From an uncultured bacterium (GTDB lineage: Bacteria > Cyanobacteriota > Vampirovibrionia > Gastranaerophilales > Gastranaerophilaceae): a DNA stretch of 64,000 nt. Below the pieces are notes generated by a model, which saw nothing but the letters and a program-made list of their open reading frames with translations, was not told where the DNA came from and searched no databases. Within the stretch, counting starts at the first letter, position 1, and each line of letters begins with the position of its first letter. This document shows positions 1 through 64,000 of the stretch, in pieces. The position numbers were made by a program, and so were the translations under genes. The stretch lies in contig CACWHC010000008.1 of NCBI GenBank assembly GCA_902760645.1, positions 1 through 64,000 of the forward strand, written 5' to 3'.

Positions 1-167
1 AGTCCGGCAAATCTCTACACTATAAATCTGCCTCAAATCCCCGACAATTCGGCATCATAGCCAACAAAAACGCATCTAAACTGTCCTGAAAACCTATACC
101 TCCGAACCACTGACCAAGCTTCGCTTGGTGGGTTCTCGTCCTTCCTCTGTTTTTAGACAATAAAAAA
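1..167. other. No confident gene upstream of tRNA-Gly
   Basis: No convincing coding region is visible. A short palindrome at 113-129 (ACCAAGC-TTC-GCTTGGT) lies here. A minus-strand open frame runs through the segment and ends near base 21, but without a recognisable product or start; it could be the tail of a repeat. It lies directly downstream of the minus-strand tRNA gene. Confidence 0.4.
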
Positions 168-239
168 AGCGGAAGACGGGACTCGAACCCGCGACGTCAA
201 CCTTGGGAAGGTTGCATTCTACCACTGAATTACTTCCGC
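168..239 (-). tRNA. tRNA-Gly (anticodon CCC)
   Basis: The minus strand folds into a complete cloverleaf. Acceptor GCGGAAG pairs with CTTCCGC, the anticodon stem is CAACC/GGTTG around loop TTCCCAA (anticodon CCC), and the T arm is CGGGTTCGAGTCCCG. The discriminator base is U and CCA is not encoded. It reads GGG, a codon expected to be rare in this AT-rich genome. Confidence 0.95.
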
Positions 240-303
240 ATTTTCTATGTTCATGTTAACTCAAAAATGGTTATTTGTAAATTTAAAATTTATTAATATC
301 AAC

Positions 304-332
304 TTGTTTTTATTTTTTTTGAGTTCTATAAT
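304..332 (+). promoter_or_regulatory. Sigma-70-type promoter of the Lys-rich protein gene
   Basis: TTGTTT at 304-309 and TATAAT at 327-332 are separated by exactly 17 bases, about 20 bases upstream of the start codon at 353. The RBS AAGGGG precedes that start. Confidence 0.65.
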
Positions 333-352
333 TTCCCTATTAAGGGGTCAAT

Positions 353-1849
353 ATGAAAGTCAGCAATTATTTATTCGGTTTACCTAAGTTTAATCCTTAT
401 AACAATAACAATACCGACAGTCACCCGTATATTTCAAATAATTTTGCTATAAATCGTGATACGGTTTCTTTTGGAAGATTTATTGATTACGGTATTCCCT
501 CTACTATTGCAAAAGAACTTCATCCTAAAGTAGATGCAATTCACGCAAGTATGGATATGATTAAAGAATTTTTTGCCCCGTATACCGATAAAAAACCCTT
601 ACTTGGTTCAAAAATAAAAAAAATGTATCCTGATGTCGTTCAAAAACGCCATGCAGGAATAACTTTTCATCTTCCGAATACTGATGATACTATAGTTATC
701 ATAAAAGGTAAACAGCCTAATCTTATGTGGATAAGTATTGAAGACGGAAGTAAATTTAACGGTATTATACTTGACGGGAATGATAAACTTGTTGCAAATT
801 ACAGTGAAAATCACCCGCATATGCTTCCAAGAATTCTGAAACATATGAGTGCCGAAAAAATTGAACAAATTCAGCCTGAAAAGTTTATTAACCTCGCTTA
901 TGAAAAAATGACCGCCTATGCTGAATTTATTAACAAAATTAAATCAGGAGAAATCCCTCTTCCGCACAAACCCAGAGGCGTTAGAACAGACACATCCGAA
1001 AAGCCGGCTTTGAAAAAACCTAAAAAAATCAAAGTATCTAAAGATTTGAGCATGAAAAAAATTAAACCCAAAAAAGTTAAAGCTAAAGACTTAGTTCCTA
1101 AAAAGCCAAAAGTTGAAAAAATTAAAAAATCTAAAGATTTAAGTTCGGTTAAATTAAAATCTAAAAAAGTTAAAGTGGTTAAGCCGCCAAAGATTAAATC
1201 AGTAAGAGTTAAGCAGGATAAGCAAACCGCAAAACGTCAAAAAGTTTTAAATCCTCAAAAACCTGACACTGCAAAAAAATCTGTGGCTAAGGAGAAGACT
1301 ATAAAGCAAGTTTTATCTGCTGAAACCAAGTTAAAAGTAAAATCTTCCGAAAACATTAAGGAATCTGCTTCCCCATCCGTTAAGGTAATTGGTATGCAAA
1401 AAGGTTTTATGACTACTAAAGAGCATTTTGATATATTTAATGACGTTTTACAAACAGTTATAAAAAATGTTTCGGATTTGTTTCGAAAACCTATAAACGA
1501 AATTCCAAGCCACATTATGCCAAAACTTGGTGATAAAGGGCAAATTCTCGAATTTTCAGTTGCTACACCCGAAAACGGAAAACTTATCGTTCGTAAAAAA
1601 TCTATAGCAACTCTGGATGTCAAAAATTTGCCGTACCTATCTTTTGAAGAAACTCAAAAAAATAGATTATCGGAATATACCAATATCGATTTGACTACAA
1701 ATGAAATCTTGCGTTCTCTTGTAAATGGCAGACCTATGACAACTCAGCACAGCAGAATATTTCAGGCTAATTTTAATGAAGTCGAAATAAGAAAATATAC
1801 TTTCAGATTAAAAAGATATCTGGATTTGATATTTAATGTAAATTCATAA
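353..1849 (+). CDS. Lysine-rich three-part hypothetical protein
   Basis: I do not recognise this 498-residue protein. There is no signal peptide or membrane segment. An N-terminal globular part (about 1-200, with an Asn-rich patch near 18-21) is followed by a strongly basic low-complexity linker (about 205-335) built of KxKK/KPKK-type repeats with recurring KDL motifs. A second globular part (about 345-498) follows. The two globular parts have loosely similar segments and could be diverged copies, which is inference only. AAGGGG lies 7 bases before the ATG. It is a single-gene unit between a promoter and a strong terminator. The basic linker suggests nucleic acid or polyanion contact, but this is unproven. 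Confidence 0.85.
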   Translation: MKVSNYLFGLPKFNPYNNNNTDSHPYISNNFAINRDTVSFGRFIDYGIPSTIAKELHPKVDAIHASMDMIKEFFAPYTDKKPLLGSKIKKMYPDVVQKRHAGITFHLPNTDDTIVIIKGKQPNLMWISIEDGSKFNGIILDGNDKLVANYSENHPHMLPRILKHMSAEKIEQIQPEKFINLAYEKMTAYAEFINKIKSGEIPLPHKPRGVRTDTSEKPALKKPKKIKVSKDLSMKKIKPKKVKAKDLVPKKPKVEKIKKSKDLSSVKLKSKKVKVVKPPKIKSVRVKQDKQTAKRQKVLNPQKPDTAKKSVAKEKTIKQVLSAETKLKVKSSENIKESASPSVKVIGMQKGFMTTKEHFDIFNDVLQTVIKNVSDLFRKPINEIPSHIMPKLGDKGQILEFSVATPENGKLIVRKKSIATLDVKNLPYLSFEETQKNRLSEYTNIDLTTNEILRSLVNGRPMTTQHSRIFQANFNEVEIRKYTFRLKRYLDLIFNVNS

Positions 1850-1860
1850 TTCGTAAATAA

Positions 1861-1898
1861 AAAAGAAGTTCTGTCAGGTCATCGACAGAACTTCTTTT
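1861..1898. terminator. Bidirectional terminator
   Basis: A perfect 15-bp stem (1861-1875 with 1884-1898) closes an 8-base loop, AGGTCATC, with A and T tracts at the two ends. It separates the convergent genes ending at 1849 and 1916 and can serve both. Confidence 0.9.
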
Positions 1899-1915
1899 CT
1901 ATGATTTATATATGT

Positions 1916-3040
1916 TTATACGCTTGCAACTGCTTTTGATTTTTCAATGCAATCAATTAATGTGCTTGCAACGGTTCTTTGTTCTTCTTCGGTAAGTTCA
2001 GGGAACATAGGTAACGAAATTACCATTTCTGTATTTTTTTCAGAAACAGGCAGCGAACCTTTACCTACACCGAGATATTCATGAACTTTTTGTAAGTGTA
2101 ACGGAATAGGATAATACAGCATTGCACCTATACCACGTTCCTGAAGCATTTTATGAACTTCATCACGGTTAGGAATTTTAACCGTGTATTGATGGTATAC
2201 GCAATATGTATCGTCCAGTTCTTTTGGCGTTACAATATCTGCACAATTTTTAAACAATTCATTATAGTAATATGCATGTTTTCTTCTTAATTCATTCCAG
2301 GTCTTTACATGCGGTAATTTTACTCTCAATATCGCAGCTTGAATTTCATCAAGACGGCTATTAACACCGATTTCATCGTGATGATAGCGAACAGCTCCAC
2401 CATGATTGCGTAGTGCTACAACTCTGTCACGGAGTTTTTCATCATTTGTCATAATCAGACCGCCATCACCCATACCGCCTAAGTTTTTAGTCGGATAGAA
2501 ACTTAAACAACCGAAATCACCAAATGTACCTACCATTTTACCTTTATATAATGCACCTACAGCCTGACAGCAATCTTCAATAACGTGCAAGTTATGCTTT
2601 TTGGCTACTGCCATAATTGCATCCATATCACAAGGTTGACCGTATAAATGAACCGGAATGATAGCTTTTGTTCTTGGTGTTATTGCAGCTTCAAGTTTTG
2701 AAGCATCTAAATTAAATGTATTTTCGTCTATATCAACGAATACCGGTTTAGCACCGACTATACCAATTGCTTCTGTTGTTGCAACAAATGTAAATGCAAC
2801 GGTGATTACTTCATCGCCCGCACCTATATCTAATGCTCTTAATGCCAGATGTAAAGCATCTGTTCCCGAATTTAATCCTACAGTATATTTACATCCGAAA
2901 AAGTCTGCCATTTCCTGTTCAAAAGCTTTTGTATTTGGACCTAAAATATAAGAACCCGAACGAAGAACTTCACAAACTGCTTTTTCTACTTCAGTACCAA
3001 TAGTTGCATACTGGCGTTTTGAATCAATAATAGGTATCAT
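1916..3040 (-). CDS. DegT/DnrJ/EryC1/StrS-family aminotransferase
   Basis: A PLP-dependent sugar aminotransferase of 374 residues, full length for the family. These enzymes transfer an amino group, usually from glutamate, to a nucleotide-linked keto sugar used in surface polysaccharide. Visible features are [13 protein letters not shown] near 55-67, the family signature PVHLYGQP near 129, the cofactor-ring aspartate D156 in VIEDCCQA, and the Schiff-base lysine K185 in [15 protein letters not shown] lies 8 bases before the ATG. No other sugar-nucleotide gene is adjacent, so the exact substrate cannot be told. It is probably involved in LPS or glycan biosynthesis. Confidence 0.93.
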
Positions 3041-3113
3041 AATTTTCTCCTTTTTTATACTGCCCCCTTATTTTAAGTATACCACACTGCTGAGTATCTT
3101 TATATAAATTTAA

Positions 3114-3146
3114 TAAGAGGATTTGTTACTAAAACAAATCCTCTTA
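3114..3146. terminator. Bidirectional terminator-like hairpin
   Basis: A 14-bp perfect stem (3114-3127 with 3133-3146) with loop ACTAA and AT-rich flanks lies 30 bases beyond the stop of the minus-strand coiled-coil gene. Confidence 0.75.
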
Positions 3147-3175
3147 TTTTATGTATATTTATTTTTGATTCAAGA

Positions 3176-3670
3176 TTATTGTTCGGAAGTTCCCCAATCA
3201 CCATCGCCTTGCATAAGTGTCGGTTCTGTTTTTTCATATCCGGCTGATACGCCTCCGTCAAGTTTGTCTATTTTTTCATTTCTATCGGCAATTTTGCCTT
3301 CAAGTTTTTGGATTTTCTTTTCGTATTTCGCTATTTTCTTTTCATCATCAGTATCAGCAATTTTTGATTTTAAATCTGAAATTTTTTCTTCATATTTTTC
3401 AATTTTGTCATACTGTTTCGCCATTTTATCTACATTGTCCATATCGATACCTGCAGCTTCATAGGCATCTCTCCAAATATCCGTGTCATAGTTTTTGGCT
3501 AATTCTTTAGGACTGTGGGTGAATGGGTCAAAAGCAATACCGGTAGCTTTGCCGTCTGCTCCGGTTACAGCTTTTGGTGCATCATAGTGAACGGCACCTG
3601 ACGGGTCTTTCCATCCCGTTGCACGTTCGTGGTCTGCTCTGTTCATAATGTAAATGCCGTTAATAAACAT
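3176..3670 (-). CDS. Coiled-coil hypothetical protein
   Basis: I do not recognise this protein. The longest frame starts at a TTG at 3694, but GAGGAG lies inside that frame 8 bases before an ATG at 3670, so I take 3670 as the start (164 residues). Residues 1-70 are a mixed region rich in Gly, Asp and aromatic residues. Residues about 80-145 form a highly charged heptad-like coiled coil, and the tail is acidic and Gly-rich. No signal peptide or membrane segment is present. It is a single gene with its own terminator, probably a lineage-restricted cytoplasmic or secreted structural protein. Confidence 0.8.
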   Translation of the reverse strand: MFINGIYIMNRADHERATGWKDPSGAVHYDAPKAVTGADGKATGIAFDPFTHSPKELAKNYDTDIWRDAYEAAGIDMDNVDKMAKQYDKIEKYEEKISDLKSKIADTDDEKKIAKYEKKIQKLEGKIADRNEKIDKLDGGVSAGYEKTEPTLMQGDGDWGTSEQ

Positions 3671-3807
3671 GTTTTTATACTCCTCAAATTCCAAATTGTT
3701 ATATACTATATATATAAAAACAATATACTAATAGAAATTGCTAAACAACTGTAACATTATCTATTATAACATATTAACATGACTTTTTTAAGTGACGAAA
3801 CCCCTTT

Positions 3808-3834
3808 TTGTTACTGATATTTACACTTTATAAT
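3808..3834 (+). promoter_or_regulatory. Possible promoter of the SLH-protein operon
   Basis: TTGTTA at 3808-3813 and TATAAT at 3829-3834 are separated by 15 bases, slightly short of ideal. They would give a leader of about 85 bases before the ATG at 3924. Confidence 0.4.
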
Positions 3835-3923
3835 TAAAGTTAATATTTCTTTACATATATTGTTTTAATACTTGTTTCAATGTACCATGTGGAAAGAGTT
3901 TATATAAAATTTGAGGGGGTATA

Positions 3924-5069
3924 ATGAAAAATCAAATCAAAGCATTGTTAATCGGTTGTGCTATGACTTTTACTGCGTTACAGACACAAGCATTTCAGTT
4001 TCCTGATGTTCCGGAAAATCATTGGGCAGCAAAGCAGATAGATATTTTATCAGATCAGGGTGTAATTGTAGGTTATCCTGACGGTACTTTTAAGCCGGAT
4101 GATAACGTTACAAGGGCTGAGTTTGCATCTATGGCAATTAAGGCTTTGGGACAGGAACATACAAAAGTAATTCAGCCTGTTGTATTTACTGATATTGATT
4201 CAGGTTACTGGGCTTATGATGCTATTCAAAAGGCTCTTTATTTTGATTTGATTTCTAGTGAAAAAACATTATTTAGACCGGATGATAATGTTTCAAGAGA
4301 AGAGGCTACAACTGTTGCAGTCAATGCCCTGACTACCGAACAAATCAGTCCTGCAAAGGCGATTGAGGTGTTGTCAAAATATTCTGATATAGATTCTATT
4401 CCTAAAGAATTTTTAATTCCTGCGGGCAAATCAGAAATTCTTAATATGATTGTTGTGGCACCGAACAGTCAAAAGCCGGCATTGGAGCCTTTAAGACCTG
4501 CTACCAGAGCAGAAGTTGCTGCTATATTATTTAATATGCGCGAGCAGGCTAAACTAAATCCTAATGCAAAACTTGCGGAAGCTATGAGAAAGAAAACCGG
4601 TAACGGATATGTTATAGAAGATGCAACAATTCAGGGCAGTGTAGGTACTATTCCTGCAGGTTCTGTTTTCCCTGTAAAAATAACAAAATATATTTCTACC
4701 CAGACTTCGGCTGCGGGGGATGTGTATGTTGGTGTTGCACCGCAAAATTACACTACCAAAGATCATTATATCCTTGTGTATGAAGGCTCTAATTTCAAAG
4801 GGCAATTGCTGGATGTAAGAAGCGGTAAATGGTTCGTCAGAAATGGTGTTCTTGTACTTGAAAATTCTTTAATTACTACTTATAACGATCAGGTAACAAA
4901 TTTTAAGGCAACAGGTGAATTAAGTAAGGACAGAAATTGGTTTATGCGTTTTGTCAGAGCAACATTAAAAGGCGAAAAACTTGAAGCTGCTCCTACGGAT
5001 GTTGTTTATATGCGATTATTAGAGCCTGTGAAAATTGATTTGACCAACGGCTGGATATACGAGGAGTAA
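3924..5069 (+). CDS. S-layer-homology (SLH) domain envelope protein
   Basis: A secreted cell-envelope protein of 381 residues. A signal peptide (about 1-23, ending ALQTQA) precedes an SLH repeat (about 25-67, FPDVPENHWAAKQI then GYPDGTFKPDDNVTRAEF) and a second one (about 90-135, with FRPDDNVSREEA). A degenerate third repeat includes the TRAEVAAIL segment near 193. The C-terminal half (about 225-381) is a beta-rich region with no family I can name. SLH repeats bind secondary wall polymers or peptidoglycan. GAGGGGG precedes the ATG. It heads a run of co-directional genes extending to 9747. Confidence 0.9.
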   Translation: MKNQIKALLIGCAMTFTALQTQAFQFPDVPENHWAAKQIDILSDQGVIVGYPDGTFKPDDNVTRAEFASMAIKALGQEHTKVIQPVVFTDIDSGYWAYDAIQKALYFDLISSEKTLFRPDDNVSREEATTVAVNALTTEQISPAKAIEVLSKYSDIDSIPKEFLIPAGKSEILNMIVVAPNSQKPALEPLRPATRAEVAAILFNMREQAKLNPNAKLAEAMRKKTGNGYVIEDATIQGSVGTIPAGSVFPVKITKYISTQTSAAGDVYVGVAPQNYTTKDHYILVYEGSNFKGQLLDVRSGKWFVRNGVLVLENSLITTYNDQVTNFKATGELSKDRNWFMRFVRATLKGEKLEAAPTDVVYMRLLEPVKIDLTNGWIYEE

Positions 5070-5078
5070 TAATTTCAG

Positions 5079-6002
5079 GTGTCAAAGCAAGAGCAGATTG
5101 AAGAACTCCAGGAAATATTGAGGGAAGACAGTGAGAATTACAGAGCAAGACGAGAACTTGCTCTGATTCTCATTGATTCGGGTTTTGCTGAGGAAGCTGC
5201 TCAGCATATTACCTATTTACTTCAAAAAATGCCGGATGATTCTAATCTTTATTATAATTTGGGTATTGCCTATGAAAAAATGAAAATGCCATATCAGGCG
5301 GAGGAAACTTATCTTAAGGCAATTGAAATAAATCCCGATTATGCGGATGCAATTTATAATTTAGGTTTGGTGTACACGGATTTAAAAGATTATCAAAAGG
5401 GGATTGAGTGTTTCAAAAAGGTTTTAAAACTTGATGAGAATGATTCTAACTCATATTTTAATCTTGGAATTTGTTATTTCAAATTAGGAGATTATGTCAA
5501 TGCTATCTTAAATTTTCAAAATACACTGGATTTGAATAATGATGATTTATATGCTCATTTTTACATTGGCAACATCCTATTTGACATGAAAGAATTGCAG
5601 GCGGCAAAAGAAGAATTTTTAAAAGTTATAGAACTTTCACCGGATTACAGTTGGGCATATTACAATCTTGGATGTATAGCCTATGCTGAGGGTGATTATG
5701 AAGCTGTCGTGAATTATCTTAATAAGACCATTGAACTTAATCCGAAAGATGAGGGTGCGTATTTGAATTATGCAAAGCTGCTGGCAAAGATGAATATGTA
5801 CGAAGAATCCAAATCGGTTATGAATGCTGCTGCGGAAAATTGTTCAAATATCGGACAAATTTGTTACTACATGGCACAGCTTGCAAAAGCTGTCGGAAAT
5901 ACGGAAGATTATTCCGCATATTTAAATTACGCTCTTGAAAACAGAAATACTTTGGAAACTGATGTTGATAAAATAATGGCGGAAATTGAAAGTATAAATT
6001 AA
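5079..6002 (+). CDS. TPR-repeat protein
   Basis: A tetratricopeptide-repeat protein of 307 residues with about seven consecutive TPR units. Diagnostic spacing such as YYNLGIAYEKMKMPYQAEE and AIYNLGLVYTDLKDYQKGI is clear from about 20 to 270. Such repeats form a superhelical protein-interaction scaffold, so no catalytic role is expected. The start is GTG at 5079. The SD GAGGAG (5061-5066) lies within the last codons of the upstream gene, so the two genes are translationally close. No signal peptide is visible, so it is likely cytoplasmic. It could support assembly of the neighbouring envelope protein, but that is inference. Confidence 0.88.
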   Translation: MSKQEQIEELQEILREDSENYRARRELALILIDSGFAEEAAQHITYLLQKMPDDSNLYYNLGIAYEKMKMPYQAEETYLKAIEINPDYADAIYNLGLVYTDLKDYQKGIECFKKVLKLDENDSNSYFNLGICYFKLGDYVNAILNFQNTLDLNNDDLYAHFYIGNILFDMKELQAAKEEFLKVIELSPDYSWAYYNLGCIAYAEGDYEAVVNYLNKTIELNPKDEGAYLNYAKLLAKMNMYEESKSVMNAAAENCSNIGQICYYMAQLAKAVGNTEDYSAYLNYALENRNTLETDVDKIMAEIESIN

Positions 6003-6025
6003 TTTATTGCAACTTTGTAACGTAT

Positions 6026-6054
6026 TTGTTTAAAACACAAAAATAGCGTATTAT
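6026..6054 (+). promoter_or_regulatory. Promoter placing the start site at the kinase ATG
   Basis: TTGTTT (6026-6031), 17 bases, TATTAT (6049-6054). The expected transcription start, 6-8 bases downstream, coincides with the ATG at 6061, and no Shine-Dalgarno motif precedes that ATG. This would give a leaderless message. Confidence 0.55.
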
Positions 6055-6060
6055 TATGTT

Positions 6061-7647
6061 ATGAAAGATTCAAGGATTATTTTAGTAGATGATGAAAAGA
6101 TGGTTACTTCGGCTTTTAAAACGCTTTTGAAGGTTGAGGGCTATACTAATATTGAGTGTTTTAATAAACCTGAGGAGGCTCTGAAATATTTGGGTGAAAA
6201 TGCTCCGGATATTGTTGTCTCCGATTTTTTAATGCCGGATATGAACGGACTGGAATTTTTAACCGAAGTAAAAAAAATGTATCCGGAGGTAAGTATGATT
6301 ATGCTTACCGGATATGCGGATAAAGAAAATGCAATTAAGGCTATAAATGAAATAGGTTTGTATAAATACATAGAAAAACCATGGGATAATGATGATTTGT
6401 TAATAAATGTCAGAAACGGCATAGAAAGAAGCCATCTTATTGCCGGATTGAGAGAAAAAATTGCAGAGTTAGAAGATGCAAAAAGACAGCTGGAAATTTA
6501 TTCAACAGATTTGGAAAGGTTAGTTGCGGAAAGAACAAAGGACTTAACAGTAGCAAACAGTAAATTATCAGGTATAATTGGCTATTGTGCGGATGGTATT
6601 ATTATACTCGACAGTACAGGTAATATACTTCAGGCTAATCCTGCTTGTGAAAATATGACCGGACTTAGTGAAGATTCTTTAAAGGGAATGAAATTTCAGG
6701 AAATTGCTTATGTTGCTAACAGAATCGGAAATATTGCATCAGATAATCAGGATGGAGGCATATTCGGGTTAAATAAGGATACAAATGATGTCCTTGTAAA
6801 GGATTGTGTAATCGTGAATAAACTTGGAGGTGCCGAAATTCCGGTAGAAATAAACTTTGCGGCTATTTATTCTGAAGATAACGAAAACAAGTATGTTGGT
6901 GTTATTCGTGATGTAAGCAAGCAAAAAGAGAATGAGCGTTTAAGGGACGATTTCATTGCGACATTGACTCACGATTTAAGGACTCCTTTGCTGGCAGCTA
7001 TACAAACGTTAAAATTCTTCCTTGACGGTTCGCTTGGTGAGGTTGAAGAAAAACAGGCGGTTCTCTTATCAACGATGTTGCAAAGTAATGAAGATTTGCT
7101 CGGTTTAGTTAATGCTTTGTTAGAGGTATACAGGTTCGAAAGCGGTAAATTGACTCTTTGCAAGACAGTATTTCCAATCAAAGACTTGGTTACGCAGTGT
7201 TATGATGAATTAAAACCTTTAGCTGATAAAAAGAATATTGAATTTAATCTTGTTTGTGAAATGGATGATAATACCGAGATAGTTGCCGATAAATCTGAAA
7301 TCAAAAGAGTTATGATTAATTTGTGCGGTAATGCAGTTAATTATACGAATAAAAACGGGCAAATTGAGATTATTGCAAAAGCACAGTCAGGCGATTTTAT
7401 ATTTTCCGTTTCAGATAACGGAAACGGAATTCCGCCGGAAGATATTCCGAAATTGTTTAACAGATTTTCTCAGGGTACTGCCAGAAAACGTTCAACAGGT
7501 ACAGGTTTGGGATTGTATTTGTCACGCCAAATTGTTGAAGCTCATGGCGGTAAAATTTGGCTGAACAGTAAACTAAATAAGGGCAGTGAATTTACATTTT
7601 TACTTACAAATGTTGTAAAGGAAGAAAGACAGGTTGTAAATGGTTAG
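6061..7647 (+). CDS. Hybrid REC-PAS-histidine kinase
   Basis: A sensor kinase of 528 residues with a receiver domain at the front. REC is about 1-125 with acidic DD at 10-11, phospho-acceptor D55 in VVSDFLMPD and conserved K in IEKPW. A coiled coil (about 130-165) leads to a PAS domain (about 170-285) of unknown ligand. HisKA has H304 in THDLRTPLL, and the HATPase domain (about 395-515) has an N box near VMINLCGNAVNY and glycine-rich DNGNGIP and GTGLGLYLS motifs. There is no membrane segment, so it senses a cytoplasmic signal or an upstream kinase through REC. It overlaps the next gene, a response regulator, by 8 bases, so they form a cognate pair. Confidence 0.95.
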   Translation: MKDSRIILVDDEKMVTSAFKTLLKVEGYTNIECFNKPEEALKYLGENAPDIVVSDFLMPDMNGLEFLTEVKKMYPEVSMIMLTGYADKENAIKAINEIGLYKYIEKPWDNDDLLINVRNGIERSHLIAGLREKIAELEDAKRQLEIYSTDLERLVAERTKDLTVANSKLSGIIGYCADGIIILDSTGNILQANPACENMTGLSEDSLKGMKFQEIAYVANRIGNIASDNQDGGIFGLNKDTNDVLVKDCVIVNKLGGAEIPVEINFAAIYSEDNENKYVGVIRDVSKQKENERLRDDFIATLTHDLRTPLLAAIQTLKFFLDGSLGEVEEKQAVLLSTMLQSNEDLLGLVNALLEVYRFESGKLTLCKTVFPIKDLVTQCYDELKPLADKKNIEFNLVCEMDDNTEIVADKSEIKRVMINLCGNAVNYTNKNGQIEIIAKAQSGDFIFSVSDNGNGIPPEDIPKLFNRFSQGTARKRSTGTGLGLYLSRQIVEAHGGKIWLNSKLNKGSEFTFLLTNVVKEERQVVNG

Positions 7648-8305
7648 GGTATTAATAATCGAAGATCAGGATATGGCGAGAGTGGCACTTTCTGTAGTAC
7701 TCAGCAAAAATGAGAATATCGAAATTGCTGATATGGCAGTTGATGGTATGGAGGGCGTTGAAAAGGCCTTGAATATTAAACCTGATTTGGTGATTATGGA
7801 TATAGGTTTACCTACCATTGACGGTATTGAGGCAACAAGAAGAATTAAAGATGCAAATTCAAAAATTAAAGTTTTAATGTATACTTCACGAGAAGATGAA
7901 AATGATATTTTTGATGCTTTCAAGGCGGGTGCAGACGGCTATATTACAAAAGGAGCTACAGTTGAGCAGACTATTTCGGCGGTGCTTGCTGTGAGTGAGG
8001 GTACCGGCTGGCTTGATCCTGCAATAGCTAAAGTAGTTTTAACTAATATTCGTAAAGGAAATTCCTCAGATGGCAGACGTGGTGAGATTAATTACAAATT
8101 GGGTAAAAATTTGTACGGTTTGACAGAAAGAGAAATGGATGTTTTAGCCTTAATTGTTGATGGACTCACTAATCCTCAGATTTCTGATAAATTGTGTATA
8201 ACAATTTCTACAACAAAAACTCATGTTCACAGTATCTTGCAAAAATTATATGTCAGAACCAGGGCAAAAGCTACCGCTATTGCAATGAATGAAGGTTTGG
8301 TATAA
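7640..8305 (+). CDS. NarL/LuxR-type response regulator
   Basis: A two-component response regulator of 221 residues. An N-terminal receiver (1-120) has D54 in VIMDIGLP, with TSREDE and ITKGA as the Thr and Lys switch motifs. A C-terminal LuxR-type helix-turn-helix (about 155-218) carries LTEREMDVLALIVDGLT and the recognition segment TTKTHVHSIL. Phosphorylation should drive DNA binding. It overlaps the kinase gene by 8 bases and the next gene by 1 base, so all three are probably co-translated. Targets are unknown; the coupled downstream secreted protein is a likely associate. Confidence 0.95.
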   Translation: MVRVLIIEDQDMARVALSVVLSKNENIEIADMAVDGMEGVEKALNIKPDLVIMDIGLPTIDGIEATRRIKDANSKIKVLMYTSREDENDIFDAFKAGADGYITKGATVEQTISAVLAVSEGTGWLDPAIAKVVLTNIRKGNSSDGRRGEINYKLGKNLYGLTEREMDVLALIVDGLTNPQISDKLCITISTTKTHVHSILQKLYVRTRAKATAIAMNEGLV

Positions 8306-9747
8306 TGAAAAGCAGATTTTTAGGGATAATTGTATCTTTAATTGTTTTCGTGCCTGCTCTGTCTGTCATGAGCAGTGCTTTTGCCAAAGATATGGCAACA
8401 AAAGAAGCGGAGTATCTTAAAAGAATCGAAAAAGATCGTATAAGGGAAGAATACGGCAGAAAAATTATGGACAGACATCCTTCCGGTTATATGACGGTCG
8501 ACGAATATGAAAATCTTTCTAAACCAAAGGATAAAATGTCTATCGATTACGGAGCTCCGCAGGTAGAAAAGCCTTATGATATGCAATTTGTGCCTCATCC
8601 TATATATAAACTTGCAAGATATAACGACCCACCCGGTTCTCCTGATTTGTCAGTAAAATTGGATTTGTTTAAGAACGGTCAAATGAATTTGCCGGGTATT
8701 ACCGCTCCTGATTTTTCATTTATGGTTTATCCTGCGGTTTATTATTATCCTGAGCGTAAGGCTGTAGCCTGCGATTTATTTATGGTTGCACTAAGGGATA
8801 ATGACAGTTCGGTAAATAAGATTTTAAAAGCTAATATTGCACATCGTTTCCCTGAACCGATTTTATCAACCGACAAAGAATTAACAAATAGCAGTACATA
8901 CAGAACTCTGACACCTATTGATTTTTCTGCAGACAGCAAAAAGTTGATTGTTAAAGAGAAAATCGGAAGTTCTGCTGACGGTATTTGGCAAACAAATATA
9001 ATAGTTTATGATTTTAGCAAAAGAACTTCATATAATCTTGTTGAAGTGAGAGATGCTATTAGTTATTATTGGAAAGAGTATAAGGGATTGGATTTGATTG
9101 ACAAACGTTGGGATGTATATCCGTTGGGGTTTAGTAAAGGAAATCCTGACAGAGTTATGGTTACGGCGTATGCGTATACGGGGGAAAATCCTGTATTCCT
9201 TGGCGTTTGGTCTGTTGATTATAAAGGCGAGCAATCTAGATTAATTTCTTTACATAATGCAAGTATTGAGGTTGCATCAAACGGATTTAAAATTGTAAAA
9301 GATGGTGCCTTGGACAAAACTATTACAGAAAAGCAGGAAAAATTTGAAAGGGATCTTGTAAAAAGACATGCTAAAGCCGAACGTAAAAAAGACAGAGCTG
9401 AAGTAAAAGAAATGAAGACCGAAATGAAAGAAAAGCTTAGAGAGGTTAATAAACAATTTAAACTTGAAAAAGAAGATTACAGACTTATGGATAAGCTAAA
9501 AGGTACTACCGAATTTAATGATAATATTGAAAAGTACAACGAACTTCAGGAAGCATTAGATAAAAAACGTGAAATAAAAGCTGAAAAATTGGAGAAAAAA
9601 GCTGAGCAAAAAGAATTAAATCGGCAGGGTAAGGAGTTAAGAAAACAGGAAAAAGCAAAAAGGAAAGCCGATAAAGATGCCCAAAAGGCGAAAGCAAATG
9701 AAAATAAACCTCCAAAAGGCGGTTCCCCAACTCAAAATGAATATTAG
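8305..9747 (+). CDS. Secreted protein with C-terminal charged coiled coil
   Basis: I do not recognise the family. A 480-residue protein with a signal peptide (about 1-27, ending SSAFA). A mixed alpha/beta body (about 30-345) is rich in Tyr and Pro, with WxxxYxGLDLID-like segments. A very basic and acidic coiled coil (about 345-465, many KAE/KKE runs) precedes a short Pro/Gly tail. The start codon shares one base with the stop of the response-regulator gene (TAATG), implying translational coupling. It is the last gene of the kinase-regulator unit and could be a periplasmic sensor partner or an output protein. Confidence 0.85.
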   Translation: MKSRFLGIIVSLIVFVPALSVMSSAFAKDMATKEAEYLKRIEKDRIREEYGRKIMDRHPSGYMTVDEYENLSKPKDKMSIDYGAPQVEKPYDMQFVPHPIYKLARYNDPPGSPDLSVKLDLFKNGQMNLPGITAPDFSFMVYPAVYYYPERKAVACDLFMVALRDNDSSVNKILKANIAHRFPEPILSTDKELTNSSTYRTLTPIDFSADSKKLIVKEKIGSSADGIWQTNIIVYDFSKRTSYNLVEVRDAISYYWKEYKGLDLIDKRWDVYPLGFSKGNPDRVMVTAYAYTGENPVFLGVWSVDYKGEQSRLISLHNASIEVASNGFKIVKDGALDKTITEKQEKFERDLVKRHAKAERKKDRAEVKEMKTEMKEKLREVNKQFKLEKEDYRLMDKLKGTTEFNDNIEKYNELQEALDKKREIKAEKLEKKAEQKELNRQGKELRKQEKAKRKADKDAQKAKANENKPPKGGSPTQNEY

Positions 9748-9762
9748 TATTATAAACCACAA

Positions 9763-9796
9763 AAAAATAAAGAAGTTTTTTAACTTCTTTATTTTT
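9763..9796. terminator. Bidirectional terminator
   Basis: A 15-bp stem (9763-9777 with 9782-9796) with a T4 loop is bounded by A and T runs. It lies between the convergent genes ending at 9747 and 9819. Confidence 0.9.
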
Positions 9797-9818
9797 TTTA
9801 TCTGATAATATTTAATTA

Positions 9819-10856
9819 TTAGTGATAATCAAATATTCTAACTTCGCATATCGGCTGTTTCAATTTTGTTCTTGTTCCGTTATCTTCTAAAATTTCTTGC
9901 TGACATAAAGTTTCATCAAATTGCGGAGCTGTTTCATATCTGTTTGCAATATTTTTTATTCTGAAGAAATGTTTTTCATTTATTTTGTCTGATAAACCTA
10001 TTAAGTCTTCATAATCTACGGAAAAGATATCATTTGAAGATATAATTTCTTTTCCTGAAATATCCAAACCATAAGCACGAACTCTGGCTTCATAGAATGT
10101 CATAGCATCCGATAATGTTTCCGTATCATCAGAATTACCGTCCTCAGTATCATTAACTGCCGGGTAAACTACATGTGCTGACAAATATTTGGTGTCAAAT
10201 TGCGGATAACCCAAAGGCAGTACAGTATATTTGTCTGTAACAGCAAATGCAACAATATCAGGTGAAATATTATTTGTCCATTGTGGAGTATTAGGTCTTC
10301 TGTTGCCGTTTAAGTCCACAAAAACCAGATAATATTTAAATGTTGTGGTTGTTCCGATACTGTCAGTATAAGTTGCTGAAAAGGGAAGTTTATTATCTGC
10401 TGATGCAAACCACATATAAGAACTGTTTGATAATTTCAGCATTTTTATTCCGGTATTGTTTGTTTCAAATTTATCCGGTGTAGGGTCTTTTGCTAAATCA
10501 GCTTTTGAGCATACATGCAAAGTTCCCGGATTAAATTTTCCATTAGCATCCTTTGGACAGTTGTCTTGTCGGATTGCACTGTTAGAATATACTTTATCCC
10601 CTGCTGTATTCATATACTCAAGTAATGTGCAGCAAAATTCTCCTGAATTTGCGGGGAATGCTCCGGCATCTGTTATAGCTTGCGTAGTCATATAATTAAA
10701 CATTGTAATTGATAAAGCATTATAAATTCTTGAATATGCGTATTTATAAGCTTTTTCCCATGGTTTTACCGTACTTACTCCGACAGAAGCCACAATACCA
10801 ATTATTATGAAAACAATTAGTGTTTCAGCAAGAGTAAAAGCTTTTTTTAATCTCAT
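9819..10856 (-). CDS. Pseudopilin-like protein, type IV pilus/type II secretion class
   Basis: A 345-residue protein with a class III (prepilin) leader. A short basic leader, MRLKKA, is followed by FTLAETLIVFIIIGIVASVG, with cleavage expected before Phe and Glu at mature position 5. The hydrophobic helix anchors it in the inner membrane before assembly. The body has several Cys (FCCTLLE, CPKD, CSKA) that may form disulfides, and the C terminus has another pair (LCQQE, ICEVR). AAGGGGG lies upstream of the ATG. It is divergent from another pseudopilin gene at 10995. It may be a minor pilin or a surface-displayed adhesin; the assembly machinery is not in this window. Confidence 0.88.
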   Translation of the reverse strand: MRLKKAFTLAETLIVFIIIGIVASVGVSTVKPWEKAYKYAYSRIYNALSITMFNYMTTQAITDAGAFPANSGEFCCTLLEYMNTAGDKVYSNSAIRQDNCPKDANGKFNPGTLHVCSKADLAKDPTPDKFETNNTGIKMLKLSNSSYMWFASADNKLPFSATYTDSIGTTTTFKYYLVFVDLNGNRRPNTPQWTNNISPDIVAFAVTDKYTVLPLGYPQFDTKYLSAHVVYPAVNDTEDGNSDDTETLSDAMTFYEARVRAYGLDISGKEIISSNDIFSVDYEDLIGLSDKINEKHFFRIKNIANRYETAPQFDETLCQQEILEDNGTRTKLKQPICEVRIFDYH

Positions 10857-10994
10857 TCAATACCCCCTTGGATTATATACTTATTATAACTTTTATTTGC
10901 TTCAAAGTCAAGATTTATTGCTTATATATATTGCATTTCAGTCTTTTTTGTGTTAAAATATTAATGTTATACGGTTAAGTTATAGAGGATTGAT

Positions 10995-11666
10995 ATGTTA
11001 CAAAAAAGAAAAGCGTTTACGTTGGCGGAAGTTATGATAACTCTTGCTGTACTTGGTATTCTTGCATCAATTATTTTACCGGCTGTTTCCAGAATCAGGC
11101 CAAATAAATCAAAAGCTATGTTTAAAAAAGCTTATTATGTTGCGGAAAGAATGGTTTATGAACTCGTAAATGATCAGGATTTGTACCCTTCAAACGGTAG
11201 TTATGTTGGATTTGATAATACTGCAACTGCTTCATATTTGGGAATTGAGTATCCGACAAACAATACCGGTTCTGCGGCAAATGCTGGTGAAGGTGCAAAA
11301 TTTTGTCAATTGTTTGCAAGAAAGTTGAACACGGCATCTGATGATATATACTGTGATGCAGCTCATTCAGTGCCGACCGGAGGCGGAACATTTAAAGCTC
11401 CGTCTTTTATTACTTCTGACGGCATTCATTGGTATATGCCATATTCAGATTTCAAACCTATTAATACTAAAAACTATATCTATGTTGACGTAAATGGTCC
11501 AAAAGCACCGAATTGCAGATGTACCGATGCAAATTGTTATGATTGTGCAACTCCGGATATTTTCCAGATAGTCCTGCTCCCTGATGGGAAAATGAGTGTT
11601 GAATCCACTATAGAAAAGGCATATTTAAAATCAAACGATTCAATGCAGGATGCAAGAGATCATTAA
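10995..11666 (+). CDS. Pseudopilin-like protein
   Basis: A 223-residue protein with a prepilin leader, MLQKRKA, followed by FTLAEVMITLAVLGILASII. Glu is at mature position 5. The C-terminal half contains a Cys-rich patch (NCRCTDANCYDC near 170) that could bind metal or form disulfides, and a YVDVNGPKAPN segment resembling those of other pseudopilins in this window. It is divergent from the pseudopilin at 9819; the pair probably share an intergenic promoter region. A GAAA-loop terminator follows. Confidence 0.88.
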   Translation: MLQKRKAFTLAEVMITLAVLGILASIILPAVSRIRPNKSKAMFKKAYYVAERMVYELVNDQDLYPSNGSYVGFDNTATASYLGIEYPTNNTGSAANAGEGAKFCQLFARKLNTASDDIYCDAAHSVPTGGGTFKAPSFITSDGIHWYMPYSDFKPINTKNYIYVDVNGPKAPNCRCTDANCYDCATPDIFQIVLLPDGKMSVESTIEKAYLKSNDSMQDARDH

Positions 11667-11697
11667 TGTCTGATAATAAAATATTGAGTTTTAACTT

Positions 11698-11733
11698 TTA
11701 ATTAATGGTATCGGAAACGATATCATTAATTAA
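11698..11733 (+). terminator. Terminator with GAAA tetraloop
   Basis: A 16-bp stem (11698-11713 with 11718-11733, one G-U pair) closes a GAAA loop. A T-rich stretch including T7 follows at about 11740-11750. It ends the pseudopilin transcript and insulates the envelope cluster that starts at 11811. Confidence 0.8.
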
Positions 11734-11810
11734 TGTTAAAATTTTTTTATTAATTTTATTTTTGTCGCTTTTAAGGGTATAATTTATAGAGAATATAAGG
11801 AAATATGTAG

Positions 11811-12083
11811 ATGTTTGTATTAGCAGTAGTCTTATCATTAATAGCGGTGCCGGTAATTGTTTTTTTGTGCAAATCCGGTACAAAGTTTTCAATAATCGGA
11901 TTATTAGTTGTTATGCTCGGGGTTACAGGATGGATTTGTGCTTCATCTCCGGTTATGCATAAACCGTTTTCTATAAACATAATTGAGTATCTTATAAAGA
12001 TTAATGATGATGGTTCTATGTCAACTACAAAACAGACTACTCAAACAATTATACATAAACAATCGAATGGTGAAAACAGATGA
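11811..12083 (+). CDS. Small two-TM membrane protein (cluster gene A)
   Basis: A 90-residue protein with two hydrophobic segments (about 2-20 and 27-46) and a polar Thr/Gln-rich tail of about 35 residues. I do not recognise a family. TATAAT at 11778-11783 could be its -10 box. The stop overlaps the next start by four bases (ATGA), so it is translationally coupled to the secreted TrbI-like protein. As the first gene of the six-gene envelope cluster it may be a small inner-membrane component. Confidence 0.75.
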   Translation: MFVLAVVLSLIAVPVIVFLCKSGTKFSIIGLLVVMLGVTGWICASSPVMHKPFSINIIEYLIKINDDGSMSTTKQTTQTIIHKQSNGENR

Positions 12084-13123
12084 AAAAAATAGTTTCAATT
12101 TTTATAGCATTAATATTCACTTCTTTTAATGCATGCTTTGCATTTAGTGAATTGTTTTATTTGAAAAATGTTCAGGTAGACAGTATAAAACAGTTTGTTA
12201 CAGACAGTTATTCTTCTTATAACTATAATATTGAGAAATATGATCCTTACTATGGCAGGTCATATTCCGATCCGTCAAATTATGCTGTTGTAATCCTGCA
12301 GCAGAGCGGTAATAATGCATTTTATTATTATCAGTCAAACGGGAGTAAAAAAATCAGCAATGCTATATTGAAGAAAATAAAACGCAACGGAATAGTTTAC
12401 GAAGAATCTTATAATTCAAGTATTATGTCTGTTTATGACAGATTAGCACAGGATTTAATGTCCGGTACTTCAAATGCAAACAGATATACTTTTGAAGAAC
12501 CCATAGTATTAAATCAACAGCAATCTCAGTACAAAACACAGCAAAATTCGACATATTCAAACAATTCCCTCAGAGGTGGTGTTGCTCATCTTGATTCCGG
12601 TGCAAAGTTGAATGTATATTTGCAGACTTCCATAAATACAGCTACGGCACAAAAAGGGGATCAAATAATTGCTGTTCTTATGCAGGATGTTGTATATAAT
12701 GGCGTTGTAGTATTTCCGCAGGGCAGTTTGGTTTACGGAACTTTAACCAAAGCTGTTCATGCCAGTTACGGTTCAAGAAACGGTAAGGTAGTTATTCAGT
12801 TTAATCAGATTGTAACTCCTGAGAATAAAACGTATGCAATATCTACTGAAAAAGTTGATTTTGCTGTAACAAATGACGGTAAAGTTAAATCTGTTGTTAC
12901 GAGTGCTGCAACGGGTGCAATTATTGGTGCGGTAGGCGGATTATTATATGCGGCATTATCCGGCGGTAATATCGGTACTGCTACAGCAATAGGTGCAGGT
13001 GTTGGTGCCGGTACGGGATTGGCAGCTTCGGCAATTGAGCAGGGTGTAGATGCGGAAATTCCTTCATTTACGGAAATGGAATTGGTGCTTACAAAATCAG
13101 TCAGTGTAACAGTTAGTTATTGA
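12080..13123 (+). CDS. Secreted protein with TrbI/VirB10-like domain (cluster gene B)
   Basis: A 347-residue protein with a signal peptide (about 1-22, ending CFAF). A Tyr/Ser-rich N-terminal region leads to a C-terminal domain (about 160-347) resembling the beta-barrel portion of VirB10/TrbI. Visible segments are LDSGAKLNVYLQTSI, then GDQIIAVLMQDV, then FPQGSLVYGTLTKA. A glycine-zipper stretch (about 272-318, repeated GxGxG and AGTGLAAS) could cross or line a membrane. In type IV secretion such domains link the inner and outer membranes, but no other VirB gene is nearby. The homology is recognised by pattern only. Confidence 0.75.
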   Translation: MKKIVSIFIALIFTSFNACFAFSELFYLKNVQVDSIKQFVTDSYSSYNYNIEKYDPYYGRSYSDPSNYAVVILQQSGNNAFYYYQSNGSKKISNAILKKIKRNGIVYEESYNSSIMSVYDRLAQDLMSGTSNANRYTFEEPIVLNQQQSQYKTQQNSTYSNNSLRGGVAHLDSGAKLNVYLQTSINTATAQKGDQIIAVLMQDVVYNGVVVFPQGSLVYGTLTKAVHASYGSRNGKVVIQFNQIVTPENKTYAISTEKVDFAVTNDGKVKSVVTSAATGAIIGAVGGLLYAALSGGNIGTATAIGAGVGAGTGLAASAIEQGVDAEIPSFTEMELVLTKSVSVTVSY

Positions 13124-13137
13124 TATAAAGGCAGAGA

Positions 13138-13803
13138 ATGAACAAAAGACTTATAACTTTAGGATTTATTTTTCTTGCAATCGCAGTGATTGCAAAGTCT
13201 TTGTTTGTTGCTATAAAAAGTATAGAACTTGATGATTTTCATAAATCTGCAGTGATATTTGTGATAGACGGTTCGGCGTCTAACCAGAAAAAACTGTCTG
13301 ATGAAATAAAGTATGTAAAATCCCTATGTGCCATTTTGGATCCGGAGGATGCTGTTAAAATTATAAAGGTTACAGGTGGCTCTTATTTGATTTTTGAAGG
13401 TACTCCTGCAGATTCTGCGGAAATAGGAAAGTCAATAGAAACTTTAAAAAAGAATAAAAATGATTTTACGACTTCATACGGTGAGGCAATAAAAAAAGCT
13501 TTAGATTACTGTCTTGCAATGAAAAGAGAAGGATACAGACCTTCAGTGGTTGTTATTGGAGATTTAGCAAATCAGGGAGTTTTGTCAAAGCAGATAAATT
13601 GGGAAACTCTGCCTGAAAATGTAAAAAATGTAAAAAAATATATTCCGGAATTGGCAATGATGTTTATGTATGCACCGCCTGAAAAATTGGACTTGGTAAA
13701 GACGAAATTGTCACCGGTTTTAGGCGAAACAAGACTTGTAATTGTTAATGAAGCAATGATTGACAAGTCTGACAGAAGATTTTTGAAAGCAATAGGACGA
13801 TAA
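13138..13803 (+). CDS. Membrane-anchored vWA-like protein (cluster gene C)
   Basis: A 221-residue protein with an N-terminal hydrophobic segment (about 5-26) and a von Willebrand A-like domain. The first metal-ion-dependent adhesion site motif, DxSxS, is at D44-G-S-A-S in FVIDGSASNQ. The later segment SVVVIGDLANQG matches the strand carrying the third MIDAS aspartate. vWA domains bind protein partners through a divalent metal. A short RBS-containing gap of 14 bases separates it from gene B and 12 bases from gene D, so it is co-transcribed. Confidence 0.8.
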   Translation: MNKRLITLGFIFLAIAVIAKSLFVAIKSIELDDFHKSAVIFVIDGSASNQKKLSDEIKYVKSLCAILDPEDAVKIIKVTGGSYLIFEGTPADSAEIGKSIETLKKNKNDFTTSYGEAIKKALDYCLAMKREGYRPSVVVIGDLANQGVLSKQINWETLPENVKNVKKYIPELAMMFMYAPPEKLDLVKTKLSPVLGETRLVIVNEAMIDKSDRRFLKAIGR

Positions 13804-13815
13804 GGAGTAAGAATA

Positions 13816-15414
13816 ATGTCATTTACTATTATTACTAAGCAAGGTGAAAAAACTTTTACTGATAAACAATTAATAAATATCAGTTCCAAACCCGGGTACG
13901 ATGTTACGGTTGATACCGGTTTCCCGTTTATGCTGACTGTTCAGTATGATGAAAAAAGTAACAGATGTTTGCTGATAAATCAATTTAATAATAAGAAATT
14001 TTTATTTAAGGGTCAGCCGATTCCTGCCAGTTTGGAAATTGATAAAATTTGTAAAATCATGGCAGAAGGTTCTGATGAATTTATTACGATACGCGTAGCG
14101 CCTTCTCAACCTTCAGCAGCTCGTGCAAATTCAATGACGGATGCTGATGTTATGGCATTATATGGCAATGACCCGAATGCAGGTGCAAAATTGGTATTGG
14201 AAAAGAAAAAATCGGATATTGAAAGTGCGCGTGTAGCTATTATAAAACAGATAGCAGCTCCGATAAACAATTATAAGAGTAAAATATCGATGAATTCAAA
14301 GGGTGGAATTGTTTTGCATATTGCACTCGCTCTTGCTTCATTGGTTTGTGCTTTTGGTGTGTCAAATTATTTGACAGGTTTGCCTTTAAAGGATGCAGGT
14401 AGTGTAATTCAAATGCCAACCAATATGAAGCTTATATTTATATATGCATTGGTAATATATGGTATAGGACTTATACTAAAGCAGGGTATATATTTATTTT
14501 TACAAAATAATGCAATGAAGCATCAGGTCAGCGGTAATTCGGCTGCAGAAAAATTTATGGTTGTACTTGCTTCTGTATTTTATGTGGCTGTTTATTTGAT
14601 AAATGTTTTATATTACTTGACTCCTGAGTCGATACCGTTTTTTGCGGTATTTATTTCATTGTTCTTTGTAGGTACTACTGTTACGCTTGCTCTTGCATGC
14701 GGATATTTTAAAAGTGTGAGTGTGCAAACAAGAGCTATGCTTGATGAATATGAATATAGAGAAGATTTTGAGCATGTAATAAAGGAGTACCAGCTTTGGA
14801 TAGAAAGATTTATTAATGCTTTAAGTAAAACTAAATTAAATAATATAAAAGATAAATTATTTTCTTTGCAGTTGAAATCTGTAGGTGAAATTATACTGGG
14901 TATTTTGACGGCTCCATTCCTTGCTTATGGTGTTTCAAATACTTTGGCTATGTGTTTCCCTGAAGCCGCAGGATGGGTAAGAATTTCAGGGCTGAGATTA
15001 AGTCCTGTATTTCTTGTTTTGGCTACCTTCCTGATTATATTTGCATTTTTTGCATTTACAAACGGATTCTTCTGCAGCAAGAAAATTCAGGCTTCAAATG
15101 TATTAAAACAAGACGGATACAGCAATTATCTCCAGCACGGTGTTGAAATATACGGACTTGAAGGTGTCAAAAAACTTGATACAGAAATGCGTAGATCCTT
15201 TATTATAGGTATTTCAATTATTATCATTGAATTTTCAATGAACGTTTCATACTTTATGCAAAGTATAGGTGGTGACTTGAAAGGTATGTTTCTTGCGGCA
15301 GTTGCGGCTTTAGTCCCTACTGCATTATTGATTGCAGAAACATTTATGTTAAGTCAAACTAAGTTTGAAACATTTGCGTGTGAAGAATTATTGGCAAAAA
15401 TAGATAAAGACTGA
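13816..15414 (+). CDS. Eight-TM protein with FHA-like N terminus (cluster gene D)
   Basis: A 532-residue integral membrane protein I do not recognise. Residues 1-95 are a beta-rich soluble domain reminiscent of forkhead-associated folds but without convincing phosphopeptide-binding residues. About eight hydrophobic segments follow (roughly 163-185, 200-225, 245-268, 272-297, 356-378, 392-418, 460-482, 490-512), separated by charged helical loops such as the one at 300-355. AAGGAG precedes the ATG. The stop shares a base with the next start. It is the most plausible inner-membrane core of the cluster, though no transport or enzyme motif is visible. Confidence 0.75.
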   Translation: MSFTIITKQGEKTFTDKQLINISSKPGYDVTVDTGFPFMLTVQYDEKSNRCLLINQFNNKKFLFKGQPIPASLEIDKICKIMAEGSDEFITIRVAPSQPSAARANSMTDADVMALYGNDPNAGAKLVLEKKKSDIESARVAIIKQIAAPINNYKSKISMNSKGGIVLHIALALASLVCAFGVSNYLTGLPLKDAGSVIQMPTNMKLIFIYALVIYGIGLILKQGIYLFLQNNAMKHQVSGNSAAEKFMVVLASVFYVAVYLINVLYYLTPESIPFFAVFISLFFVGTTVTLALACGYFKSVSVQTRAMLDEYEYREDFEHVIKEYQLWIERFINALSKTKLNNIKDKLFSLQLKSVGEIILGILTAPFLAYGVSNTLAMCFPEAAGWVRISGLRLSPVFLVLATFLIIFAFFAFTNGFFCSKKIQASNVLKQDGYSNYLQHGVEIYGLEGVKKLDTEMRRSFIIGISIIIIEFSMNVSYFMQSIGGDLKGMFLAAVAALVPTALLIAETFMLSQTKFETFACEELLAKIDKD

Positions 15415-16379
15415 TGAACTTAAAGTTAATAATACAAATATTGCTTATAACTGCAATTATTTCAACAATATGTATTTGTGTTGCAAAACCCAAGATGCAT
15501 AAGACTGTGCTTGTGTATGATTCAGGCTATGCTATAGTACAGGATAACGTTGTTAGCGAGGATACATACGATATTATGGAAATTCCTGAGCAGCCACAGA
15601 CTGAAGCTGTCAAAATGACTGTAAATGAAAAAATTGATAGTCAGATTATTCAGGAGCAGGCTCAAACACGTCAATATATTGAAGAAAAGCAATTAGAACC
15701 TGTAAAAACAGTAAATACAGTTCAAAATTCAAATAGAGTTTCATCAACGACAACCCAGCAGGATTATTCCAACAAAGTGGAAAAACAGCCTGTTACACAA
15801 AAGCAGACAGCCACCAAATCGTATGCGGACAGGTTGATAGAGCAAACATCTACACCGCAAACACGAACACATACAACAAGTAGTTATACTCCTGCTCCTG
15901 TTGCAAATACGCAAAAAACTGTTCAAAATGCACCAATAGGTAATAATGTAAAAACCGTGCAGGCTCCTGTTCAGGTTAGCAGACAGCAGGTATCAGCTCC
16001 TCAACCAAGAATGCTTACGGCACACGAGGAGGAAATTGCCTGGAATAAATGGCGTTCAAGACTGCAAAATCAAATTATGAAGGATTCAAAATTACCTATA
16101 GTGCCTGACGGTACTATTTTTAAATTTTCTTTTACGGTTGATAAATTCGGTAAAGTTACTAATGTAAAAACTTATTCGGCAAATCCTGCATATACACCTT
16201 ATGCAATACAATATATTGCACCTGTTATAAGAGGATATCAGGGACATTCGATTTTGACATTTCCGACAGGTTCAAGCCGTACAATAACCGATGTTACGGG
16301 GTCTTGGAAAGTTACGTCCGGAGCTGCAAAATACAGTACCCCTCATGACTATAATGATATAGAAAGAGTTACTCGATAA
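15414..16379 (+). CDS. TonB-like periplasmic protein (cluster gene E)
   Basis: A 321-residue protein with the architecture of TonB. It has an N-terminal anchor (about 4-23), a long Gln/Thr/Pro-rich extended region (about 50-200) and a C-terminal alpha/beta domain (about 205-310) with FKFSFTVDKFGKVTNVKTYS, typical of the TonB_C fold. TonB-class proteins transmit inner-membrane energy or tension to outer-membrane partners. No exbB/exbD is visible; gene D might supply the inner-membrane partner, which is inference. It overlaps gene D by one base. Confidence 0.75.
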   Translation: MNLKLIIQILLITAIISTICICVAKPKMHKTVLVYDSGYAIVQDNVVSEDTYDIMEIPEQPQTEAVKMTVNEKIDSQIIQEQAQTRQYIEEKQLEPVKTVNTVQNSNRVSSTTTQQDYSNKVEKQPVTQKQTATKSYADRLIEQTSTPQTRTHTTSSYTPAPVANTQKTVQNAPIGNNVKTVQAPVQVSRQQVSAPQPRMLTAHEEEIAWNKWRSRLQNQIMKDSKLPIVPDGTIFKFSFTVDKFGKVTNVKTYSANPAYTPYAIQYIAPVIRGYQGHSILTFPTGSSRTITDVTGSWKVTSGAAKYSTPHDYNDIERVTR

Positions 16380-16390
16380 GGATAAATACA

Positions 16391-17674
16391 ATGTTCAGAT
16401 GTAAAGAATGTGGTACGGAATATGATATAAAACCTGATTTTTGTGATTGCGGTAATGATATTTTTGAAGAAATTCCTGGAACAGTTCAAAAGCAAGCTCC
16501 TGCACCTTCAGTTCAGAACCAATTTCAGAAATCTGTTTCCGAGCCAAAGCATAAAAAAACTTTTAATGAGCAGTATCCGGAGTTTGAAAGATTAAAAAAT
16601 TCTTTTGATCCAATATCAGCTGTATTATTTTTGATATGTATTATTATAGGTTTGTGCGTAATTTTTCTTGTAGGTAATCCTGAGCCTGATAATGTTAGTG
16701 ATACAGATAAAAATAAGGCAGAAGTCAAATCAGAAACATTAAATATTCCATCAATTGATACGTTTTGGAACAATTCAACAGCCGGAATTATAAATAATGA
16801 GAAAACTGCTGCTCAGCGTGCAGCAAGAGAATCGTCTAAAAAAGAAACCGAGCAAAATAAAATTTCTGCAGCACAGCAGGAACTACAAAAAAATCCAATG
16901 CTGGCAAAAGTTGAAAATACTTTAAATTCTCCGGTTGTAAAAGAGCCAGTTCAGACAACAAAACCTCAAACAAGTGTTTCTCAGCAAACTAAATCTGTGC
17001 AGCAACAAAAAACGACTCAGCAGACAAAGACTACTTCGGCTCAACAGCCTAAAACTTCAGCTGCAAGCCATACTTCTACCCAAAAGAAAAATAATTCGGT
17101 TTCAAATAAAATTCAGTCAATTTTTGGTGGTTCAAATTCTAATACAAGTACTAATAAAAACACATCACCGTCTATTCCTCAAAAAACTCGGTCTATTGCA
17201 AATCAGCCAAAGACTTCCGGTACTCAAACATCTGTAAGTAAGGCACCTAAGCAAACACAGATACAATCGCAGCCCAAGTCAGCCTCAAATGTTGCTAAAT
17301 CCCAAACAACGCCTGCACAGACCACGACAAATCAGATTTCATTGAGACCTAAAGCAACTATTGATACAAAGGCTTTACAAAAAGAACTCAATAATTATAA
17401 AATCGGATTAAGAAATACAATCGGTAAAAAAATTGATTTTGCAAATGTTGTGGGAGATGGTGAATGTGCAGTTTCATTCAAAGTTGCATCAACGGGAAAG
17501 ATTACAAACAGAGCATTTTCAAAACAATCTTCAAATATTACTCTAAATGATGCTGTATATAGTGCTGTTATGTCTACCCCAAGTTATAATCCGCCGCCAA
17601 GCGGTTATAACAACGAAACAATGACTTTAAAAATAAGATTTTATAACGGTAATTTTGATATTTCTCTGAATTAG
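16391..17674 (+). CDS. Zinc-ribbon/TM/TonB-like protein (cluster gene F)
   Basis: A 427-residue bitopic protein. A cytoplasmic zinc ribbon at the N terminus has C4, C7, C18 and C20 (CKEC then CDCG). A transmembrane helix (about 76-94) leads to a long low-complexity Gln/Thr/Ser/Lys region (about 140-325). The C-terminal domain (about 330-427) has CAVSFKVASTGKITN and a final beta hairpin, TonB_C-like as in gene E but strongly diverged. A zinc ribbon on a TonB-like protein is an uncommon combination. It is the last gene of the cluster, ending 12 bases from the convergent secreted vWA gene. Confidence 0.78.
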   Translation: MFRCKECGTEYDIKPDFCDCGNDIFEEIPGTVQKQAPAPSVQNQFQKSVSEPKHKKTFNEQYPEFERLKNSFDPISAVLFLICIIIGLCVIFLVGNPEPDNVSDTDKNKAEVKSETLNIPSIDTFWNNSTAGIINNEKTAAQRAARESSKKETEQNKISAAQQELQKNPMLAKVENTLNSPVVKEPVQTTKPQTSVSQQTKSVQQQKTTQQTKTTSAQQPKTSAASHTSTQKKNNSVSNKIQSIFGGSNSNTSTNKNTSPSIPQKTRSIANQPKTSGTQTSVSKAPKQTQIQSQPKSASNVAKSQTTPAQTTTNQISLRPKATIDTKALQKELNNYKIGLRNTIGKKIDFANVVGDGECAVSFKVASTGKITNRAFSKQSSNITLNDAVYSAVMSTPSYNPPPSGYNNETMTLKIRFYNGNFDISLN

Positions 17675-17686
17675 TTAGTTTCAGAT

Positions 17687-18631
17687 TTAATATAAATCGT
17701 CTTCGTCTTTTATAAATTCGTAATTTTGACCCGGCTGATACATCTGAGGTTCTGATAATGGCGGTTGGTTAGCCGGCATTGACTGTATAGACTGATTCAT
17801 AACCGTTGAGAAATCAGACAAATTATTTACATTATAGAAATGTCCGCCTGTTGTTGTGGACAAACAGCTTAATGCTCTTGAATTGTTTGAAACCAATACA
17901 ACATCAATGTGGATATCGGAACGTTTGCTCATTAATTCTCTTGCAAAAGCACAAGGATCACCGCCGCAATTTTCATACCCGTCAGTTATAAGAACGATTT
18001 TTTTTGGTGTTGTCAAATTCATGCCGGCAAAATCCTGGTATACAGTTCTGTCAAGAGCATATACAAGAGGAGTTTGTCCGCCGATATTGACTGAATTCAT
18101 ACCCATAATTAGGGAATTTGCATTAGCCGGCATAATACCCGTTACCTGTTTTGTTGCGGCACAAGCACCTGTAGTTCTGCCAATGGTAGAATCGGAAGCG
18201 GTTACGACTTTGAATTTACCGTTTCCTTTTTTGATTATTTGTTTAACCTGCTGAACGGTTCCTCCGACAGGGTTAGCACCGTTCAGGTCATGTCCGAATA
18301 CTCTGAAGCCGAGATTAACTGAGGAAGGTATTTGGGCAACAATAGCAGACATACTTCTTTTAGCTACTCCAATCCAGTTTGCCATACTTCCGGAATAGTC
18401 CATAACTATTTCGATAGTACCGACTTGCGTAATATTTACCTGATTGTTTGCAACATAAGAAGATGCATTGAAATTATTATAATAATTCTGGTTAACAGTA
18501 TTGGAAGGTGAAGAAATCACTTTACCGTTAGATTTAATGACTCCGTTGGAATTAACCTTATATTTTGCTGCGTATGCACCGCAGGATGTGGCTAAAATAA
18601 TTGCCAATGCCAATAATGATAATTTTTTCAT
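17687..18631 (-). CDS. Secreted vWA-domain protein
   Basis: The frame opens at a GTG at 18649, but an SD (GAGGTAGG) lies inside it 5 bases before an ATG at 18631, so I take 18631 (314 residues). The signal peptide is about 1-21, ending GAYAA. The vWA domain (about 72-280) has a complete first MIDAS motif D78-Y-S-G-S, a Thr in GGQTPLVYAL and the aspartate motif VLITDGYENCGGDPC. The tail is Pro/Gln/Tyr-rich and acidic. Likely periplasmic or surface-exposed, binding a protein ligand through Mg or Ca. It converges on the envelope cluster and is a plausible partner of it. Confidence 0.87.
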   Translation of the reverse strand: MKKLSLLALAIILATSCGAYAAKYKVNSNGVIKSNGKVISSPSNTVNQNYYNNFNASSYVANNQVNITQVGTIEIVMDYSGSMANWIGVAKRSMSAIVAQIPSSVNLGFRVFGHDLNGANPVGGTVQQVKQIIKKGNGKFKVVTASDSTIGRTTGACAATKQVTGIMPANANSLIMGMNSVNIGGQTPLVYALDRTVYQDFAGMNLTTPKKIVLITDGYENCGGDPCAFARELMSKRSDIHIDVVLVSNNSRALSCLSTTTGGHFYNVNNLSDFSTVMNQSIQSMPANQPPLSEPQMYQPGQNYEFIKDEDDLY

Positions 18632-18712
18632 AAATCCTACCTCTGTCACCTAAATTATATCATGAAAAACGACTTAGATTTATTAAATGTTCATTTTGTA
18701 TATAAGAAATTT

Positions 18713-18741
18713 TTGTATTAAAATTAAATTGTGGTTATAGT
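18713..18741 (+). promoter_or_regulatory. Promoter of the iron alcohol dehydrogenase gene
   Basis: TTGTAT (18713-18718), 17 bases, TATAGT (18736-18741). The start codon at 18763 lies about 15 bases after the expected transcription start, with AAAGGGG as RBS. Confidence 0.6.
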
Positions 18742-18762
18742 TAATAAGAAAGGGGTTTTAAG

Positions 18763-19974
18763 ATGAGTGAATTATTATGGGAAAAAGATTTAGATATTAA
18801 TGAAGTTAAAGAAATCAGAACCCGTACATGTGTTTATTTTGGCTGCGGAGCAATAAATAAAATAAATGATATTGCAAAAGAGTATGCAAATAAAGGCATT
18901 GACAAAGTTATAGTTATGTCGGGTCGTAATGCTTACAAATCAACAGGTGCGTGGGATGTTGTGGAAAAGGCGTTAAAGGACAACGGGATAGGGTATGTGA
19001 ATTATGATAAGGTTACACCTAATCCAACGACTGATGCAATTGATGAAGCCGCTAAAATGGCAAGAGATTTTGGTGCAAAAGCGGTAATAACTATTGGTGG
19101 TGGTTCTCCTACGGATGCAGGTAAATCTGTTGCAATCCTTTTAAAGTACCCAAATGAAACAGGCAGTAATTTGTATGAATTTAAATTTACGCCGTCAGCG
19201 GCAGCTCCGATTGTAGCTATAAATTTAACACATGGTACCGGCTCTGAAACAAACAGATTTGCCGTAGCTACAATATTGGAAAAGGATTATAAACCTGCTA
19301 TTGCGTATGATTGCATTTATCCGGAGTATGCAATTGATGATCCGAATTTGATGTTAGGACTTTCTCCAAAACAAACCAGATATGTTTCAATAGATGCAGT
19401 TAATCATGTTGTGGAGGCGGCGACTTCCGTTGTTGCATCCCCTTATGCAGTTACTTTAGCAAGAGAAGTTATAGAATTGGTCGGAAGATATTTGCCAAAA
19501 GCTATTGCTAAAGCTGATGATAAAGAGGCAAGATATTATTTATGTTATGCAGCAATGATTGCAGGTGTATGTTTTGATAACGGTTTATTACATTATACGC
19601 ACGCGTTAGAACATCCTTTAAGTGCAATGAAACCTGATTTCTCTCATGGCTTAGGTTTGGCGATATTGTTACCTGCCGTAATCAGAAATATTTATGCATC
19701 AAAGGCAAATACATTAGCTTATATTTTGGAACCGATAGTCAAGGATTTAAGACCAGTTGCCGAAGATACGGAGAAGGCTGCTTCAGGAGTTTATAATTGG
19801 TTAAAATCCGTAGATGTTCCTAACAAATTAAAAGATGAAGGTTTTAAGGATGAGGATGTTGAAAAATTGACCGAATTAGCTTTTACGACTCCATCGCTGG
19901 ACGGATTGCTGGGCATTGCTCCGACTAAGGCAACAAGAGAGGCAGTTGCAAAAATTTACAGAGAGTCATTATAA
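18763..19974 (+). CDS. Iron-containing alcohol dehydrogenase
   Basis: A 403-residue NAD(P)-dependent alcohol/aldehyde oxidoreductase of the Fe-ADH (type III) family, full length. The nucleotide-binding motif ITIGGGSPTDAGKS is near 107-121. Metal-binding residues are seen in SIDAVNHVVEA (Asp, His) and in the HYTHALEHPL and DFSHGLGLA segments (His). THGTGSETN is the conserved Gly/Thr loop. It is a single gene with its own promoter and terminator. Substrate could be a butyraldehyde- or lactaldehyde-type compound and cannot be settled from sequence. It is distinct from the ADH half of AdhE at 25846. Confidence 0.93.
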   Translation: MSELLWEKDLDINEVKEIRTRTCVYFGCGAINKINDIAKEYANKGIDKVIVMSGRNAYKSTGAWDVVEKALKDNGIGYVNYDKVTPNPTTDAIDEAAKMARDFGAKAVITIGGGSPTDAGKSVAILLKYPNETGSNLYEFKFTPSAAAPIVAINLTHGTGSETNRFAVATILEKDYKPAIAYDCIYPEYAIDDPNLMLGLSPKQTRYVSIDAVNHVVEAATSVVASPYAVTLAREVIELVGRYLPKAIAKADDKEARYYLCYAAMIAGVCFDNGLLHYTHALEHPLSAMKPDFSHGLGLAILLPAVIRNIYASKANTLAYILEPIVKDLRPVAEDTEKAASGVYNWLKSVDVPNKLKDEGFKDEDVEKLTELAFTTPSLDGLLGIAPTKATREAVAKIYRESL

Positions 19975-19986
19975 AAAAATAAACAG

Positions 19987-20014
19987 GGCGTACTATCTAA
20001 GCAGGTAGTACGCC
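19987..20014 (+). terminator. Terminator after the alcohol dehydrogenase gene
   Basis: A 12-bp stem (19987-19998 with 20003-20014, one G-U pair), loop AAGC, followed by TTTATT. Confidence 0.85.
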
Positions 20015-20072
20015 TTTATTAAAAACAATTGAAAATTTTGCAGTCTTGTAATATGCTTTAAGAGTAAGGTGT

Positions 20073-20146
20073 GTGCCTGTAGCTCAGTTGAATAGAGCGT
20101 CGGTCTCCGAAGCCGAAGGTCACGGGTTTGACTCCCGTCAGGCACA
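20073..20146 (+). tRNA. tRNA-Arg (anticodon CCG)
   Basis: A full cloverleaf: acceptor GTGCCTG/CAGGCAC, D arm GCTC/GAGC, anticodon stem TCGGT/GCCGA around CTCCGAA (anticodon CCG), 5-base variable loop, T arm ACGGG/CCCGT. The discriminator is A and CCA is not encoded. The D loop has A at position 19 instead of G, and the T loop reads TTTGACT with T at position 56 instead of C, so the tertiary 19-56 pair is A-U rather than the near-universal G-C. Confidence 0.92.
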
Positions 20147-20160
20147 AATTAAAAAACTTG

Positions 20161-20169
20161 TGATATAAT
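20161..20169 (+). promoter_or_regulatory. Extended -10 promoter of tRNA-Arg(CCT)
   Basis: TGATATAAT matches the extended -10 form TGnTATAAT, 14 bases before the mature tRNA 5' end. No good -35 box is seen. Read-through from the upstream tRNA is also possible. Confidence 0.5.
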
Positions 20170-20183
20170 AAAGATAACAAAAT

Positions 20184-20259
20184 GGCTTCGTAGCTCAGTA
20201 GGATAGAGCGGCGGTTTCCTAAACCGCGTCTTGCCCGCGTTCGAATCGCGGCGGGGCCA
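20184..20259 (+). tRNA. tRNA-Arg (anticodon CCT)
   Basis: A cloverleaf with acceptor GGCTTCG/CGGGGCC (two consecutive T-G wobbles), D loop with normal GG, anticodon stem GCGGT/ACCGC around TTCCTAA (anticodon CCT), and T arm CCGCG-TTCGAAT-CGCGG. The discriminator is A and CCA is not encoded. The 3' end (CC, A) also forms the left arm of a downstream hairpin. The 3' 16 bases are repeated 307 bases downstream. Confidence 0.94.
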
Positions 20260-20296
20260 AGTAAAAGAACGGGTTAATCCCTGTTCTTTTACTTGG
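20257..20296 (+). terminator. Long hairpin fused to the tRNA-Arg 3' end
   Basis: A perfect 14-bp stem (20257-20270 with 20283-20296) whose left arm begins inside the tRNA acceptor end; GGG/CCC pairs extend it. No T tract follows, so it may be a processing or termination signal. Confidence 0.6.
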
Positions 20297-20691
20297 CTTT
20301 GTAAGAGGTGAAAATGCTGTTTTGCGTTCGGAGGATTTTGACAAGAGTGAAGTGAGCGTAACGAACGAAATTAAAAAGTTTGCGAAAACGTCAAGCTGTT
20401 CGCAGGACAAATGAGCAAACTTTTCCGTGAAATAAAGCTTGTGCTGTAGCGAACGGAACTCGTCCCTGTGAACAAGTCTGCGAAACGACAAAAATTATGT
20501 AAATAATTTTATAGTTGAGCAAAGACTTGTGAACTCTCAATAATCCGATTAATCGCGGTGGGGCCATTTTTATGAAGTAAATAATCATAGACCCGTTAGA
20601 AGCGAACGAACGATTAATCGCAACGGGTTGTTTTTATGAAGTTAATAGATTTATTTGTAGCAATAGAAACATATCAAAATGGGGTTAAAAG
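20260..20691. repeat. Gene-free repeat patch downstream of tRNA-Arg
   Basis: I see no protein gene here, only shadow frames. About 20310-20480 carries the low-complexity GAGTGAAGTGAGCG / AACGAACGAA type of repeat also found in the rpoA-operon spacers. Bases 20551-20566 copy the last 16 bases of tRNA-Arg(CCT) with one change. The palindrome CGATTAATCG occurs twice (20546-20555 and 20611-20620), each time followed by a diverged segment ending in TTTTTATGAAGT. ACCCGTT (20591-20597) can pair with AACGGGT (20622-20628), followed by T-rich sequence, a possible terminator. Confidence 0.65.
20551..20566 (+). repeat. Partial copy of the tRNA-Arg(CCT) 3' end (att-like)
   Basis: AATCGCGGTGGGGCCA matches tRNA bases 20244-20259 at 15 of 16 positions, in direct orientation. 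A direct repeat of a tRNA 3' end is the usual footprint of tRNA-targeted integration. No integrase is present between the copies. Confidence 0.55.
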
Positions 20692-21108
20692 ATGGATTTG
20701 ATTGAACGTAATAAAAATTTGATGAAAAAATTTGAAACAATGATAAACACTGCAGATGATAGGCTCGCAGAAGAACTTGTTGACAGTAATGCCAAATTTT
20801 ATACTCCGGCGAGTCCGAAACCTCTTTGCGGCGGCAAGGGATATTTATCGGTGGTACATTGGATGAGAAAAGGTTTTTCTGATGTTCAGTGGCATATTAC
20901 AGATATGGTTGCAGATGATGATAAGGTTGCCGTAAAATGGGATTTAACCGGTACACATGACGGTGATTTTATGGGGATAAAACCGACAAATAAAAAGATT
21001 TCCGTTTGTGTAATGAATTTTTATTATTTTAACAAAGACGGTAAAGTTACAAATGACGTAGCTGCAGAAGGAATGACAGGTATTCTTCGCGGCATAGGTG
21101 CAATGTAG
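20692..21108 (+). CDS. SnoaL/NTF2-like protein
   Basis: A 138-residue small alpha+beta protein of the NTF2-like superfamily, SnoaL-type. The N-terminal helices (about 3-30) and the segments HWMRKGFSDVQWHITDMVADDDKVAVKWDLTGTHDG and FYYFNKDGKVT follow the typical cone-shaped barrel pattern. Members are small-molecule isomerases/hydrolases or simple binding proteins, and the catalytic role here is unknown. No partner gene is adjacent. It is a single gene followed by a hairpin terminator. Confidence 0.82.
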   Translation: MDLIERNKNLMKKFETMINTADDRLAEELVDSNAKFYTPASPKPLCGGKGYLSVVHWMRKGFSDVQWHITDMVADDDKVAVKWDLTGTHDGDFMGIKPTNKKISVCVMNFYYFNKDGKVTNDVAAEGMTGILRGIGAM

Positions 21109-21138
21109 TTATTAAAATATCTGTGCAATTTTATACAC

Positions 21139-21182
21139 AACAAAACTCATCATAACACTATTGTGCTTTGATGGGTTTTGTT
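21139..21182. terminator. Hairpin terminator between convergent genes
   Basis: A 14-bp stem (21139-21152 with 21169-21182, one G-U) with an inner partial hairpin, flanked by AT-rich sequence. It serves the SnoaL-like gene and possibly the convergent small gene at 21211. Confidence 0.7.
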
Positions 21183-21210
21183 TATACATATATTAATTTA
21201 CGGGTAAATA

Positions 21211-21357
21211 CTATTTTATTACCGGTAAAACAACAGTTGCAAGACGTTTACGTCCTCTTCTCGGGGGCTTGAAATAAACCTCTTTTTTAGTAGGTTCGGG
21301 AGTAAACTCATCTTTTTGATAATTGATTAAATACTTCATAAATTCAGGACTAAACAT
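21211..21357 (-). CDS. Small basic protein, 48 residues
   Basis: An unannotated-length gene with a very good start: AAGGAG lies 5 bases before an ATG at 21357, ending in TAG at 21211. The product begins MFSPEFMKYLINYQKDEF, continues with an acidic/basic middle and a strongly basic PPRRGRKRL segment, and ends in a hydrophobic VVLPVIK. No signal peptide or membrane helix is present. I do not recognise it. The basic patch suggests nucleic-acid or ribosome contact (inference). Confidence 0.65.
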   Translation of the reverse strand: MFSPEFMKYLINYQKDEFTPEPTKKEVYFKPPRRGRKRLATVVLPVIK

Positions 21358-21719
21358 AATTCTCCTTGAAAGTTAATTTACACATACACCATAAGATTTT
21401 ATTCTACACATATATAATAAACCATAAAATAGTTAAAAATTGCCAATTGTAAAGAAAAATTTTACAATCTTTAACCTTTATAGTCTATATATTTCTTTGT
21501 TTTGGCAAACTCAGGGACTTAATTTTTTGCCATTTTTATCTGCATATATTTAATTTTATTATTTCTGCTTGTATATATAGTGTTCCCGGATAGTTAAATT
21601 TATCTGTATATAACAAAATATTAATTGTTAATTTTTGGTTAAAAAATCGGGGTTTTCATAAAATCAGAGTTATAACGTAAGTATAGAGAACAGATAAGTT
21701 ATTGAAAGGAGTGTTGAAT
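21358..21719. other. Gene-free AT-rich leader region upstream of hsp20
   Basis: No gene is visible. Two hairpins are present. ATTGTAAA/TTTACAAT lies near 21446-21470. TGGCAAA (21503-21509) pairs with TTTGCCA (21526-21532), followed by TTTTT, resembling an intrinsic terminator. If transcribed rightward this could be an attenuator of hsp20 or the end of a small RNA. No CIRCE element is seen. Confidence 0.45.
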
Positions 21720-22175
21720 ATGAAATTTTTAGTTAGAAAAGCACCGGAGCATTTTATCAGAACAGTGAATGATGAGATTAATTCTCTGTTAAATCGACAC
21801 TTTGACAGCTATTTCCCTGAAGCTGCTTACTGGGAAGAACAAGACAAATTTTCTATGCCTGTTGAAATAACTGACAAAGGTAAAGATTACGAAGTCAGAG
21901 CAGAATTGCCGGGAGTAAAAAAGGAAGACTTGGATATTGACATTGATAAGAATTATATGACTATCAGTGCAGAAAAGAAAGAAGAAAATGTTGTAGATGA
22001 AAAAACTTTCAAGAAATCAGAAATTCGCTACGGCAGTTATTCAAGAACTGTATATTTCCCTGAGGAAATTAATATCGACAAAACCGAGGCAAAACTTGAA
22101 CACGGTATATTGAAAATAACCGCACCTAAAAAATATGATGAAAAAGAATCTCGTAAAAAACTGGCAGTACATTAA
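21720..22175 (+). CDS. Hsp20/alpha-crystallin small heat-shock protein
   Basis: The longest frame opens at a TTG at 21702, but AAAGGAG at 21705-21711 places the real start at the ATG at 21720 (151 residues). An N-terminal arm (1-50) precedes the alpha-crystallin domain (about 52-140). Visible motifs are AELPGVKKEDLDIDID and the C-terminal LEHGILKITAPK strand. The C terminus lacks a clear IxI/V anchor after ITAPK. The protein is an ATP-independent holdase that binds unfolding proteins. It is monocistronic. Confidence 0.93.
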   Translation: MKFLVRKAPEHFIRTVNDEINSLLNRHFDSYFPEAAYWEEQDKFSMPVEITDKGKDYEVRAELPGVKKEDLDIDIDKNYMTISAEKKEENVVDEKTFKKSEIRYGSYSRTVYFPEEINIDKTEAKLEHGILKITAPKKYDEKESRKKLAVH

Positions 22176-22203
22176 CTTAAATAATAAATTCATACTTTAA
22201 CTG

Positions 22204-22229
22204 AGCAGGAAGTCATATGGCTTCCTGCT
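22204..22229 (+). terminator. Terminator after hsp20
   Basis: A 9-bp stem (22204-22212 with 22221-22229), loop TCATATGG, then TTATT. Confidence 0.75.
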
Positions 22230-22355
22230 TTATTATGCGCTTCGCTCGTAAGGTGCAAAGATTTGTTGTGATAAATAATTTTTAATTTAAGGGTTGAAAT
22301 AATCCTAAAAAATGTTATAATGATAATGTAGTTAGAAATAGCGGAGGACGTTGTT

Positions 22356-23285
22356 ATGACAGGATTTGAGCATGGGGGGGGGGGCAAAACCTCTTGTAGT
22401 AAGGGTTTACAAAGTTTTTATTGTTATGCTGAACTCGTTTCAGCATATGACCCATGTGATTCTTTAGGTACTACCTATAATAAAAATTGCGATAATGAAA
22501 AGGTGGACAGATCCCGAAACAAGTTCGGGATGACATTTGGTTTTACTCTCGCTGAAGTTCTAATCACCCTCGGCATAATTGGAGTGGTCGCTGCAATGAC
22601 GTTGCCTGCATTAATTCAGAATTATCAAAAAGGTGTTGCATTAAATCGTTTGAAACAGACGTTTTCACAGTTACAGACAGGTGCGGAAGCTGTATCGGCA
22701 GAGTTTGACACGCTACCTATGCACAAGTGGTCATGTGAAGAAGGACCGGGTGATAAAGATTATGATCAGGAAAGTTGTTTTTATCTTATACCTAAAAAAA
22801 TGGGTGCAAAAATGTATGAACGTGTTGCAGATGCCGATAAAGTTATGTGTTATGAAGGAAAACCTTATCGTCCATACAAAAATTTAAGGGGCGAGGCTCT
22901 CAATCCTTTCTCAACTTATTCTTGGTCGGCTCAGATGCCAAACGGTGCCTGTGTACTTTGGATGGCTTATGCTTATACCGGTGATCAAAGAGGAGTCTTT
23001 TATATTGATGTTGACGGACCGTATTCAGGTTATAATACGGTCGGAAAGGATCTTTTCAATTTTAGATATTCCAGACCTAATGACGGACACGGATTGGGAA
23101 ACAGCGGTTGGATGCTCTTCCCGGGTAGTTCAAATGTAGAGGGTGCAGAGGCAGAGAATGTGCAGATGTGGTCTAATTACGACTTATTTCGTGGATGTTC
23201 AAAACGTCAAAATTCAGACGGTTATACTTGTTCTGCAAAAATTATCAGGGATGGCTGGCAGATGGACAGTGATTATCCGTGGTAA
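22356..23285 (+). CDS. Pseudopilin-like protein with G11 tract and inserted palindromic element
   Basis: A 309-codon frame encoding a pseudopilin. GGAGG lies 8 bases before the ATG at 22356, so this is the real start, but the prepilin motif GFTLAEVLITLGIIGVVAAM only begins at about residue 61. The 60 residues before it are encoded by a G11 homopolymer (22374-22384) and a palindromic element (22422-22535). The body (about 62-309) has Cys and aromatic segments such as YIDVDGPYSGYNT, as in the other pseudopilins. Alternative in-frame starts at GTG 22503 or ATG 22530 would give a short leader (RSRNKFGMTFG before Phe). Expression probably depends on the G-tract length. Confidence 0.82.
   Translation: MTGFEHGGGGKTSCSKGLQSFYCYAELVSAYDPCDSLGTTYNKNCDNEKVDRSRNKFGMTFGFTLAEVLITLGIIGVVAAMTLPALIQNYQKGVALNRLKQTFSQLQTGAEAVSAEFDTLPMHKWSCEEGPGDKDYDQESCFYLIPKKMGAKMYERVADADKVMCYEGKPYRPYKNLRGEALNPFSTYSWSAQMPNGACVLWMAYAYTGDQRGVFYIDVDGPYSGYNTVGKDLFNFRYSRPNDGHGLGNSGWMLFPGSSNVEGAEAENVQMWSNYDLFRGCSKRQNSDGYTCSAKIIRDGWQMDSDYPW
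22374..22384 (+). repeat. G11 homopolymer tract within codons 7-10
   Basis: Eleven consecutive G residues begin 18 bases after the start codon, in an otherwise AT-rich genome. At 11 the frame stays open. At 12 it stops after five further codons (CTC TTG TAG); at 10 it stops near 22473. This is the pattern of a slipped-strand phase switch. Confidence 0.8.
22422..22535. mobile_element. Palindromic MITE-like repeat inserted in the pseudopilin gene
   Basis: A 114-bp element with diverged terminal inverted repeats. The left end TGTTATGCTGAACTCGTTTC and the reverse complement of the right end, TGTCATCCCGAACTTGTTTC, match at 16 of 20 positions. Each end is itself a hairpin (ATGCTGAA/TTCAGCAT; CCCGAA/TTCGGG). 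The length is 38 codons and the frame is kept. Similar palindromes of the CTGAACTTGTTTCAG type are known as dispersed repeats in many bacterial genomes. Confidence 0.7.
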
Positions 23286-23373
23286 TAGCATAAGTTAAAT
23301 TAATTAGTGTTGCTCTTTATATATATATCTGAAGCTGATATAAATTCACTTAATTGTAATATTTTTGTTAAAT

Positions 23374-23409
23374 ATCTCTCATGTTTATTATATTATATTC
23401 ATGAGAGGT
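23374..23409 (+). promoter_or_regulatory. Inverted repeat covering the RBS of the metal exporter gene
   Basis: ATCTCTCATG (23374-23383) and CATGAGAGGT (23400-23409) form a 10-bp stem with one G-U pair and a 16-base AT loop. The right arm contains the RBS GAGAGG, 5 bases before the ATG at 23414. It may be an RNA hairpin hiding the RBS, or a DNA operator around an AT-rich -10 region. Confidence 0.5.
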
Positions 23410-23413
23410 ATTT

Positions 23414-24334
23414 ATGATTGAAGAATTATTGGAAAATATTGGTTTGGCTGAGTGGATAGCAGATGCTATCGCTGATAGTTTATTGATTTTACCGTGGTTG
23501 TTTATAATTTTTGTTCTGATAGAACTTTTTGAATTTTATTATGCGGATAAAGTAAAAAGATTTATTCGATACGCTCATAAGGGCGGTCCTGTTATCGGTA
23601 GTTTGGTTTCCATAATTCCTCAGTGCGGTTTTTCTGTTATTGCAAGTACTCTTTATGTCAGAAAATATCTTTCAATGGGAACTTTAATTGCAATATATCT
23701 TGCAACTTCCGATGAAGCTTTGCCTGTATTGCTTGCAAAACCTGAATATTTCAAATACATTCTTCCCGTTATTGTGATAAAACTTCTTGTTGCTATTCCT
23801 GCAGGTTATTTGATTGATTTGATTTGGAAACCTGAATTGAGAGAAATTCAGGAGCCTGAACAAAAGACGGAATCTAAGCCTGTAGAAACCGGTTGCTGCA
23901 AGCATAATGTACTTTCTCATAACAAAATGCAGCTTATTATCCATCCTTTAAAACATACATTCAACATTTTTATATTTATACTTGCTATTACACTGTTACT
24001 TAATTTTCTGATAGATGAAGAAAAAATAGCAGGATTTTATCAGAACGGAGTGCTTTTGTATAAGGTTATTCAGCCTGTGGTTACAGCATTTGTCGGTTTG
24101 ATTCCTAATTGTGCCGTGTCGCTTGCAATTACTGTTATGATGCTGAAAGGTACGATAAGTTTTGGGGCTGCTATGGCAGGTTTGCTGTCAAACGCAGGAC
24201 TCGGACTTTTGGTGTTATTAAGAGGTAACAGGTTTAAAAATAATCTGAGAATTGTAATTATATTGCTTATAATAAGTATTGTATGCGGTGAATTTATACA
24301 GTTTGCATCAGGTTTTATAAAACAATTTATGTAA
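23414..24334 (+). CDS. Putative 10-TM heavy-metal (arsenic/manganese-type) exporter
   Basis: A 306-residue integral membrane protein with about eight to ten hydrophobic helices arranged as two repeats, each with a Pro-Cys motif: SIIPQCGFSVIAS near 64-76 and LIPNCAVSLAIT near 225-236. A polar loop in the middle (about 140-170) contains ETGCCKHN, a potential metal-binding site. This matches the ArsP_2-like 10TM heavy-metal exporter family by pattern. The actual metal (As, Mn or other) cannot be told. It is a single gene preceded by an RBS-overlapping palindrome. Confidence 0.78.
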   Translation: MIEELLENIGLAEWIADAIADSLLILPWLFIIFVLIELFEFYYADKVKRFIRYAHKGGPVIGSLVSIIPQCGFSVIASTLYVRKYLSMGTLIAIYLATSDEALPVLLAKPEYFKYILPVIVIKLLVAIPAGYLIDLIWKPELREIQEPEQKTESKPVETGCCKHNVLSHNKMQLIIHPLKHTFNIFIFILAITLLLNFLIDEEKIAGFYQNGVLLYKVIQPVVTAFVGLIPNCAVSLAITVMMLKGTISFGAAMAGLLSNAGLGLLVLLRGNRFKNNLRIVIILLIISIVCGEFIQFASGFIKQFM

Positions 24335-24353
24335 TTATCGGATTGTTTCGTGA

Positions 24354-25055
24354 TTATATTTCAGCACCGCCGTCTTGCATTTTTTTAAGAACGTTTGCAC
24401 CACCCTCTTTTTGCCTTATTATGTCCATAACAAAGGCATTTGCTTCTTCGTCCCTGTGCAAAGCTTCTTTATAAGCTGCAAGTTCTTCGTATTTTAATTT
24501 TTTTGTATCCGGAGCTTTGGTAGTGTTCATGTATTGTTTGAAAAGCTCCTGTGATTTAAAATCAAATCCGTCTAATCCCTTTTTCATAGAATACCAAAGA
24601 TAAAATTCTCTGAGTAACATGTAGTAATCAAGTTCTTTGTCATTGCTTATAATAAACATAGGCGGGGTTTTTATCCCCATTCCTTTATTTGTGATGTTGT
24701 TTATGTAAACAGCTTTAGCTCCTTCAAGTTCGGTTATAAAACCTGTGTGTTCTTTAATCTTTTCAAGTAGCTTTGATGCATTATTAATACGGTAAACTTC
24801 TGTTCCCTGAGCTTCAATGTACGCAATTAATTTTTCACAGTCGCCGTTTGCAGTTTTATTAATTGCACTGACACCTTCCTTAACTTCATTAATTATGGCA
24901 TTTGTTTTTGAGTTTATTGTTACTGTTTCTGTGGAAGATATTATTGTCTTACCTGTTTTCCCGGCAAAACTGTTTCCTCTGTCTTTTATTGCCTTAATTG
25001 CTTCTTTTTTCTTCAGCTCAAGTGCTTTTTTCTTTAAATCGTCTAATATGCCCAT
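24354..25055 (-). CDS. Hypothetical protein, 233 residues
   Basis: I do not recognise this protein. It has a basic helical N terminus (LDDLKKKALELKKKEAIKAIKD), a mixed alpha/beta middle (about 55-150, with ELEGAKAVYINNITNKG) and a C-terminal helical region with aromatic residues (YYMLLREFYLWYSMKKG near 155). No signal peptide or membrane helix is present. The SD before the ATG at 25055 is weak. It converges with the metal exporter gene with a 19-base gap and no clear terminator between them. Confidence 0.78.
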   Translation of the reverse strand: MGILDDLKKKALELKKKEAIKAIKDRGNSFAGKTGKTIISSTETVTINSKTNAIINEVKEGVSAINKTANGDCEKLIAYIEAQGTEVYRINNASKLLEKIKEHTGFITELEGAKAVYINNITNKGMGIKTPPMFIISNDKELDYYMLLREFYLWYSMKKGLDGFDFKSQELFKQYMNTTKAPDTKKLKYEELAAYKEALHRDEEANAFVMDIIRQKEGGANVLKKMQDGGAEI

Positions 25056-25282
25056 AATGCTATATTAAAGCTTATTCTTATATATTTGTACATCTATATA
25101 GAGTAATTTTGTAAAGAAATATTACGATAATATATAATAAGTATATAGCCTACTCAGAAGCTGTTTCTCACGGGTGTTATACGTTATAAAAATGTTTAAA
25201 ATGTCAATTTTTGTGGCTTACATGTTTTTATATACATGAGAGATAATATATCGAGTATACAAGCGTAAACAAAGGAGCATCT

Positions 25283-25600
25283 ATGTCTTTTGGCATAAAT
25301 AAAAATCCGATATCAACGGCTAGTCGTAATGAAAATTATTACGATAAAAAGCTGGCTGCATATCATCAAAAGTATTCCGGTGATTTGCGTAATGTATATT
25401 CAACTCAGGCTATGATGGAAAGAAATGATGCCAGAATGCGTAAATTAGGATACAATCCGGACATGGTTCGTTATCAGATGTGGGAGGCACAGCAAATGCA
25501 GCCATACTTGCAGGCTCAGGCGGATCAGGCTGCAGGTAACAGCATTGTCAGCAGTATAGGAGGTATTGTCGGTTCTATTAAGAACATTTTTGGCAAGTAG
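25283..25600 (+). CDS. Small hypothetical protein, 105 residues
   Basis: Not recognised. AAAGGAG precedes the ATG. The product starts MSFGINKNPISTASRNENYY and is rich in Gln, Met and Tyr (YQMWEAQQMQPYLQAQADQ). It ends in a Gly/Ile/Ser amphipathic segment (SIVSSIGGIVGSIKNIFGK) that could insert into a membrane. No classical signal peptide is present. Its composition resembles other signal-less, low-complexity proteins in this window (44841, 57477). Confidence 0.72.
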   Translation: MSFGINKNPISTASRNENYYDKKLAAYHQKYSGDLRNVYSTQAMMERNDARMRKLGYNPDMVRYQMWEAQQMQPYLQAQADQAAGNSIVSSIGGIVGSIKNIFGK

Positions 25601-25688
25601 TATTGTAATACTTCTTACAGGTTTAGATATTTTTTTGTGTAGTTTTTAAAAGGATATTAAATTTAAATAAAGATTGTAAAAGATACAC

Positions 25689-25717
25689 TTGATTTTTATA
25701 ACAATTTAGGGTACAAT
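25689..25717 (+). promoter_or_regulatory. adhE promoter
   Basis: TTGATT (25689-25694), exactly 17 bases, TACAAT (25712-25717). The expected start near 25724 gives a leader of about 120 bases to the ATG at 25846. Confidence 0.7.
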
Positions 25718-25721
25718 GTAT

Positions 25722-25739
25722 TTGTGAAATAAATCACGA
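25722..25739 (+). promoter_or_regulatory. Rex-like operator over the adhE transcription start
   Basis: TTGTGA-AATAAA-TCACGA matches the Rex consensus TTGTGA-N6-TCACAA at 11 of 12 half-site positions. Rex represses fermentation genes such as adhE when NADH is low. Its position across +1 fits repression. Confidence 0.6.
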
Positions 25740-25754
25740 ATGCAAAATCTAATG

Positions 25755-25803
25755 GTAGCTGTGAAACCCCAAATCCTCGAAAAAAATAACGGAAGCATGC
25801 TAC
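25755..25803 (+). other. Possible structured adhE leader
   Basis: GTAGC (25755-25759) can pair with GCTAC (25799-25803), enclosing a 39-base region with CCCC and GCATGC segments. It does not match a riboswitch class I recognise. Confidence 0.3.
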
Positions 25804-25845
25804 AAGACAGATAAAATGAATTTGTTATAAAAAGGAGAAAAACAA

Positions 25846-28524
25846 ATGGCAACAAAAAGCACAAAAAAGACTGTCGACAAACTTGAGAAAGCTTTAAACA
25901 AATCAAGTATTGTTGATTCTGTCGAACAATTTGAATTGCTCATCGAAAGAGTTAAAAAAGCTCAAAAAATTTATTCTACTTTCTCTCAGGAAAAAGTAGA
26001 TGCTATTTTTAAAGCTGCAGCTACCGCTGCGGACAAAGCAAGAATTCCTCTTGCAAAAATGGCTGTTGAAGAAACAGGCATGGGTGTATTGGAAGATAAG
26101 ATTATTAAAAATCATTTTGCTTCAGAATACATATTTAATAAGCATAAAAACGCAAAAACTTGCGGTATTATAAAGGAAGATATCGCAAACGGCATAAAAA
26201 TTGTTGCTGAACCTCTCGGAATTATTGCAGGTATCATACCTACGACAAATCCGACCTCAACTGCAATTTTTAAATCTTTAATTGCGTTAAAAACGAGAAA
26301 TGCAATCATCTTTTCCCCGCATCCGAGAGCAACAAAATCTACAATTGCTGCTGCAAAAGTTGTTTTGGATGCCGCTGTAAAGGCAGGTGCTCCTGCTGAT
26401 ATTATCGGATGGATAGATGTTCCGTCAGTAGAATTATCAGGTAAATTAATGCAGCACCCTGATGTTGCTTGTATTTTAGCAACAGGCGGTCCCGGAATGG
26501 TTAAAGCTGCTTATTCATCAGGTAACCCTGCGTTAGGTGTAGGTCCCGGTAATACTGCGGCAGTTATTGATGAAACTGCGGATATTAAGATGGCTGTTTC
26601 TTCAATCATTATGTCAAAAACTTTTGACAACGGTATGATTTGTGCATCTGAACAATCGGTTATTGTTGTTGAAGATGTATATGAAGAAGTTAAAAAAGAA
26701 TTTTTATACAGAGGTGCATACCTTGTAAGTAAGGCTGAAGAAAAGAAAATGATGGATTTACCGTTCATCGATCCGGCAAGAGGTACTGCACATCCTGCTA
26801 TTGTTGGTCAGCCGGCAGTTAAAATTGCAGAGTTATCAGGATTTAAAATCCCTGAATATTCTAAGATTTTGTTAGCTGAAAGACCTTCTGTTGATTGGAA
26901 CGACCCGTTCTCAAGAGAAAAATTGTCACCAATCTTAACAATGTATAAAGCAAAAAATTTCAAGCAGGCAACAGAAATGGCTTATGAACTTGTATCAAAA
27001 GGCGGTGCGGGTCATACTTCCGTTCTTTATACAGATACAAGAAAACAAGATAGAGTTGACATGTATGCTGAACTTATGCCATCATGCAGAGTATTAATAA
27101 ATTCTCCATCATCACAAGGCGGTATTGGTGATTTGTATAACTTCAAGTTAGAACCGTCATTATCACTAGGTTGTGGTTCATGGGGCGGCAATGCTGTTTC
27201 AGGAAACATCGGTGTAGAACACTTATTAAACTACAAAACAGTTGCTGAAAGGAGAGAAAATATGCTCTGGTTCAAGGTTCCGCCAAAAGTTTACTTCAAA
27301 AGAGGTGCGTTAGATTTAGCTTTAAAAGTTCTTAAAGGTAAAAAACGTGCATTTATTGTTACCGACAGATTCTTATTTAATTCGGGTGCTGTTGATAATA
27401 TAACAAATGTTCTTGATGAAATCGGTATTGACCATCAGATATTCTTTGATGTAAAACCGGATCCGACATTGTCTACAATAAATCAGGCAATGGAAATTAT
27501 GAGGCCTTATGAACCTGATGTTATTATCGCATTAGGCGGAGGTTCTCCGATGGATGCAGCAAAGATTATGTGGTTATTATATGAGCAGCCTGATACTGTT
27601 TTTGAAGATATTGCCATGAGATTTATGGATATAAGAAAACGTATTTGTCAAATACCTGATTTGGGTAAAAAGGCTACAATGGTTTGTATTCCTACAACTT
27701 CAGGTACAGGTTCTGAAGTTACTCCGTTTGCTATTATCACGGATGATAAGACACACGTCAAGTACGCAATTGCGGATTATGCTTTGACACCAAATATTGC
27801 AATTATCGATCCTAATTTTGTTGATCATATGCCAAAAGGTTTGACTGCAGCTTCAGGTATTGATGCTTTGGTTCACGCAATTGAGGCTTATGTATCTTGT
27901 ATGGCTACAAACTTTACAAATTCCAATGCTTTGGAAGCTTGTAAATTAGTATTCAGATATTTGGAAAGATCTTGGGCTGATGGTGCTAACGATCCTATCG
28001 CAAGAGAAAAAATGCATTACGCAGCAACAATTGCAGGTATGGCTTTTGCAAACTCTTTCTTAGGATTATGCCACTCTATGGCTCATAAATTAGGTGCAAT
28101 GTTTAACGTACCTCACGGTGTTGCTAACGCTTTATTAATCAGACAGGTAATTAAATACAATGCTGTTGATTACCCGCATAAACAAGCAACATTCCCTCAG
28201 TACAAATATCCTAATGCAAAGGAAAAATACGGTCAGATTGCCGATGAACTTGGTTTAGGCGGCAAAACAAATGATGAAAAGGTTGAATTGTTAATTAAAG
28301 CAGTTGATAAATTAATGAAGGCAATCAATCTTCCAAATTCAATCAAAGATTTTGGTGTAACAAAAGAAGACTTCTACGCAAAATTGGATGAAATGGTTGA
28401 ATTGGCATTTGATGACCAGTGTACCGGTGCAAATCCGGCATATCCTTTGATGAGCGATATAAAAGCTATTTATATTGATGCATTTGAAGGAAAGGTCAGA
28501 GATTACTATTCTTCAAAGAAATAG
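25846..28524 (+). CDS. adhE: Bifunctional acetaldehyde-CoA/alcohol dehydrogenase
   Basis: An 892-residue fusion enzyme converting acetyl-CoA to ethanol in two NADH-dependent steps, full length for AdhE. The N-terminal aldehyde dehydrogenase half (about 15-450) has catalytic C266 in DNGMICASEQS and the Rossmann motif LATGGPGMVKAAYSSG. The C-terminal iron-dependent ADH half (about 465-885) has IIALGGGSPMDAAKIMW and metal-binding His in ASGIDALVHAIEAY, CHSMAHKLG and VPHGVANAL. AAAAAGGAG precedes the ATG. AdhE assembles into helical filaments (spirosomes) in other bacteria. It is the main electron sink visible here and is probably controlled by the Rex-like operator upstream. A terminator follows. 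Confidence 0.97.
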   Translation: MATKSTKKTVDKLEKALNKSSIVDSVEQFELLIERVKKAQKIYSTFSQEKVDAIFKAAATAADKARIPLAKMAVEETGMGVLEDKIIKNHFASEYIFNKHKNAKTCGIIKEDIANGIKIVAEPLGIIAGIIPTTNPTSTAIFKSLIALKTRNAIIFSPHPRATKSTIAAAKVVLDAAVKAGAPADIIGWIDVPSVELSGKLMQHPDVACILATGGPGMVKAAYSSGNPALGVGPGNTAAVIDETADIKMAVSSIIMSKTFDNGMICASEQSVIVVEDVYEEVKKEFLYRGAYLVSKAEEKKMMDLPFIDPARGTAHPAIVGQPAVKIAELSGFKIPEYSKILLAERPSVDWNDPFSREKLSPILTMYKAKNFKQATEMAYELVSKGGAGHTSVLYTDTRKQDRVDMYAELMPSCRVLINSPSSQGGIGDLYNFKLEPSLSLGCGSWGGNAVSGNIGVEHLLNYKTVAERRENMLWFKVPPKVYFKRGALDLALKVLKGKKRAFIVTDRFLFNSGAVDNITNVLDEIGIDHQIFFDVKPDPTLSTINQAMEIMRPYEPDVIIALGGGSPMDAAKIMWLLYEQPDTVFEDIAMRFMDIRKRICQIPDLGKKATMVCIPTTSGTGSEVTPFAIITDDKTHVKYAIADYALTPNIAIIDPNFVDHMPKGLTAASGIDALVHAIEAYVSCMATNFTNSNALEACKLVFRYLERSWADGANDPIAREKMHYAATIAGMAFANSFLGLCHSMAHKLGAMFNVPHGVANALLIRQVIKYNAVDYPHKQATFPQYKYPNAKEKYGQIADELGLGGKTNDEKVELLIKAVDKLMKAINLPNSIKDFGVTKEDFYAKLDEMVELAFDDQCTGANPAYPLMSDIKAIYIDAFEGKVRDYYSSKK

Positions 28525-28543
28525 TCTTTGATATGTAATATTA

Positions 28544-28580
28544 AAAAAGCGAAGTTCAATTTATTTGAACTTCGCTTTTT
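28544..28580 (+). terminator. Terminator after adhE
   Basis: A perfect 16-bp stem (28544-28559 with 28565-28580), loop TTTAT, flanked by A and T runs. Confidence 0.9.
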
Positions 28581-28639
28581 GTTATAATTAAAGATTCATA
28601 TAATTGTTTTTTTTTATTTCGTATGATACAAATTTATAT

Positions 28640-29500
28640 ATGTTATTAGTATTTGCTGTTACAATTCGTATACTATTTAATTCTTTAGCTAATGTTTTTC
28701 AGAAAAAACTTGCATCGTGTAATTACAATGCTTCTTTCATAAATTTCGTTATGTATTTAGGCTTGAGTATATGCGTTGTTCCTTTGATGTTAAAACTTGA
28801 TTATTCGCAGTTAAATATTACGGTGTGGAAATATGCGGTATTGGGCGGATTGTTGGGTGCTTTGGGAAATTCATATTTGGTAAAGGCTTTGAATAATGGT
28901 GAATTATCAGTGCTTGGTCCGGTGAATGCTTATAAATCTGTCGTAGCAATGATTATAGGTATATTTTGGTTAAAGGAAATTCCGTCACTAATTGGTGTTT
29001 TTGCTGTTATTTTAATTGTTGCAGGCAGTTATTTCGTATTTGATACGCAGGAGGAGGGTTTTTCTTTTAAATTATTAAAAAGAGCAGATATACGGTATCG
29101 AATTTATGCATTAATTTTCACTGCTTTGGAAGCTCTGTGTATTAAAAACGTAATAAATGAAAGTGATATTGTAATATCTTTTATATTCTGGTGTGTTTTT
29201 GGGATGCTGTTTACCGGATTATTTTCTTTAAGGGGTGTGAATAGAGAAGCAGTAAAAAATAAAATTGTATTTGGTTATTTCTTTGGACTTGTGGCGATGA
29301 TGGGTTTAATGCAATTAAGTACAAATTATGTTTTTTCAAAAATTCAAGTTGGTTACGGTCTTGCATTATTTCAGTTGTCAGCACTTATTAGTGTTATTTT
29401 GGGTTGGAAATGTTTTGAGGAAACTCAAATCGGTAAAAAATTGTTCGGAACCTTAATTATGGTTGCAGGTGCCGTAATTTTAACCCTTACGGGTTCCTAA
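28640..29500 (+). CDS. EamA/DMT-family transporter
   Basis: An integral membrane protein of about 286 residues with ten predicted hydrophobic helices in two five-helix halves, typical of EamA drug/metabolite transporters. Motifs include LGALGNSYLVKALNNGELSV near 75-95 (first repeat) and the second repeat around MQLSTNYVFSKIQVGYGLAL. The start is uncertain. The frame is open from a TTG at 28604, but neither it nor the ATG at 28640 has a good SD, and I prefer the ATG. A promoter (TTTATT at 28560, TATAAT at 28583) overlaps the adhE terminator. Substrate is unknown. Confidence 0.82.
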   Translation: MLLVFAVTIRILFNSLANVFQKKLASCNYNASFINFVMYLGLSICVVPLMLKLDYSQLNITVWKYAVLGGLLGALGNSYLVKALNNGELSVLGPVNAYKSVVAMIIGIFWLKEIPSLIGVFAVILIVAGSYFVFDTQEEGFSFKLLKRADIRYRIYALIFTALEALCIKNVINESDIVISFIFWCVFGMLFTGLFSLRGVNREAVKNKIVFGYFFGLVAMMGLMQLSTNYVFSKIQVGYGLALFQLSALISVILGWKCFEETQIGKKLFGTLIMVAGAVILTLTGS

Positions 29501-29528
29501 GAATTTATTTTATGATATAATCGGAGGT

Positions 29529-30842
29529 ATGACACAGCCGGTAAAATATTATATAAATGAACTTTTACGCATTGCCCTGCCAATAATTATGGGAAACTTA
29601 GGATTTATTTTGATAGGGGCAGGAGATGTACTTATCGCAGGCAGGCACTCTACTAATACTCTTGCCGCAATTAGTATTGCAACGGCTATAACCAATTGTA
29701 TTCAGACTTTTGGAATAGGAATACTTGTTAGTATTTCACCCTTACTGTCTAATTATAGAGGTGAACATAAGCAGACAAAACGATATTTCTATCCTACCCT
29801 GAGATTTGCATTTCTTACTTCCTGTATTGTCATGCTGGCGATATTAGGAGTAATTCCGTTAATTGATTTTTTACATTATGACCCTGTATTAGTTCCTATG
29901 ATAAAACAATATATGCTGATTACGGCATTTGCTACTTTTGGGGGGTATCTTCATGCTGCAGTAAAAGAGTTTTTACAATCATTTGAAATAGTAATATTCC
30001 CCAATCTTTTGACATTTATTGCTGTTTTTTTAAATATCTTTTTAAATATAATTCTAGTTTTCGGGTTCGGTCCGATTCCGTCATTGGGTGTCGTCGGGCT
30101 TGCTTGGGCAAGTTTCATCGTAAGATATTTTATGGGAATTGCACTTTTAGTGTATAGTTTCAGAATAATGAGATTAAATAATTATACTGATTTTAACTAT
30201 TATAAGCAGTTGGTAAAAATAGGGTTACCTGTGTCGGCTGCAATATTGGTTGAGTTTGTTGCGTTTAATTTTGTTGCCGTTGTAATGGGGAGAGTCGCAG
30301 GAGTTTATGCCGCAGCTCAAAATCTTATTTGCACCTTAACAACGGTGTCTTTTATGATTCCTCTTGCATTATCAAGTGCTATGGCGGTAAAGGTAGGTTT
30401 TGCCAACGGTGCCAAAAACTATGCGGATTTAAAACAGTATGCTAAATTAGGCACAATGATGAGTATTGGCTTTATGATATGCAGTGCTATTATATTTGTT
30501 TCTTTCCCGAGAGCATTAGCGGGTTTATTTACAAAAGACCCTGGTTTAATTGCTATTTGTGTTCCTGTATTGTATTTGTTGGCAGGATTTCAGATATTTG
30601 ACGGGTTGCAGGTTTCCCTGTCAGGTGTATGTAAGGGTATAAAAAAGACAAATATCGTACTTGTTGCAAGTTTTATCGCTTATTGGTTAATATCAATTCC
30701 GTTGGGATATAACTTAGCATTTAAATATAATATGGGATTGAGGGGTTTCTGGATTGGTTTAATTGCTTCTGCCATTGCTTTATGCGTAATGATGTTGTTT
30801 ATGTTAAAAAGGTATTTTTCACAGATTAATAAACAGTTATAG
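29529..30842 (+). CDS. MATE-family efflux transporter
   Basis: A 437-residue, 12-helix multidrug and toxin extrusion transporter, normal length. N-terminal PIIMGNLGFILIGAGDVLIAGRHS and the repeated second-half motif (PVSAAILVEFVAFNFVAVVMGR) show the two-bundle MATE fold. It uses a Na+ or H+ gradient to export cationic compounds. GGAGG lies directly before the ATG. It sits 28 bases after the EamA gene and may be co-transcribed, so two drug-type exporters lie together. Confidence 0.92.
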   Translation: MTQPVKYYINELLRIALPIIMGNLGFILIGAGDVLIAGRHSTNTLAAISIATAITNCIQTFGIGILVSISPLLSNYRGEHKQTKRYFYPTLRFAFLTSCIVMLAILGVIPLIDFLHYDPVLVPMIKQYMLITAFATFGGYLHAAVKEFLQSFEIVIFPNLLTFIAVFLNIFLNIILVFGFGPIPSLGVVGLAWASFIVRYFMGIALLVYSFRIMRLNNYTDFNYYKQLVKIGLPVSAAILVEFVAFNFVAVVMGRVAGVYAAAQNLICTLTTVSFMIPLALSSAMAVKVGFANGAKNYADLKQYAKLGTMMSIGFMICSAIIFVSFPRALAGLFTKDPGLIAICVPVLYLLAGFQIFDGLQVSLSGVCKGIKKTNIVLVASFIAYWLISIPLGYNLAFKYNMGLRGFWIGLIASAIALCVMMLFMLKRYFSQINKQL

Positions 30843-30989
30843 TATATGTATTTTTGTAAATCGTTTATCTCTTTGCCAAAAGGCTGTTTACGATGCGGCA
30901 ATGTAGTTATGTAGAGAAAAAGGCAATTTTTCAGTTAAAAATTTTTTTATTAATGTAAGGGATATTTTATTACTTAAAGGGATATATAA

Positions 30990-31943
30990 ATGGAAGAAAT
31001 GAATGTAGCTGCTTTGAATCAGAGAAGTAATATTAGCTGGAACAGGCAATTAGCTGATGAATTGGATGTAATGGATGGTAAAAAAGATGGTAAGATTAAG
31101 GCTAGTGTCTGGAATAATTTTATTAAAAAATCCGATAGTAAAGGTAAAGCTGTTTCTTATTTTATAAATACTGATGAGGCTTCAAAAAGTCTTAATTATT
31201 ATGCTTCGAAAAAAGATTCAGGGAAAGTCGACTGGAAGAACTGGAGGACTTTATTGGATAATTTTAAACGAGATATTCCCGTTCATATTGATAATTCGGA
31301 TATAAATGCACCACAAACTGCTCAAGTACCGGAAAATGTCACTACTGAAGCAATGTATTTGTACGCAAAGACTGAAATCCCAAAATATGATGAAAATAAA
31401 GAAAATGCAGGTAAAATATTGCAGTTGTCTGATGGCAGATTCTATTTATATGATTCTGACGGCAGGGTTGAAAAAGTTTATGCGGATAAAAGCAGTTTGT
31501 GCAATCATAATCCTGAAGAAGAACTTTTCTATGATGAACAAGGTAATGTATCTTCTGTATTGAAGTATGAATACAAAGATGACGAGCCTGCTATTATGAT
31601 GGATTATAATGCAGAGGGTAAGTTATCTGCAATTTACAGACGTGATTATGATGAAAACGGGAATCAAAAAGGTTTGATTGAATATAATAGCAAGGGTGAA
31701 GTTGATAATTTTGGTATTAATGAATACGATAAAGATAATAATGTTGTAACGCTTTCTTATGATGGTCAAGGTAAATTAACAGATGTTTCAAAGCAGACGA
31801 ACAATGATATAAATATTTTCTATAGCACAGAAGGCAAATATAAGAATGCTGAAAAAACCGAATATAAGGAAGATAAAGACGGTAATATCGTTTCGCAAAA
31901 GACATACTGGTGGAACAGTAAAGGAAATTTGATAAAAAGATAA
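30990..31943 (+). CDS. Hypothetical protein with EF-hand-like loop and YD/MORN-like repeats
   Basis: Not assigned to a named family. Within 317 residues, an N-terminal segment contains a calcium-loop-like DVMDGKKDGKIKASVW (about 26-41). The C-terminal half (about 135-317) has repeating aromatic/Asp-Gly units such as FYDEQGNVSSVLKYEY, MDYNAEGKLSAIYRR, IEYNSKGEVDNF and LSYDGQGKLTDVS, a YD- or MORN-like pattern. No signal peptide is present. A second gene at 43567 carries similar units (IKYDENGNLDSVW), so they form a small family. Confidence 0.75.
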   Translation: MEEMNVAALNQRSNISWNRQLADELDVMDGKKDGKIKASVWNNFIKKSDSKGKAVSYFINTDEASKSLNYYASKKDSGKVDWKNWRTLLDNFKRDIPVHIDNSDINAPQTAQVPENVTTEAMYLYAKTEIPKYDENKENAGKILQLSDGRFYLYDSDGRVEKVYADKSSLCNHNPEEELFYDEQGNVSSVLKYEYKDDEPAIMMDYNAEGKLSAIYRRDYDENGNQKGLIEYNSKGEVDNFGINEYDKDNNVVTLSYDGQGKLTDVSKQTNNDINIFYSTEGKYKNAEKTEYKEDKDGNIVSQKTYWWNSKGNLIKR

Positions 31944-32016
31944 ATTATAATAAATTGGACTATTCCTGTTTTTTGTGCTATCATTATCCAAGGGATATTT
32001 AAATAAGGAGAAAATT

Positions 32017-32484
32017 ATGCCTGAAGAACAGAGAACTTTTATTGCCGTTAAACCTGATGGTGTAAAAAGAGGTTTGGTAGGAGAGATTATTAAAAGATTT
32101 GAGAATAAGGGTTTTAAACTTATTGGTTTAAAAATGCTTGATGTTACACAGGAAATGGCAGAAAAACATTATGGTGAGCATAAGGGTAAACCTTTTTACG
32201 AAAGACTTTTAAGGTACATTCAGAGCGGTCCTATTGTAGCTATGGTATGGAAAGGCTATAACGTTATTGCAGGTGCAAGACACTTGATGGGTAAAACCGA
32301 TCCTATGGTTGCAGAAGTAGGTACAATAAGAGCAGATTACGCTTTAATTATGGAATATAATGTTGTTCATGGCTCAGATTCCCCTGAAAGTGCAGAAAGA
32401 GAAATTTCAATTTACTTCAAACCCGAAGAACTTTGCGATGAATATAATAATATGGCTGAAAGTGTAATTGAAGATTTAGGCTAA
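32017..32484 (+). CDS. ndk: Nucleoside diphosphate kinase
   Basis: A 155-residue enzyme exchanging the gamma phosphate between nucleoside di- and triphosphates. The start is the ATG at 32017, preceded by AAGGAG; the upstream in-frame ATG at 31975 lacks one. Active-site His is H118 in [12 protein letters not shown], and [14 protein letters not shown] is the N-terminal strand/P-loop-equivalent. Full length. It lies 16 bases before tgt and near tmk, making a small nucleotide/RNA-modification group. Confidence 0.97.
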
Positions 32485-32500
32485 AAGAAAGCAGTATACT

Positions 32501-33664
32501 GTGGATAATGGACAGACATTTAAAAATTATATAAAACGTGATAAAGCTCATGATTACTTTAATTATGAGCTTGTCCATACTTGTAAGCAAACAGGAGCCA
32601 GGGCAGGGGTATTTGATACTCCGCACGGGACGATTTTAACTCCTATTTTCATGCCTGTCGGTACAAATTCAGCCGTGAAAGCTCTTGTTTCAGACCAGAT
32701 TACGGATACAGGGGCTCAAATAATTCTTGCAAATTCTTACCATCTTTATTTGAGGGCAGGAACAAAATTAATAAAGCAGTTCGGAGGTATTCACGAATGG
32801 ATGAATTGGCACAAGCCGGTTTTAACGGATTCAGGAGGATTTCAGGTGTTCTCACTTTCTCATTTGAGAAAAATAACGGAGGATGGTGTTGAATTTCGTG
32901 ACCCAAAAGACGGGAAGAAGCATTTTATATCCCCTGAAACATCTATGGAAATTCAACAGGATATAGGTGCCGATATTATTATGGCATTTGATGAATGTGC
33001 TCCGTATCCTTGTGATTATGAAACGGCTAAAGCAGCCATGGAAAGGACTCACAGATGGCTGGACAGATGTTTTGAAGCTAAAACTAATCCAAGACAAGCT
33101 TTATTTCCGATAGTTCAGGGCGCATTTTTTGATGATTTAAGAAAAGAGAGTGCAGGGGTTATTTCTACTTATGATACTGTAGGATATGCCATAGGCGGAG
33201 TTAGTGTGGGTGAACCTGCGGATATAAAAAATCATTTTGTAGAATTTACGGCACCGCTTTTGCCTCCTGCAAAGCCTCGTTATCTTATGGGGGTCGGGAC
33301 TCCGGAGGATTTGCTTGACGGTATCAAAAACGGAATTGATATGTTTGATTGCGTTTTGCCTACCCGTAATGCCAGACATGGTTCGTTTTTTACTTGGGAT
33401 GGTAAAAAGAATATTAAAAACAAGGCATTTTGGGATGATGATAAACCGCTTGTCGAAGGTTGCAATTGTTATGCCTGCCGAAATCACTCGAGAGCTTATA
33501 TAAGACATCTTTTCCGGTGTCAGGAGGCTACAGCGGCGACATTGCTGTCAATTCATAATATTCAGTTTCTTGTGGAGTTTTCCCAAAAGTGTCGTCAGAC
33601 GATTTTAGAAGACAGATTTGGTGATTTTTACAGTGAGCATTATAACAGATTAATTAAGGAATAA
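32501..33664 (+). CDS. tgt: tRNA-guanine transglycosylase
   Basis: A 387-residue enzyme that swaps guanine-34 for preQ1 in tRNAs with GUN anticodons on the way to queuosine. General acid/base D110 is in LTDSGGFQVFSL. The nucleophile Asp lies in GIDMFDCVLPTRNARHG. The zinc site is CNCYACRNHSRAYIRHLF with a His further on (LLSIHN). The start is GTG at 32501 with a weak SD (AAGAAAG); no ATG is available in frame near it. Stop and next start (tmk) are 4 bases apart. Full length. Confidence 0.96.
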   Translation: MDNGQTFKNYIKRDKAHDYFNYELVHTCKQTGARAGVFDTPHGTILTPIFMPVGTNSAVKALVSDQITDTGAQIILANSYHLYLRAGTKLIKQFGGIHEWMNWHKPVLTDSGGFQVFSLSHLRKITEDGVEFRDPKDGKKHFISPETSMEIQQDIGADIIMAFDECAPYPCDYETAKAAMERTHRWLDRCFEAKTNPRQALFPIVQGAFFDDLRKESAGVISTYDTVGYAIGGVSVGEPADIKNHFVEFTAPLLPPAKPRYLMGVGTPEDLLDGIKNGIDMFDCVLPTRNARHGSFFTWDGKKNIKNKAFWDDDKPLVEGCNCYACRNHSRAYIRHLFRCQEATAATLLSIHNIQFLVEFSQKCRQTILEDRFGDFYSEHYNRLIKE

Positions 33665-33668
33665 TGAT

Positions 33669-34283
33669 ATGGCAAATAAAGGTTTATTTATTACATTTGA
33701 GGGTGTAGACGGCTGCGGTAAGACTACCCAGCTGAAGTTATTGTCTGAATATTTAAAAAATCATGGTTATGAAATTGTTATAACAAGAGAACCCGGAGCA
33801 AAAGGACTTGGCGAAAAAATCAGAGAAATTTTGTTGCATTATGACGGTGAGGTATCATCCCGAGCTGAGAGTTTCTTATTCTTGGCTGATAGAGCCCAGC
33901 ATATTGATAAGATTGTTAATCCTGCCGTTGAGTCGGGTAAAATCGTTTTATGTGACAGGCATACTGATAGTACAATTGCTTATCAGGGATACGGCAGAGG
34001 AGTTGATATTGAGCAGTTAAGTGTATTGAATCTGCTTGCAACGGATGGTAAAAAACCTGATTTGACTTTTGTATTTGATATAGATGTTGAAACTTCCATG
34101 TCCCGTGTCGGTGCTGAGATGGACAGAATGGAATCTTCCGGAATTGAATTTTTTAATAAAGTCCGTAACGGTTATCTTGACATAGCAAAAAATGAGCCGG
34201 AAAGAGTTAAGGTTATCAATGCAAACAGAACCGTAACCGATATTTCAAAAGAGGTTGTGTCGATAATATCAGAGATTATTTGA
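33669..34283 (+). CDS. tmk: Thymidylate kinase
   Basis: A 204-residue kinase making dTDP from dTMP. The P-loop is FEGVDGCGKTTQ (about 10-21), the DRHTDSTIAYQG segment carries the DRx motif, and TREPG is the substrate-binding signature. The length is normal. It lies 4 bases after tgt and is almost certainly co-transcribed with ndk-tgt. No terminator is evident immediately after it. Confidence 0.96.
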   Translation: MANKGLFITFEGVDGCGKTTQLKLLSEYLKNHGYEIVITREPGAKGLGEKIREILLHYDGEVSSRAESFLFLADRAQHIDKIVNPAVESGKIVLCDRHTDSTIAYQGYGRGVDIEQLSVLNLLATDGKKPDLTFVFDIDVETSMSRVGAEMDRMESSGIEFFNKVRNGYLDIAKNEPERVKVINANRTVTDISKEVVSIISEII

Positions 34284-34356
34284 GGATAGTAACATAACTA
34301 TTGAAAATTTCCTTATTTTAATATAGAATTTATACACATAAAGAAGGGGGATATGT

Positions 34357-35649
34357 ATGCCTGTAGCAGACAAAATTCAAGAGATAAATGATACCGTCAA
34401 AGCGATTGCAAATTTTATTCAAGTTGATAATGAAGTTAAACCTGATTTTCAGGAATATATCAAAACTATCGGCGGAAATCGAAAAGGTGCGATAAATTTT
34501 CAGGCGGCTTGTTTTAATTATATTTTTGAACGTAAGTTAGGTGAAACATATAAGTCTATTCCGTCTATATATTTGGAGAAAGCTGATTTAAGTGCTAGTG
34601 ATAAAAAAATTGTTAAAAGTATTGATAAAGCGGTTTCATCTGTTTTTGAAGTAAAAAAAATACTGAAAAACGGGTTTGAATTATATAATATTATCAACGA
34701 AAAATCCTATACAGTAACATCATTGATAAAAATGACAAATTTCAGAGGCTTAGGCAGCGGTCAGTATGTGGTTGCAAGAATCATGAATTTTGATAAAGAA
34801 ACTTATTTATTAGAAATTTCCGGTGTTCTTCCTACCACAAGGAGAGATGATGCTTACAGATTCTCTGTTGCAAAAATTATTCAAAATCCTGAAATTGTTT
34901 ATCTTGATAATCCTGAAAAACAAGAGGAAATTGAAGAGGATATTAAAGAAGTTTACGAAAAATTTATGGACTTCTTTGGTGCAGACGAAATTCTTACTAT
35001 AAATAAGCATGCTGACGAATTAATAGGTGTATTTAATGATTTTGCTGAAGATGGTGTAAAATCTGATTATAAAAAGCTTATTGAAGAACCTGAAACGTAT
35101 AAATATTTTAATGTTTCCGAGTTTAATAATTCATATGATAATTTCCTGGAAAATTCATTAGGCGGATTTTCTTCTCATAAAGAAACTTATGATGTAGGTA
35201 TAATTTATGACAAAGAGTTGGGTATGTATGCTGTTCCGTTTTGGGGAACATTTAATAAAATATTTGAAGCATCTAATCCTTCCGATATTGAAAATTACGA
35301 TAAATGTATCTGGTACTTTTTAACTAATGATAAGTTTTCAGCTAATCTTATCAAGCGGGCAGCAAAAAAACATAAAAACTTTTTGCCTGTTATTAACGGT
35401 TTGAAAAAGACTGATTATACGTTAAAGGAGCTCTTGGAAAAATATAAATCAAGATATTTGGAGCAGAAAATTTATTCTTCAACGACTGTCCTGTATAAAT
35501 CAAAGGCTTTTTCAAGCACGTTAGGTTTGATTGAAGAAGAAGAAGAAAAACCAAAACTTCCGGAGGGTATAGATTTATCGAAGATTGGCAGAAATGACCC
35601 TTGTCCTTGCGGAAGCGGTAAAAAATTCAAAAAATGCCACGGTGCATAA
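34357..35649 (+). CDS. SEC-C motif protein of unknown function
   Basis: A 430-residue protein whose last 22 residues are a SEC-C zinc motif ([20 protein letters not shown]: CxC-x8-CH). Such motifs bind zinc and appear at the C terminus of SecA and in many stand-alone proteins. The rest (1-405) is a mixed alpha/beta protein I do not recognise, with an acidic patch [18 protein letters not shown] near 188 and [10 protein letters not shown] just before the zinc motif. AAGGGGG precedes the ATG. It is a single gene with a terminator. Confidence 0.85.
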
Positions 35650-35660
35650 ATTATTAAATT

Positions 35661-35692
35661 AAAAAGGATACGTTGAAGGGCGTATCCTTTTT
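35661..35692 (+). terminator. Terminator after the SEC-C gene
   Basis: A 12-bp stem (35661-35672 with 35681-35692), loop TTGAAGGG, A and T runs at both ends. Confidence 0.85.
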
Positions 35693-35774
35693 TAAAACAT
35701 TATAAAAACATTAAGGTTTTGGGGTTTGGAAGAATTTTATATTATCATATAGTTATAAGGAGAATTATAAAAAT

Positions 35775-36830
35775 ATGGAATATAAAGATTACTATGAAAT
35801 ATTGGGAGTAAAGCGTGGTGCAAGTGATTCTGAAATAAAATCAGCATACAGAAAGCTTGCCAGAAAATATCATCCTGATGTAAATAAAACTAAGGATGCC
35901 GAGGCTAAATTTAAAGACATAAATGAAGCTTATGAAGTTTTGGGCGATAAGAATAAACGTCAAAGATACGACAGTCTTGGTGCAAACTGGCAGGGCGGTC
36001 AGAGTTATACTCCCCCTCCGGGCTTTGAAAACTTCGGTTTTGGAGGAAATGGTCAGACTTATGAATTTAATTTCGGCGGTCAAAATATGGGAGGTTTTTC
36101 CGATTTTTTCAGTTCTCTGTTTGGTGATATGATGGGGGGCGGTGCAGCACATCAGGCAGGAATGGGCGGAATGAATTTTGGAGGCTTTGATTTCGGCGGT
36201 ATGGGTGGCGCTCAGCAGCAGCGTACTTCATCTCGCAGCAGAAGAAAGTCCCAATCATCGCAACCGCAGGAAAATTTAGATATTACAAAAACTTTAAATA
36301 TAACGGCACAAGATGTTTTTAATCAAAAACCTGTTAGTGTCAGCTTTTCTGATATGGAAAAGTGCACACAATGTCCTCCGGGCGGGGGTTATTGCTCTGC
36401 ATGCGGAGGTACGGGTATCAGGCGTAATTCCAAATCCATAAAAGTTAAAATTCCGCCTGAGGTGAATGCAGGTCAAAAAATACGGCTTAAAGGCGAAGGA
36501 AAAGAAGACCAGTTTGGTCAAAAAGGTGATTTATATCTGGTTATTCAATATAATGATAATGAGTATCAGGTTGACGGTGTAAATTTGACTAAAGATATTG
36601 AAATTACTCCTCCGGAGGCGGTATTGGGCTGTCGCAAGGAAATAAAGACCCTGCACGGGAATATAGGTATTAAGATTCCGCCAATGACTTCTACAGGCAA
36701 AATGTTAAGATTGAAAAATTTAGGTTTGCCGACAAAATCGGGCGGATATGGATATCTTAATGCAAGGATAAAGATAGTTCTTCCTAAAAAATTAACTCAG
36801 GAACAGATAGATTTATACAAAAAAATGTAA
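35775..36830 (+). CDS. DnaJ-family co-chaperone with reduced zinc region
   Basis: A 351-residue Hsp40. The J domain (1-68) has the HPD motif in KYHPDVNK and stimulates Hsp70 ATPase. A Gly/Phe-rich segment (about 70-150) and a Ser/Arg/Gln linker follow. The central region has only CTQC and CSACGGTG, four Cys instead of the eight of full DnaJ. C-terminal peptide-binding domains (about 210-345) end [13 protein letters not shown]. It could act as the organism's specialised or sole DnaJ. AAGGAG precedes the ATG. No dnaK or grpE is adjacent. Confidence 0.9.
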
Positions 36831-36834
36831 CACT

Positions 36835-36853
36835 AAGCCACTTTTTGTGGCTT
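36835..36853 (+). terminator. Terminator after the dnaJ-like gene
   Basis: AAGCCAC/GTGGCTT stem (36835-36841 with 36847-36853), T5 loop, followed by TTTT. It leaves no room for a glycine riboswitch before gcvT. Confidence 0.8.
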
Positions 36854-36911
36854 TTTTATTGACAAATAATATTAAAGCTACGACAATGGAAATAGGTTAG
36901 GGGGAAATAGC

Positions 36912-38015
36912 ATGACAAAAGAAACGTTTTTGCATGACAAACATATTGCACTTGGTGCCAAAATGGTTGATTTTGCAGGTTGGCATATGCCTGTTCAGTA
37001 CACAACTATTGTCGAAGAACATAATACTGTAAGAGAAGCTGTCGGACTTTTTGATGTATCTCATATGGGTGAAGTTTTTGTTTCCGGTAAAGAATCTTTG
37101 GCATTTTTACAAAGTATAGTTCCTCAGGATATTTCAAAATTAGAGTATGAAAAAGCGGTATATTGTCAGCTGCCGAATAAAAAGGGCGGTCTTATAGATG
37201 ATTTAATTATATATAAGATTGGTATAAATTCTTATCTGATAATATGTAATGCTTCAAGAATTGATGAAGATGTTAATTGGATGAGCCTAAACAGTAATGG
37301 TTATGATGTGAAAATTGATAATCAATCACATAATTATTCGCTTCTTGCTGTTCAGGGTCCAAAGGCGGATGAATTATTAAGAACAATGGGATTAAGTACA
37401 CATCAGGATTCTTTTACAATAAAACCTGCAAAAATTCTTGATTATAATATTCTTGTTTCAAGAACCGGATATACAGGTGAAGACGGCTATGAATTGTTGG
37501 TGGAAAATAATATTGCTCCTGCATTATGGGATAAGGTACTTGAGTACGGAAAACCTTTTGGAATAAAACCAATAGGGCTTGGGGCAAGAGATACATTAAG
37601 GCTTGAAGCTGCATTGCATTTGTACGGGAATGATTTGGATGAAGATACAACTCCTGTAGAGGCAGGTTTAAGTTGGTCGCTTGCTAAGGATAAAAAAGAA
37701 GATTATAACGGTAAAGAAGTTATTATGGCACAGCTTGCAAACGGTGGGAATAAAAAGCTTGTCGGTATAAAAATGCTGGATAAAAATATTGCAAGGCACG
37801 GTTACGAAGTGTATTTTAATGGTGAAAAAGTTGGTATTGTAACAAGCGGTTGTATTTCTCCTGTTTTAGGATGTAATATTGCACTTGCTTATGTGAAAAA
37901 TATAAGCGATATTTCCACAGGCAGCGTTGTTCAGGTTATGATTAGAGAAAAATTGCATGATGCTGAGGTTGTTAAAAAACCGTTTATAAACAAAAGGAAT
38001 AAGATTAGAAATTAG
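36912..38015 (+). CDS. gcvT: Glycine cleavage system T protein (aminomethyltransferase)
   Basis: A 367-residue enzyme that releases ammonia from the aminomethyl-lipoyl H protein and transfers the one-carbon unit to tetrahydrofolate. Typical segments are MVDFAGWHMPVQYTTIVEEH, VGLFDVSHMGEV, RTGYTGEDGYELL and LGARDTLRLEA. Full length. It heads gcvT-gcvH-gcvPA in one transcript, with gaps of 19 and 6 bases. The RBS is a G-rich AGGGGG. No upstream glycine riboswitch is visible. Confidence 0.96.
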   Translation: MTKETFLHDKHIALGAKMVDFAGWHMPVQYTTIVEEHNTVREAVGLFDVSHMGEVFVSGKESLAFLQSIVPQDISKLEYEKAVYCQLPNKKGGLIDDLIIYKIGINSYLIICNASRIDEDVNWMSLNSNGYDVKIDNQSHNYSLLAVQGPKADELLRTMGLSTHQDSFTIKPAKILDYNILVSRTGYTGEDGYELLVENNIAPALWDKVLEYGKPFGIKPIGLGARDTLRLEAALHLYGNDLDEDTTPVEAGLSWSLAKDKKEDYNGKEVIMAQLANGGNKKLVGIKMLDKNIARHGYEVYFNGEKVGIVTSGCISPVLGCNIALAYVKNISDISTGSVVQVMIREKLHDAEVVKKPFINKRNKIRN

Positions 38016-38034
38016 TATTATATAAGGAGATTTT

Positions 38035-38418
38035 ATGAGTATTACCGAAAAAATATTGTGTACAAAAACACACGAGTACATTTTAAAAAATGATGATGGC
38101 ACTTATACTGTTGGTTTGACAGATTATGCTGTAGAACAGTTGGGTGATATAGTGTTTTTAGAATTGCCTGAAAGCGGTACAACGTTTGCTAAGGGTGATT
38201 CTTTTGCGGCGATTGAATCTGTCAAGGCTGCATCTGAAATATATATGCCAATCAGCGGTGAAATTACTGATGTAAATACTGCTCTTGTTGAATCACCTGA
38301 AACTTTGAATGAAGATGTTTATGAAAAAGGATGGCTTGTGAAAATTAACCCTACAGGTGATGCTTCTGAGCAGGATGATTTGTTGGAATACAGTGATTAT
38401 AAAGAAGAAGTGGAATAA
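38035..38418 (+). CDS. gcvH: Glycine cleavage system H protein
   Basis: A 127-residue lipoyl carrier shuttling the aminomethyl group between the P, T and L proteins. The lipoylated lysine is K64 in AAIESVKAASEIY. It has the barrel-sandwich hybrid fold, including VGLTDYAVEQLGDIVFLELP. AAGGAG precedes the ATG. Full length. Lipoyl attachment requires a LipA/LipB or LplA enzyme not in this window. Confidence 0.96.
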   Translation: MSITEKILCTKTHEYILKNDDGTYTVGLTDYAVEQLGDIVFLELPESGTTFAKGDSFAAIESVKAASEIYMPISGEITDVNTALVESPETLNEDVYEKGWLVKINPTGDASEQDDLLEYSDYKEEVE

Positions 38419-38424
38419 TTTGTA

Positions 38425-39666
38425 ATGAAAAATTTTCTTGTACATAATGATGAAGTAAAAAATAAAATGTTATCAGATATTGGGCTGAATAGTATCAGCG
38501 AATTGTTTAAGCAAATTCCTGATATGGCAAAAATGTCTGAGCTGAAATTAGATGAACCCTGCAGCGAAATTGCTGCCCAACGTGAAATTAAGGCTCTCGC
38601 AAAAGAAAATAAATCTGATTTCATAGATTTTAAAGGCGGGGGTGTTTATAATAAATTTGTTCCTGCATGTTTAAGTCAAATTGCTCAGCGTTGGGAGTTT
38701 TTAACTGCTTATACCCCGTATCAGGCAGAAATTTCTCAGGGTACATTGCAGATTATGTACGAGTTTCAGACAATGATTGCAAGATTGACAGGCATGGATA
38801 TTGCCAATGCTACTGTTTATGACGGTGCTACCGCTTGTGCTGAAGCTGTTTTGATGGCAGTAAGAATTTCCAAAAAAGATAAGGCTTTGATAAATAAAAA
38901 TATCAACCCTGAATATTTGGATGTTATAAAAACTTATACCTGGGCAAGCGGGATAAAATTTGATTTATTTGATGAAGTTCCGGAAAATGTTTCTGATTAT
39001 GCTTGCGTGCTTGTTCAAACCCCTGATTATTATGGTGAAATAAAAAAATTGCCTGAGGTTGAGGGTGCATTGTTAATTGCATGTGTTGATTTGTCATCAC
39101 TTTCATTGTTGGAACCACCTGTTCAGGCAGATATTGTTGTCGGAGATGTCCAGACGCTTGGTATTCCTATGAGTTTTGGAGGTCCTCATGCAGGTGTAAT
39201 CGCTTGTAAAGAAAAATATATGCGTCAGATGCCGGGCAGACTTGCCGGACGGACTGTGGATGCAGATGGCAACCAAGCCTTTACATTAACTATCCAGACA
39301 AGAGAACAGCATATCAAAAGAGAGAAAGCAACAAGTAATATTTGTTCAAATCAGGCTCTTATCGGTTTATTGGTTACTGCGTATTTATCTGTAATGGGCG
39401 AAAAGGGTTTCAGACAGGCAGGTTATTTGTCTGCAAAGAATGCTCATTTGCTTGCTGATAAATTAAAGGCAAAAGGTTATAAAATACAAAACAGAAACTT
39501 TTACAACGAGTTTGTTGTTGAAACCGACAATGCAGATGAATATTTGAAACAGCTTGAACTGGTAAATATATCAGGTGGTATAAAACTGGATGATGCCCGG
39601 ATACTTGTAGCCGTTACAGAGATGATTTCCGACGAAGATATAGAACTCTATGTTCAGACAGTTTAG
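38425..39666 (+). CDS. gcvPA: Glycine dehydrogenase (decarboxylating) subunit 1
   Basis: A 413-residue N-terminal half of the split P protein. Matching segments are FVPACLSQIAQRWEFLTAYTPYQAE near 70 (family form FIPAVVR...FYTAYTPYQ), ISQGTLQIMYEFQTMIARLTG, MSFGGPHAGV and QTREQHIKREKATSNICSN. The PLP lysine resides in subunit 2 (gcvPB), so this half cannot work alone. No gcvPB follows: a terminator and convergent acyltransferase genes come next. It is slightly short compared with the usual 440-450 residues. Confidence 0.94.
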   Translation: MKNFLVHNDEVKNKMLSDIGLNSISELFKQIPDMAKMSELKLDEPCSEIAAQREIKALAKENKSDFIDFKGGGVYNKFVPACLSQIAQRWEFLTAYTPYQAEISQGTLQIMYEFQTMIARLTGMDIANATVYDGATACAEAVLMAVRISKKDKALINKNINPEYLDVIKTYTWASGIKFDLFDEVPENVSDYACVLVQTPDYYGEIKKLPEVEGALLIACVDLSSLSLLEPPVQADIVVGDVQTLGIPMSFGGPHAGVIACKEKYMRQMPGRLAGRTVDADGNQAFTLTIQTREQHIKREKATSNICSNQALIGLLVTAYLSVMGEKGFRQAGYLSAKNAHLLADKLKAKGYKIQNRNFYNEFVVETDNADEYLKQLELVNISGGIKLDDARILVAVTEMISDEDIELYVQTV

Positions 39667-39686
39667 GTTTAGGAATAATTTTCACG

Positions 39687-39719
39687 AAAAGAGGTTGGCA
39701 TACTTAACCAATCTCTTTT
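39687..39719. terminator. Bidirectional terminator
   Basis: A 12-bp stem (39687-39698 with 39708-39719, one G-U) with A4 and T5 flanks separates gcvPA from the convergent acyltransferase genes. Confidence 0.85.
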
Positions 39720-39738
39720 TATAGAATATATAACTTAA

Positions 39739-40452
39739 CTAAACCGTTACGGTTTCTTCTTCTTTCATACTTTCCGGTTTCGGGAAACAGTTTTCGTAAT
39801 CTGCATGCTGAGAAATAGCTTCGCACCAAAGATATTCTATTTCATCTGCCGGTAATTTATATGAGATTGGTTTACAAATATGTAAACTTACTTTTTGTCT
39901 TGTGAACGGGAATAACTTCGGGTATCCCGAGAAATCCGCAATAGCTACGGGAACAATATCGGCTTTGGCATTTTTGGCAATTGCTGAAAATCCTCGTCTT
40001 ATTTCATCTAACTTGCCGTAAGGTCTTGTACCTCCCTGAGGGAATATTCCCAATGCCCATTTTGTTGTGAAAATATCTCTCACAGTTTTGAAGGTTGCAA
40101 TTTCAGGTTTTGTTCTGTCCACTGCAAAAGCCCCGAGTGAAATGATAAGTTTGCTGAATTTTTCATCAGGATTAAACAATTCTTTTTTAGCCATCCATGC
40201 CATTAATCTTTTTGTTGCAAAAGGGATAAGGAATGGGTCGAATATTGAAACATGATTTCCGCAGTAAATATATTTAGAATTAAATATATCTTTTGACAGA
40301 TTTTCCTGTCCCGTTATTTTGTAATCATAAAATAAAGCAAAAAACGGTACTGTGACTCCGTATAAAAAAATTACATACCATAACGAACGCCAAAAACCGT
40401 ATTCTTTTGCATATCGTCTGTTATAATTTCTTACTTCTTTTTCTTTACCCAT
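39739..40452 (-). CDS. PlsC-like 1-acyl-glycerol-3-phosphate acyltransferase (second copy)
   Basis: A 237-residue acyltransferase with the HX4D motif in CGNHVSIFDPFLIP and a variant second motif FPQGGTRPYG in place of the usual FPEGTRS. An N-terminal hydrophobic segment near 21-40 anchors it. It overlaps the upstream paralogue by 8 bases. It transfers an acyl group to a lysophosphatidate or related lipid. The extra Gly in QGGTR distinguishes it from its neighbour and may mean a different acceptor. Confidence 0.9.
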   Translation of the reverse strand: MGKEKEVRNYNRRYAKEYGFWRSLWYVIFLYGVTVPFFALFYDYKITGQENLSKDIFNSKYIYCGNHVSIFDPFLIPFATKRLMAWMAKKELFNPDEKFSKLIISLGAFAVDRTKPEIATFKTVRDIFTTKWALGIFPQGGTRPYGKLDEIRRGFSAIAKNAKADIVPVAIADFSGYPKLFPFTRQKVSLHICKPISYKLPADEIEYLWCEAISQHADYENCFPKPESMKEEETVTV

Positions 40453-41134
40453 TAGTTACTCCTGTTTCTTTTTCTTCAGGTATATACTTAAATCCTGAAA
40501 GTTTTTGAATTTCTTCAATCCAGCTGTTGACCATTACATCTATATCATCATTCCACGGAATAGGTTTGCCTATATTAACAATAATTTTTCCGCTGAACGG
40601 TAATCTTTTTACTTCATCTGTTCCTATAATTCCTACAGGTAATATTGCACATTTGGTAATCTTTGCCAAACCTGCAAAACCCTTTGATATTCCTCTTATT
40701 TCGCCGGGAATACCTCTTGTCCCCTGAGGAAACATTCCAAGAACCCATTTGCTCTTTTTTATACCCAATACTGTTTTGACAGTGGATGGGGCAAGGCTTT
40801 CTCTGTTTACGGAAAATGCTCCGAGCCAGTCAAGCCACCATCTTAAAAATCTGATGTCGAACAGTTCTTTTTTTGCCATAAATGCAATGTTTCTCGGAAA
40901 TACTCCTACAATAAGCGGTGGATCAAGTGTGGAAAGGTGGTTTGGGCATATTATGTATTCATTATCTTTTGGTACATTTTCCATCCCGTGTACTTCAAGG
41001 CGGTATACAATCTTGAATCGTATCATGTAAAACATTTTACATACCAAAACCTGAAAAAAAGCTCTCCATTTATTAAATTGTTCTGCGGTTCTTACTGTAT
41101 ATGATTTGTTTTTTTTCTCATTGTTGTTTGACAT
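40445..41134 (-). CDS. PlsC-like 1-acyl-glycerol-3-phosphate acyltransferase (first copy)
   Basis: A 229-residue protein. The frame is open to a GTG at 41146, but GGGAG overlaps that codon and lies 11 bases before the ATG at 41134, so I start there. The HX4D catalytic motif is in CPNHLSTLDPPLI, and the acceptor motif is FPQGTRG (usually FPEGTR). There is a hydrophobic N-terminal segment at about 28-47. It shares clear similarity with the downstream gene and probably arose by tandem duplication. Phosphatidic acid synthesis is the expected role. Confidence 0.9.
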   Translation of the reverse strand: MSNNNEKKNKSYTVRTAEQFNKWRAFFQVLVCKMFYMIRFKIVYRLEVHGMENVPKDNEYIICPNHLSTLDPPLIVGVFPRNIAFMAKKELFDIRFLRWWLDWLGAFSVNRESLAPSTVKTVLGIKKSKWVLGMFPQGTRGIPGEIRGISKGFAGLAKITKCAILPVGIIGTDEVKRLPFSGKIIVNIGKPIPWNDDIDVMVNSWIEEIQKLSGFKYIPEEKETGVTNG

Positions 41135-41273
41135 ATAAAAAAACACTCCCTAATTCACTGTTATTCTAGCATGAAATTACTTATTTTTCAATTATTTCCT
41201 TAAATAAACTCAATTAAATATATGATTACAACGCATATTGATTTTGTCATAATGCTTTAAAAAGGAGTTTTAT

Positions 41274-41828
41274 ATGAAAATTATAAGTTCAGAAAGTGTT
41301 TTGGCTGTTTATTATTATATAGCATTGTTTTCAACGATATTTTTTATAATAAAAATGTCAATATTTGCAATATTTGGCGGTGATGCAGAGGTTCATACGG
41401 ATTTTAATTCATCATTTGAAACTGATCAGTCATTTGATTTTATATCAATACAATCTATTCTTGCTTTTTTGATGGGATTTGGCTGGATGGGGTTGTCCTG
41501 CATAAAAGTATGGGAAATCAGAACTCTGTATGCTGTTATATTGTCAGTAGTATTTGGATTATTCCTGATGTTTGTTTCTTCATATTTAATGTTTTGTGTG
41601 AAAAAATTAAACAAAAAGGTTACAAAAGATTTATCGAAGGCTGTTGATTGCGTTGGTAAAGCTTATACTAAGTTTGAACCTAAATCCGACGGTCAAATCG
41701 AGATAAGTATAAATAATCAGCTTTCAATCGAGCCTGCATTTAATGATACAGATGAGGCTATAAATGCCTTTGAGCAGGTTAAGGTTATAAAATACGAAAA
41801 TAATAAATTGTACATAGAAAAAGTATAA
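41274..41828 (+). CDS. NfeD/YuaF-like membrane protein
   Basis: A 184-residue protein with three hydrophobic helices (about 8-32, 57-76, 81-107) and a C-terminal soluble domain (about 120-184) of the OB-fold size. The segment IQSILAFLMGFGWMGLS is the best family marker. It lies 11 bases before a flotillin gene. The pair YuaF-YuaG (NfeD-like plus flotillin) is a known arrangement, for example in Bacillus, and supports the call. AAGGAG precedes the ATG. Confidence 0.8.
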   Translation: MKIISSESVLAVYYYIALFSTIFFIIKMSIFAIFGGDAEVHTDFNSSFETDQSFDFISIQSILAFLMGFGWMGLSCIKVWEIRTLYAVILSVVFGLFLMFVSSYLMFCVKKLNKKVTKDLSKAVDCVGKAYTKFEPKSDGQIEISINNQLSIEPAFNDTDEAINAFEQVKVIKYENNKLYIEKV

Positions 41829-41839
41829 AGGAGATTACT

Positions 41840-43408
41840 ATGGATTTCATTACTTTAATGACAGTAATAGGAGCACCGGTGCTCATACTGTTGGCACTGC
41901 TGATTTTTATTGCAAATCAGTACAAACGTTGTCCGTCAAACAAAATTATCGTAGTTTACGGTAAAACAGGCGGTGATAAGACTGCAAAATGTGTTCACGG
42001 AGGCGGTACTTTTGTCATTCCGCTTATCCAGGATTACGGTGTTTTGTCATTAGAACCTATGACTACCGACATTGATTTGAAGGGTGCACTTTCAAAAGGT
42101 AATATCCGTGTTGCCGTACCTTCAACATTTACTTTCGGTATTTCAACTCACGAAAATATCATGATTAATGCGGCAGAAAGACTGTTAGGATTGACTAAAA
42201 ACGAAATTATAATTCAGGCAAGTGATATTATTCTCGGTCAATTACGTTTGGCTATTGCTACTTTGACTATTGAAGAAATTAATCAGGACAGAGAAAAATT
42301 CCTGGAGCAAATTAATGCAAACGTTAATACCGAGCTGAATAAAATCGGGCTTGAAATTATTAACGTAAATATCAAAGATATTACCGATGAATCCGGCTAT
42401 ATTGATGCAATAGGTAAAAAAGCAGCAGCGGAAGCTATCAATAAAGCTAAAGTTGAAGTTGCTCAACAGGAAAAACTCGGTGCTGTCGGTGAAGCGGAAG
42501 CTAATAAAGAAAAAGAAGTTCAGGTTGCCGAACAAACCGCACAAACTTTAATCGGGAAAACTAATGCGGAAAAAGAACAGCGTGTACAAACTGCGAATAT
42601 TAATTCATCTGCTGTTATAGGTGAGGCTGAAGCTGACAAAGTGAGAGAAGTTCAGGTTGCTGAACAATTAGCACAAACTCAAATCGGTAAAACGGAAGCT
42701 TTAAAAGAACAGCGTATTCAAACAGCTAATTTAGAGGCTCAGGCAGTCGAAGGTGAAAATATTTCAAAAGCGAATATTGCAGAATATAATGCAACATTAG
42801 CGGTAAAACAGGCTGATGCGTTCCGTGAAGGGGAAGTCGCAAAGGCAAACGCTCAGCGTGATGTATTATTAGCTCAGAAAGAACAGGAAGAAGCTAAATT
42901 AAAGAAGGAAGAACTTGCAAGACAAGAAGTTGAAAAACTTAAAATTCAGGTTCAGGCTGATGCCGAGGCTGAAAAAGCAAGACGTATCGCATTAGGTGAA
43001 GCTGATGCAATTAAAGCTAAATACTTTGCGGAAGCTGAAGGTGTGAAAGCTGTTCTTGAGGCTAAAGCAAAAGGTTATGAAGAACTCGTTAAAATCAGTA
43101 ATAACCGTCCTGAAATTGCTACAAGCTTCCTGATGATTGAAAAAATTGAAGATATTGTTGCAAAACAGGTTGATGCAATTAAAAATATCAAATTTGACAA
43201 GATTACTGTTTGGGATGGCGGAGCAGGTTCCTCAAACGGTTCTACAACGGCAAACTTTATGAAAGATTTGATTAAAGCACTTCCTGCTATGCATGATTTG
43301 GCTAATCAGGCAGGAATAGAATTGCCGCAGATTTTGGGTAAGGTTGACAGCGGTATTGATGTAACTCCCGTATCTGCCGGTAAACCTGAACACAAAGACA
43401 AAAAATAA
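41840..43408 (+). CDS. Flotillin-like protein (SPFH/band-7)
   Basis: A 522-residue membrane-associated scaffold protein. A hydrophobic N-terminal helix (about 5-27) leads to the PHB/SPFH domain (about 28-190). The long flotillin coiled coil (about 190-430) has repeated EA-rich units, including twice a VREVQVAEQ/KEVQVAEQ-type unit followed by AQTxIGKT. The tail is Gly/Ser-rich. Flotillins organise membrane microdomains with NfeD-type partners. AAGGAG precedes the ATG. A terminator follows. Confidence 0.93.
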   Translation: MDFITLMTVIGAPVLILLALLIFIANQYKRCPSNKIIVVYGKTGGDKTAKCVHGGGTFVIPLIQDYGVLSLEPMTTDIDLKGALSKGNIRVAVPSTFTFGISTHENIMINAAERLLGLTKNEIIIQASDIILGQLRLAIATLTIEEINQDREKFLEQINANVNTELNKIGLEIINVNIKDITDESGYIDAIGKKAAAEAINKAKVEVAQQEKLGAVGEAEANKEKEVQVAEQTAQTLIGKTNAEKEQRVQTANINSSAVIGEAEADKVREVQVAEQLAQTQIGKTEALKEQRIQTANLEAQAVEGENISKANIAEYNATLAVKQADAFREGEVAKANAQRDVLLAQKEQEEAKLKKEELARQEVEKLKIQVQADAEAEKARRIALGEADAIKAKYFAEAEGVKAVLEAKAKGYEELVKISNNRPEIATSFLMIEKIEDIVAKQVDAIKNIKFDKITVWDGGAGSSNGSTTANFMKDLIKALPAMHDLANQAGIELPQILGKVDSGIDVTPVSAGKPEHKDKK

Positions 43409-43435
43409 AATATAAATTTTCAGAAAATTTTAAGA

Positions 43436-43471
43436 GCCATTACAAAAAGACCAAAAATCTTTAGTAATGGC
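43436..43471 (+). terminator. Terminator after the flotillin gene
   Basis: GCCATTAC (43436-43443) pairs with GTAATGGC (43464-43471) around an inner AAAGA/TCTTT hairpin; TTTTTT follows. Confidence 0.85.
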
Positions 43472-43566
43472 TTTTTTAATAAAACTTAAAATATTATTTA
43501 TTAGATGGCAAAATTACTGATAATTTTGTTTTAATATATATGTGTAGAACTTATGAAAGGTTTTTC

Positions 43567-44688
43567 ATGTCTATTCAAGGTGTGGGTTTAAATTCTCCGG
43601 TATTAAACAAAGTTCATAATCTACAGCCAAAAACGATTGAGGCTTATAACTCCAAGTCGGAAGTTGCTGTCGAGGATACAAAAAATGAAGCAGTGTCGGA
43701 TGTTGAACCTGAAAAGAAAAGCCATAAAGTAAGAAACTGGTCAATCGGATTAAGTGCGGCTGCTATACTTATAGGATTAGGTGTTGCGGGACGTAAAGGT
43801 AAACTTGGTTCTACAATAGAAAAGGCTCTAGGCGGCGGTACCGGGAACGATTCAGGTAAATTTGCTGATAATGTTGCAGGTTCAGGTAAAGCTGATGACG
43901 GTATCGTGATAGACGAAATTTCAGCAGAAGAATTTGAACGGATAAAAAATGCTTCAAAGATTAATGGTGGTGGTAAAGAATCTGTACAACCGAAAGCAGA
44001 GCAGCCAAAGGTAGAACAACCAAAACCTGAACAACCGAAAACAGAAGTTCCAAAAGCTCCAACAATTTCTCAGGCTGAAAAGGATGCAATTAATGCAAAA
44101 ATAGACAGAACTTTACCTTTAATCGGTGAAGATTTGAAATCTGTTAAAGCTCCTACTGTTGAAGATATTGAAAAAATGGGATATGATTTTTCAAAATTTG
44201 AACTAAAGGCTGAACCAAAAGCAAGAAAAGAACTGGTGTTGAAAGATGGCAGGAGGCAAACGATTAAATATGATGAGAATGGTAACCTTGATTCTGTGTG
44301 GATTTATTCTGCTAACGACAAGTACAACTGTGAATCTTGGATAAGATTCAATAAAGGTAATTTCAGATTAATTTACATTTCTGAAAGGGAGTCCTTTTAT
44401 TATTATAATCCTGACAAATCATTAGATTATGTATACAAAGTATTAAATAATGCTGACATTAATTATGATAATAAGGGCATTATAAAGAGTTATTTGCTGA
44501 AGGGTGAAAATAATACAGTAATAAAGGATATAGATTTCTTCCCCGGGACAGGTAAGATAAAAAGAATAACATACGGTGCCAATGGTTACGAACCGGAAAA
44601 GGCATTAAAGGTAGAAAAATTTGATGAAAAATCAGCAACTCCGGTTAAGGAAATATATATAAAAGACGGTCAGGAAATTGAAGGTTAA
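43567..44688 (+). CDS. Membrane-anchored hypothetical with YD-like units
   Basis: Not recognised. The frame is open from an ATG at 43540, but GAAAGG lies just before the ATG at 43567, so I take the latter (373 residues). N-terminal MSIQGVGLNSPVLNKVHN leads to a Lys/Glu-rich stretch, one hydrophobic segment (about 62-80) and a Pro/Gln repeat (QPKVEQPKPEQPKTE, about 145-170). The C-terminal half has YDENGNLDSVWIYS and NYDNKGIIKSYLL units like those in the protein at 30990. It may belong to the same lineage-specific family. Confidence 0.76.
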   Translation: MSIQGVGLNSPVLNKVHNLQPKTIEAYNSKSEVAVEDTKNEAVSDVEPEKKSHKVRNWSIGLSAAAILIGLGVAGRKGKLGSTIEKALGGGTGNDSGKFADNVAGSGKADDGIVIDEISAEEFERIKNASKINGGGKESVQPKAEQPKVEQPKPEQPKTEVPKAPTISQAEKDAINAKIDRTLPLIGEDLKSVKAPTVEDIEKMGYDFSKFELKAEPKARKELVLKDGRRQTIKYDENGNLDSVWIYSANDKYNCESWIRFNKGNFRLIYISERESFYYYNPDKSLDYVYKVLNNADINYDNKGIIKSYLLKGENNTVIKDIDFFPGTGKIKRITYGANGYEPEKALKVEKFDEKSATPVKEIYIKDGQEIEG

Positions 44689-44769
44689 ATTATTTTTATA
44701 AGTTAATATATTAAAATTTCAGCAGTCCTAAAATTTAAAAATTTTTATTGTAAAGATATGTAACAAAAC

Positions 44770-44797
44770 CCAAAAGCACTGAAATTCATGCTTTTGG
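44770..44797 (+). terminator. Terminator after the YD-like gene
   Basis: A 9-bp stem (44770-44778 with 44789-44797) is followed by AAATTTTTT. Confidence 0.75.
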
Positions 44798-44840
44798 AAA
44801 TTTTTTATATACATGAAAAAGAATAGAGAGAGTACAAGTC

Positions 44841-46517
44841 ATGAGTATGGATTTTAGATTCAGACCCGGCATTCAGACTTCTTTGAATTCTAGTGCCAAC
44901 ATAAAATCCAATATCGCCGCCAAAAAGGCGGGCGAGGGAGGAGCTTCCGGCGTACAAAATACCGTCGGTAAGACTGCTGCCGAAAACTTGTCCAAAACAA
45001 ATTCTCTTTCAACTAATAATTGGGATGCAAACAGTTCGGTATTTAACATCAAAAATACAGGTACAACCACAAATGACGGCAGTGTCGCAAAAAAATCCAG
45101 TAATTTTGTGAGTCATGGTTATGGTGGTTCCACAACTTCAAGAGCTACGAATTCAAACGGTTTTACCCGAGATAATAATTATGTAAGTTCAGGATATTGG
45201 AATAAAGAGGCTGAACGTGCCGACATAAAAAGAATGCAGTTAACCGGTGATGCGAATTACGGGGTTTCCCGTATGCCGGGTTCTACCGGAGGTAACAGGC
45301 GAAGCGGACTCCGTGAAGCGCAGCGTGATGCCGAGATGGAAAGATATATATATGAAAAGACCCATCCGCAAATAAAAGAAAGTTTTTGGCAAAAAGCCGC
45401 AGGAGTTGCAGCCGGTATTCAAGGTGTTGCCGGAATTGTTTCAAACGGTGTGGATCTCGGTAAAAGTATAGCTTCATTATTCTCAAAATCATCAAAAACA
45501 GGCGGCGGTGAGGCTGCTGCAAGTTCGGCTGGCGGACAACCTACATCCGGTGGTGCGGCTACCCCTGCTTCTGCAAATAATAAAGCCGCTACTAGAGCAG
45601 CTGATTCGTCAACATCTGCCGGGGCTTCTCCGGGTAACTCAAGTTCTGCTGTTAATGATATGGAAAAAGCACAAAATTCGGCTGAGCTTGGTAGTGCAAT
45701 AAACAGTGCGAAAGATGAAGCCGGAGCAATGGATGATAAAATTTCAAATGCAAATGCACAAGTTGCCGAAAAGAAAGCTGCAAATTCAGGGCTTAAAGCT
45801 GCCGCTAAACAGGAAGCAAAACAAGCAAAAGCTGCAACAAAAGAAGTTAAAACCCATAACGATGCTGCCGCAAAATATAAGCAAAATGCTGCACAGGCAA
45901 AAGGTGCTGCTGAAGGCTATAATACAAGAATAAACAGTAATACTAATACAATGCAGACTAATGATAATACAATTAGCCAGAATAAAAATAAAATATCTGA
46001 TATCTCAAGTCAATTATCGAATCTGAAAGAGCCTAAAGCACCGGGCAGTAATGCAAGTGCTGCGGAGCAGGCTCAATATAAGAAAGATTTGGCGGAATAT
46101 AAGAAACAAAAATCTGAATTAGAAACTAACAGGAAGAATCTTCAAGATGCTAATACTAAATTGGAGCAGGAAAATACTAAATTAGAACAGGAAAATACAA
46201 AACTCGAAGGCAAAGTAAAAGAATACGAAGCTAAATATCAAGAAGCTAAAGAGGCAGAGTCAAAAGAAACTTCTCTTGCAAGTGATGCTCAAAAATTTGC
46301 AGATAAGGAAACTGAGGAAGCTAATAAGGCACAAGAAGCTTATAATAAAAATGACTCGGAATATAAAGGTGCAAAAGCTGCTGTCAGTGAATTGCAGCAA
46401 CAGCAGAGTACGCTTAATTCATCAATAAAAGAACAGGAATCAAGAAGAAAAGAAATGATGAAAAATGAAGAAAAAGAGAAGTTGACTCAAGCCAAAAAGC
46501 CTGATGAACAGCAATAA
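44841..46517 (+). CDS. Ala/Gln-rich coiled-coil hypothetical protein
   Basis: Not recognised, 558 residues, no signal peptide. Residues 1-175 are polar, Asn/Ser/Gly-rich. An amphipathic Gly/Ala segment (about 183-215, AAGVAAGIQGVAGIVSNGV) could contact membranes. An Ala/Ser/Gly linker (about 220-275) and a very long coiled coil (about 275-558) follow, including a triplicated LEQENTK unit near 440. A weak SD lies ahead of the ATG. The layout (coiled coil plus amphipathic helix) is reminiscent of secreted translocator-type proteins but no secretion genes are adjacent. Confidence 0.75.
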   Translation: MSMDFRFRPGIQTSLNSSANIKSNIAAKKAGEGGASGVQNTVGKTAAENLSKTNSLSTNNWDANSSVFNIKNTGTTTNDGSVAKKSSNFVSHGYGGSTTSRATNSNGFTRDNNYVSSGYWNKEAERADIKRMQLTGDANYGVSRMPGSTGGNRRSGLREAQRDAEMERYIYEKTHPQIKESFWQKAAGVAAGIQGVAGIVSNGVDLGKSIASLFSKSSKTGGGEAAASSAGGQPTSGGAATPASANNKAATRAADSSTSAGASPGNSSSAVNDMEKAQNSAELGSAINSAKDEAGAMDDKISNANAQVAEKKAANSGLKAAAKQEAKQAKAATKEVKTHNDAAAKYKQNAAQAKGAAEGYNTRINSNTNTMQTNDNTISQNKNKISDISSQLSNLKEPKAPGSNASAAEQAQYKKDLAEYKKQKSELETNRKNLQDANTKLEQENTKLEQENTKLEGKVKEYEAKYQEAKEAESKETSLASDAQKFADKETEEANKAQEAYNKNDSEYKGAKAAVSELQQQQSTLNSSIKEQESRRKEMMKNEEKEKLTQAKKPDEQQ

Positions 46518-46600
46518 TTTTGATGTTTACTTTTCTTTACTTATAGGTTTACAAATAGGTTAATTTAAAGTAAAATATTTTCAGTGACAGTATTGTCGAG

Positions 46601-46630
46601 AAAAAAGAACGGGACACCTCGTTCTTTTTT
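46601..46630 (+). terminator. Terminator between the coiled-coil gene and rimP
   Basis: An 11-bp stem (46601-46611 with 46620-46630), loop GGACACCT, T-rich 3' side. It means rimP-nusA needs its own promoter or read-through. Confidence 0.85.
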
Positions 46631-46663
46631 TAATTAATAAAATGCTGAAAGGTATGGTGTGAT

Positions 46664-47146
46664 ATGAAGCAGGATATTAACAGATATGAAATTTTGGAAA
46701 AAATAACCCCGCTTATTGAAAATACTGCTATGCGTTTCGGCTATATCCCGATAGAGATTGAATTTGTGAAAGAAAACCACAGATGGTTTTTAAGAATTTA
46801 TCTTTATTCTTCGGAAAAAGATGTTACTTTGGATGATTGTGAGGGTGTAACAAGAAGCTTGAGTGACTTTTTGGATGAACTTATTCCGGTAAAATACTAT
46901 CTTGAAGTGTCTTCTCCGGGATTGGAAAGAAAATTTAAGTCGGATAAAGAGTTTGTAATCTTTAAGGGCAGACGTGCTTCAATAAAACTAAAAGAACCTC
47001 TTGAAGGTGAAACAGAGAAAATATTTAAGGGTGAAATTATTGATTACAATGATACTGACGGATTGACCTTCCTGAGGTTTGATGACGGTCAGGAGCTTGT
47101 AATTCCAAGAAATAACATTCAATCAGCTAAATTATATATAGATTAA
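46664..47146 (+). CDS. rimP: Ribosome maturation factor RimP
   Basis: A 160-residue protein needed for 30S maturation. N-terminal domain (about 10-85) with IEIEFVKENHRWFLRIYLYS and the second domain's start YYLEVSSPGLERKFKSDKEF are diagnostic. Full length. It is followed 17 bases later by nusA, the usual conserved order rimP-nusA. The SD is weak (GAAAGG, 14 bases upstream). Confidence 0.95.
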   Translation: MKQDINRYEILEKITPLIENTAMRFGYIPIEIEFVKENHRWFLRIYLYSSEKDVTLDDCEGVTRSLSDFLDELIPVKYYLEVSSPGLERKFKSDKEFVIFKGRRASIKLKEPLEGETEKIFKGEIIDYNDTDGLTFLRFDDGQELVIPRNNIQSAKLYID

Positions 47147-47163
47147 TAAAAAGGAGAAAAAAC

Positions 47164-48399
47164 ATGATTAAAATTGGTGGCGGAAATTTAAATGAAGCAC
47201 TGGAAGAACTTGAAAGAGAACGCGGTATATCAAAAGATGTTCTTGTAAGTTCATTATGTGATGCTATGGTTGCAGCATACAAAAAACATATGAGAAATAA
47301 AGAAGCTACGAATATTGAAGCTATTTTGGATGAACAATCCGGTGAAATAGGCGTATTCAGTACAAAATCTGTTGTCAAAAAAGTTGAAGATGATGAAACA
47401 CAAATTTCACTGGCTGAAGCAAAAGAAATTGATGAAGATGTTGAAGAAGGTGATGAAGTCAAACTTGAGGTTACACCTGAACAATTTGGACGTATTGCAG
47501 CTCAGGCAGCTAAGCAGGTGCTTACGCAAAGAATCCGTGAAGCTGAAAGAAATCTTGTATTAAATGAATTTCTTGATAAAAAAGGTACTCTTACTACAGG
47601 TATTATTCAGCGTGTTGAAAACAGAAATGTTATAGTCAATATCGGTAAAACCGATGCTATTATGCCTCAGAAAGAACAAATTCCGGGCGAATATTATAAA
47701 CCGGGTAACAGAATCAGAGTATTTGTTCTCAACGTAAAAGAAACAACAAGATTGCCTCAGGTTATAGTTTCTCATGCACACGCAGAAATCGTTAGAGAAT
47801 TGTTTGAACTTGAAGTTCCTGAAATTGAAGACGGTATCGTAGAAATTAAGTCAATTTCCCGTGAAGCAGGTTACAGAACTAAAATAGCCGTATGGTCTAA
47901 TGACCCTGAAGTCGATAGCGTAGGTGCTTGCATAGGACCAAGAGGCAGCAGAATTCAAACAATCGTGTCAGAATTGAAAAACGAAAAAATTGATATCGTA
48001 AGATATTCTGATGATCCTGTTGAATATATTGTAAATGCACTATCTCCTGCAAGAGTTGTGTCTGTTGATATTATGGCTGATGATGAGAATGCTCATGAAG
48101 CTATGGTGGTTGTTCCTGATGACCAGTTATCATTGGCTATCGGCCGTGAAGGTCAGAACGTTAGATTAGCTCACAAATTGACAGGCTGGAAGATTGATAT
48201 TAAGAGCGTAACTCAAATGGAAAAAGCTGAAGCTGCTCAAACTTATGAAGAACCTGAAGAAATTGTAGAAGATGATTTTGAGCATGAAGATGAACTTCAG
48301 CAGGAAATAGAAGAAGAAATGAATCAACAGGCTTATGATGAAGAGGATATTCAGCATGATGAAGTTGTTGAAGAAGAAGACACAGAGTCTGAAGAATAA
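47164..48399 (+). CDS. nusA: Transcription termination/antitermination factor NusA
   Basis: A 411-residue RNA-polymerase-binding factor controlling pausing, termination and antitermination. The N-terminal RNAP-binding domain is about 1-130, S1 about 135-205, and two KH domains about 205-350 with IGPRGSRIQTI and AIGREGQNVRLA as the GXXG loops. A Glu/Asp-rich acidic tail fills about 365-411. AAAAGGAG precedes the ATG. The usual downstream rnpM (ylxR) and infB are missing; a terminator follows immediately. Confidence 0.96.
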   Translation: MIKIGGGNLNEALEELERERGISKDVLVSSLCDAMVAAYKKHMRNKEATNIEAILDEQSGEIGVFSTKSVVKKVEDDETQISLAEAKEIDEDVEEGDEVKLEVTPEQFGRIAAQAAKQVLTQRIREAERNLVLNEFLDKKGTLTTGIIQRVENRNVIVNIGKTDAIMPQKEQIPGEYYKPGNRIRVFVLNVKETTRLPQVIVSHAHAEIVRELFELEVPEIEDGIVEIKSISREAGYRTKIAVWSNDPEVDSVGACIGPRGSRIQTIVSELKNEKIDIVRYSDDPVEYIVNALSPARVVSVDIMADDENAHEAMVVVPDDQLSLAIGREGQNVRLAHKLTGWKIDIKSVTQMEKAEAAQTYEEPEEIVEDDFEHEDELQQEIEEEMNQQAYDEEDIQHDEVVEEEDTESEE

Positions 48400-48431
48400 G
48401 TTTCAATTTATAAAAACAATGATAGACATAG

Positions 48432-48454
48432 AAAGAGCCGCAATGCGGCTCTTT
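48432..48454 (+). terminator. Terminator after nusA
   Basis: A 10-bp stem AAAGAGCCGC/GCGGCTCTTT (48432-48441 with 48445-48454), loop AAT. Confidence 0.85.
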
Positions 48455-48487
48455 TGGTTAGTATGTCAGAATGTTTTGAGTTAAATT

Positions 48488-49318
48488 TTAAGCAACATTT
48501 CTTGTAGAACGATTGATAAGTCCCATGCATAATGTTGTTATTGCTCCGACCACTAATGCCCCTGTCGCAGCAGATTTCGTTCTTGCTCTCGGCAAGAAGT
48601 CTTTTACTATTTCATAACTCTTTTTAAGCTGTTTGTTGTTAGTAAGTTCAAATAATTTATTTGAAGATACGGTTCTTCTCTTTGCAAGTGCTGCAAGAAA
48701 ATCATGATACGCTTCTCTGACACCTGCATATCTTGCGGAATTGTTTTTGACCTGGAATAATTTTTCATTTGTAATATTTCTGACATTTGTTCTGTAAATT
48801 TCAATTTTTGATGAAATTATTGCTCTTGCATTTGCTAAGGCTGAATTAGCTTCATTTAATGCAAGTTTAAGTTTTTCACTGTCAGGTGATTTCTTTAGAT
48901 TTTCTTTTGCGGCTCTGTATTTTTTGTTAAGTTCGATGTAATCGGTTTCTTTCATTGCTTGCTGTAAATTAATTTTGCTTTCTTTAAGATTGTTTTCCAT
49001 GTTTTCCGGTACTGCAACCTTTTCAAATTTCTTTCTCCAGTTGCAGGCAGTTTGGCGTACCTGATTGATTACGGTATTTTTTGATTCCCGATAATCCTTT
49101 CTCGCATTTTTGATGGCAGCTAAAGCTTTCGATTCTTTGTCGGACATGTTTTCTGCCAAATCTTTTGAATAAATCTTTTCAAATTTGTCATCATTTAGAA
49201 TTAATAGTCTTTTTAGTGAATATTTTCTTGGTGCTAACGTATAGCCAATGCCCAATCCTATAACCCCGCCCGCAAACGGTTCAATCACAGGACTGACTGA
49301 TAAGGACCTCTCGCTCAT
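48488..49318 (-). CDS. Coiled-coil hypothetical with terminal hydrophobic segments
   Basis: Not recognised, 276 residues. A hydrophobic Gly-rich segment near the N terminus (about 12-28, EPFAGGVIGLGIGYTLA) and one near the C terminus (about 248-268, GALVVGAITTLCMGLI) flank a long helical charged region (about 40-245). This suggests two membrane contacts with a soluble coiled coil between. No signal peptide. AAGGGGG lies upstream of the ATG. Convergent with nusA. Confidence 0.75.
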   Translation of the reverse strand: MSERSLSVSPVIEPFAGGVIGLGIGYTLAPRKYSLKRLLILNDDKFEKIYSKDLAENMSDKESKALAAIKNARKDYRESKNTVINQVRQTACNWRKKFEKVAVPENMENNLKESKINLQQAMKETDYIELNKKYRAAKENLKKSPDSEKLKLALNEANSALANARAIISSKIEIYRTNVRNITNEKLFQVKNNSARYAGVREAYHDFLAALAKRRTVSSNKLFELTNNKQLKKSYEIVKDFLPRARTKSAATGALVVGAITTLCMGLINRSTRNVA

Positions 49319-49420
49319 AAGAACCCCCTTTTACATATTCTCTTTTTTAACTCCTAAACCTGTTTACATTATACACCAAAATTTAAAAATTTGTTATATT
49401 TCTTTATAAAACTTTACATA

Positions 49421-49449
49421 TTGTTACATTTTATTATTTATGTTATAAT
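49421..49449 (+). promoter_or_regulatory. Promoter of the glycosyltransferase gene
   Basis: TTGTTA (49421-49426), 17 bases, TATAAT (49444-49449) preceded by TGT to give an extended -10. AGGAGG lies ahead of the ATG at 49470. Confidence 0.8.
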
Positions 49450-49469
49450 GGCAACGGATAGGAGGTCGT

Positions 49470-50543
49470 ATGCCTGAAGAATTACCTTTGGTTACCGTAA
49501 TAACGCCGGTTTCAAATCTAATTGATAATGAAAAAATTGATGAATTTAATTTGTTAACTACACTGTTAAATTTACAAAATTATCCGAATGTTGAACATTT
49601 GGTTATTGACAAAGCATCAAAAGACGGTACGGTTCAATTATTAATGGATTATAAGAGTAAAGGGTATATTCAGCTTTATACCGAGCCTGACACCGGAAGA
49701 TTTGAGGCTTTAACAAAAGGTATTATGCGTGCAAGAGGTAAGTATGTTGCATTTTTAAATTGTGATGATTTTATCCATGATATTACCGCTTTTACGGATA
49801 TTGTTCAGCTTATGGAAGAATACGATGCTGCATATACATTTTCAACCACATATGCTATCCATCCGGAAGGTTATGTATTTGCTTTTGAACCTACGATGTA
49901 CAATGTATTTCAGGTAATGCCATGTGCTTTTCAGGGTATGGTATTTAAAAAGTCGGTTTTGGCTCAGGAAGGATATTTTGATCCGAAATTTAAAATGATA
50001 GCCGATTATGATTTGGTTCTGAGATTATTTTTAAAAGAGTATCCGGGTGTATATTTTGATAAGAATTATGTAACATACAGAATTTCTGATACAATATTAA
50101 ATTCACCAAAGCCGGTAGAAGCTGAAAACAAGCAAATTTTAATTAAAAATTACAGAAATATGTATCCTTTGACAAATGAAATAATTGATAAGATGGTTGA
50201 AACTTCCGAGTTTCCGCCGGAATTTTTGGAAAAATTGTCAGGGTATTTCCCTGAGGAGTCAAAGTCGGAATTTCTTGAAGCGTGCGAAAGTATGCACCAA
50301 TTAAGACTCGGAAATGATATAATGCCTGAAGAAAATCAGGTTGCGGAAAATGTGCCAGAAGAACAAGCAGAACCTCAATCTCAGCAACAGGCTGCTCCTC
50401 CGCCCCAGCCGCAAATGCAAAGACCACAAATGCCCGGAATGCCAAGGCCGGGGATGCCTCAGCAGGGTATGAATCCTCAGCAAAGGTTTTCTACTCAGCC
50501 GTTTCCTCAGCGGCAAACTCCTCCTCCAGGGTTTACAAGATAG
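49470..50543 (+). CDS. Glycosyltransferase family 2 protein
   Basis: A 357-residue GT-A-fold glycosyltransferase. The N-terminal domain (about 1-215) begins LPLVTVITPVSN, with HLVIDKASKDGTVQLL and the DxD-like metal site in FLNCDDFI, plus MIADYDLVLRLF, as in colanic-acid or LPS-type transferases. Residues about 285-357 form a Pro/Gln/Met-rich unstructured tail unusual for the family. AGGAGG precedes the ATG. It transfers a sugar from a nucleotide sugar, acceptor unknown. It lies just upstream of the LPS-export genes. Confidence 0.92.
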   Translation: MPEELPLVTVITPVSNLIDNEKIDEFNLLTTLLNLQNYPNVEHLVIDKASKDGTVQLLMDYKSKGYIQLYTEPDTGRFEALTKGIMRARGKYVAFLNCDDFIHDITAFTDIVQLMEEYDAAYTFSTTYAIHPEGYVFAFEPTMYNVFQVMPCAFQGMVFKKSVLAQEGYFDPKFKMIADYDLVLRLFLKEYPGVYFDKNYVTYRISDTILNSPKPVEAENKQILIKNYRNMYPLTNEIIDKMVETSEFPPEFLEKLSGYFPEESKSEFLEACESMHQLRLGNDIMPEENQVAENVPEEQAEPQSQQQAAPPPQPQMQRPQMPGMPRPGMPQQGMNPQQRFSTQPFPQRQTPPPGFTR

Positions 50544-50608
50544 TTTATTTTCCCTTGCATTGTAATTTTATTTCAAGTAAAATTATAATACATGATTAAG
50601 GGGAATAT

Positions 50609-51334
50609 ATGAAAATTGAGGCTCAAAATCTTATAAAAATATACGGTGATCGCAGCGTAGTAAATGACGTATCTTTTTATGTCAATAAAGGTGAAGTTGT
50701 TTGTTTGCTTGGTCCTAACGGTGCAGGTAAAACTACAACGTTCTATATGGTTGTAGGTCTTATAAAGCCGAATAAGGGCAGAATATTGCTTAACGGCGAG
50801 GATATATCCGCTATGCCAATGAATTTAAGGGCAAAAATGGGTATCGGTTATCTTCCTCAGGAAGTTTCCATTTTTAGAAAATTATCGGTAGAAGATAATT
50901 TAAAGCTTGTATTGCAGATGAATGACAAGTTGACTGTTTCAGAGAAAAAGAAATTACTTGAAACTTTGCTTAATGAATTTGGTATTGAAAGATTACGTTC
51001 TGCTTCCGCAATATCTTTATCAGGCGGCGAAAGAAGACGTGTTGAAATTGCAAGAGCACTTGCGGCAAGTCCGGATTTTATTCTTCTTGATGAACCGTTT
51101 GCGGGTATTGACCCTATTGCTATAGGTGAAATTAAGGATAATATAAGAAAAATTTCGGAAGAAAAAGGAATTGGTATCCTTATTACCGACCACAACCCTA
51201 AAGCTACGTTGTCAATTACTGACAGGGCTTATGTAATATTTGACGGTAAAATTAAAATTCAGGGCAGAAGTGCAGATGTCGCAGTTGATCCGGTAGCAAA
51301 AGAGTTTTATTTAGGAAAGGATTTTGAACTCTAA
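50609..51334 (+). CDS. lptB: LPS export ABC transporter ATP-binding protein
   Basis: A 241-residue ATPase driving the Lpt bridge that moves LPS from inner to outer membrane. Walker A is GPNGAGKTT near 35, the signature LSGGERRRVEIARAL near 140, Walker B ILLDEPFAGIDP near 158, and the H-loop ITDHNP. Full length and characteristic of LptB rather than generic ABC proteins (YLPQEVSIFRKLSVEDNL). The stop codon overlaps the next start by one base. Confidence 0.96.
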   Translation: MKIEAQNLIKIYGDRSVVNDVSFYVNKGEVVCLLGPNGAGKTTTFYMVVGLIKPNKGRILLNGEDISAMPMNLRAKMGIGYLPQEVSIFRKLSVEDNLKLVLQMNDKLTVSEKKKLLETLLNEFGIERLRSASAISLSGGERRRVEIARALAASPDFILLDEPFAGIDPIAIGEIKDNIRKISEEKGIGILITDHNPKATLSITDRAYVIFDGKIKIQGRSADVAVDPVAKEFYLGKDFEL

Positions 51335-52449
51335 TGAAGTTACTTCCTGAGATTACTATATATGACAAATATATTTTTAAGCAGGTTTTTGTTGCAACAT
51401 TTGTTGCAATATTGCTTTTTACGGTAGTATGGATTGCTCCCGAAATGCTTTTAAATACCATTAAAGATGCTTTAGACGGAGATTATACCGCAAAAGTTGC
51501 ATGTATAGTGTTGTTGTGTCAGGTACCGTTAATTTTAGGTAAGGCATTTCCTGTAGGGTTATTATTGGGTGCATTGTTTACTTTCGATAAACTGTCAAAA
51601 GATTCAGAATTAACTATATTCAGAGCAGTCGGGCTTTCTTTCAAAAGAATTTTGGCGCCTGTTCTTGTTTTGAGTTTTTTGGTTACGGGGCTTTGTTTTT
51701 GGACTTGTGATAAATTAATTCCAAAATCGGAAAATATATTGAAAATACTCAAGAATATTCATCCTTCTACCCAATACATTTATACTCAAAAGGATGAGAG
51801 CGGTGCTCCGAAATTGGCTGTAGTTGTTTCTTCATTTAGTGAAAATGTTATGCACAATGTTATAGTTTTGGATTTTTCAACAAAGATTTATTCTGATGTT
51901 CACCAGTTGTCAAATATATATTCTGCTGTTACGGGTGAGTATAAAGGTGATTATTGGAAGCTTAATGATATAAAACAATATAAAATATCCAGTGACGGTA
52001 TTTTTACGGCTATCGGGCATATTGACAGTATGGATATTCTGAAAGGTGAATCTGCAAAAAATGCGTTTACTTTAATGACTTATTCAACTAAAAAAGAACG
52101 TGAGATTACCAATTCAGACATGAAAAATTATATATCACTTCTCAAAAAAGAAGGTATGGATGAAGAATATCAGTATATGCTGAACAAATATTTCCAACGT
52201 TTCTTACATCCTTTTGTATGTGTATTGCTGGCTATAATGGGTACGCTGTTAGGCTTCAGTAAACCCAGAGAACAGCGTATGATTGGATTTGCTATAGCTA
52301 TAGCGAGTATATTTGTGTATTATATTACATTGCCGTTCTTCGATTTGCTTGCGGAAAAGGGTGTATTGCACCCTCTTATAACCGCCGCATTTCCGCCAAT
52401 TGCGTTTACGGCTTGTATTATTGCATTTTATAAGTCAAAGGATTTGTAG
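51334..52449 (+). CDS. LptF/LptG-family permease (YjgP/YjgQ)
   Basis: A 371-residue permease with six hydrophobic helices (about 12-37, 50-80, 95-118, and three at 285-365) and a periplasmic beta-jellyroll domain between. It matches the YjgP/YjgQ pattern: IYDKYIFKQVFVATFVAILLF near the start and FHPFVCVLLAIMGTLLGFS-like RFLHPFVCVLL in the second half. It is coupled to lptB by a one-base overlap. Only one permease is seen here, so either a partner lies elsewhere or a homodimer forms. Confidence 0.93.
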   Translation: MKLLPEITIYDKYIFKQVFVATFVAILLFTVVWIAPEMLLNTIKDALDGDYTAKVACIVLLCQVPLILGKAFPVGLLLGALFTFDKLSKDSELTIFRAVGLSFKRILAPVLVLSFLVTGLCFWTCDKLIPKSENILKILKNIHPSTQYIYTQKDESGAPKLAVVVSSFSENVMHNVIVLDFSTKIYSDVHQLSNIYSAVTGEYKGDYWKLNDIKQYKISSDGIFTAIGHIDSMDILKGESAKNAFTLMTYSTKKEREITNSDMKNYISLLKKEGMDEEYQYMLNKYFQRFLHPFVCVLLAIMGTLLGFSKPREQRMIGFAIAIASIFVYYITLPFFDLLAEKGVLHPLITAAFPPIAFTACIIAFYKSKDL

Positions 52450-52452
52450 AAA

Positions 52453-53256
52453 ATGAAAAAGTTTATTATATGTATATTGTCTTGTTTATTTTTGTGTGGT
52501 TGTGCCGTTGAGAGTGCACCTATTGAGATTGAGTATAATGACGGTATTTATCATATTGTTGTCGATAAGAGTAAAGCTAAAAAGAAAATTAAAATGTATG
52601 CGGCTCAGGATTTGATGACTAATGAAGAAGTTCATAAACTTAGCGGTGCTGAATTAACAATAAATTCAGGCTTCTTTGATCCGTCAAATGCAAAAACCAT
52701 TTCTTACGTTGTGATGGACAGGCAAACCGTTGAAGACCCGGTATTTAATTCAAATCTGTTTGCAAACCCGACATTAAGACATAATATGACTAAGATTTTA
52801 AACCGTACCGAGTTTAGAATAGTAGAATGCAACGGTAATAAGTATGAATTTCAGATGGTTCCGCATAATACTCCGGTAGAATTTTCCTGTTCAATTGTCG
52901 AATCTGTGCAGGGCGGACCTTTGATTTTGCCTGAACTCAGACTGGAGGAAGAATATTTTATTGAAAAACAGGGTGATGAGATAGTCAGGGAATCTTGTTC
53001 TGTTTTGCACAAAGTTCCCCGTACCGTGTTAGGGTTAAAAGACGGAAATCTGCATATTTTGATTATTACGGATGAACATCCTATGGATATGTACGAAGTT
53101 CAGGAATTATGTAAAAAATTAGGTTTTGAAAAAGCCATGGGATTAGATGGCGGTAGTTCTACTTCAATGGATTACAAAAACAAATATCACGTTGTGTCCA
53201 TAAAAGGTGATGGAGCAGGACGAAGGCTAAAGTCATTTATAACAGTTTTTAAATAA
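52453..53256 (+). CDS. Phosphodiester-glycosidase (NAGPA)-domain lipoprotein
   Basis: A 267-residue lipoprotein. The signal peptide ends with a lipobox (LFLCGC, lipidated Cys at about 17). The rest is a NAGPA-type domain. Marker segments are LTINSGFFDPSN, VQGGPLIL, RTVLGLKDGNLHILI and the C-terminal MGLDGGSSTSMDYKN. Such domains cleave phosphodiester-linked sugars or act in exopolysaccharide metabolism. It lies 3 bases after the permease gene, so an envelope glycan role is likely. Confidence 0.9.
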   Translation: MKKFIICILSCLFLCGCAVESAPIEIEYNDGIYHIVVDKSKAKKKIKMYAAQDLMTNEEVHKLSGAELTINSGFFDPSNAKTISYVVMDRQTVEDPVFNSNLFANPTLRHNMTKILNRTEFRIVECNGNKYEFQMVPHNTPVEFSCSIVESVQGGPLILPELRLEEEYFIEKQGDEIVRESCSVLHKVPRTVLGLKDGNLHILIITDEHPMDMYEVQELCKKLGFEKAMGLDGGSSTSMDYKNKYHVVSIKGDGAGRRLKSFITVFK

Positions 53257-53258
53257 TA

Positions 53259-53294
53259 AAAATCCGGATTATATAAAATTATAATCCGGATTTT
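53259..53294. terminator. Bidirectional terminator
   Basis: A perfect 14-bp stem (53259-53272 with 53281-53294) separates the LptF/G-NAGPA unit from the convergent SIMPL gene. Confidence 0.9.
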
Positions 53295-53313
53295 AGTATA
53301 TATTCAATTATAC

Positions 53314-54069
53314 TTATTTAATAAAGTATACAGCATTTAAGTTTGCAAATATTTTAATGACACCGCTTTGAATAGGTGTTGACGGAGCGGCATCTGCTTC
53401 AAAGGATGCACCATTCGCCATTGCCATTTTATTTGTCATTAATCTGTACTGAACTCTGCTTGGAGTGTTTTCTGAACAGCTTATACTTAAATTCTTAACC
53501 CCTGTAATGTATGAGCCTGATGCTTTAACCGTTATATCAGCTCTTGTTTTGGCTTTTTTTGATGCGATTTCCAAAAGTTCATTACATTGTTTCTCGTAAT
53601 TCGATACGGAAAATCTTAAATCATTTACATCAGTAGCTCCGAGAGATATAGCTTTATCTATCATAGCACCTGCCTGTTCAATATTTTTTGTATGAACTAT
53701 TATATTATTGGATACTTCGTATTTATCAAGTATTTTTTTGTTGTTTGACGTGTAAGTATAAACAGGTCTTGCATTATAGTCTGCAGTTTTCAGATAATCT
53801 CCGTTTTGAGAATTAATAAAATCTTTTAATGCGTTATAAACGTTATCTGAGATAAGTTTATTTTCATTAGATGCTTTTTGCAAAGATTTTGAATCTTTAG
53901 TTTTAACGGAAATGCTGATGTCAACCGTATCAGGTGAAATTTCCGCATTAGCAGTAGTACTTACGGATATTGTTCCTCTTTCGGGTGTCGTATCAGCAGC
54001 AATAGTGCTTATACCACCTAAAGATACAATCATACCTGCAACAACTGCAGCTGTAATAATCTTTTTCAT
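53314..54069 (-). CDS. SIMPL-domain (DUF541) secreted protein
   Basis: A 251-residue exported protein. The frame opens at 54111, but AAGGAG lies 8 bases before the ATG at 54069, and the protein then begins with a proper signal peptide (MKKIITAAVVAGMIVSLGG, ending about 26). The SIMPL domain follows (about 32-245): RGTISVSTTANAEISPDTVDISISV and the typical internal repeats. Function is poorly known; members include BP26/periplasmic proteins and may form channel-like oligomers. Its start lies 25 bases past the stop of the upstream gene. Confidence 0.9.
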   Translation of the reverse strand: MKKIITAAVVAGMIVSLGGISTIAADTTPERGTISVSTTANAEISPDTVDISISVKTKDSKSLQKASNENKLISDNVYNALKDFINSQNGDYLKTADYNARPVYTYTSNNKKILDKYEVSNNIIVHTKNIEQAGAMIDKAISLGATDVNDLRFSVSNYEKQCNELLEIASKKAKTRADITVKASGSYITGVKNLSISCSENTPSRVQYRLMTNKMAMANGASFEADAAPSTPIQSGVIKIFANLNAVYFIK

Positions 54070-54094
54070 AAATTTACTCCTTAAAATATAATAT

Positions 54095-54541
54095 TTACTG
54101 TTGCTTTTCATCAGAGTCAGAAGATATTTCCTGAGAATCGGATTTTGTATTTTCCGATTGGATTTCTTTTTTTATAATTTTAATATCATTAGACTGCATT
54201 ATCATAGCATTAAGTTTTTGTGCCTGTTGCTGCATATGTATTCTGTTCATAAGAATTTGCATTTCGGCATCACTTAATTCGGTAGGCTGCTGGAATGATA
54301 TTGCAAATCTGCGGTTATTAATAAGGTATATACTTAAAGCGGTCATTGCCCAAAGCAAAACTCCTTGCCACAGGCTAATTTGCGGTATTGCAATATAATT
54401 TGCCGCAACATAATTCCATAGATAAACAGCAGCTTTTGCAGGGAAAATTACAAATCCTGCAAACAGACAGGTTACAACAAATACTGCCAAAAGTATTCCT
54501 CTGTATCCGTTTATTTGTATTATTTTTGGACCTTTTCTCAT
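54095..54541 (-). CDS. Two-TM membrane protein of unknown function
   Basis: A 148-residue protein with two hydrophobic helices (about 14-34 and 52-72). A cytoplasmic helical region rich in Met/Gln (DAEMQILMNRIHMQQQAQKLNAM, about 90-112) and an acidic Ser-rich tail follow. I do not recognise a family. It starts 10 bases after the ligA stop and precedes the SIMPL gene, so ligA, this gene and the SIMPL gene form a probable operon. Confidence 0.8.
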   Translation of the reverse strand: MRKGPKIIQINGYRGILLAVFVVTCLFAGFVIFPAKAAVYLWNYVAANYIAIPQISLWQGVLLWAMTALSIYLINNRRFAISFQQPTELSDAEMQILMNRIHMQQQAQKLNAMIMQSNDIKIIKKEIQSENTKSDSQEISSDSDEKQQ

Positions 54542-54551
54542 TCCTAACCTC

Positions 54552-56582
<2,031 letters not shown>

Positions 56583-57419
56583 TTACATTACCATTAACAA
56601 TTCTCTTATAACTTTTGTGGCAACGGCAGTTGACGCTCCTGAAGCATCATAATCGGGAGCAAGCTCGACTACATCAGCACCGACAATATCAAAATCTTTC
56701 AGGTACTCAAACCATCCGACAAGTTCGTTAAATTGTAATCCGCCGACTTCAGGTGTTCCTGTTCCCGGCATGATAGAAGTATCAAGAACATCTAAATCAA
56801 CAGTTACAAATATTTTTTTGTTTTTAAGAGCATCCAAATCGGAGTATTTATGAGCAAGAGTGTTGTGCTGTTTCATAAATTCCCATTCCTCTTTCATTCC
56901 GGAGCGGATGCCGATTTGGCGGATATTTTCTGCACCTACTATTTTGGAGGAATGGCGGATAACAGCAGAATGTGACATTTCTTCACCCAAATACTCTTCT
57001 CTTAAATCCGTATGAGCATCAAAATGTACAATAGCCAAATCTTTATGATATTTTGCAACGGCTTCAATTTCAGGTAAAGTTACAAGGTGTTCTCCGCCTA
57101 TTCCAAATACTCTTTTCCCGTCTTTATAAATATCTTCAACATTTTGTCGAATTAAATCTAAACTTTTATAAGTATTACCAAGAGGAAATTCCAAATCGCC
57201 CGCATCATGGAAATTCGTATCTGCTAAAAATTTATTGAATTTTGGCGAATACTCTTCCAATCCCCAGCTTGCAAGCCTTATCTGCTCAGGTGCAAACCTT
57301 GAACCCGGTCTGTAGGATACTGTTCCGTCAAACGGTAATCCGAGCATAATTATGTCTGACGAATTGTAATCAGGATTCTGCCCCATCCAGTTTCTGTCTA
57401 AAAAAGGTCCTCTTAACAT
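56583..57419 (-). CDS. speB: Agmatinase/ureohydrolase
   Basis: A 278-residue Mn-dependent hydrolase making putrescine and urea from agmatine. Metal ligands are seen in GGEHLVT, VHFDAHTDLREEY and TVDLDVLDTSIMPGTGTPE. The GT(P/G)EVGG segment and substrate loop fit agmatinase rather than arginase. Full length. AGGAGG lies before the ATG at 57419. The arginine decarboxylase gene is not adjacent. Alternative: another ureohydrolase such as guanidinobutyrase. Confidence 0.92.
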   Translation of the reverse strand: MLRGPFLDRNWMGQNPDYNSSDIIMLGLPFDGTVSYRPGSRFAPEQIRLASWGLEEYSPKFNKFLADTNFHDAGDLEFPLGNTYKSLDLIRQNVEDIYKDGKRVFGIGGEHLVTLPEIEAVAKYHKDLAIVHFDAHTDLREEYLGEEMSHSAVIRHSSKIVGAENIRQIGIRSGMKEEWEFMKQHNTLAHKYSDLDALKNKKIFVTVDLDVLDTSIMPGTGTPEVGGLQFNELVGWFEYLKDFDIVGADVVELAPDYDASGASTAVATKVIRELLMVM

Positions 57420-57476
57420 AACTGCCTCCTATATAGAAGGCAGTATATCACAAATTAAAATATTTTTAAATTTAAT

Positions 57477-57854
57477 TTAACTCATTAAGTGGTAATATTT
57501 CATATAATCAGCCATAATCATTGAACTTGTAGCATTCGCAAGATTAGCTTTTATTTCCTGATCTCTGTCGGTTTCTGAAGTTTCTTTTGCGTGTGAGGAT
57601 TCTTGTTTTGCTTCCTGTGCTCTTTGTGCTTCCTGAGCTTCTTCCAGAAACTGATCTATTTGTCTTTCAATTTCATCTCTTAAAGCTTTATCGCCGTCAT
57701 ATGAGCCGGTAGAATCTACTCCTGCCAATTTTAAATCACTTAAAACGTTCGCCCAGTCCTGATAGTTAGGAATACTTCCACCTGAAGCTTGTGCCGCAGC
57801 CTGAGCTCTCTTTAATTCATCTTCATTCTCTATACCGTCAACTTTAATAGCCAT
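57477..57854 (-). CDS. Small helical hypothetical protein, 125 residues
   Basis: Not recognised. An N-terminal stretch MAIKVDGIENEDELKRAQAA leads to an Asp/Gly loop GVDSTGSYDGDKALRDEIE (about 46-65, possible calcium-loop-like) and a Glu/Gln/Ala-rich helix (about 65-105). No signal peptide or membrane helix. GAGGAG precedes the ATG. It is similar in style to other signal-less, helix-rich small proteins in this window. Confidence 0.72.
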   Translation of the reverse strand: MAIKVDGIENEDELKRAQAAAQASGGSIPNYQDWANVLSDLKLAGVDSTGSYDGDKALRDEIERQIDQFLEEAQEAQRAQEAKQESSHAKETSETDRDQEIKANLANATSSMIMADYMKYYHLMS

Positions 57855-57955
57855 GTTAAATACTCCTCTTCTTAATTTTATAAAGTATTTTTGTAATGGC
57901 GAATTTCAGGCTAACAAAAATTCTTAATGAAAGTTAACATATTTATAAAATATAT

Positions 57956-58174
57956 CTACAGACTGAAGTTCAGCAATTCTGAAAGTTTCATGTTAAAAGC
58001 TTCTGAAATTTGAAAGAGATTTGTATATCGTATGTCGGTAATTCCTCTTTCAATATCGCTGATTGTTCTTATAGAGATATTTGCTTTTTCTGCAAGTTGT
58101 TCCTGAGAAATATCCCTTTTCATTCTCTCTAATCGAATTTTGTGTCCAAGTTCCAATAATCTTATATCTTTCAT
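57956..58174 (-). CDS. XRE-family helix-turn-helix regulator
   Basis: A 72-residue single-domain DNA-binding protein. The HTH spans about 8-62: IRLERMKRDISQEQLAEKAN, then ISIRTISDIERG, the recognition helix, then NLFQISEAFNMKLSELL. No effector domain is attached. It is divergent from the pseudopilin gene at 58278, whose promoter lies within 50 bases, so it is a candidate repressor of that gene. Confidence 0.9.
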   Translation of the reverse strand: MKDIRLLELGHKIRLERMKRDISQEQLAEKANISIRTISDIERGITDIRYTNLFQISEAFNMKLSELLNFSL

Positions 58175-58191
58175 TCCATTATTTTAAAGGA

Positions 58192-58220
58192 TTGACTATT
58201 AGATTAATATGTGCTATAAT
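58192..58220 (+). promoter_or_regulatory. Consensus promoter of the pseudopilin gene
   Basis: TTGACT (58192-58197), 17 bases, TATAAT (58215-58220), with TGC before the -10 giving an extended form. It is among the best promoters in the window. It lies next to the divergent XRE regulator gene. Confidence 0.85.
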
Positions 58221-58277
58221 GTTAATATATGTGATATGCCATATATAAATTACGAAAAACACAAATGGAGGATGAGT

Positions 58278-59006
58278 TTGAAAAAGGCATTTACTCTGGC
58301 TGAGGTTTTAATCACCCTTGGGATAATCGGTGTAGTTGCAGCGATGACTTTGCCTACGTTAATTCAGAATTACCAAAAGCAAGTATATTTAAATCAATTA
58401 AAAAAGAACTATGCAATTATAACTCAAGCAGTTTCTATGTTGAAAGCCGAATACGATGGGATTGATCCTGTGCAAATGCCGTTTTGCTATAAACTATGGG
58501 ATCATGAAAAATTTTTGGACGTTAAAAAATTTGCAGAGGCTATTACAAAGTATCTTCCGGCAGATTCAGTAAAAGAGGATTCGGTAAGAAAAATGTGTTT
58601 TGATGACCCTGCAAAATATCGTATAACAGACATGGGTGGCTCAAATTATGCACCTACAAAGATGAATGATAATTGGGCTTATACTTGGCATTTTAATAAC
58701 GGGGCCTGCGTATCGTTTGTTTTTAACAGTGCCTGGGATTGGACAGAAGAATCTAAGCATTCATTTATAATTGATGTAAATGGTTCGGATAAGAATCCAA
58801 ACAGAATTGGCAGAGATATTTTTTTCTTTGTGTTAAAGCCTAATGGTGCATTACTTCCTATGGGTTATTGGTACTCAAAAGATGAGTTTGAAAATGCGTG
58901 GGGTGAAGGTTGCAGAACTGATGGCAGAGGTGCAGGACAAGGTTGTGCCAGACGTATTATGGATGCAGGCTGGACATTCCCTAAAAATTATCCTTGGCCT
59001 AAATAA
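58278..59006 (+). CDS. Pseudopilin-like protein
   Basis: A 242-residue pseudopilin. The frame is open from 58209, but GGAGG (58267-58271) sits 6 bases before a TTG at 58278, which gives the family-typical leader (M)KKA followed by FTLAEVLITLGIIGVVAAM. An ATG at 58272 touches the SD and is less likely. Glu is at mature position 5. The body has scattered Cys and a FIIDVNGSDKNPNRIGRDIF segment shared in style with the pseudopilins at 10995 and 22356. A consensus promoter drives it. No assembly genes are nearby. Confidence 0.88.
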   Translation: MKKAFTLAEVLITLGIIGVVAAMTLPTLIQNYQKQVYLNQLKKNYAIITQAVSMLKAEYDGIDPVQMPFCYKLWDHEKFLDVKKFAEAITKYLPADSVKEDSVRKMCFDDPAKYRITDMGGSNYAPTKMNDNWAYTWHFNNGACVSFVFNSAWDWTEESKHSFIIDVNGSDKNPNRIGRDIFFFVLKPNGALLPMGYWYSKDEFENAWGEGCRTDGRGAGQGCARRIMDAGWTFPKNYPWPK

Positions 59007-59333
59007 GCAAAGCAGTTTATTGTTTTTATAAAAATTAAATAATAAGAATTATTAAGAAAAATTTACAATATTCCTGAAAACTTGCATATACATTGTATTT
59101 TATTATTCCTGATATATATTGAAACTGTGCCATTTATAAAAAAACAAGCATAATTTTCTCCGGTGAATTTGCATTAAAAGTAAAGAATACCGCTTGCATT
59201 CAAATATTTTGCAAGTATTATTAAAAAAGACACCTTACAAGGGTGTACCATGCACATGTGAAAAGTGGGGCAAAATCCAAATAAATACGGGTTTTGATGC
59301 ACCGCATAAAACAAGCCGAAAAAAGAGGAATAT
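59007..59333 (+). other. Gene-free leader of the infA operon
   Basis: No gene is visible. Two small hairpins precede infA: ACACC/GGTGT (59230-59234 with 59242-59246), and CAAAATCC/GGGTTTTG (59271-59278 with 59289-59296, one G-U). The 5' part is AT-rich with several possible -10/-35 combinations but none convincing. The leader could carry ribosomal-protein feedback control. Confidence 0.45.
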
Positions 59334-59549
59334 ATGTCAAAAGACGTTATTGAAATAGAAGGTACAATTATTGAATCTATGCCGAATGCAATGTTCAGAG
59401 TTAAGTTGGAAAATGACCACGAAATTTTGGCACACATTTCAGGCAAGATCAGAAAAAATTTCATAAGAATATTGCCGGGTGACCGTGTAAAAGTCGAAAT
59501 GACACCTTATGACTTATCAAGAGGCAGAATTACATTCAGATTAAAGTAG
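59334..59549 (+). CDS. infA: Translation initiation factor IF-1
   Basis: A 71-residue OB-fold factor binding the 30S A site. [20 protein letters not shown], then [20 protein letters not shown] and RGRITFRLK are diagnostic. Normal length. AGAGG precedes the ATG. It starts the cluster here; no secY, adk or map is directly upstream, unlike the common spc-operon layout. Confidence 0.97.
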
Positions 59550-59585
59550 TATCTCACGAAACATTAAATATAAAGGAAAACGAAA

Positions 59586-59699
59586 ATGAAAGTAAGATCA
59601 TCAGTTAAAAAGATTTGCGACAAATGCAAATGTATTAAAAGAAAAGGCAGAATTGCCGTAATTTGCGAAAACCCTAAACATAAACAAAGACAGGGTTAA
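59586..59699 (+). CDS. rpmJ: Ribosomal protein L36
   Basis: A 37-residue protein, [20 protein letters not shown] and onward, ending KHKQRQG. The zinc-binding set C11, C14, C27 and H32 (CDKC...CENPKH) identifies the zinc-containing form. AAAGGA precedes the ATG. It follows infA by 36 bases. Confidence 0.97.
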
Positions 59700-59700
59700 T

Positions 59701-59814
59701 TTTTGCGTAGAGTGTAGTGAGCGAATGCGAACGAACTCGAAGTAACACGGAGCAAATGAGTGTCAATTTTACGAAGTAAAATAAAGCGAATGTCTGCGGA
59801 GTGTGAAGCAATAA
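59701..59814 (+). repeat. Spacer repeat, copy 1 (rpmJ-rpsM)
   Basis: Begins TTTTGCGTAGAGTGTAGTGA and ends GTGAAGCAATAA. Copy 2 lies after rpsM (60379-60463), with 19 of 20 bases identical at the start and identical at the end. The interior is GAGCGAATGCGAACGAACTCG-like low-complexity sequence. Confidence 0.7.
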
Positions 59815-60002
59815 ATTAATACAACTGTTAAGCAAATTAACATGTGGAACTTACGCACGAAATCGGTAAGTGGTGAGGAAGTATTTATCCCTCATACCCA
59901 AAAAAATCTAACAACAGGGTGCGTAAATTGGAAAATAAATCGGGCCTCCCGTAACATAAAATTCCAAGCTCCCACAAGCCAAAGAAAAGGAGAAAATTAG
60001 AA
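59815..60002 (+). promoter_or_regulatory. Structured rpsM leader
   Basis: TTACGCAC (59851-59858) pairs with GTGCGTAA (59919-59926). Inside, TGAGG/CCTCA forms a second stem. No gene is visible. It is a candidate ribosomal-protein binding leader. Confidence 0.45.
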
Positions 60003-60374
60003 ATGGCAAGATTAGTAGGTGTTGATTTACCTCGTAACAAAAGAATGGAAGTAGCGTTGACCTATATTTATGGTATAGGACCGACAAGAGCTAAGAAAAT
60101 TTTAGCTGCTACAGGTATTTCACCGGATTTAAGAACTGACAATTTAACAGAAGAAGATATTAAAAACCTTCGTAACGAATTAGCAAATTACCACATTGAA
60201 GGTGACCTCAGACGTGAAGTTTCTATGAACATTAAACGTTTGCAGGAAATCGGTTCATACAGAGGTATGAGACATAAGAGAAATCTTCCTTGCCGTGGTC
60301 AAAGAACAAAGACTAACGCAAGAACAAGACGTGGTAAAAAAGGTTTAGCTATTACTAAGAAAAAGACGGCTTAG
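60003..60374 (+). CDS. rpsM: Ribosomal protein S13
   Basis: A 123-residue small-subunit head protein contacting the P-site t[22 protein letters not shown] and [20 protein letters not shown] are diagnostic; the basic tail [10 protein letters not shown] is intact. Full length. AAGGAG precedes the ATG. The gaps before and after are unusually long (303 and 169 bases) for a ribosomal operon. Confidence 0.97.
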
Positions 60375-60378
60375 CGGA

Positions 60379-60463
60379 TTTTGCGTAGAGTGAAGTGAAC
60401 AGAGTGAACGAAACTCGAACAAACCCGAAGCGAAGTGAATGTCAGTGAAGGGTGAAGCAATAA
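60379..60463 (+). repeat. Spacer repeat, copy 2 (rpsM-rpsK)
   Basis: Shares TTTTGCGTAGAGTG plus AGTGA at the start and GTGAAGCAATAA at the end with copy 1 (59701-59814). The interior is shorter by 29 bases. GCGGATTTT also flanks this copy on both sides (60374-60382 and 60473-60481). Confidence 0.7.
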
Positions 60464-60543
60464 TCCAAAAGAGCGGATTTTCTGAGTGTAAAGCACAGTA
60501 AATATACGATATAAGAAATAAGTTAAATATAAAGGAAAGAAAA

Positions 60544-60930
60544 ATGGCAAGACCAGTAAAAACAAAGAAAAAAGAAAAGAAAAATGTATTGCAGGGTGTT
60601 GTACACATTCAGTCAACATTCAACAATACAATTGTAACTTCTACCGATACTCAAGGTAATGCTATTGCTTGGGCTACAGCAGGTGCAAGCGGATTCAAGG
60701 GTGCAAGAAAAGGTACTCCGTTCGCAGCACAATCTGCAGCTGAATTGGTAGCAAAAAAATCAATTGACCAAGGTATGAAAAAAGTTGAAGTTCACATCAA
60801 AGGACCGGGCTCAGGCAGAGAAACTGCAATCAGAGCAATCCAGGCTGCAGGTTTAGAAATTACATTAATCAGAGATGTAACCCCTATTCCTCACAACGGA
60901 TGTCGTCCGCCAAAGAAACGCAGAGTATAA
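60544..60930 (+). CDS. rpsK: Ribosomal protein S11
   Basis: A 128-residue platform protein of the small subunit. [20 protein letters not shown] and [15 protein letters not shown]-type sequence ([20 protein letters not shown]) identify it. It ends [13 protein letters not shown]. Full length. AAAGGA precedes the ATG. Confidence 0.97.
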
Positions 60931-60934
60931 TATT

Positions 60935-61060
60935 CTGCTGCGGTACCGCCTTTTAAGTACAGTATAAGCAAAACAAACTGACAGGCGGTGAGAATGAAAA
61001 GAAACAATATGCAGGGGCTTGCGAGAAAGCCAAATCGTAAACCATAGATGCCCTGCAGCA
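60935..61060 (+). promoter_or_regulatory. Structured rpsD leader, candidate S4-binding element
   Basis: ACCGCCT (60945-60951) pairs with AGGCGGT (60983-60989). GCAGGG (61011-61016) pairs with CCCTGC (61051-61056), enclosing GGCTT/AAGCC around GCGAGA. TGCTGC (60936-60941) can pair with GCAGCA (61055-61060), which excludes part of the second helix. Confidence 0.5.
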
Positions 61061-61082
61061 AGAAAAAAGGAGAAATATAAAA

Positions 61083-61685
61083 ATGGCTAGATATACAGGA
61101 CCTTCTAACAAATTGTTTAGAAATAAGAAAGTTAGTGATTTATCAAACAGAAAACTAACTTCATCAATGAGACAAAATGCTTCAGGTCAGCATGGTGCAG
61201 TAAGAAAGAAACTTTCTGAATACGCTATACATTTGGCTGAAAAGCAAAAAATCAGATATACATATTTAGTAAGTGAAAAACAATTTGCTAAATATTATAG
61301 TGAAGCTGAAAGAAGAAGAGGTGTTACAGGTACTATCTTGTTACAGTTATTGGAATCAAGATTGGATAACATTCTTTTCAGAGCCGGTTTAGGTATTACT
61401 CGTAAACAGGCAAGACAGATTGTAAATCACGGTCACGTTCTTGTTAACGGTAAGAAAGTTGATATTCCTTCTTATTCGGTAAAAGCTGGTGATGTTATTA
61501 CAATCAAAGCAAAGAGTTCAAGCTTCTTAAAATCTGTTACCGAAATGATTGATATGCCATGCAGTGCAGCTTGGATGACTGTTGATAAGGATGCTTTAAA
61601 AATCACTTTTGACAGAATCCCTGAAAGAGAAGAATTGGATCCTGAAATGAAGGAACAGCTCGTAATTGAGTACTATTCTAAATAA
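61083..61685 (+). CDS. rpsD: Ribosomal protein S4
   Basis: A 200-residue primary 16S rRNA-binding protein. The S4-type RNA-binding motif (about 90-155) is ESRLDNILFRAGLGITRKQARQIVNHGHVLVNG. The N terminus has no zinc cysteines, so it is the Cys-less form. Full length. AAAAAGGAG precedes the ATG. In many bacteria S4 represses its own synthesis, and a structured leader lies upstream. Confidence 0.97.
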   Translation: MARYTGPSNKLFRNKKVSDLSNRKLTSSMRQNASGQHGAVRKKLSEYAIHLAEKQKIRYTYLVSEKQFAKYYSEAERRRGVTGTILLQLLESRLDNILFRAGLGITRKQARQIVNHGHVLVNGKKVDIPSYSVKAGDVITIKAKSSSFLKSVTEMIDMPCSAAWMTVDKDALKITFDRIPEREELDPEMKEQLVIEYYSK

Positions 61686-61787
61686 TAATACTTAGCTCAT
61701 TAAGCTAAAATACCGGAGTATCCGGTGTAAATCCGAGAGAGGATTAAAATCCAAGATAGTTATTTTTAAAACTAGGAGATTAAAAGA
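61686..61787 (+). other. rpsD-rpoA spacer with small hairpins
   Basis: Contains TTAGCT/AGCTAA, ACCGGA/TCCGGT with a 3-base loop, and ATCC/GGAT, followed by the RBS TAGGAGA before rpoA. No gene is visible. Confidence 0.5.
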
Positions 61788-62756
61788 ATGGAATTAAAAA
61801 TTAAATGCGTAAATACTACAACAAGTTCAGACGGTTCACAGTACGGTAAGTTTGTAATCGAACCATTGGAAAAAGGTTTCGGTACAACAATCGGTAATTC
61901 TTTAAGACGTGTTTTGTTATCAAGTCTTGAAGGTACTGCAGTTACTTCTGCAAGAATTGAAGGTATAACTCATGAATACACTGCTATTCCGGGTGTATTA
62001 GAAGATGTAATTGATGTAATGTTGAACCTGAAAGGATTAGTTGTTAAAACTGATTCTCCTGAACCTCAACATTTGCGTATTGATGTTGATAAGGCAGGTG
62101 CAGTACTTGCCAGTGATATTCAATTACCTGCAGGCGTAAAAGTCGTTAACCCTGACTGGTTAATTTGTACTGTAGCAGAAGGTGGCAGCTTCCACGCTGA
62201 TGTTATAGTAGAAACAGGTAAAGGTTATGAACCGCATGATGTTCCGAGAGATTCTAAGAACGTTTCAATTGATGTTCTTCCTATCGATGCAACATTTATG
62301 CCTATCAAAAGAGTCAGCTACAATGTAGAAAATACTCGTGTTGGTGATTCAATTGATTTTGACAAATTGACTTTGGAAATTTGGTCAAACGGTTCTATTG
62401 AAGTTACAACAGCATTGAGTCAGGCTTCTAATCTGTTAATCGATCATTTTATGCAGATAGCTTCAATCACAGGTCAACCTGTAATTGCTCCTGTTGCACA
62501 AATTGAAGAAGCAGTTGAAGAAGATGAAGCTGCTCCTACAATGACAATTGAAGAATTGGAATTGTCTGTAAGAGCATATAATTGCTTAAAAAGAGCAAGC
62601 ATAAATTCAATGGCTGAATTATTGAAAAAATCAGAACATGATTTATTGAACATTAAAAACTTCGGTAAAAAATCTTCTGATGAAGTAATCGAAAGATTAC
62701 ATCATTTCGGTTTAGATTTGGCTCCAAATCCTGAAATCGAAGAAGAAATAGGATAG
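61788..62756 (+). CDS. rpoA: RNA polymerase alpha subunit
   Basis: A 322-residue subunit. The N-terminal assembly domain (about 1-230) contains FGTTIGNSLRRVLLSSLEGTA. The C-terminal domain (about 245-315) has LELSVRAYNCLKRASINSM and IKNFGKKSSDEVIERL for UP-element and activator contacts. The linker is acidic. Full length. AGGAG precedes the ATG. Confidence 0.98.
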   Translation: MELKIKCVNTTTSSDGSQYGKFVIEPLEKGFGTTIGNSLRRVLLSSLEGTAVTSARIEGITHEYTAIPGVLEDVIDVMLNLKGLVVKTDSPEPQHLRIDVDKAGAVLASDIQLPAGVKVVNPDWLICTVAEGGSFHADVIVETGKGYEPHDVPRDSKNVSIDVLPIDATFMPIKRVSYNVENTRVGDSIDFDKLTLEIWSNGSIEVTTALSQASNLLIDHFMQIASITGQPVIAPVAQIEEAVEEDEAAPTMTIEELELSVRAYNCLKRASINSMAELLKKSEHDLLNIKNFGKKSSDEVIERLHHFGLDLAPNPEIEEEIG

Positions 62757-62757
62757 A

Positions 62758-62834
62758 GGATTTTCTGACCGGTAAAATCCGGAGTGTGAGAGCCGAAACT
62801 AAGTGAGTGGCAGGCTTGAGCATTAAGAAAATCC
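62758..62834 (+). promoter_or_regulatory. Structured rpoA-rplQ spacer
   Basis: GGATTTTCT (62758-62766) pairs with AGAAAATCC (62826-62834), a perfect 9-bp outer stem. Inside, CCGG/CCGG (62769-62772 with 62779-62782) and GAGCC/GGCTT form smaller stems. The rpoA stop lies two bases before the outer stem. Confidence 0.5.
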
Positions 62835-62890
62835 AAAGTAATAAAATCCAAAACATAATAAAAATATAAAAATATAAAGGAAAAACAAAA

Positions 62891-63319
62891 ATGAGACACA
62901 TGACAAAAAAACATACGCTAAGTAAAGCAAAGGATCAAAGAGATGCTTTGTTACGTGCATTAGCTACTGAGCTTTTTGTGCATGGTGAAATCAAAACAAC
63001 TATGGCAAGAGCAAAAGCTCTAAGACCGTATGCTGAAGGTATTATCACTCTTGCAAAAAAAGGTGATTTAGCTGCTATACGTCAGGCTGCAAGACACATC
63101 TACAACAAAGAAACCGGGAAATTCATGGATTTGAAGACCGGCGAAGTATTTGATGAAGCAGTTGCTGATAAAAAATTAGCACCTCAAACTGTTTTAAGAA
63201 AATTGTTTGTGGTAATCGGTAAGCAATACTCAGACAGAAAAGGCGGATATACAAGAATATTCAGATTGCCTCCTCGTCGTGGTGATGCTTCAGAAATGGC
63301 TTTAATCCAATTGGTATAG
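62891..63319 (+). CDS. rplQ: Ribosomal protein L17
   Basis: A 142-residue large-subunit protein near the exit tunnel. MTKKHTLSKAKDQRDALLRALATEL, though with H/T replacing the usual KLGR stretch, KTTMARAKALRPYAEGIITLAKKG and the tail YTRIFRLPPRRGDASEMALIQLV identify it. Slightly long compared with about 115-130 residues in many species. AAAGGA precedes the ATG at 62891; an ATG three codons later is possible. Confidence 0.95.
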   Translation: MRHMTKKHTLSKAKDQRDALLRALATELFVHGEIKTTMARAKALRPYAEGIITLAKKGDLAAIRQAARHIYNKETGKFMDLKTGEVFDEAVADKKLAPQTVLRKLFVVIGKQYSDRKGGYTRIFRLPPRRGDASEMALIQLV

Positions 63320-63323
63320 GCCG

Positions 63324-64000
63324 TTGATTAGATATGCTTTAAGAGTTCAGTATATCGGGAAAAATTATGCAGGAAGTCAGCTTCAGTTAGAAAAAGGCAA
63401 ACCTGTCAAAGGATTACCGACTATACAGGGTGAACTTGAGAAAGCACTCAGTACTTTGATAAAAAATAGCGTAAGCCGGTGTGAGCCGGAGTTGGATTGT
63501 CGAATGACAATCCAAGCAGGGCGAACACAACGATGCCGCCGTTGCGACCGAAGTGAAAACGGAGGGAGCGAAGCAATCTGTGATTGCACAGGCGGAATAA
63601 AAGGCGTAAGCCGGTGTGAGCCGGATGAAGCTAAAAAATACAACCGACCGATAAAGGCAATCTTCTCCGGAAGAACCGACAGAGGTGTGAATTCAAAGGG
63701 ACAAATTGTTCATTTTGATGCAGAGGAACCAATTGTTGCTTCAAAGTTTCTTTATCAAATGAATGAAATATTACCTGATGATATTTCTGTTGATGAACTT
63801 CGAAAAGTCGATGAGAATTTTCATGCTCAAAAGTCTGCAGTCAGTCGTTATTACAGGTTCGAGTTTGTTAATAGAAAATGTAAAAACGCATTTGACGGTG
63901 ATTTATTAAGGGTTAAATACCCGATAGATATAGACAGAATGCAAAAATCTTTGAATTATTTGCTGGGCGAACATGATTTTTCAAGTTTTAAAAGTTCCGG
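63324..64000 (+). CDS. truA: tRNA pseudouridine synthase A (3' end outside window), with in-frame insertion
   Basis: The gene starts at TTG 63324, 4 bases after rplQ, and runs off the window after 225 codons. TruA makes pseudouridine at tRNA positions 38-40. IRYALRVQYIGKNYAGSQLQ, TIQGELEKALSTL and the catalytic IFSGRTDRGVNSKGQIVHFD segment are typical. Between EKALSTLIKN and the GRTD motif there is an extra 45-codon stretch bounded by two identical 22-bp direct repeats. The frame is kept, so the protein is probably functional but with a surface insertion. Cys- and Arg-rich composition in the insert is unlike the rest. Confidence 0.9.
   Translation, partial: MIRYALRVQYIGKNYAGSQLQLEKGKPVKGLPTIQGELEKALSTLIKNSVSRCEPELDCRMTIQAGRTQRCRRCDRSENGGSEAICDCTGGIKGVSRCEPDEAKKYNRPIKAIFSGRTDRGVNSKGQIVHFDAEEPIVASKFLYQMNEILPDDISVDELRKVDENFHAQKSAVSRYYRFEFVNRKCKNAFDGDLLRVKYPIDIDRMQKSLNYLLGEHDFSSFKSS
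63469..63625 (+). repeat. Repeat-bounded insertion within truA
   Basis: Two identical 22-bp direct repeats (63469-63490 and 63604-63625) are 135 bases apart, exactly 45 codons. Between them lies a perfect 10-bp inverted repeat (63492-63501 with 63506-63515) and GAGGGAGCGAAGCAA sequence resembling the spacer repeats. Confidence 0.8.

Follow-up and report, generated by a model that had tools for sequence, protein, structure and literature searches.

The best-documented case of a small repeat that frequently enters conserved genes in frame comes from Rickettsia, and in heterocyst-forming cyanobacteria the RNase P RNA gene carries STRR sequences, which are short heptanucleotide tandem repeats. 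The Rickettsia palindromic elements (RPE) are 105–146 bp long and dispersed, and they occur in intergenic regions, in frame in conserved protein genes, and also in the RNase P RNA gene (Ogata et al., reviewed in PMC2229807, PMC10969869). Bacterial MITEs (Correia/NEMIS, ERIC, and RUP) are non-autonomous repeats of 100–200 bp that have structured transcripts and are sometimes fused to ORFs (PMC2229807). Some REP elements are found no more than 15 nt from a stop codon and are able to stall ribosomes (PMC12306157). The insert described here resides in the truA gene of an uncultured Gastranaerophilaceae bacterium and, judging from its sequence homologues, is one copy of a previously uncatalogued, dispersed, RNA-like structured repeat of about 133 nt that belongs to the Gastranaerophilales.

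The window, a stretch of 64,000 nucleotides from contig CACWHC010000008.1, ends within truA, which starts at a TTG codon and extends beyond the window end (Table 1). A 317-codon stop-to-stop frame is open across both copies of the 22-mer GCGTAAGCCGGTGTGAGCCGGA, whose starts are 135 bases apart. With up to 3 mismatches allowed, the 20-base core of the 22-mer matches the window at two places only (100 shuffles expect 0.00), and a 23-mer around it has no third match within 3 mismatches anywhere in the 1.96-Mb genome. The insert has a G+C content of 55%, compared with 35% for the window, encodes six Cys residues in its 45 codons, and contains a perfect 10-bp inverted repeat (TTGGATTGTC-GAAT-GACAATCCAA). 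The removal of one unit from truA yields IKNSVSRCEPDEAKKYNRPIKAIFSGRTD, the same form that is found in a sister species (G007; IKNSASRCEPDDASKYSRPIKAVFSGRTD), and a search of 12 other genomes of the genus found the 135-bp unit in none of them. A sequence-only reading of this DNA had described identical 22-mers 135 bases apart and in frame within truA, a Cys/Arg-rich insert with a 10-bp palindrome before the GRTD motif, and a normal-looking TruA upon removal of one unit, and had suggested a comparison of TruA orthologues; each of these descriptions is confirmed, and the orthologues of the same genus lack the unit.

Table 1. Positions in the window of truA, of its insert, and of the structural elements of the repeat.
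Feature	Position	Strand	Basis
truA (tRNA pseudouridine synthase A), 5' part	63324..64000	+	ORF; orthologues in 55/57 relatives; PDB matches to TruA
135-bp unit (45 codons), start of left 22-mer to start of right 22-mer	63469..63603	+	missing from same-genus TruA
Left 22-mer, 5' end of the element	63469..63490	+	identical-repeat search
Right 22-mer, where a second, truncated unit begins	63604..63625	+	repeat search and tandem-layout survey
Full-length structured repeat copy, covariance-model bounds (133 positions)	63467..63599	+	model positions 1-133; 126.5 bits, a score not independent alone because this copy sat in the seed alignment of the model
Variable hairpin, 10-bp arms and GAAT loop (helix 3)	63492..63515	+	stem differs between copies by compensatory substitutions
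Conserved three-way junction (helices 4-7)	63536..63595	+	consensus fold from alignment
Closing stem of the three-way junction, CCGCC with GGCGG	63536-63540 with 63591-63595	+	
GNRA-type hairpin GT-GAAA-AC in the three-way junction	63553-63560	+	
Junction hairpin, GCAATC with GATTGC	63573-63578 with 63582-63587	+	

When the insert is used as a query against its own genome (G000), weak matches appear at unrelated places, in GC-rich stretches of the same layout that adjoin rplC, groEL, and other genes. A profile built from six copies recovered more copies in neighbouring species, and a covariance model built on a 16-copy alignment finds nine copies in the genome of the window and copies in 19 of 57 relatives, with a maximum of 26 per genome; frame-profile matches are present in 129 of 383 family genomes. 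Copies from other genomes, which are independent of the window copy, align to it. No Rfam match covers the elements in a permissive cmscan of 12 copy-carrying loci, and a search of a limited literature collection found nothing relevant on such repeats in Gastranaerophilales or Melainabacteria. The sequence-only reading had regarded the insert as derived from a repeat, which the dispersed homologues bear out, and within the genome the 22-mer is private to truA; what that reading missed is that the repeat as a whole is not, being found also in other genes, in intergenic regions, in rnpB, and on a phage contig.

We infer that the element is mobile. A RAYT-type Y1 transposase (PF01797) was not found in the copy-carrying genomes G000, G003, G012, G018, G020, and G024, and a reverse transcriptase was not found in the genome of the window; both were rejected as the present mobiliser, as neither is found there. 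Annotated phage records gave no element match. The IMG/VR phage contig IMGVR_UViG_3300012150_000157 (L336) carries an element at 1148–1284 (−), overlapping the end of an ORF, together with an amidase gene, and is a possible vehicle of the element between hosts. In G020, several copies (loci L163–L167, L180, and L185) lie just upstream of paralogous pilin-like genes with an N-terminal methylation motif, and appear to have been amplified along with this gene family; the adjoining ORFs were considered as transposases and rejected, as the genes are pilin-like. The TruA proteins of three records labelled Muribaculaceae, Brachyspira, and Fusobacterium (L051, L113, and L119) group with those of Gastranaerophilales, and these records are probably mislabelled or mixed bins.

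The copies share one fold, a candidate new Rfam family, which was assessed on a separate 50-copy sequence alignment. Compensatory changes on both sides of the pair are found in 20 of the 32 base pairs, and 95.5% of the cells are paired, compared with 82.4% in shuffled and 31–39% in slid alignments; the covariation score of 0.393 (0.154 shuffled) is reached by 0 of 500 shuffles. The compensatory changes preserve the helices of the element, and the folded single strand is therefore under selection. The element lacks terminal inverted repeats: in the consensus fold, its 5' terminus is unpaired and its two ends do not pair with each other.

Judged from published descriptions, the nearest analogues of the element are RPE and the Wolbachia protein-coding palindromic repeats (PMC2229807, PMC10969869). 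RPE and the Gastranaerophilales element are similar in size (105–146 bp and about 133, respectively), are dispersed, occupy both intergenic and in-frame sites, have copies in the RNase P RNA gene, and are without a known mobilising enzyme; the likeness lies in the nine copies of one genome and the spread to 19 of 57 relatives, in the in-frame copies in several unrelated genes, and in the rnpB copies. In contrast to RPE, the element has a hairpin and a three-way junction instead of terminal inverted repeats, belongs to another bacterial phylum, is strongly biased to positions just after stop codons, and forms in-frame tandem units of 135 bp; it is RPE-like in behaviour and is not classed as RPE, because the defining inverted termini are absent. 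MITEs resemble it in being of this size, non-autonomous, and structured, but their defining terminal inverted repeats are absent from the element, and no clean target duplication is seen at leuS or rfbD. STRR sequences are likewise a repeat insertion in rnpB within the same phylum, but consist of heptanucleotide repeats rather than a structured 133-nt unit. REP/BIME with RAYT are also structured repeats, some of them directly after the stops of co-transcribed genes (PMC12306157), but the Gastranaerophilales element is much longer, has a more complex fold and in-frame gene copies, and resides in a genome without a Y1 transposase.

In-frame copies of the element are also present in rfbD, leuS, a radical-SAM gene, a pabB-like gene, and a NIF3-like gene (rfbD, leuS, and the NIF3-like gene were identified by reading their sequences, without a Pfam scan). 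The truA event is therefore not unique and is part of a wider pattern. The truA and radical-SAM copies share one reading frame of the element (SRCEPEL), and the rfbD and leuS copies share another. Among 46 congeners, the leuS site is filled in 4 and empty in 42, and a comparison of filled and empty leuS and rfbD sites reveals altered host codons beside the element. The leuS frame of G272 (L261, 1135–3108, −) carries a second, different repeat-like in-frame insertion, EPCHCEEERSDDAAIQNNTGLLRFARNDE, in the same LeuRS, which resembles a peptide that translation of another common bacterial repeat often yields. A 527-codon frame in L284 (G132:C6), probably encoding a phage or replication protein, contains two tandem element-derived segments of 43 codons.

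The placement of the element was counted over 76 non-redundant copies that score at least 60 bits and lie outside sense ORFs. A co-oriented upstream gene is present for 60 of the 76, and 41 of these 60 start within 8 nt of its stop codon; among intercistronic copies, which have genes on both sides, 39 of 54 start no more than 8 nt after the upstream stop, compared with 12.8 expected for uniform placement. Ribosomal-protein genes are common among the upstream genes, an enrichment that partly reflects sampling, because truA, around which the first loci were chosen, itself lies in such an operon. Other copies lie inside rnpB, as Rfam RF00010 spans the element in three loci (L246, L224, and L242). 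Most copies contain stops in every sense frame (means of 1.7, 1.9, and 3.1), and the antisense frames are more open. All gene-internal copies recognised are in the sense orientation; the two peptide-profile searches are able to find sense copies only, and the strand-blind model searches found no antisense copy in any recognisable gene. Sense-only copies within genes suggest that the process is strand-specific or that selection acts on the RNA.

The excess of copies behind stop codons (39 of 54), the sense orientation, and the conserved fold would also suit an element that is chiefly a regulatory RNA, exerting REP-like control of termination, mRNA stability, or operon processing, with the in-gene copies as strays; REP elements in such a position are capable of stalling ribosomes (PMC12306157). 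This role is possible, if on balance unlikely, as the presence of the element at a given site is patchy among congeners, a pattern more typical of a parasite than of a fixed regulator. It concerns the family, and is compatible with the mobile-repeat account of truA. In the window, the gap between rpoA and rplQ contains a GC-richer stretch (62757–62836) directly 3' of the rpoA stop, with TCCGG/GTGTGAGAGCCG motifs and no model match, which is perhaps another or a decayed repeat. The gap between rpsD and rpoA in L102, L107, L111, and L118 contains a different GC-rich repeat-like sequence (TAGCGCGAGTGAGCTGAGGGC...) that starts at the rpsD stop codon, and sequences behind stop codons may turn over quite generally in these operons.

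The insert lies close to residue 40 of E. coli TruA, in the loop that precedes the catalytic GRTD motif. The sequence-only reading had proposed modelling it on the TruA structure, and in an AlphaFold model that covers the 225 window residues of TruA, the insert is predicted with pLDDT values of 41–51 and almost no regular structure, between helix 34–52 and strand 113–115. Between two loci with a decayed element (L060 and L068), the insert has a dN of 0.143 and a dS of 0.229, compared with 0.007 and 0.095 for the rest of truA. The insert is most likely a tolerated, rapidly evolving, unstructured surface loop, presumably neutral for TruA, in agreement with the earlier view of a housekeeping enzyme that tolerates a repeat-derived segment before GRTD with its frame intact. 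In the TruA tree, the full inserts (window, L049, and L051) and the decayed pair L060/L068 are placed separately. The nesting of L060/L068 among relatives whose loops are short and clean speaks against one ancestral truA insertion for all clades; the same TruA loop was probably invaded more than once, the alternative being many independent losses.

The element thus occupies the same loop in three or more lineages, and this loop could be selected beyond being merely permissive. Full or decayed elements at this position in several separate clades, and a Cys/Arg-rich frame that remains open, would agree with an insert that was recruited as a useful extra loop of TruA and other enzymes, for example in RNA or partner binding, and was hence kept. 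Recruitment is nevertheless improbable, given the fast evolution of the insert protein between L060 and L068, the repeated shrinkage to a scar in sister species, and the invasion of unrelated enzymes in two frames of the element.

A partial or full second unit trails 12 of 80 copies and is clearly missing from the others, which identifies tandem duplication as the source of the direct repeat; for the same reason, the idea that terminal direct repeats belong to the element itself was rejected. The TruA proteins of the sister species G007, G004, and G003 contain a short solo scar only (an SRCEP-type peptide), and rfbD carries two units and a partial one in G263, compared with one unit and a partial one in its close relative G311; all of these genomes are draft assemblies, in which unit counts may be collapsed. 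The scars and the rfbD difference show that units are lost and gained in 45-codon steps, as had been anticipated for the truA unit, and because 135 bp is a multiple of three, gain or loss keeps the truA frame. We infer a corresponding history of duplication for truA. For the close relative G012, an apparent remnant of the element body in TruA was dropped as not significant (p 0.085). A second duplicated segment of the window (42488–42757) is a 132-bp tandem repeat in coding sequence, with 2.0 copies and a 74% match.

Local tandem duplication within truA, with no mobile element involved, would fit two identical 22-mers that have no other match in the genome, and it still explains the second, partial unit. 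As a full account it is refuted by the dispersed homologues, since the whole 135-bp unit has relatives of the same fold at unrelated places in its own and other genomes, and it is very improbable. An assembly error or chimera at the repeat in a draft genome is hardly credible, even though short repeats are a classic cause of misassembly, as the independent assemblies L049 and L051 have the element at the same truA site, the unit-plus-partial layout is seen elsewhere, and the frame is kept, while the exact unit number could still be collapsed.

With a probability of roughly 85%, the truA insert is a small, structured, apparently non-autonomous mobile repeat that was tandem-duplicated in a permissive TruA loop and is of no use to the enzyme, with selection acting mainly on the folded RNA or single-stranded DNA. 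A copy of the element would have landed in this loop in the sense orientation and in a stop-free reading frame, and tandem duplication would then have left a full unit with the initial 22 nt of another behind it. Units of 135 bp could be added or removed, with truA kept in frame, when copies arranged head to tail recombine or slip, and the sister species would have lost the unit and retained the short SRCEP-type scar. The insert would form a surface loop that gives TruA nothing useful and evolves quickly, whereas selection on the element would operate mainly through the folded RNA or single-stranded DNA, with its helices kept by compensatory changes.

A bolder and rather doubtful proposal sees in the family a mobile, structured RNA or single-stranded DNA with strand-specific insertion where translation terminates in highly expressed operons. 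Its mechanism would differ from those of known small repeats, and its in-frame landings would feed 45-codon modules into essential enzymes. The family provides natural experiments, with full, solo-scar, and empty alleles of one gene and with one or two units in close relatives, and its strong bias towards sites directly behind stop codons can be put to the test. If in-frame invasion has a second system, apparently unrelated to the first, among gut bacteria of the cyanobacterial phylum, it would mark a more general route to new protein segments.
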